Virus record (IMG/VR): IMGVR_UViG_3300020468_000098
Span: 1 to 20,184 of that record
DNA length: 20,184 nt
Direction: 5' to 3' (one strand)
Source of the DNA: a virus
The translations under genes and the position numbers were made by a program. Positions 1 to 20,184 of this stretch are shown here, piece after piece (position 1 is the first letter of the stretch; the number at the start of each line of letters is the position of its first letter). The notes beneath the pieces are model-generated. The model saw nothing but the letters and a program-made list of their open reading frames with translations, searched no databases and had not been told where the DNA came from.

Positions 1-45
1 TGGTTCTATGATGAACCAGGAATGGAAGTTGCAGGATATCTATAG
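1..45 (+). CDS. C-terminal end of an unrecognised upstream gene (partial)
   Basis: The window opens inside a plus-strand reading frame of 14 codons, WFYDEPGMEVAGYL, closed by TAG at 43-45. The frame is open to the window edge and is followed directly by a hairpin, which fits a true gene end. I do not recognise the tail, and 14 residues are too few to name a family. A chance open frame cannot be excluded. Confidence 0.45.
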   Translation, partial: WFYDEPGMEVAGYL

Positions 46-69
46 GACAGTTTAATTACTGGCACACTC

Positions 70-89
70 ATTCCCCTATTTTGGGGAAT
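70..89 (+). terminator. Short GC-rich hairpin after the upstream gene
   Basis: ATTCCCC (70-76) pairs perfectly with GGGGAAT (83-89) around a 6-nt TATTTT loop. The hairpin lies 25 nt after the TAG of the upstream gene and before the next ATG. The bases that follow are AT-rich but do not form a clean T-run, so this may be a weak terminator or an mRNA 3'-end stabiliser rather than a strong intrinsic terminator. Confidence 0.45.
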
Positions 90-110
90 TATCCTTTATA
101 ATTGTATTAT
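81..110 (+). promoter_or_regulatory. Possible sigma70-type promoter for the 85-aa gene
   Basis: Candidate -10 boxes are TATAAT at 97-102 and TATTAT at 105-110. TTGGGG at 81-86 could serve as a weak -35, 18 nt before TATTAT. This -35 overlaps the 3' arm of the preceding hairpin. The boxes are good but AT-rich phage DNA produces such matches easily, so the call is weak. Confidence 0.3.
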
Positions 111-127
111 ACAAACGAAAAACTTTT

Positions 128-385
128 ATGACCGAACTTTCAAACATAATTTCAAACAGAATCCTAGCAAGCGACAGTTTTGAAAACGTTGCTCATGTGT
201 GTTGCGATTGGGAGGAGTTCGTATTTGAGGTTGCAGAGTGGGGAGTGGATCATATGGCACAGGTTGATTTTGATGATTTAGATAAACATGACGTGAAAGC
301 ACTTGATAAGTTCATTGCTTCTTTCGGTTGTTCCCCAGAGAATCCACACCCCTGTTCCAAATACGCTGATCCAATCTTTGCTTAA
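128..385 (+). CDS. Small acidic protein of unknown function (85 aa)
   Basis: An 85-residue soluble, acidic protein that I do not recognise. The middle contains a Cys-Cys pair followed by an aromatic and acidic stretch (HVCCDWEEFVFEVAEWG). Two more cysteines lie near the C-terminus, in CSPENPHPCS. There is no signal peptide or membrane segment. No clear Shine-Dalgarno sequence precedes the ATG at 128, but this is the first in-frame ATG after the hairpin and candidate promoter. The TAA stop overlaps the next gene's ATG (TAATG at 383-387), so the two are probably translationally coupled. Coding status is supported by tight packing rather than by homology. Confidence 0.7.
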   Translation: MTELSNIISNRILASDSFENVAHVCCDWEEFVFEVAEWGVDHMAQVDFDDLDKHDVKALDKFIASFGCSPENPHPCSKYADPIFA

Positions 386-1290
386 TGTCCTTTCTTTATT
401 CGTTATTACTTTTGATTATGCCACTCACACACATCGAACATCCAGAAGATACGATCCTTACAGGGGATCTATCTGCTCTTGAGTGCATGGGCAGTAAAGG
501 TAATCTATCAGCAAAAATTGATGGGTCGCCCGCTGTCGTATGGGGAAACGATCCGAAAGATGGTCGTTTTTTCGTTGGCACCAAGTCCGTTTTTAATAAG
601 CGTAATCCAAAGTTAATGAAGTCGTATGAGGACATAGACGCAAATTATGAAGGTGCATTACATGAAATACTTACAGCGTGTTTCCGTTGGTTGCCTTCCA
701 GAGATAAAAGCATATATCAGGGGGATTTTATTGGTTTCGGTGGTACTCACACATGGACACCAAACACGCTAACTTATACACTTCCTACCGTAGCAGATGA
801 GCAAATCATAATCGCACCGCATACAGAATACTATGAGAACAGACCGTACCCACTACATAATAATCTATCAGACAGAAGCGGGTTTGTCAAGTTCATTCGC
901 CCAGAGGTTGCAGAAGGGGATCTATGTGAACTTCGCTCCCTGATCCAGTTTGCCCAGATATTCGCAAAGACAGTTGACTTTTTAGAAGATGATAAAGAGG
1001 TAGCAGCACTTAAGAAGGAATTAAATTCGTATATTCGTGAAGGTAAAGAGATAAAACCACAGGAGTTTGCTAATAGTCGCTTGGTGTTCTTATGGAAATT
1101 AATATCATCTCTGAAGGAAGATTATATGGACACTTGCAAAGTAGATGATGAATTACAGGCAACGCTACACGGGGAACAGCATGAAGGCGAAGGGTTTGTA
1201 AAGTTTAATGAGTGGGGACATATCAAATTAGTGAGGAGGGGTTCGTTCAGTTATGCAAACTTTAACAACCCTCGGTTCGTTCGTTCGTGA
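385..1290 (+). CDS. Nucleotidyltransferase / polynucleotide-ligase-like protein
   Basis: The protein carries motifs in the order expected of the covalent nucleotidyltransferase superfamily (RNA and DNA ligases, capping enzymes). A K-x-D-G motif I is at K44-I-D-G47, inside AKIDGSPAVVWG. A motif III-like FFVGTKS lies at 62-68 and a IIIa-like YQGDFIGFG at 111-119. Motif IV, EGFVK, is at 269-273, and a motif V-like IKLV at 280-283. Known members form a lysyl-AMP intermediate, and K44 would be that lysine. The residue after K-x-D-G is Ser rather than the Arg usual in ligases, so the substrate is uncertain: RNA or DNA end joining, or another nucleotidyl transfer. The start at 385 overlaps the previous stop but adds 11 hydrophobic residues. 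M12 at 418 (MPLTHIEHPEDTIL) may be the true start. A 119-nt gap follows. Confidence 0.7.
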   Translation: MSFLYSLLLLIMPLTHIEHPEDTILTGDLSALECMGSKGNLSAKIDGSPAVVWGNDPKDGRFFVGTKSVFNKRNPKLMKSYEDIDANYEGALHEILTACFRWLPSRDKSIYQGDFIGFGGTHTWTPNTLTYTLPTVADEQIIIAPHTEYYENRPYPLHNNLSDRSGFVKFIRPEVAEGDLCELRSLIQFAQIFAKTVDFLEDDKEVAALKKELNSYIREGKEIKPQEFANSRLVFLWKLISSLKEDYMDTCKVDDELQATLHGEQHEGEGFVKFNEWGHIKLVRRGSFSYANFNNPRFVRS

Positions 1291-1365
1291 ATCAGCAGCG
1301 GTATATATAATTTTCAAGGTACCGTTAGTCTACAAAGTGTTACGAAAGCGAGTTAAATCTAACCC

Positions 1366-1399
1366 TTGACTTTCAAAAATTTTCCCGCTACTATATAAT
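1366..1399 (+). promoter_or_regulatory. Sigma70-type promoter before the AbrB-like gene
   Basis: TTGACT at 1366-1371 is followed after 17 nt by TACTAT at 1389-1394. An overlapping TATAAT lies at 1394-1399, but at a 22-nt spacing. Either reading places a transcription start a few bases past 1400, just before the AbrB-like gene. The site lies in the 119-nt gap 1291-1409, where I see no gene. Confidence 0.5.
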
Positions 1400-1421
1400 C
1401 TGATAAAGGTTGATAGTCATT

Positions 1422-1601
1422 ATGAAAAAATTTTCTGGTAAAATTTTTAGCACAGTAGAGATTGATCCAGTAAGCGACGAGTACATTACCAAAATTCCAG
1501 AATCCATTATTAATGAAATGGCATGGTATGAGGACACTGAACTAGAGTGGACGTTTGACGGTGATGCCCTAATTATCAAAGAAAAGGAAGATGACGACTA
1601 A
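1422..1601 (+). CDS. AbrB/MazE-like small DNA-binding protein
   Basis: A 59-residue protein resembling the swapped-hairpin AbrB/MazE/SpoVT fold. Residues 22-53 follow the family pattern: a strand leading into 'IPESIINEM', a turn, an 'ELEWTFDGD' strand pair and a final 'ALIIKEKE' strand. The C-terminal tail is acidic (KEKEDDD). Members of this fold bind DNA as dimers or act as antitoxins, and small AbrB-like proteins are known from marine T4-like phages. I chose the ATG at 1422. A TTG four codons upstream (1410) is possible but directly abuts the AAAGG at 1405-1409, which spaces better for 1422. The C-terminus overlaps the next gene by 11 nt. That partner has no toxin features I can see, so a regulatory role is the more cautious inference. 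Confidence 0.7.
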   Translation: MKKFSGKIFSTVEIDPVSDEYITKIPESIINEMAWYEDTELEWTFDGDALIIKEKEDDD

Positions 1602-1773
1602 CACAGAAACAAAGTCTTATCACATATACATTGAGGATAAATGTATATTCAAAAATTTAAATCAAAGCGAGTTTGAATTAATTTGGAGTAAATTATATAC
1701 ATCTTACCATACAGAAGATATTACATACTCGGAGGTTACAGATACGGATATTACACATGAACATTCTTATTGA
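1591..1773 (+). CDS. Conserved-looking small phage protein (60 aa)
   Basis: The ATG at 1591 overlaps the end of the AbrB-like gene by 11 nt and is preceded directly by AAAAGGAAG, a purine-rich ribosome-binding sequence. The layout 'YHIYIEDKCIFKNLNQSEF', then a W-containing helix, an acidic 'YHTEDITYSEV' stretch and a polar tail resembles small cyanophage proteins that I recall but cannot assign a function. No catalytic motif or membrane segment is visible. The coupled overlap suggests co-expression with the AbrB-like protein. Its stop (TGA, 1771-1773) lies inside the -35 box of the next promoter. Confidence 0.7.
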   Translation: MTTNTETKSYHIYIEDKCIFKNLNQSEFELIWSKLYTSYHTEDITYSEVTDTDITHEHSY

Positions 1774-1798
1774 CATTGTATAGATAATGTTGTATGAT
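1770..1798 (+). promoter_or_regulatory. Strong sigma70-type promoter before the glycosyltransferase
   Basis: A perfect TTGACA -35 at 1770-1775 is followed after exactly 17 nt by TATGAT at 1793-1798. Transcription would start near 1805, leaving a leader of about 15 nt before the ATG at 1821. This is the best host-type promoter in the window and fits early or middle expression of the glycosyltransferase and the overlapping genes after it. Confidence 0.75.
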
Positions 1799-1820
1799 AT
1801 GAATGTAATTAAAAATCATT

Positions 1821-2579
1821 ATGGCCAAAGGATTTACAGTTAAAGCAAAGACCCCAAAGAAAACACAAAAAGCCCCAGAGTGGGACTACGATAAAGCAAA
1901 AGAAATTATGAGAGGAAAGACAGTAGTGTTCTGTCTACCTGGTAGAGGAGTTTCATATACATTTCTAAAAAGTTTTGTACAGTTATGTTTTGATCTCGTA
2001 CAAAACGGATCAAGTATACAGATATCACAAGATTATTCATCAATGGTAAATTTCGCCCGATGTAAATGTCTGGGTGCTAACGTTCTTCGAGGACCTGATC
2101 AATTACCTTGGGATGGTAAGTTAAACTATGACTATCAGTTATGGATTGACTCTGATATTGTTTTCAACTCTGAAAAGTTCTATCAGATTGTATTAATGGA
2201 AAAAGATATCGCAGCAGGTTGGTATTGTACAGAAGATGGTAAGACAACTTCAGTTGCACACTGGTTAGAGGAAGAAGACTTCCGTGCAAGTGGTGGTGTG
2301 ATGAATCATGAAACAATTGAAAGTATCAGTAAGAGAAAGAAACCATTCACAGTTGACTATACAGGTTTTGGTTGGTTACTGATTAAGAAAGGAGTCTTTG
2401 AGCACAACGAAATCAAGTATCCGTGGTTCGCACCCAAGATGCAAGTATTTGAATCTGGCGAAGTACAGGATATGTGTGGCGAAGACGTATCTTTCTGTCT
2501 TGATGCCAAGGAAGCAGGATTTGAAATATGGTGCGATCCTCGTGTACGTGTCGGTCATGAGAAGACTAGAGTGATTTAA
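1821..2579 (+). CDS. GT-A fold glycosyltransferase (family-2-like)
   Basis: A 252-residue protein with the marks of a GT-A glycosyltransferase. The metal- and nucleotide-sugar-binding DxD is D110-S-D112 in 'LWIDSDIVF'. An acceptor-side 'YTGFGWLLIKKGVFE' segment is at 180-194. The catalytic-base region is G220-E-D222 in 'CGEDVSFCLDAKEAGF', and it is followed by 'DPRVRVGHEKTRV' with His246. The first ~20 residues are lysine-rich and probably disordered. Such enzymes move a sugar from a nucleotide-sugar donor to an acceptor. In phages that may be DNA, a virion protein or a host surface glycan, and the acceptor cannot be read here. A strong sigma70-type promoter lies just upstream. The stop overlaps the next ATG by 1 nt (TAATG), starting a chain of coupled genes. 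Confidence 0.85.
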   Translation: MAKGFTVKAKTPKKTQKAPEWDYDKAKEIMRGKTVVFCLPGRGVSYTFLKSFVQLCFDLVQNGSSIQISQDYSSMVNFARCKCLGANVLRGPDQLPWDGKLNYDYQLWIDSDIVFNSEKFYQIVLMEKDIAAGWYCTEDGKTTSVAHWLEEEDFRASGGVMNHETIESISKRKKPFTVDYTGFGWLLIKKGVFEHNEIKYPWFAPKMQVFESGEVQDMCGEDVSFCLDAKEAGFEIWCDPRVRVGHEKTRVI

Positions 2580-2746
2580 TGGATCGCTACTACATCACGA
2601 TAGATGGTAGAGGTGGATTTGATAACCTTTCGGAATCACAATATTTTGATATTATGAACGACTTGGCAATCGAATTCTACCGCACAGGTTATCCAAGACC
2701 TGATCAAATACACACAGAAATTAAAAAAGAGAATTATGGCAACTAG
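2579..2746 (+). CDS. Small protein of unknown function (55 aa)
   Basis: A 55-residue frame starting at the ATG inside TAATG, overlapping the glycosyltransferase stop by 1 nt. It begins MDRYYITIDGRGGFDNLSE, continues through an acidic and aromatic helix-like stretch, and ends in a polar, lysine-containing tail. Both ends overlap neighbouring genes (1 nt upstream, 11 nt downstream), which is good evidence that it is translated. I see no catalytic motif, cysteine cluster or membrane segment, and cannot propose a function. Confidence 0.65.
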   Translation: MDRYYITIDGRGGFDNLSESQYFDIMNDLAIEFYRTGYPRPDQIHTEIKKENYGN

Positions 2747-2876
2747 ATTTGCAATGACTGGTACGACCATTGAGTCAAAACCGAAAAAAACTCGTCAAGG
2801 TCGGGGAAAGCACTCGAAATACTCGGCAACGTCCCGTAACTCGGCTCGTAAAAGGTATAGAGGGCAGGGAAAGTGA
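2736..2876 (+). CDS. Very basic 46-aa protein, typical of marine T4-like phages
   Basis: A 46-residue protein in which Lys and Arg make up about 30% of residues (for example SKPKKTRQGRGKHSKYSA). It has no acidic residue except one Glu near position 13. The composition suggests nucleic-acid binding or an association with the ribosome or polymerase. I recall very similar short basic proteins in many marine T4-like phages, without a known function. It overlaps the upstream gene by 11 nt. Its TGA overlaps the GTG start of the next gene (GTGA at 2873-2876). The local DNA is strikingly GC-rich for this genome: 32 of the 60 bases in 2821-2880 are G or C. Confidence 0.75.
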   Translation: MATRFAMTGTTIESKPKKTRQGRGKHSKYSATSRNSARKRYRGQGK

Positions 2877-3025
2877 ACTGTTGGCACTGCGGAACTCAAT
2901 TGATATGGGGTGCCGATCACGATATGGAAGATATAAATGATGGAGAGGAGTCTGAATATGACTTCTTTTCTAATTTTACCTGTCCTAAATGTAAATCATA
3001 CGTAGAAGTTTTTCATCATAGATAA
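2873..3025 (+). CDS. Zinc-ribbon small protein (50 aa, GTG start)
   Basis: A 50-residue protein with two Cys pairs, C3-W-H-C6 and C37-P-K-C40, separated by an acidic loop rich in Asp and Glu. This C-x2-C...C-x2-C arrangement is that of a zinc ribbon, used for nucleic-acid or protein contacts. Similar 'MNCWHCG...CPKC' proteins are familiar from marine T4-like phages, role unknown. The start is a GTG at 2873 forming a GTGA overlap with the basic protein. No nearby ATG would preserve the first Cys pair. The TAA overlaps the next ATG (TAATG at 3023-3027), so translation is probably coupled on both sides. Confidence 0.8.
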   Translation: MNCWHCGTQLIWGADHDMEDINDGEESEYDFFSNFTCPKCKSYVEVFHHR

Positions 3026-3735
3026 TGTCTTGTTTAATTGCGAACCTACCTTCTTATGAGGTATGGGTAAGAAAAGAATACTTAACCGACCATCAGAGTG
3101 GTCATGGCGAATTTATAAAAGGAGTATGGGTATCTGCGAAAAGTATACCTGGTCGGGCATTTTACTTTGAGACCTACTTACCAGAGTATGCTGCAATGTT
3201 TGATAAACTGCCGATTTCAGCGTTTTGCTCGGATCCAGAGACACCAACACCTGATATGACACTTCATAATCTTCAGTTTTGGAACTGTATGGACTATGGA
3301 GTCGTTGCAGTACAGAAACAATTCATCGGAAGTATGCATTATGAGGTCATGACAAGAGATTATGGCAACCAAACAGGTACTTATATCTGCACTTTAGACA
3401 ATTATCATGACAGTGTAGATGCTATTGACTACTCAACAAGTGAACAACCTGCCGAACATAAGTCACATAATCTGCTAGAACTCGATAATGGGCAGTTTTG
3501 TCTCTATCCGAACAATAGAATGAGGATTTATGACAACAGTATCACTCCAGAAACACCAAAAGTGCCTGATTTTAAGGTTTCAACAGTATACTATCAGGTA
3601 GAGAATGGTCATGATCGTGACGGATTGGGTTCAGAAGAGAATTATTTCTGGAAAACAGCAAAAGAAAGGGCAGTAGGTACAGAAAATACAGCAATTGAGA
3701 AGAAAAGAGCTCCTTTTGAACCAGAATTAGGATAA
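3025..3735 (+). CDS. Conserved phage protein next to gene 25, function unknown
   Basis: A 236-residue soluble protein with many aromatic residues. The N-terminal half reads as beta-rich (PSYEVWVRKEYLTDHQSGHG, then FYFETYLPEYAAMFDKLPIS). A later stretch, 'HNLLELDNGQFCLYPNNRMR', is followed by 'VPDFKVSTVYYQVENG'. I recall proteins with this start and the same 'ELDNGQFCL.PNNR' block just upstream of gene 25 in cyanophages, where they are annotated only as conserved hypothetical. Its start overlaps the zinc-ribbon gene by 1 nt. Its stop lies within the first of two late-promoter-like sequences before gene 25. It therefore closes the coupled chain of accessory genes and borders the structural block. 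No enzymatic motif is visible. Confidence 0.8.
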   Translation: MSCLIANLPSYEVWVRKEYLTDHQSGHGEFIKGVWVSAKSIPGRAFYFETYLPEYAAMFDKLPISAFCSDPETPTPDMTLHNLQFWNCMDYGVVAVQKQFIGSMHYEVMTRDYGNQTGTYICTLDNYHDSVDAIDYSTSEQPAEHKSHNLLELDNGQFCLYPNNRMRIYDNSITPETPKVPDFKVSTVYYQVENGHDRDGLGSEENYFWKTAKERAVGTENTAIEKKRAPFEPELG

Positions 3736-3738
3736 ATA
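3731..3738 (+). promoter_or_regulatory. Possible T4-type late promoter, distal to gene 25
   Basis: GATAAATA matches 7 of 8 positions of the T4 late promoter TATAAATA. It overlaps the TAA of the preceding gene and lies 50 nt before the gene 25 ATG. AT-richness makes chance matches common, but there is a second similar site in the same short gap. Confidence 0.35.
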
Positions 3739-3759
3739 ATAACATTCTGTAAAAAGTGT

Positions 3760-3767
3760 CATAAATA
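3760..3767 (+). promoter_or_regulatory. Probable T4-type late promoter for gene 25
   Basis: CATAAATA matches 7 of 8 positions of TATAAATA and ends 21 nt before the ATG of gene 25. Its place in a 53-nt gap at the border between accessory and baseplate genes supports a late promoter driving 25-6-giant. An AGGAAA at 3772-3777 could be part of the ribosome-binding region. Confidence 0.5.
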
Positions 3768-3788
3768 AAACAGGAAACAACTGTTTAC

Positions 3789-4190
3789 ATGGCAATAAAA
3801 CGCATATCTAGATCATTTAAAGATATTAACCTATCATTTAAACCACATCCTGTAACAAATGACCTTACAGTTATCAAAAATGCGAATGCAATTAAGAAAT
3901 CTGTAAGAAATTTAGTGGAAACTATCCCTAGAGAGAGATTTTTTAATCCAAATCTCGGTACTGACATCAGATCAAGTCTTTTTGATTTCTGTGACTTCGG
4001 TACTGCGTCTGTTATTCAGAGACAAATCAGTACTACCATCGAAAATTTCGAACCTCGAATCGATAATTTGGATGTTGAAGTGATTCCTCGACCAGATGAC
4101 AATGAATTTGAAGTAAATATCTTCTTTGAAATTATTGGCCAACAGTTTCCCTCGCAAGCATTCCAGTTCATATTAGAAGCTACAAGATAA
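3789..4190 (+). CDS. 25: Baseplate wedge subunit gp25
   Basis: A 133-residue protein of the gp25/GPW (lysozyme-like fold) baseplate family; T4 gp25 is similar in size. Recognisable blocks are 'IPRERFFNPNLGTDIRSSLFD' at about 46-66 and the family's E-P-R motif at E88-P89-R90 in 'ENFEPRID'. A final beta region follows. In contractile tails gp25 sits at the inner baseplate, joins the wedges to the hub, and contributes the first sheath-like contact that starts sheath polymerisation. The gene leads the structural block behind late-promoter-like sequences. Only 1 nt separates it from gene 6, whose product contacts gp25 in the wedge core. An AGGAAA lies 11 nt before the ATG. Confidence 0.95.
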   Translation: MAIKRISRSFKDINLSFKPHPVTNDLTVIKNANAIKKSVRNLVETIPRERFFNPNLGTDIRSSLFDFCDFGTASVIQRQISTTIENFEPRIDNLDVEVIPRPDDNEFEVNIFFEIIGQQFPSQAFQFILEATR

Positions 4191-4191
4191 T

Positions 4192-6141
4192 ATGCCATTT
4201 ACTAAATTTACAAACTTAGATTTTGATCAGATAAAGACCTCAATAAAGGATTATCTTCGCACGAACTCAGATTTTACTGATTTTGACTTTGAAGGATCTA
4301 ATTTTTCAGTTTTAATTGATACTTTAGCATATAATACTTACATCACCGCGTTTAACTCAAACATGATTGTGAATGAGTCCTTCCTAGACTCTGCAACAGT
4401 TCGAGAAAACGTTGTTTCCCTTGCTAGAAATATTGGATATGTTCCCAGATCTCGAAGTGCAGCACAAGCAACCATATCTTTTAATATTACTTCAAATGAT
4501 ACATCAGAAATATCTACAGCAACTTTAAAGGCAGGTTTAGTTTGTATTGGTAGTAGTAATGATATAACATATACTTTCTCAATTCCAGATGATATAACAA
4601 CTACTGTTACACCTTTATTTGATACTCAAACTATTCTTCCAGATGGAACTATAGGTTCTAGTCGAAATGGATATACAGCGTTTTTTGATTCAATTACAGT
4701 TTTTCAAGGAACACTCATTAAAAAAAGTTTTGCAGTTGATGGATCACTCGATCAAAGGTTCATTTTAGATAATCCTTTCATAGATACATCTACAATTGTG
4801 GTCTATGTAAGAGGTACGAACAGTAACGGTAAAGGAACTCTATACACAAAAGTTGATAATATTTTAAATATAGATTCTACATCATCAACATTCCTAATTC
4901 AGGAAATTCAGGATGAAAAATACGAACTTTTATTTGGAGATGGTATTTTTGGAAGAAAACTTGATAATGAATCTATAATAGATGTTAGTTATCTTGTAAC
5001 TGATGGAAAAGAGGGAAACGGACCTGCAGCATTTTCATATGCAGGAAATATTGAAAACGATTTAAAATCAACATCATCATTAGTAAGCACACCCACTATA
5101 TCTGTGGTCTCTCCTGCCTCTAATGGCGGTAATATAGAGTCAATTGACTCAATTAAGTATTTTGCCCCTCGACTCTATTCATCACAGTACAGGGCGGTTA
5201 CAGCAAGGGATTACGAAGCAATAATTCAACAAATTTATCCTAATACTGAGAGTGTTTCTGTTGTTGGTGGAGAAGAAATTGATCCACCACAATTTGGAAC
5301 AGTTTTTATTACTATAAAACCTAAAAACGGTGACTTTGTATCGGATTTTGATAAAACTCAAATATTATCCGATTTAAAAAATTATACATTGACTGGAATC
5401 ACTCAGAAAATAATTGATTTAAAAGTTCTTCATATAGAACTAGAATCATTTATATATTACAATACATCAAAGGTTAAAAATATTAATGAATTGAAAACAA
5501 ATGTAATTAATGGTCTTACAACCTACTCTAAATCCACAGACGTGAATAAATTTGGTGGTAGATTTAAGTATAGTAAAGTTTTAAGTGTGATTGATAATAT
5601 TGAAGATTCAATAACATCAAATATTACGAGAGTTCGAATTAGAAGAAATTTAAATGCTCTTTTAAATCAATTTGCACAATACGAAATCTGTTTTGGTAAT
5701 CAATTTAACGTTAAACCTGAAGGATTAAATATTAAGAGTACTGGATTTAAAATTTCTGGAGTGTCGGAAACAGTATTTTTAACAGATATTCCAAATACTG
5801 ACAAACAAACAGGATTAATATCAATTGTAAAGAAAGATATTATTGATGGTAAAAAAATTATTATTGTTGATAATGCAGGAACTGTTGATTATATAAAAGG
5901 AGAGATAAATTTAACTACGATTAATATTACATCAACCGATAAACCAAATAATATTATTGAAATTCAAGCTTTCCCAGAATCAAATGATGTCATAGGTCTT
6001 GAAGATCTATACTTGAAATTTAACATTCAAAGTAGCTCAATAAATATGGTTAAAGACACCATTTCATCTGGAGATCAAATATCTGGTGTTGGATATAAAG
6101 TTACATCAAGTTATACAAACGGAGATTTAATACGAGGATAG
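4192..6141 (+). CDS. 6: Baseplate wedge subunit gp6 (baseplate J family)
   Basis: A 649-residue protein, close to the roughly 660 residues of T4 gp6. The N-terminal block 'FDFEGSNFSVLIDTLAYN' (31-48) is followed by 'FLDSATVRENVVSLARNIGYVPRS', typical of gp6. The baseplate-J core includes 'LFGDGIFGRKLD' at 247-258 and 'YRAVTARDYEAIIQQIYP' at 333-350, both standard marks of this family. gp6 forms the dimeric wedge core and the inner ring that holds the wedges together; it contacts gp25, gp7 and gp53. The gene starts 1 nt after gene 25 and ends 1 nt before the giant gene, so the three are almost certainly co-transcribed. Local GC content falls through this gene towards the very low level of the giant gene. 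Confidence 0.95.
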   Translation: MPFTKFTNLDFDQIKTSIKDYLRTNSDFTDFDFEGSNFSVLIDTLAYNTYITAFNSNMIVNESFLDSATVRENVVSLARNIGYVPRSRSAAQATISFNITSNDTSEISTATLKAGLVCIGSSNDITYTFSIPDDITTTVTPLFDTQTILPDGTIGSSRNGYTAFFDSITVFQGTLIKKSFAVDGSLDQRFILDNPFIDTSTIVVYVRGTNSNGKGTLYTKVDNILNIDSTSSTFLIQEIQDEKYELLFGDGIFGRKLDNESIIDVSYLVTDGKEGNGPAAFSYAGNIENDLKSTSSLVSTPTISVVSPASNGGNIESIDSIKYFAPRLYSSQYRAVTARDYEAIIQQIYPNTESVSVVGGEEIDPPQFGTVFITIKPKNGDFVSDFDKTQILSDLKNYTLTGITQKIIDLKVLHIELESFIYYNTSKVKNINELKTNVINGLTTYSKSTDVNKFGGRFKYSKVLSVIDNIEDSITSNITRVRIRRNLNALLNQFAQYEICFGNQFNVKPEGLNIKSTGFKISGVSETVFLTDIPNTDKQTGLISIVKKDIIDGKKIIIVDNAGTVDYIKGEINLTTINITSTDKPNNIIEIQAFPESNDVIGLEDLYLKFNIQSSSINMVKDTISSGDQISGVGYKVTSSYTNGDLIRG

Positions 6142-6142
6142 T

Positions 6143-9100
6143 ATGATAAGTACTGGTATTGATACAAGAATTAAAGTTCAACAAATAATTGAAAATCAAC
6201 TTCCTGAGTTTATTTTATCAGAAAGTCCAAAAGCAGTTGATTTTTTAAAGCAATATTATATCTCGCAAGAGTATACTGGAGGTCCGATTGACCTTACAGA
6301 TAATTTAGATCAATATTTAAAATTAGATAATTTAACTCCAGAGGTTATTAGAGGAGGAACAACCTTAACTGGAATAAGCACTGTTGTTGTTAATGATGAA
6401 GTCACATTTACAATTTCAGTCGAAAGTACAAAAGGATTTCCAAAACAATATGGATTGTTAAAAATTGATAGTGAAATCATCACATACACTGGTATCACTA
6501 CAAATACCTTTACAGATTGTAAACGTGGATTTAGTGGAATTACAACTTATAGGAATATTAACAATCCATCTGAATTAGTATTTTCAACATCAACATCACA
6601 AGATCACTCAAGTGGTGCAAAAGTAGAGAATTTAAGTTCTTTATTTTTGCAAGAGTTTTATAAAAAAATAAAAAATACTTTTACACCTGGTTTAGAAAAT
6701 ACAGATTTTGTTTCAAATTTAGATGTAAATAATTTTATAAAAGAATCTAGAACATTTTACGAATCGAAAGGAACAGAAGAATCTTTCCGAATTTTATTTA
6801 ATGCATTATATGATGTAGATCCAAAAGTAATTGATTTAGAAAAATATTTAATAAAACCATCTTCTGCAAAATATGTAAGAAGAAAAAGAATTGTAGCAGA
6901 AAAATTAACAGGGGATCCTTTAAATTTAAAAGGTCAAACCATTGTTAGGTCAACAGATTCAACTTCTACTGCATCTGTATCTGAAGTTGAAGTTCTAACA
7001 GGTATTTCTGGAATATCTACAATGAAAGATTATTTTATTTTAGATCTTTTTATAGGATTTGATGAAGAAGAATTTATAACTGGAAAATTTGATGTGACAG
7101 GAAAAACAAAAGTTGTCACTGATGTTTCAAGTGGTGCTTCAGTCATAACTGTAGATTCAACTGTTGGTTTTGGAACCACTGGAACAATCATTTCAGGTAT
7201 AAACACAAATATTGTTTACACCGATAAGACTGTTAATCAGTTTTTAGGATGCACACATATTTCAGAGTCAATTAATTTAGGTGATGATGTTATTGCTGAT
7301 GATAATATTTTTGGATATGAAAGTGGAGATTTAACAAAAAAAGTAGAGTTGAGAATAACAGGAGTATTGAGCGATTTCATTCCTTCTACAGATAATAGAT
7401 TGTCAATAGAAAATGAAACAATTAGTGTTAAAAGTATTGGAGAAATAATTAACAATCCAAATACGAATAAATCTCAAAAAGAAATATTTGCAAATTCTTG
7501 GATCTATAATACTTCTTCTAATTATGATATTATTGATTCTATTGATGGGAAACAAAGTGATATACAACTAAAATCTAAGATAGACAAATCTAGTTTGAGA
7601 AAAGGAGATTCCATTCAAATTTTAGAAAAGAAAAGTAGTCCTTTTTCTTTAGGAACTGTTATTAAAGAATCAAAGATCATAAACATAGTTGAGACACAAA
7701 ATAAAATAACTATAGATCCTGCTGTTACTTTTAGTTCTTCAAAACAATATTCAGTTAGAAGAATTATAGAAAAGACATTTAGTACTGCAAATTTATTAAA
7801 ATATGGTAATTATACAATTACTCCTGATATTCAAAATGTATATAATGAATCTGATCAAAATTTATATGTAGCAAGTAATTCTCTCCCATCATCTGGAATT
7901 ATAAAAACACCATCTTTAGTTAGTATTGCAAGTGTAGTAGAAAATAACACTATTCAAGATTACAATACTTTAACACAAAAATACTCAACAATTTCATTTA
8001 GTGTATTTGATGTTCCATTTATAACAGGAGATCAAGTGTATTATGAACCCGAAGGAAATCCTTTGGTAGGATTGACATCTGGGTTTTATTATGTTAAAAC
8101 AATTGGATTTAATAAAATTAAATTATTTAAAGCACCAGCTTTTATTGAAACTAATGATTTTATTGAATTTGGTGTTCCAAAAGATACTAGCACATCTCAT
8201 ACTTTCACACTTGGTTATCAATATAATAAGTTAATAGCACCTCAAAAATTACTTAAAAAATTTCCTGTAAATGTTACTCAAAATTTAGGAAAAAATGTAG
8301 AAACAATTCCAGGACCTGTTGGAATGTTAATTGATGGTGTTGAAATTGAAAATGGAAAATCGTCAGATGGTATTTTTTATGGTGCAATTGAAAACTTTTC
8401 AGTAATTGGATTTGGAACAAATTATGATGTTATAAATCCACCATTAATTGAAGTTGAATCAGAATCATCTTCAACACAAGCATTAGTCAGTCCTATTATA
8501 AGTGGAGACATAACAGAAATACAAGTAGATCCTCAAAATTTTGATATCGAAGATATATTATCAATTCAATTAACTGGAGGTAATAGTGGAGAAGCAGTTC
8601 TTCAACCAGTTATTCGTAGGAGAAATAGAGTTTTAGAATTTAGTGGAGTTAGTACTGCTTTTGGTGGTGGTGTTGATACATTTTCAGAAACAATAACATT
8701 TTTAAAACCTCATAATATTGTGAGTGGTCAGATTTTAGTTTATGATAAAAATAAAAATACAGAGTTGGGTATAGGAACATTTAAAGGTAGTAATTTAAGT
8801 GATTTTGAAAGTTTAATAGATGGTCAACAATATTGGCCAGAGGTTGTTGGATTATCTACTATTATACTTTATAGAAATGAAACTGACTATTCATCTGGTA
8901 TTAATACTATTGGATTTACCGAAATAGCAAAGAGTGGAACACATAAATTTAGATTAAAAAATTCAAAAAATAATTTATCTAGTATTAGAGTTATAAAATC
9001 AGGAAAACCATACTCAAATAGAAAAGTATTTGTAAATCCAACTACTGGAATATCAACATACAAATCAATAGTTACATTTAATAATCATGGATTTTCTGAT

Positions 9101-12100
9101 GGTGAATTGATAAGTTATCAACCAGTTGTAGGTTTAGGATCAACTTCTCCTCAAAGTATTTCTGGGTTGTCTACTGTAAATCAATATAAAATAATTAAAA
9201 TTAACGATAATAGTTTTAAGGTATCCAACGCTGGTATTGGTGGTACAGATAATAGTGATTTTATCAGAAAAAATCACGTTGATTTTAAAACAACAGGAAC
9301 TGGATATCAATTATTTAAATATCCAGATGTTGAAATATCAATTAATGCAATATATTCAGTTCCAACATCTGATAAGTTAAATTTAACTCCAGTCATACAA
9401 GGAAGTATCATAGATGCTTCGATATATGAAAAGGGAAGTGGTTATGGAACAACTGATATTATTAACTATGAAAATATTCCAAATATTTTAGTTAAAAATG
9501 GAATTTCTAGACCAGGAAAAAATATTACACCTTCATTAAATCCTTTAATTTCAAATGGAGAAATAATTAGTGTTAATATTCAAGATGGTGGTGATGAATA
9601 TTATTCAACTCCAGATTTAGTTGTAATTGGAGATGGAATTGGTGCAAAATTAAGGGCAATAATCGATAGAGATAAGAATTCGTCAACATATTTAAAAATA
9701 ATTGATATAATTATTTTAAATGCTGGAACTAACTATTCTTTTAATGAAACAAGAATTAATATAATTCCTAAAGGATCAAACGCAGTATTTAAAACATCAA
9801 TTGAAAAATTAAGTATAAACAATATTCAAAAAAATTCATCACGTCCATACAGAGAAAGATACACTAATCTTGCTTTACTACCAACAAATAATGAATTAAA
9901 GTTCACAACAGTTGGTTACTCTACTTTAACAGGTGAATCTAGATATGGTCAAAAATCAAATAGTCATTCTCCAATTATTGGATGGGCATATGATGGAAAT
10001 CCAATTTATGGTCCTTATGCATATAGTGATCCTCTTGACAATTCATCTACAATAAAAATATTAAAAACAGGATACTCTTTAAACACGAATATACCTAACA
10101 GAGGTGATTTACCTTTCGATCTTGGATTTTTTGTTGAAGATTATTCATATTTACCAACAAATTCTACAGATTTGGATGAACATAATGGTAGATATTGTCA
10201 AACTCCAGAATATCCAAATGGAGTTTATGCTTACTTTGCTGGTATTAGCACCGCATCTGGAGATCCAGAGTTTCCCTATTTTATTGGAAAAACTTATAGA
10301 TCAATCCCATCCGTTCTAGATCCTCTTTCATTAATAACTCAGTCATTTGACTTTAACAATTCAAATTTAGTTAGAAATACTTTTCCATATAAACTATCTG
10401 AACCATTTGGAAATAATGATTTTATTATTGAATCAAATAAAATATTATCACAAATAACAAAAGTTGCATCAGTAAGTCAAGGTAAAGTTGATTCATTATC
10501 AATACTAGAAACAGGTGAAAATTATAAAGTAAATGATAATGTAGTATTTGATAATACAGGTACAAATGGTAATGGAGTTAGTGCTTTTGTAAGTGAATTG
10601 GAAGGTAAACCAATATCCAATATTATAACAAGTTATGAAAAAATAGAAAATATTACATTTATAAGAAAAGATCCAAATACTGTTTCAGTGTTTGTTCCTA
10701 ACACTCATGAATTCAAAGTTGGAGAAAATTTAGAACTATCTGGTATATCAACAGATATCAAATCAACATCAGGAATTTCTTTAATAGGTAATCATAATAT
10801 ATCTGCAATTTCAACTGAAAGCACTCTTTTATATAAAGAACTACCTTTAAATTCTGTTGCAGGAATTATAACTGATATATTTGTGTATAAAACAAATGTG
10901 ATTTCAATTGGCAGTAGTATTGGAATTGGAACTGAGAAATTATTAGTATTAAACAAATTTGATGATAGAAATATTTTAAGAGTTCAAAGAGGAGTAACAG
11001 GAACAGCACATACACTTTCCACTGAAGTTGAGTTAATTCCTAGTTTCTTTGATATAAATTTTAAATCCAATTTCTTTAATTCTAAGATAGATGATGTAGT
11101 ATACTTTAACCCTAAACAATCTGTTGGTATCGCTACAACAGTGGGTATTACATCATCAATAACTGTGTCTGTTGGAAATACTTCAAGTTCAGTTTCCGTT
11201 CCAGCACAAAGCATTTATTTACCAAATCATCCATTTAAAACAGGTCAACAAATAACATTTAAAACTGATGGAAACAGTGTTCTTGAAGTATCTAGAGATG
11301 GGGCAGTCAATCAGGCATTTACCATACCATTTTCTGGAACAAGTCAAACTTTATTTGCAATAAATAAATCTCCAAATTACATAGGAATAGTAACTCAAGT
11401 TGGATTAGTTACTTCAACCAATGGATTATTTTTTAGAACTAATGGTGATGATTACTTTAAGTATAGGTTTGAATCCAATTTTAATAAAGTTACTGGAAAT
11501 ATAGAAAGAATAAATTCAAAAGTATCTTTAACTACATCACATAATTTATCGGTAAATGACATTGTTAGTCTCAATATCACTTCTAATCAATCTGTTGGTA
11601 TTGGAACATCTACTAATGTTAGAGTAAAATATAATCATTTAATTGATAGTTTACTTATAAATCAGGTAGGATTTACATCAGCAGCAATCAATACAACTAA
11701 CAATCAAATAACTTTAAATTCTCATAAATTTAAAACTGGGGATAAAGTTTATTATGATTCAACAGACACCATCGCTAGTGGACTTAATACTGGTGGATAT
11801 TTTATATACAGGTTAGATGATAATAATATAAAATTAGCAGAAACATTTTACGATTCAAAACAAATTCCACCCAATATTGTAAGTATTGTATCAATTGGAG
11901 GTTCTGAACATCAGTTGTCATTGATCAATCCACCAATAAATGTTATTAGAGATAATAATTTAGTATTTGATGTATCAGATTCTTCATTATCTGATTTTAA
12001 TTTTAAAATATATTTAGATGAAGATTTTAATAATAATTTTGTTTCTACAGGAAAAACTACAGTAAATGTTGTATCTACTTCTGGAACTATTGGAGTTACT

Positions 12101-15100
12101 TCAACAGCTACATTAACTCTTAATTATTCACTCAATAATCCATTAAATTTATTTTATAATGTTGAGAAATCTGGATTTATTAGCACTTCAGATATAAACG
12201 TTGTAAATGGATCTAAAATTTCATATGTAAATAGCGATTATAATAAAAATTATTCAATTGTAAGTGTAGGAACTACTGATTTTGACATAAAATTGAATAG
12301 AAAACCAGAAACTTTATCATATCAAAATTCAAATACAAATATTTTAAAGTATAATACTACAACAAAAACAGATAATGGTGCAATTAGCAAAATTAATATA
12401 ATATCTAAGGGATCTGGGTATAAAACATTACCAAGATTTGTTAGTATTGCTTCTACAGAAGGGGTTAATGCTAAATTATTACCATCTTCATCAACCAGTA
12501 ACAAAATTGAAAATACTGAAATATTAAATATTGGTTTTGAATATGCATCAGATAAAACTTTAAAACCAATAGCAAAATTATCACCTGTAATTAGTATAAA
12601 AAATTCAAATAAAATAACATCAATAATTGTTAAAAAAAGAGGTGCAAATTATACAAATCCTCCAGAATTAGTTTTACAAGATAATAAAACTAAAGAAATT
12701 ATTAAAAGTGGTTCTTTAATCGCAAATGTTAGTCAAGCAACACAATCTATTAATAGTGTTGACGTAATCAGTACTCCACATGGAATTGGAAATTGTCAAT
12801 TGTTTACTACAAATAACTCAAACGGAATACCAATTACAAATATATCAATAGCATCTACGATTGTTACTGATAGTGTAAGTGGAATAGTTACTGTAACTTT
12901 AGCAACACCAGTTTTAGGATTTTCTACTGCTCCTTTCCAAGCAGGAGATTCATTTTTTGTAGAAAATATAGAAAATGAGTATGGAGATACTTTTAATTCA
13001 CCATCCAATAAATTTACTTTCTACCCAGTAGAAAGAATAATAGGTGGTATAAATCCAAATCCATTTAAGTTAGAAATTAATCTTAATGGATTAATATCTA
13101 ATCCAGGATTAGCAAAAACAATTCAAACTTTTGCATCAGCAATTAATTTTAAAGATTATCCTCAATTTACAGTAGTTACTGAAATAGCAAATTTTGCATT
13201 AGGCGAAGAACTTTTTGTATCAAGAGATAATTCAAGTTTTGAGGATGTTGGACTTAGTTTAGACAAAATAAGCAACAGTTATATTAAAATTTTAGGTGAT
13301 TTTAAATTAAAACCTAATGATAAAATAAAAGGATATTTTTCAGGTTCTATTGCAACTATTAATACGACATTTGCTAATATAGGAGAATTTAAAGTTGATT
13401 TTGCTTCAGATAAAGTTATTGGATGGTCTGATGATATTGGTAAATTAAATGAAGATTATCAGGTAATGCCAGATAATGACTACTATCAAACACTATCATA
13501 TACAATCCAAAGTCCCATTGAATATCAAACATTAATAAGTCCTGTAAATAGTTTATTACACACCACAGGTTTAAAAAACTTTGCTGATTTGGGTATTTCA
13601 ACATCTGTTGGTGTTGGTTCTACGAGCAGTGTTGACACATCTTCTATTATTAGAGATCTGACATCTAATAATAGAGTTGATGCGATTGACAATTTTGATT
13701 TAGCAAGAGATGTTGATATTTTATCAAATCCACTTAGATCTAACTCTGTTAGTTTTGATACTATAAAACTTTCAAATTACTTTGAGTGCTCAACAAATAG
13801 AGTATTGCAAATAGATAATATAAACACTCTATTTAAAAGTTCAACAAATAATGCAAAAAGAGATGGATTTATAAGACTTACTAATTCATTTAATAGATTT
13901 TTAGTTCAAACAAGAGTTCCTTCAGTTTCAGTTGGAATTGGAACTACAACAAATACTGTACAATTAACTGAATTGATTACATCTGTAGATTTTGTTAATC
14001 AAAATATATTCACTATTCAAAAAGGATCAATAAATGATCAAGCAAAATTAGTTGATATTGTTGGTAATCAGGATAATGACAATAACTTTATTTTACAATT
14101 TAATCCTGTTGATGTTTTTAATTCTGATCTAGATATCAAAATTTTACAACAATCATTTATATCTGGGATTGGTGCTGGTCAGACCTCTATAGGATTTATT
14201 ACTTTACGTGGTGTAAATGAAAATGTTTCAGCATCAACAACGTCCACAATAATATCATCTAATATTTCTAATATAGATTCCTATTTTGCAACTATTGAAG
14301 TAAATGATTCAATATCAAATGAAAATAACATTGTTGAAATTTATGCCACTCACGATGGCACAAATTCTTACATATCAAATTATTCTTTAGAAACAAATAC
14401 AACTAATTCTATAGGTACATTTACAACAAACATAGACTCTAATATTTTATCTTTAAATTTTGAAAATGATAGATCAAATCAAGTTTTAGTCAGATCAAAA
14501 ATTGTTGGGTTTGGAACTACAGCAATTGGAATTGGAACTTTTAGATTTAAGAATAATACACAACCAAATGGATCTGAGGATTCTGCTAGATTTGAATCTA
14601 ATTATGTAAGTATTGCTTCTACAGCAGTCATAGCAGGATTTACAACAGCAAAAGATACTTCAATTAAGAGCGTAGTAAGGGTATCAATCGGAAATACCAG
14701 TGCTCTACATCAAATTCTTATGAGTCATGATGGTGAAAATACATTCATCACACAATATCCATTCATGACAATAGGAGACGAATTAGGAATAGGAACATTC
14801 TCCTCAGAATATAGTGGTTCTAATATAAATTTAAAATTTCATCCAGATCCTGAATTTATAGGTGTAGGAAATTTATTGGTTCAATCGTTTAATGAAATTA
14901 TTAACACTAAATTAGATACAATTAATTCTACACCAACTTTAACTTATGGTAAATCTTTTGAAGAATTATCTCTTTTACAATACGATGCTTTAAATTCTAG
15001 TAGATCAGACGGATTGTCATTCAAATTACAAAATAATAATAATTCTATATTTGCTAATTTCTTTGATCCATCAACATCAGTTAATTTATCTACAGGAGAA

Positions 15101-18100
15101 TTTACAATTGAAAATAATTTCTTCAATAAAAATGAGAGATTAATTTACACACCAGGATCCACAGTAAGTAGTGTTGGTATTTCATCACTAATAATGTCTA
15201 ATGGAAATCCTTTGCCAAGTGAGGTTTATGTTGTTCTTCCTTCAGAAACAGTTAATTCAAAAGTATTTCAATTATCAACAACTAAAGCAGGAGCAGCTAT
15301 AACATTTAATACTGCTGGTTCGGGAAATAGACATGTATTAGAAATGTTTAAGAAAAATGAAAAAACATTAATAACTATTGATGATATTATTCAATCTCCA
15401 TTATCATTTACTCCTATAACTACGACATTATCTGGAAATGTGGGAGGACAAGTGTCAATATCAACCTCAATTTTATCTTTAACAGGAATTTCTTCTATTA
15501 TTATTAGCGATGTTTTAAAAATTGATGATGAATTTGTAAAAGTAAATAATGTTGGTTTTGGAACTACAAATGTTGGTCCTATTTCAAATACAGGTTCTTT
15601 AGAATTAATTGATGTATCAAGGGCAATTGTTGGTTCTTCATTATCAACTCATACTGACACTAGTCCAGTAAGATTATTTAAAGGTGGATATACTATAGTT
15701 GGCGAAGATATATTTTTCACAGATGCACCTAGAGGAACAAATATTTCAGAAAGGGATGATTCAAATAGAGATCGTGGTAGATCTAATTTTAGTGGAAGAG
15801 TTTATTTGAGACAAGATTATTCTTCAAATGCAATATTTGATGATGTTTCAACTAAATTTACTGGTATAGGACAAACCTTTACTACAACAATATTAGGGGT
15901 GAATACTACGGGGATTTCAACAGGAAGTGCTTTCGTAACTATTAATGGAATATTTCAACCACCAACCACAGAAAAAAATCCATCTAATAATTATCAGTTT
16001 ACAGAATCAGCAGGAATAACAAGTTTTGTATTCAGTGGTATTAGTTCATTTAATGGCAATCAAATTATTAGTGATTTTGATGTAAACCAAAATGAATTAC
16101 CAAGATCTGGACAAATTGTATCAATCGGGTTTACTGCTGGATTAGGATACGCTCCTTTGGCTGGTGCTGCTGTTACTGCAATTATTGGTACTGGTGGTTC
16201 AATTACTGCGGTTGGTGTAGGAACTAGAGATTTTCATGGATCTGGGTATAGTTCTGGACTAAGCACTACAGGAAATGGTATTATTAGTATTGGTATTATT
16301 GATGAAGTATATCAACATAGATTCTTTAGTTCTTCTAGCAATTCTGTAACAGCAAATACAGGATCAAAATTTACACCAACAGACGCTTTGTATGACTCCT
16401 TATCAGGTGTTTTAGTATTAACTATTCCAAGTCATGGATTAACTGTTTCAAATACCATAGGTATAGCAACAGAGTCATTAGTCTTTAGATGTGATAAAGA
16501 TGCATATTCTACAGATCATCCATATCCAAGAACAACAGATCCAGCACATAATGCTACTTTGTCAATATCAACTACAACCACAAATACATTATCTGTAAAT
16601 GTTGGATCTGGTGGTGGAGTTGGATCTGGTGCCACGATAACTGCAACGGTTGGTATTGGTGGAACTTTAATATTTTCTGTTGTTGGTGGTGGAACAAGTT
16701 ATATAAATCCAAAAATAATGCCACCTATGCCAAGATATGAAAATTTACCAATAACTGGAGTTTCTAGAATAGGTGTTGGTGCTACTACAGATACGGGAAC
16801 TGGATTACTTTTAAATATTGACGTTGGCGGTAGTAATACTACTGGTATTGGATCTACTCTTTTTGAGGTTAAATCTTTTGATATAGCAAGATCTGGATTT
16901 GGATTTAGAGAGGGTGATGTATTTAAACCAGTGGGATTAGTTACAGATAAAAAACTCTCCTCACCATTAAATGAAGTAGAATTTACTGTTAATAAAGTGT
17001 TCACAGATTCTTTCTGTTCTTGGAATGTAGGAGAGTTTGATTATATTGACACAATTAAACCATTACAAGATGGAATTAGAAAAAGATTCCCAATTAATTT
17101 TAAAGGAGAATTAGCATCTTTCCAACGTGCTAAATCTGCAAATATTGATATGCAATCATTATTATTAATAATAATAAATGGAGTTATACAAAATCCTGGA
17201 GAATCTTATATATTCGATGGTGGAACATCTTTTGAATTTACAGAAGCACCTGATGTAAATGATAATGTATCAGTATTTTTCTATAAAGGAACAGATGATG
17301 TAGACGTTACATTTACGGATGTAACTGAATCTGTGAAGGTTGGTGATGAGTTTCAATTACTTAAAAATAATAATCATGCTGGTTTTGATCAGAATGTAAG
17401 AGTTATATCTGGTATCACAACAGCAGATCAAATTGCAACTCCATTATACTTTAATCAAGGTATAGATAATAATTTAAAATCTTTTAGATGGATTAAACAA
17501 AAAACAGATAAATTTATCAATGGAGAATTGATAACTAAAGTAAGACCTTCAATTGAACCTCTAGTATTTCCAGAAGCTAGAATAATTAAAGATTTTTCAA
17601 CCAGTGACAACACTCTTTATATTGATAATGTTGGAATTGGTACAAATTATTTGACTAATTTATTCTTCTATGAAAGTCCAAATAATATTGGAACAATTGT
17701 ATTTGACGAATCTGTAGAACCTAGAGCAGCAGATTTAACTGCGGTTGTTTCTGTTGGTGGAACAATTCAATCCATTACTATTAATGATGGTGGAAAGGGA
17801 TATGTAGGTTCTAGCACTGCATTATCAATTGCTTCTCCAATATCAAATACTGGAGTTGCTTTAACAGCATCTGATTTGATAGAGGTTGCTAAAAGAACGT
17901 CGAGTGTACTTGCCACAGCAAATGCAAATATTGCAGGTGGTGTTATAACTTCAGTATCAATTGTGAATCCTGGTTCTGGATATACAACAACTGCAGTTCC
18001 AAATGTAATTGCACCAACTCCTGTTGTTCCGTCTGAACTCATATCTGGATTTACAGCAGCTAGTGGATTTACTGGTATAGTTACTTCAATAAGTGTTTTA

Positions 18101-18544
18101 AGTAGTTCGACTATTAAATTCTTCTTAGAAAAAGAATCTGGAACATTTAGTGGATTATCAAATGGAGATCCAATTTACATATTCGATACAGCAGTTGGTT
18201 CAGGTGTTACTTCAGTAGTAACTTCCTCAGGTGCTCCTGTGGGAATTGGTACTTCATTCTTTGATAATGTGTATTTAATCAGTTCTTACAGCACAACATC
18301 TAATACTGCGGAATTTGTAGCTGGAGTGAAGACAGATACATCTTTAGTTGGTATTTCAACTGTGGGCACATCTGGCAAGTTCTCTTGGGGTAAATTAACT
18401 GGTGGTGTTAGATCAACAAATCCAATTTCAGTGACTGTTTCAGGTAAAACAGTCAACTCAGGTTTAACAACTTTCCCAAGAATACAAAGGAGAAATTCTG
18501 GTATTAGAAACACTGGTGCTTTAAAAGATAACTCTCGTGCTTAA
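6143..18544 (+). CDS. Giant gp7-position baseplate/virion protein (4133 aa) with YHYH-like domain
   Basis: One uninterrupted frame of 4133 codons fills the slot between genes 6 and 8 that T4 gives to gene 7 (1032 aa). The start is supported by GAGGA at 6134-6138. Residues about 18-280 resemble the C-terminal part of T4 gp7 as I recall it, notably 'ESRTFYESKGTEESFRILF' at 201-219. After this come repeated beta-type modules: an 'RG-GT-H' module, 'H-F-TGD-VYY' modules, about ten G-x-G-Y modules, a YHYH-like domain at about 1273-1369, a YYQxLSY block at 2427-2482, tandem HDG units at about 2716-2920, and 'NG-Q-PG' modules. No transmembrane segments or enzyme motif are obvious. It most likely replaces gp7 in the wedge and projects outward. 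Calling it simply gene 7 would overstate the evidence. Confidence 0.85.
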   Translation: MISTGIDTRIKVQQIIENQLPEFILSESPKAVDFLKQYYISQEYTGGPIDLTDNLDQYLKLDNLTPEVIRGGTTLTGISTVVVNDEVTFTISVESTKGFPKQYGLLKIDSEIITYTGITTNTFTDCKRGFSGITTYRNINNPSELVFSTSTSQDHSSGAKVENLSSLFLQEFYKKIKNTFTPGLENTDFVSNLDVNNFIKESRTFYESKGTEESFRILFNALYDVDPKVIDLEKYLIKPSSAKYVRRKRIVAEKLTGDPLNLKGQTIVRSTDSTSTASVSEVEVLTGISGISTMKDYFILDLFIGFDEEEFITGKFDVTGKTKVVTDVSSGASVITVDSTVGFGTTGTIISGINTNIVYTDKTVNQFLGCTHISESINLGDDVIADDNIFGYESGDLTKKVELRITGVLSDFIPSTDNRLSIENETISVKSIGEIINNPNTNKSQKEIFANSWIYNTSSNYDIIDSIDGKQSDIQLKSKIDKSSLRKGDSIQILEKKSSPFSLGTVIKESKIINIVETQNKITIDPAVTFSSSKQYSVRRIIEKTFSTANLLKYGNYTITPDIQNVYNESDQNLYVASNSLPSSGIIKTPSLVSIASVVENNTIQDYNTLTQKYSTISFSVFDVPFITGDQVYYEPEGNPLVGLTSGFYYVKTIGFNKIKLFKAPAFIETNDFIEFGVPKDTSTSHTFTLGYQYNKLIAPQKLLKKFPVNVTQNLGKNVETIPGPVGMLIDGVEIENGKSSDGIFYGAIENFSVIGFGTNYDVINPPLIEVESESSSTQALVSPIISGDITEIQVDPQNFDIEDILSIQLTGGNSGEAVLQPVIRRRNRVLEFSGVSTAFGGGVDTFSETITFLKPHNIVSGQILVYDKNKNTELGIGTFKGSNLSDFESLIDGQQYWPEVVGLSTIILYRNETDYSSGINTIGFTEIAKSGTHKFRLKNSKNNLSSIRVIKSGKPYSNRKVFVNPTTGISTYKSIVTFNNHGFSDGELISYQPVVGLGSTSPQSISGLSTVNQYKIIKINDNSFKVSNAGIGGTDNSDFIRKNHVDFKTTGTGYQLFKYPDVEISINAIYSVPTSDKLNLTPVIQGSIIDASIYEKGSGYGTTDIINYENIPNILVKNGISRPGKNITPSLNPLISNGEIISVNIQDGGDEYYSTPDLVVIGDGIGAKLRAIIDRDKNSSTYLKIIDIIILNAGTNYSFNETRINIIPKGSNAVFKTSIEKLSINNIQKNSSRPYRERYTNLALLPTNNELKFTTVGYSTLTGESRYGQKSNSHSPIIGWAYDGNPIYGPYAYSDPLDNSSTIKILKTGYSLNTNIPNRGDLPFDLGFFVEDYSYLPTNSTDLDEHNGRYCQTPEYPNGVYAYFAGISTASGDPEFPYFIGKTYRSIPSVLDPLSLITQSFDFNNSNLVRNTFPYKLSEPFGNNDFIIESNKILSQITKVASVSQGKVDSLSILETGENYKVNDNVVFDNTGTNGNGVSAFVSELEGKPISNIITSYEKIENITFIRKDPNTVSVFVPNTHEFKVGENLELSGISTDIKSTSGISLIGNHNISAISTESTLLYKELPLNSVAGIITDIFVYKTNVISIGSSIGIGTEKLLVLNKFDDRNILRVQRGVTGTAHTLSTEVELIPSFFDINFKSNFFNSKIDDVVYFNPKQSVGIATTVGITSSITVSVGNTSSSVSVPAQSIYLPNHPFKTGQQITFKTDGNSVLEVSRDGAVNQAFTIPFSGTSQTLFAINKSPNYIGIVTQVGLVTSTNGLFFRTNGDDYFKYRFESNFNKVTGNIERINSKVSLTTSHNLSVNDIVSLNITSNQSVGIGTSTNVRVKYNHLIDSLLINQVGFTSAAINTTNNQITLNSHKFKTGDKVYYDSTDTIASGLNTGGYFIYRLDDNNIKLAETFYDSKQIPPNIVSIVSIGGSEHQLSLINPPINVIRDNNLVFDVSDSSLSDFNFKIYLDEDFNNNFVSTGKTTVNVVSTSGTIGVTSTATLTLNYSLNNPLNLFYNVEKSGFISTSDINVVNGSKISYVNSDYNKNYSIVSVGTTDFDIKLNRKPETLSYQNSNTNILKYNTTTKTDNGAISKINIISKGSGYKTLPRFVSIASTEGVNAKLLPSSSTSNKIENTEILNIGFEYASDKTLKPIAKLSPVISIKNSNKITSIIVKKRGANYTNPPELVLQDNKTKEIIKSGSLIANVSQATQSINSVDVISTPHGIGNCQLFTTNNSNGIPITNISIASTIVTDSVSGIVTVTLATPVLGFSTAPFQAGDSFFVENIENEYGDTFNSPSNKFTFYPVERIIGGINPNPFKLEINLNGLISNPGLAKTIQTFASAINFKDYPQFTVVTEIANFALGEELFVSRDNSSFEDVGLSLDKISNSYIKILGDFKLKPNDKIKGYFSGSIATINTTFANIGEFKVDFASDKVIGWSDDIGKLNEDYQVMPDNDYYQTLSYTIQSPIEYQTLISPVNSLLHTTGLKNFADLGISTSVGVGSTSSVDTSSIIRDLTSNNRVDAIDNFDLARDVDILSNPLRSNSVSFDTIKLSNYFECSTNRVLQIDNINTLFKSSTNNAKRDGFIRLTNSFNRFLVQTRVPSVSVGIGTTTNTVQLTELITSVDFVNQNIFTIQKGSINDQAKLVDIVGNQDNDNNFILQFNPVDVFNSDLDIKILQQSFISGIGAGQTSIGFITLRGVNENVSASTTSTIISSNISNIDSYFATIEVNDSISNENNIVEIYATHDGTNSYISNYSLETNTTNSIGTFTTNIDSNILSLNFENDRSNQVLVRSKIVGFGTTAIGIGTFRFKNNTQPNGSEDSARFESNYVSIASTAVIAGFTTAKDTSIKSVVRVSIGNTSALHQILMSHDGENTFITQYPFMTIGDELGIGTFSSEYSGSNINLKFHPDPEFIGVGNLLVQSFNEIINTKLDTINSTPTLTYGKSFEELSLLQYDALNSSRSDGLSFKLQNNNNSIFANFFDPSTSVNLSTGEFTIENNFFNKNERLIYTPGSTVSSVGISSLIMSNGNPLPSEVYVVLPSETVNSKVFQLSTTKAGAAITFNTAGSGNRHVLEMFKKNEKTLITIDDIIQSPLSFTPITTTLSGNVGGQVSISTSILSLTGISSIIISDVLKIDDEFVKVNNVGFGTTNVGPISNTGSLELIDVSRAIVGSSLSTHTDTSPVRLFKGGYTIVGEDIFFTDAPRGTNISERDDSNRDRGRSNFSGRVYLRQDYSSNAIFDDVSTKFTGIGQTFTTTILGVNTTGISTGSAFVTINGIFQPPTTEKNPSNNYQFTESAGITSFVFSGISSFNGNQIISDFDVNQNELPRSGQIVSIGFTAGLGYAPLAGAAVTAIIGTGGSITAVGVGTRDFHGSGYSSGLSTTGNGIISIGIIDEVYQHRFFSSSSNSVTANTGSKFTPTDALYDSLSGVLVLTIPSHGLTVSNTIGIATESLVFRCDKDAYSTDHPYPRTTDPAHNATLSISTTTTNTLSVNVGSGGGVGSGATITATVGIGGTLIFSVVGGGTSYINPKIMPPMPRYENLPITGVSRIGVGATTDTGTGLLLNIDVGGSNTTGIGSTLFEVKSFDIARSGFGFREGDVFKPVGLVTDKKLSSPLNEVEFTVNKVFTDSFCSWNVGEFDYIDTIKPLQDGIRKRFPINFKGELASFQRAKSANIDMQSLLLIIINGVIQNPGESYIFDGGTSFEFTEAPDVNDNVSVFFYKGTDDVDVTFTDVTESVKVGDEFQLLKNNNHAGFDQNVRVISGITTADQIATPLYFNQGIDNNLKSFRWIKQKTDKFINGELITKVRPSIEPLVFPEARIIKDFSTSDNTLYIDNVGIGTNYLTNLFFYESPNNIGTIVFDESVEPRAADLTAVVSVGGTIQSITINDGGKGYVGSSTALSIASPISNTGVALTASDLIEVAKRTSSVLATANANIAGGVITSVSIVNPGSGYTTTAVPNVIAPTPVVPSELISGFTAASGFTGIVTSISVLSSSTIKFFLEKESGTFSGLSNGDPIYIFDTAVGSGVTSVVTSSGAPVGIGTSFFDNVYLISSYSTTSNTAEFVAGVKTDTSLVGISTVGTSGKFSWGKLTGGVRSTNPISVTVSGKTVNSGLTTFPRIQRRNSGIRNTGALKDNSRA
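6194..6985 (+). other. gp7-like core module at the N-terminus of the giant protein
   Basis: Residues about 18-281 contain blocks that line up by eye with T4 gp7 residues near 700-900. 'QLPEFILSESPKAVDFLKQY' (19-38) compares with a gp7 stretch reading PDSYLLQDSNFEAFCEAY. 'ESRTFYESKGTEESFRILF' (201-219) compares with ESRSYDFYSTKGIEASYKFLF. 'LKGQTIVRSTDS' (about 261-272) compares with LVGQTIYTATGR. The order is the same. One 'RG' module lies between the first two blocks. The T4 sequence is quoted from memory, so this rests on recall rather than on an alignment. Confidence 0.65.
7990..11860 (+). repeat. Dispersed 'H-x-F-x-TGD-x-V-x-Y' modules in the giant protein
   Basis: Diverged copies of about 50 residues start near 7990 (VPFITGDQVYYEPEGNPLVG), 8695 (PHNIVSGQILVYD), 9070 (NHGFSDGELISYQPVVG), 10690 (THEFKVGENLEL), 11225 (NHPFKTGQQITF), 11530 (SHNLSVNDIVSL) and 11710 (SHKFKTGDKVYYDSTD). 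The fullest copies run on through 'GL-x(n)-Y-x-(I/V)' to a '(N/D)-x-(I/F)-K-(L/V)' strand. This suggests one ancestral beta domain duplicated many times. Confidence 0.6.
9840..10300 (+). other. YHYH-like domain inside the giant protein
   Basis: Residues 1275-1292 read 'HSPIIGWAYDGNPIYGPY', the hallmark first half of the YHYH domain family. The second half follows at 1344-1365: 'LDEHNGRY', then 'TPEYPNGVYAYF'. In the family this is where the Y-H-Y-H signature sits; here it is Y1362-A-Y-F1365, so both histidines are lost. The domain occurs in many marine T4-like virion proteins, and its function is not established. Confidence 0.8.
13421..13590 (+). other. YYQ-LSY conserved block in the giant protein
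   Basis: Residues 2427-2482 include 'GKLNEDYQVMPDNDYYQTLS', then 'SYTIQSPIEYQTLISPVNSL' and 'LHTTGLKNFADLGIS'. I recall the pattern YYQ-x-(L/F)-SY-x-(I/L)-x-S...(V)...LH-x-x-G as recurrent in large marine phage tail and baseplate proteins. It is probably a discrete beta domain. It sits just before the HDG tandem units. Confidence 0.5.
13960..14900 (+). repeat. Tandem HDG repeat units in the giant protein
   Basis: Two clear diverged protein repeats have HDG motifs at 2737-2739 and 2862-2864, 125 residues apart. The shared pattern is I(V/L)x(I/M)x(A/S)HDGxNxxIxxYx(10)IGTF, then x(I/L)xLxFxxDP-like and LVxS. The units span about 14290-14520 and 14674-14900. A third, weaker copy without HDG is seen at about 13960-14160, in 'NNFILQFNPVDVFNSDLDIK'. 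DNA identity is low, so the duplication is old. Confidence 0.65.
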
Positions 18545-18562
18545 ACACACCAACTCTACCTG

Positions 18563-18570
18563 TATAAATA
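18563..18570 (+). promoter_or_regulatory. T4-type late promoter before gene 8
   Basis: A perfect TATAAATA lies in the 53-nt gap between the giant gene and gene 8, ending 27 nt before the ATG. The T4 late consensus is TATAAATA, recognised by the gp55-type late sigma factor. It gives gene 8 its own late transcription after the 12.4-kb giant gene. Confidence 0.7.
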
Positions 18571-18597
18571 TAAGAAAAAAACCATAGAATATAAAAA

Positions 18598-20184
18598 ATG
18601 TCGGCAATTGTAACAGATCAGTTTAGAATTAATAACGCAGGTAATTTTTTAGGCGATGTCAATAATTCCTCAAATTCATATTATGTTTTTGTTGGATTAT
18701 CAAATCCATCTGCTGCAGTTAGATCTTCCAATGCTTTTGGTAGAAATACAACTGATGCAACATGGAATGATCAAACAACTAGGAAAAGTCCTGTTGATAA
18801 TTTTAATTATTTACATCATGTTAAAGACACGATGGTTTTTGGAAAAAAAATTACCTCAAATAATATTCGAAGAGTAGTTAGAAAAATAAATTGGACGAAA
18901 GATACAACTTATGATATGTATCGTCATGATTATAGTCCTTCTAACAGATCTCCGAATGGTCAAACTTCAAGATTATATGACACTGATTTTTATGTAATTA
19001 ATAAAGATTTTAGTGTTTATATATGCATCGATAATGGATCAACGGGTATTAATACCACAGGAAATCCATCTTTAAATGAACCAACATTAACTGGTTTAGA
19101 ACCATTTAGAGCAACTGGTGCCACAGATGATGGTTATCTCTGGAAGTATTTGTTTACCGTAGCACCAAGTGACATTATAAAGTTTGATGCTACTGAATTC
19201 ATACCTTTACCTAATAATTGGGAAACATCAACTGATGCTAATATTGCTAATGTTAGGGATAATGGAAATGCGGAAATCAGCAATAATCAAATTAAAAAAA
19301 TATTTGTTCAAGATGGAGGAACTTCTTATAGTAATCCAGGTGCTGGAGGTTTAGAAGTTGATATTATTGGTGATGGAGAAGGTGCAAAAGCAATTATTGA
19401 TGTTGGAACCGATGCAAAAATTAATGATGTAAAAGTATCTGTGGGTGGAAAGGGTTATAGTTACGGTATTGTTGATTTAACAGATCTTCAACCCACAAAT
19501 CCTAATTCCAAATTAATTCCAATAATTCCTCCATCAAAAGGTCATGGTTTTGATATTTACAAAGAATTAGGTGCCGATAGAGTTTTAGTTTATGCTAGAT
19601 TTGATGATTCAACTAAAGATTTTCCAATTGATACTAAATTTGCTCAAATTGGAATAGTTAAAAATCCAACATCAATTGGATCAACACAAATTTTTAATCA
19701 AACTCAATATTCCTCAGTATCCTCTTTATATTTAAATTCTTTTGATAGTCCTTCTCCTGTTAAGGTAGGAGATTTGATTACACAAGATGTTAAAAATACT
19801 AGTGGTGTTAAGATTGGTCTGGTAAGGGGTTATGTGGTATCTTTTGACGTTGTGTCGAGTGATATTAGTAATAAAATAGCAGTATTAAAATACTATCAAG
19901 ATAGATCATTGTATTTTAATTCAAGCACTGGAGATCAACAAGATACCACTGGTATCAGCACTATTGGGGGAATTAATGGTCAGATTTATAAATTTAGTGG
20001 TAGTGAAATTATTAAAGGAACTGATGGGTCATCTAATTATCAAGTTGGTATAAAAACTACCTTTAGTGGTATTTCAACAAATCCTACAGGAACTAAAGTC
20101 GTTGATTTAGGAGTTGAATTTAAAGATGGCGTAGCACAATCCGAGATAAATAATCAGTCGGGTGATATTATCTACCTAGATAAT
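18598..20184 (+). CDS. 8: Baseplate wedge subunit gp8 (C-terminus cut by window edge)
   Basis: The frame starts at the ATG at 18598 and is still open at the last base, giving 529 residues. Recognisable gp8 blocks are the start 'SAIVTDQFRINNAGNFLGDV', 'DGYLWKYLFTV' at 178-188 (T4: DGYVWEYLFEI), and 'SGDIIYLDN' at 521-529 (T4: SGEMIYMEN). By comparison with T4, where the end of gp8 lies ~20-25 residues past this block, the full protein would be near 550 residues, against 334 in T4. The extra length sits between the last two blocks and includes two G-x-G-Y modules, near 232-268 and 275-290, like those in the giant protein. gp8 is a dimeric wedge component that binds gp7 and gp6 and links to gp10. 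A late promoter lies just upstream; the ribosome-binding sequence is weak. Confidence 0.9.
   Translation, partial: MSAIVTDQFRINNAGNFLGDVNNSSNSYYVFVGLSNPSAAVRSSNAFGRNTTDATWNDQTTRKSPVDNFNYLHHVKDTMVFGKKITSNNIRRVVRKINWTKDTTYDMYRHDYSPSNRSPNGQTSRLYDTDFYVINKDFSVYICIDNGSTGINTTGNPSLNEPTLTGLEPFRATGATDDGYLWKYLFTVAPSDIIKFDATEFIPLPNNWETSTDANIANVRDNGNAEISNNQIKKIFVQDGGTSYSNPGAGGLEVDIIGDGEGAKAIIDVGTDAKINDVKVSVGGKGYSYGIVDLTDLQPTNPNSKLIPIIPPSKGHGFDIYKELGADRVLVYARFDDSTKDFPIDTKFAQIGIVKNPTSIGSTQIFNQTQYSSVSSLYLNSFDSPSPVKVGDLITQDVKNTSGVKIGLVRGYVVSFDVVSSDISNKIAVLKYYQDRSLYFNSSTGDQQDTTGISTIGGINGQIYKFSGSEIIKGTDGSSNYQVGIKTTFSGISTNPTGTKVVDLGVEFKDGVAQSEINNQSGDIIYLDN
19288..19485 (+). repeat. Two G-x-G-Y modules inserted in gp8
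   Basis: Residues 232-268 (IKKIFVQDGGTSYSNPG, then VDIIGDGEGAKAIID) and 275-290 (INDVKVSVGGKGYSYG) follow the same pattern as the repeats in the giant protein. The 'IGDGEGAKA' tail closely matches 'IGDGIGAKL' at about 9630-9650 of the giant gene. T4 gp8, as I recall it, has no such segment. Confidence 0.65.

Follow-up and report, generated by a model that had tools for sequence, protein, structure and literature searches.

The window analysed here, the whole of a 20,184-base IMG/VR virus record, carries baseplate genes ordered as in T4 (Table 1) and raises the question of whether two neighbouring baseplate proteins, gp8 and the giant protein encoded in the gp7 position, share a sequence module, and how they came to do so. 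An initial annotation of the sequence described gp8 as much longer than that of T4, placed in its extra segment two G-x-G-Y modules of a type found about ten times in the giant, and proposed either that the module had spread by recombination between neighbouring structural genes or that the modules of the two proteins pack against each other. The end of the window cuts gp8, which is completed by an overlapping contig (L003, 100% identical). Two other open reading frames of the window were also searched. The product of 3025-3735 (236 aa) matched phrog_3704, which bears the name "ferredoxin", as does the S-SKS1 annotation; it is without an evident ferredoxin cysteine pattern and without a Pfam match, and the annotation looks doubtful. 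The frame at 1821-2579 matched phrog_1574, a family of unknown function, and a glycosyltransferase PHROG weakly.

Table 1. Baseplate genes, modules and motifs of the window, with window coordinates, strand and the basis of each assignment.
Feature	Position	Strand	Basis
gp25	3789-4190		
gp6	4192-6141		
Giant in gp7 position, baseplate protein, 4133 aa	6143-18544	+	phrog_2885 baseplate wedge subunit; position as P-SSM2 gp7 (5195 aa)
gp7 core motif, giant residues 199-229, FYESKGTEESFRILFNALYDVDPKV	6737-6829	+	Profile match to T4 gp7
Giant module, residues 749-801	8387-8545	+	Module HMM i-E 0.001
Giant module, residues 1141-1182, closest to gp8 module 1	9563-9688	+	Module HMM 1.9e-8; hhalign 97.3%
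Giant module, residues 1185-1230	9695-9832	+	Module HMM 3.5e-5
Giant module, residues 2081-2133	12383-12541	+	Module HMM 4.2e-11; hhalign 93.1%
Giant module, residues 2157-2210	12611-12772	+	Module HMM 7.4e-7
Giant module, residues 3507-3553	16661-16801	+	Module HMM 6.6e-4
Giant module, residues 3874-3920	17762-17902	+	Module HMM 6e-5; hhalign 86-89%, covering tiles
Giant module, residues 3935-3987	17945-18103	+	Module HMM 1.3e-4
gp8, baseplate wedge subunit, 529 aa within window	18598-20184	+	phrog_438 E 1.9e-130
gp8 module 1, residues 230-272, IKKIFVQDGGTSY...VDIIGDGEGAKAIIDV	19285-19413	+	hhalign 97.3% to giant 1121-1220
gp8 module 2, partial, residues 273-297, KINDVKVSVGGKGYSYGIVDL	19414-19488	+	Same alignments as gp8 module 1
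IPPSKGHG motif, gp8 residues 310-317, after module 2	19525-19548	+	Conservation in 58 gp8s

The gp8 of the window is a genuine member of the T4 gp8 family by both its sequence core and its fold. A family profile of 58 sequences matched T4 gp8 (PDB 1N7Z, Pfam PF09215) with an E-value of 6.9e-12, and the match was limited to profile positions 3-198 and 480-524, roughly the first 198 and the last 45. When the AlphaFold model of gp8 (mean pLDDT 82) was searched with Foldseek, 1N7Z was recovered with a probability of 1.00 and an E-value of 6.6e-8, and T4 gp8 and a Klebsiella-phage gp8 were the only significant PDB folds; the global TM-score on the target was ~0.55 because of the insert. The terminal sequences, the fold and the gene position after gp7 are common to the T4 and window proteins. 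Since the T4 match is confined to the N- and C-terminal parts, the additional residues (549 in the completed protein versus 334 in T4) form an internal insertion, which bears out the length difference that was first noted. T4 gp8 has a short stretch where gp8s of the window type hold two modules and further residues, and the module accounts for only ~70 of the ~215 extra residues.

Within the insertion, the two modules claimed for gp8 were found at residues 230-297 as a two-unit G-x-G-Y module (NQIKKIFVQDGGTSYSNPGAGGLEVDIIGDGEGAKAIIDVGTDAKINDVKVSVGGKGYSYGIVDL). In the gp8 model, module 1 contains predicted strands at 235-239, 252-258 and 264-269. Residues G283, G284 and Y287 of module 2 are invariant among the 58 gp8s, as are P311, P312, G315, H316 and G317 of the IPPSKGHG motif that follows, which distant gp8s mostly keep as [PSA]Px(x)GHG. 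Mean entropy was 1.37 in the module, compared with 1.10 for residues 1-229 and 1.69 for residues 351-490; by this measure the module is almost as conserved as the remainder of gp8.

The giant lies between gp6 and gp8, the position of gp7 in T4. Its profile matched T4 gp7 with an E-value of 0.012 and over the 31-residue core motif only; hhalign aligned this motif to T4 gp7 residues 728-758 with a probability of 77.6%, while controls (T4 gp6, gp8, gp10, gp12 and gp17, and reversed gp7) did not exceed 0.24%. On account of its gene position and this motif, support that is weak but specific, the giant is the probable gp7 counterpart. It belongs with the cyanophage giants of phrog_2885, whose P-SSM2 representative occupies the same gene position and is longer, and its tie to T4 gp7 is the single core motif. 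We rejected an identification of the giant as VrlC, stated to substitute for gp7 in pelagimyophages (PMC7029224): in HTVC008M (L175, 7436-17924), VrlC is located after gp8 and is therefore a different gene from the gp7-position giant. The gp7 position of HTVC008M is taken by a 1016-aa protein, an arrangement that fits the published statement oddly. In S-SKS1 (L086:4929-17317) and in contig L018 the gp7-position giant seems to be split into several open reading frames, and ~7 kb of this region is unannotated in S-SKS1. The window giant also contains a YHYH domain (PF14240, E 4.4e-24) at residues 1270-1367 (window 9950-10243), directly after the modules at 1141-1230.

A family profile of gp8 residues 225-300 aligned with giant residues 1121-1220 over 58 columns with an hhalign probability of 97.3%. 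Tiles of the giant starting at 1121, 1161, 2081 and 2121 gave 97.3, 95.5, 93.1 and 92.3%, respectively; those covering ~2081-2220 and 3801-3940 gave 86-93%, and seven tiles in all exceeded 80%. Among six other gp8 segments used as controls, none exceeded 80% against the giant (maximum 75.9% over 21 columns), and reversed giant tiles reached at most 4.3% against gp8. One such pairing, gp8 140-215 with giant 3061-3160 (about 70-76% over 21 columns), is short and off the module, and was dismissed as likely chance. Independent support, likewise at the level of sequence, comes from PHROG profiles: in hmmscan searches the giant module matched the gp8 family phrog_438 (E 2.7e-6) and the gp8 module matched the giant's family phrog_2885 (E 3.3e-4). 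Profile comparison has thus confirmed that gp8 residues 230-297 are homologous to modules in the giant, and the AlphaFold models of the two proteins show a similar strand order.

Eight giant modules were found at E<=1e-3 together with a few weaker ones, so that "about ten" was a fair count. An HMM built from the giant's modules, the means by which the initial annotation had suggested linking the two proteins, did so in part. On the window's own gp8 the giant-only HMM gave marginal E-values (0.1 and 0.44), and a profile-profile or PHROG comparison was therefore needed; the same HMM was significant on the gp8s of pf16, Cr30, S-SKS1 and HTVC008M. Early module HMMs covered only 14-24 positions, and single-unit matches are weak because the module is short and glycine-rich. 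The near-identical GDGxGAK tail that had been pointed out is present in both proteins of the window (GDGEGAK and GDGIGAK), but the likeness is partly coincidental, as the consensus at this site is GDGTGGK in gp8 and GxGxGAxL in the giant.

The module is not confined to these two proteins. The giant-trained HMM matched gp7, gp8, neck gp14, hub lysozyme, tail fibres and one tail sheath, in line with the expected concentration of matches in tail, baseplate and fibre genes. Random proteins were not matched equally: no shuffled or reversed decoy was recovered at E<=0.05, and a scan of the whole T4 genome gave no matches. In the whole P-SSM2 record the matches were restricted to the virion genes gp7, gp8, gp14, the hub lysozyme PSSM2_019 and the tail fibre PSSM2_293; in that of S-SKS1, gp14, gp8, two tail fibres, the hub lysozyme and the gp7-position open reading frames were matched; and in that of HTVC008M, only the gp7-position protein. 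Matches to gp14 were obtained in both P-SSM2 and syn9, together with a 6076-aa structural protein of syn9. The PHROG families matched were tail, connector and virion-structural families and one of unknown function. Cyanophage gp14 (phrog_460, head closure Hc2) shares the module at a different virion location, the neck; P-SSM2 gp14 is 470 aa long with four units, whereas T4 gp14 has 256 aa and no module match. In the tail sheath of Stenotrophomonas phage Moby (L239:165-2138), two tandem units precede the sheath core domain, and the stretch is present in all 17 of the Stenotrophomonas records retrieved, with a tail-sheath annotation for those listed. A sheath protein on a Nostoc foliaceum contig (L211:2293-4404), which may belong to a prophage or to a cellular injection system, has six near-perfect tandem units before its core domain. 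Bacterial occurrences amounted to 58 loci spread over many phyla, and at some of these loci fn3, PA14 or multicopper-oxidase domains are present as well.

Four module regions searched against Pfam gave no match, Ig-like or other, at E<=1, and a PDB sequence search with the module profile and the P-SSM2 gp14 modules matched no solved structure. The fold of a giant-segment model (mean pLDDT 72) had no match in the PDB; it matched phage structural proteins, among them a baseplate wedge of phiM9 (E 0.042) and a Mendera protein (E 1.9e-3) that we infer to be gp8 and whose 514 aa equal the length of gp8 in its relative Moby. A literature search found no description of the G-x-G-Y module.

Among 12 aligned gp8s, 11 have the module pair at the same place with GDG conserved, most of them followed by [PSA]P..GHG; the exception is T4, where the whole stretch is absent. 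These 11 come from phages of cyanobacteria, pelagibacter, Methylophilales, Pseudomonas, Stenotrophomonas, Caulobacter and Rhizobiales. A profile from the seven non-cyanophage gp8s matched the window giant at 97.9%, and the gp8 module therefore predates the marine group. We favour, as the probable though by no means settled explanation, an ancient and promiscuous family of beta-modules that is vertically inherited in gp8 and likely forms surface-exposed tiles in tail proteins. The shared block is old and widely reused, and was therefore not recently passed between two touching proteins.

It is possible that the modules instead bind glycans or receptors and so determine the specificity of adsorption. 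They occur in bacterial proteins and in fibre and giant proteins, in the latter alongside YHYH, and gp8 was, at the level of the gene, among the early-mutated proteins in an S-PM2d/Synechococcus chemostat (PMC9910659). The gp8 pair, however, is conserved rather than hypervariable and is common to phages of unrelated hosts, and we consider this explanation unlikely. The pattern of conservation suggests an ancient integrated domain in gp8 rather than a hypervariable receptor binder, and would also be compatible with an internal structural role.

That the modules of gp7 and gp8 pack together into one shared layer on the outside of the baseplate would suit the wedge of T4, in which gp8 is a dimer that interacts with gp7, gp10 and gp6 (PMC3004832), and the beta-rich form predicted for both modules. 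In Melnitz-1, Moby and phiM7 (partial), though, gp8 carries modules that have no detectable counterpart in the gp7-position protein. Modules are found besides in gp14, hub, fibre and sheath proteins, and the neck, hub and sheath proteins are not gp7-gp8 neighbours. Because the module occurs without a gp7-position counterpart and in the neck, hub and sheath, packing is doubtful as a general reason for its presence; it is not required, and we give it a low probability.

Recombination between the adjacent giant and gp8 genes, in either direction, was the other proposal made at the outset, and it fared poorly. Across 37 phages that have both genes, the gp8 segment had a median score of 185 against the gp8 segments of other phages and of 67 against the phage's own giant. 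The own giant ranked first in just one of the 37, at a median rank of 14 where chance would give 19. Similarity to the own giant was slightly above that to other giants (permutation P 0.018), an excess that shared ancestry of the phages can explain, and in DNA the gp8 module resembled the giant gene no more than expected by chance. Given the own-giant ranks, the chance-level DNA similarity and the fixed gp8 site, which is kept in distant phages including some without detectable gp7-position modules, recent exchange between gp7 and gp8 is unsupported and spread by this route very improbable. Convergence through a glycine-rich beta-turn bias, without common ancestry, could be argued from units that are short, rich in Gly, Ser, Thr and Val and essentially invariant only in G and Y, but it is scarcely credible against a two-unit alignment of 58-72 columns at 97-98%, negative reversed and shuffled controls, the independent PHROG match and the zero matches in T4.

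Under the favoured explanation of an old and widely reused beta-module, each unit of ~40 residues comprises a strand (IxxVxI), a turn (xxGGxxY), a second strand (xPxVxIxGxGxGA) and a third strand (AxAxVxxG) that connects to the unit after it, and serves singly or in tandem as an insert in many contractile-tail phage proteins and in bacterial proteins. The gp8 pair may represent an ancient, vertically inherited, folded beta-domain on a T4-like gp8 core, either added to that core or lost in the lineage of T4. Separate insertion and duplication may have raised the number of modules in the giant and in other proteins. As predicted surface-exposed tiles, they could thicken and stabilise tail proteins and may provide weak adhesive or packing surfaces, by functional analogy with the Ig-like domains on other phages. 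Like the module, Ig-like domains recur among virion proteins of many kinds and extend to bacterial proteins; the module differs in its length of ~40 aa, its tandem arrangement and its lack of a match to Ig or any other Pfam family. Insertions of Ig-like domains, which are promiscuous beta-domains, into the structural proteins of phages have been described (Fraser et al. 2006, as cited in PMC8718954).

A broader reading, on which we are evenly divided, is that these modules belong to an unnamed, deep-rooted family of beta-tiles that was independently inserted in sheath, gp7, gp8, hub, neck and fibre proteins and in the sheath protein of the Nostoc genome, also occurs in proteins of bacteria from many phyla, and serves contractile injection machines generally as an accessory domain for which Pfam has no model. 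A promiscuous module, as yet unnamed, that recurs across the proteins of contractile tails is of more interest than the original link between gp8 and the giant. It names one recurring part in very large cyanophage virion proteins, which are mostly annotated as hypothetical; many such proteins would gain an annotation from a curated module model. The module partly explains why the gp7, gp8 and gp14 of marine T4-like phages exceed those of T4 in size, and it offers a testable idea on how contractile tails acquire surface domains.
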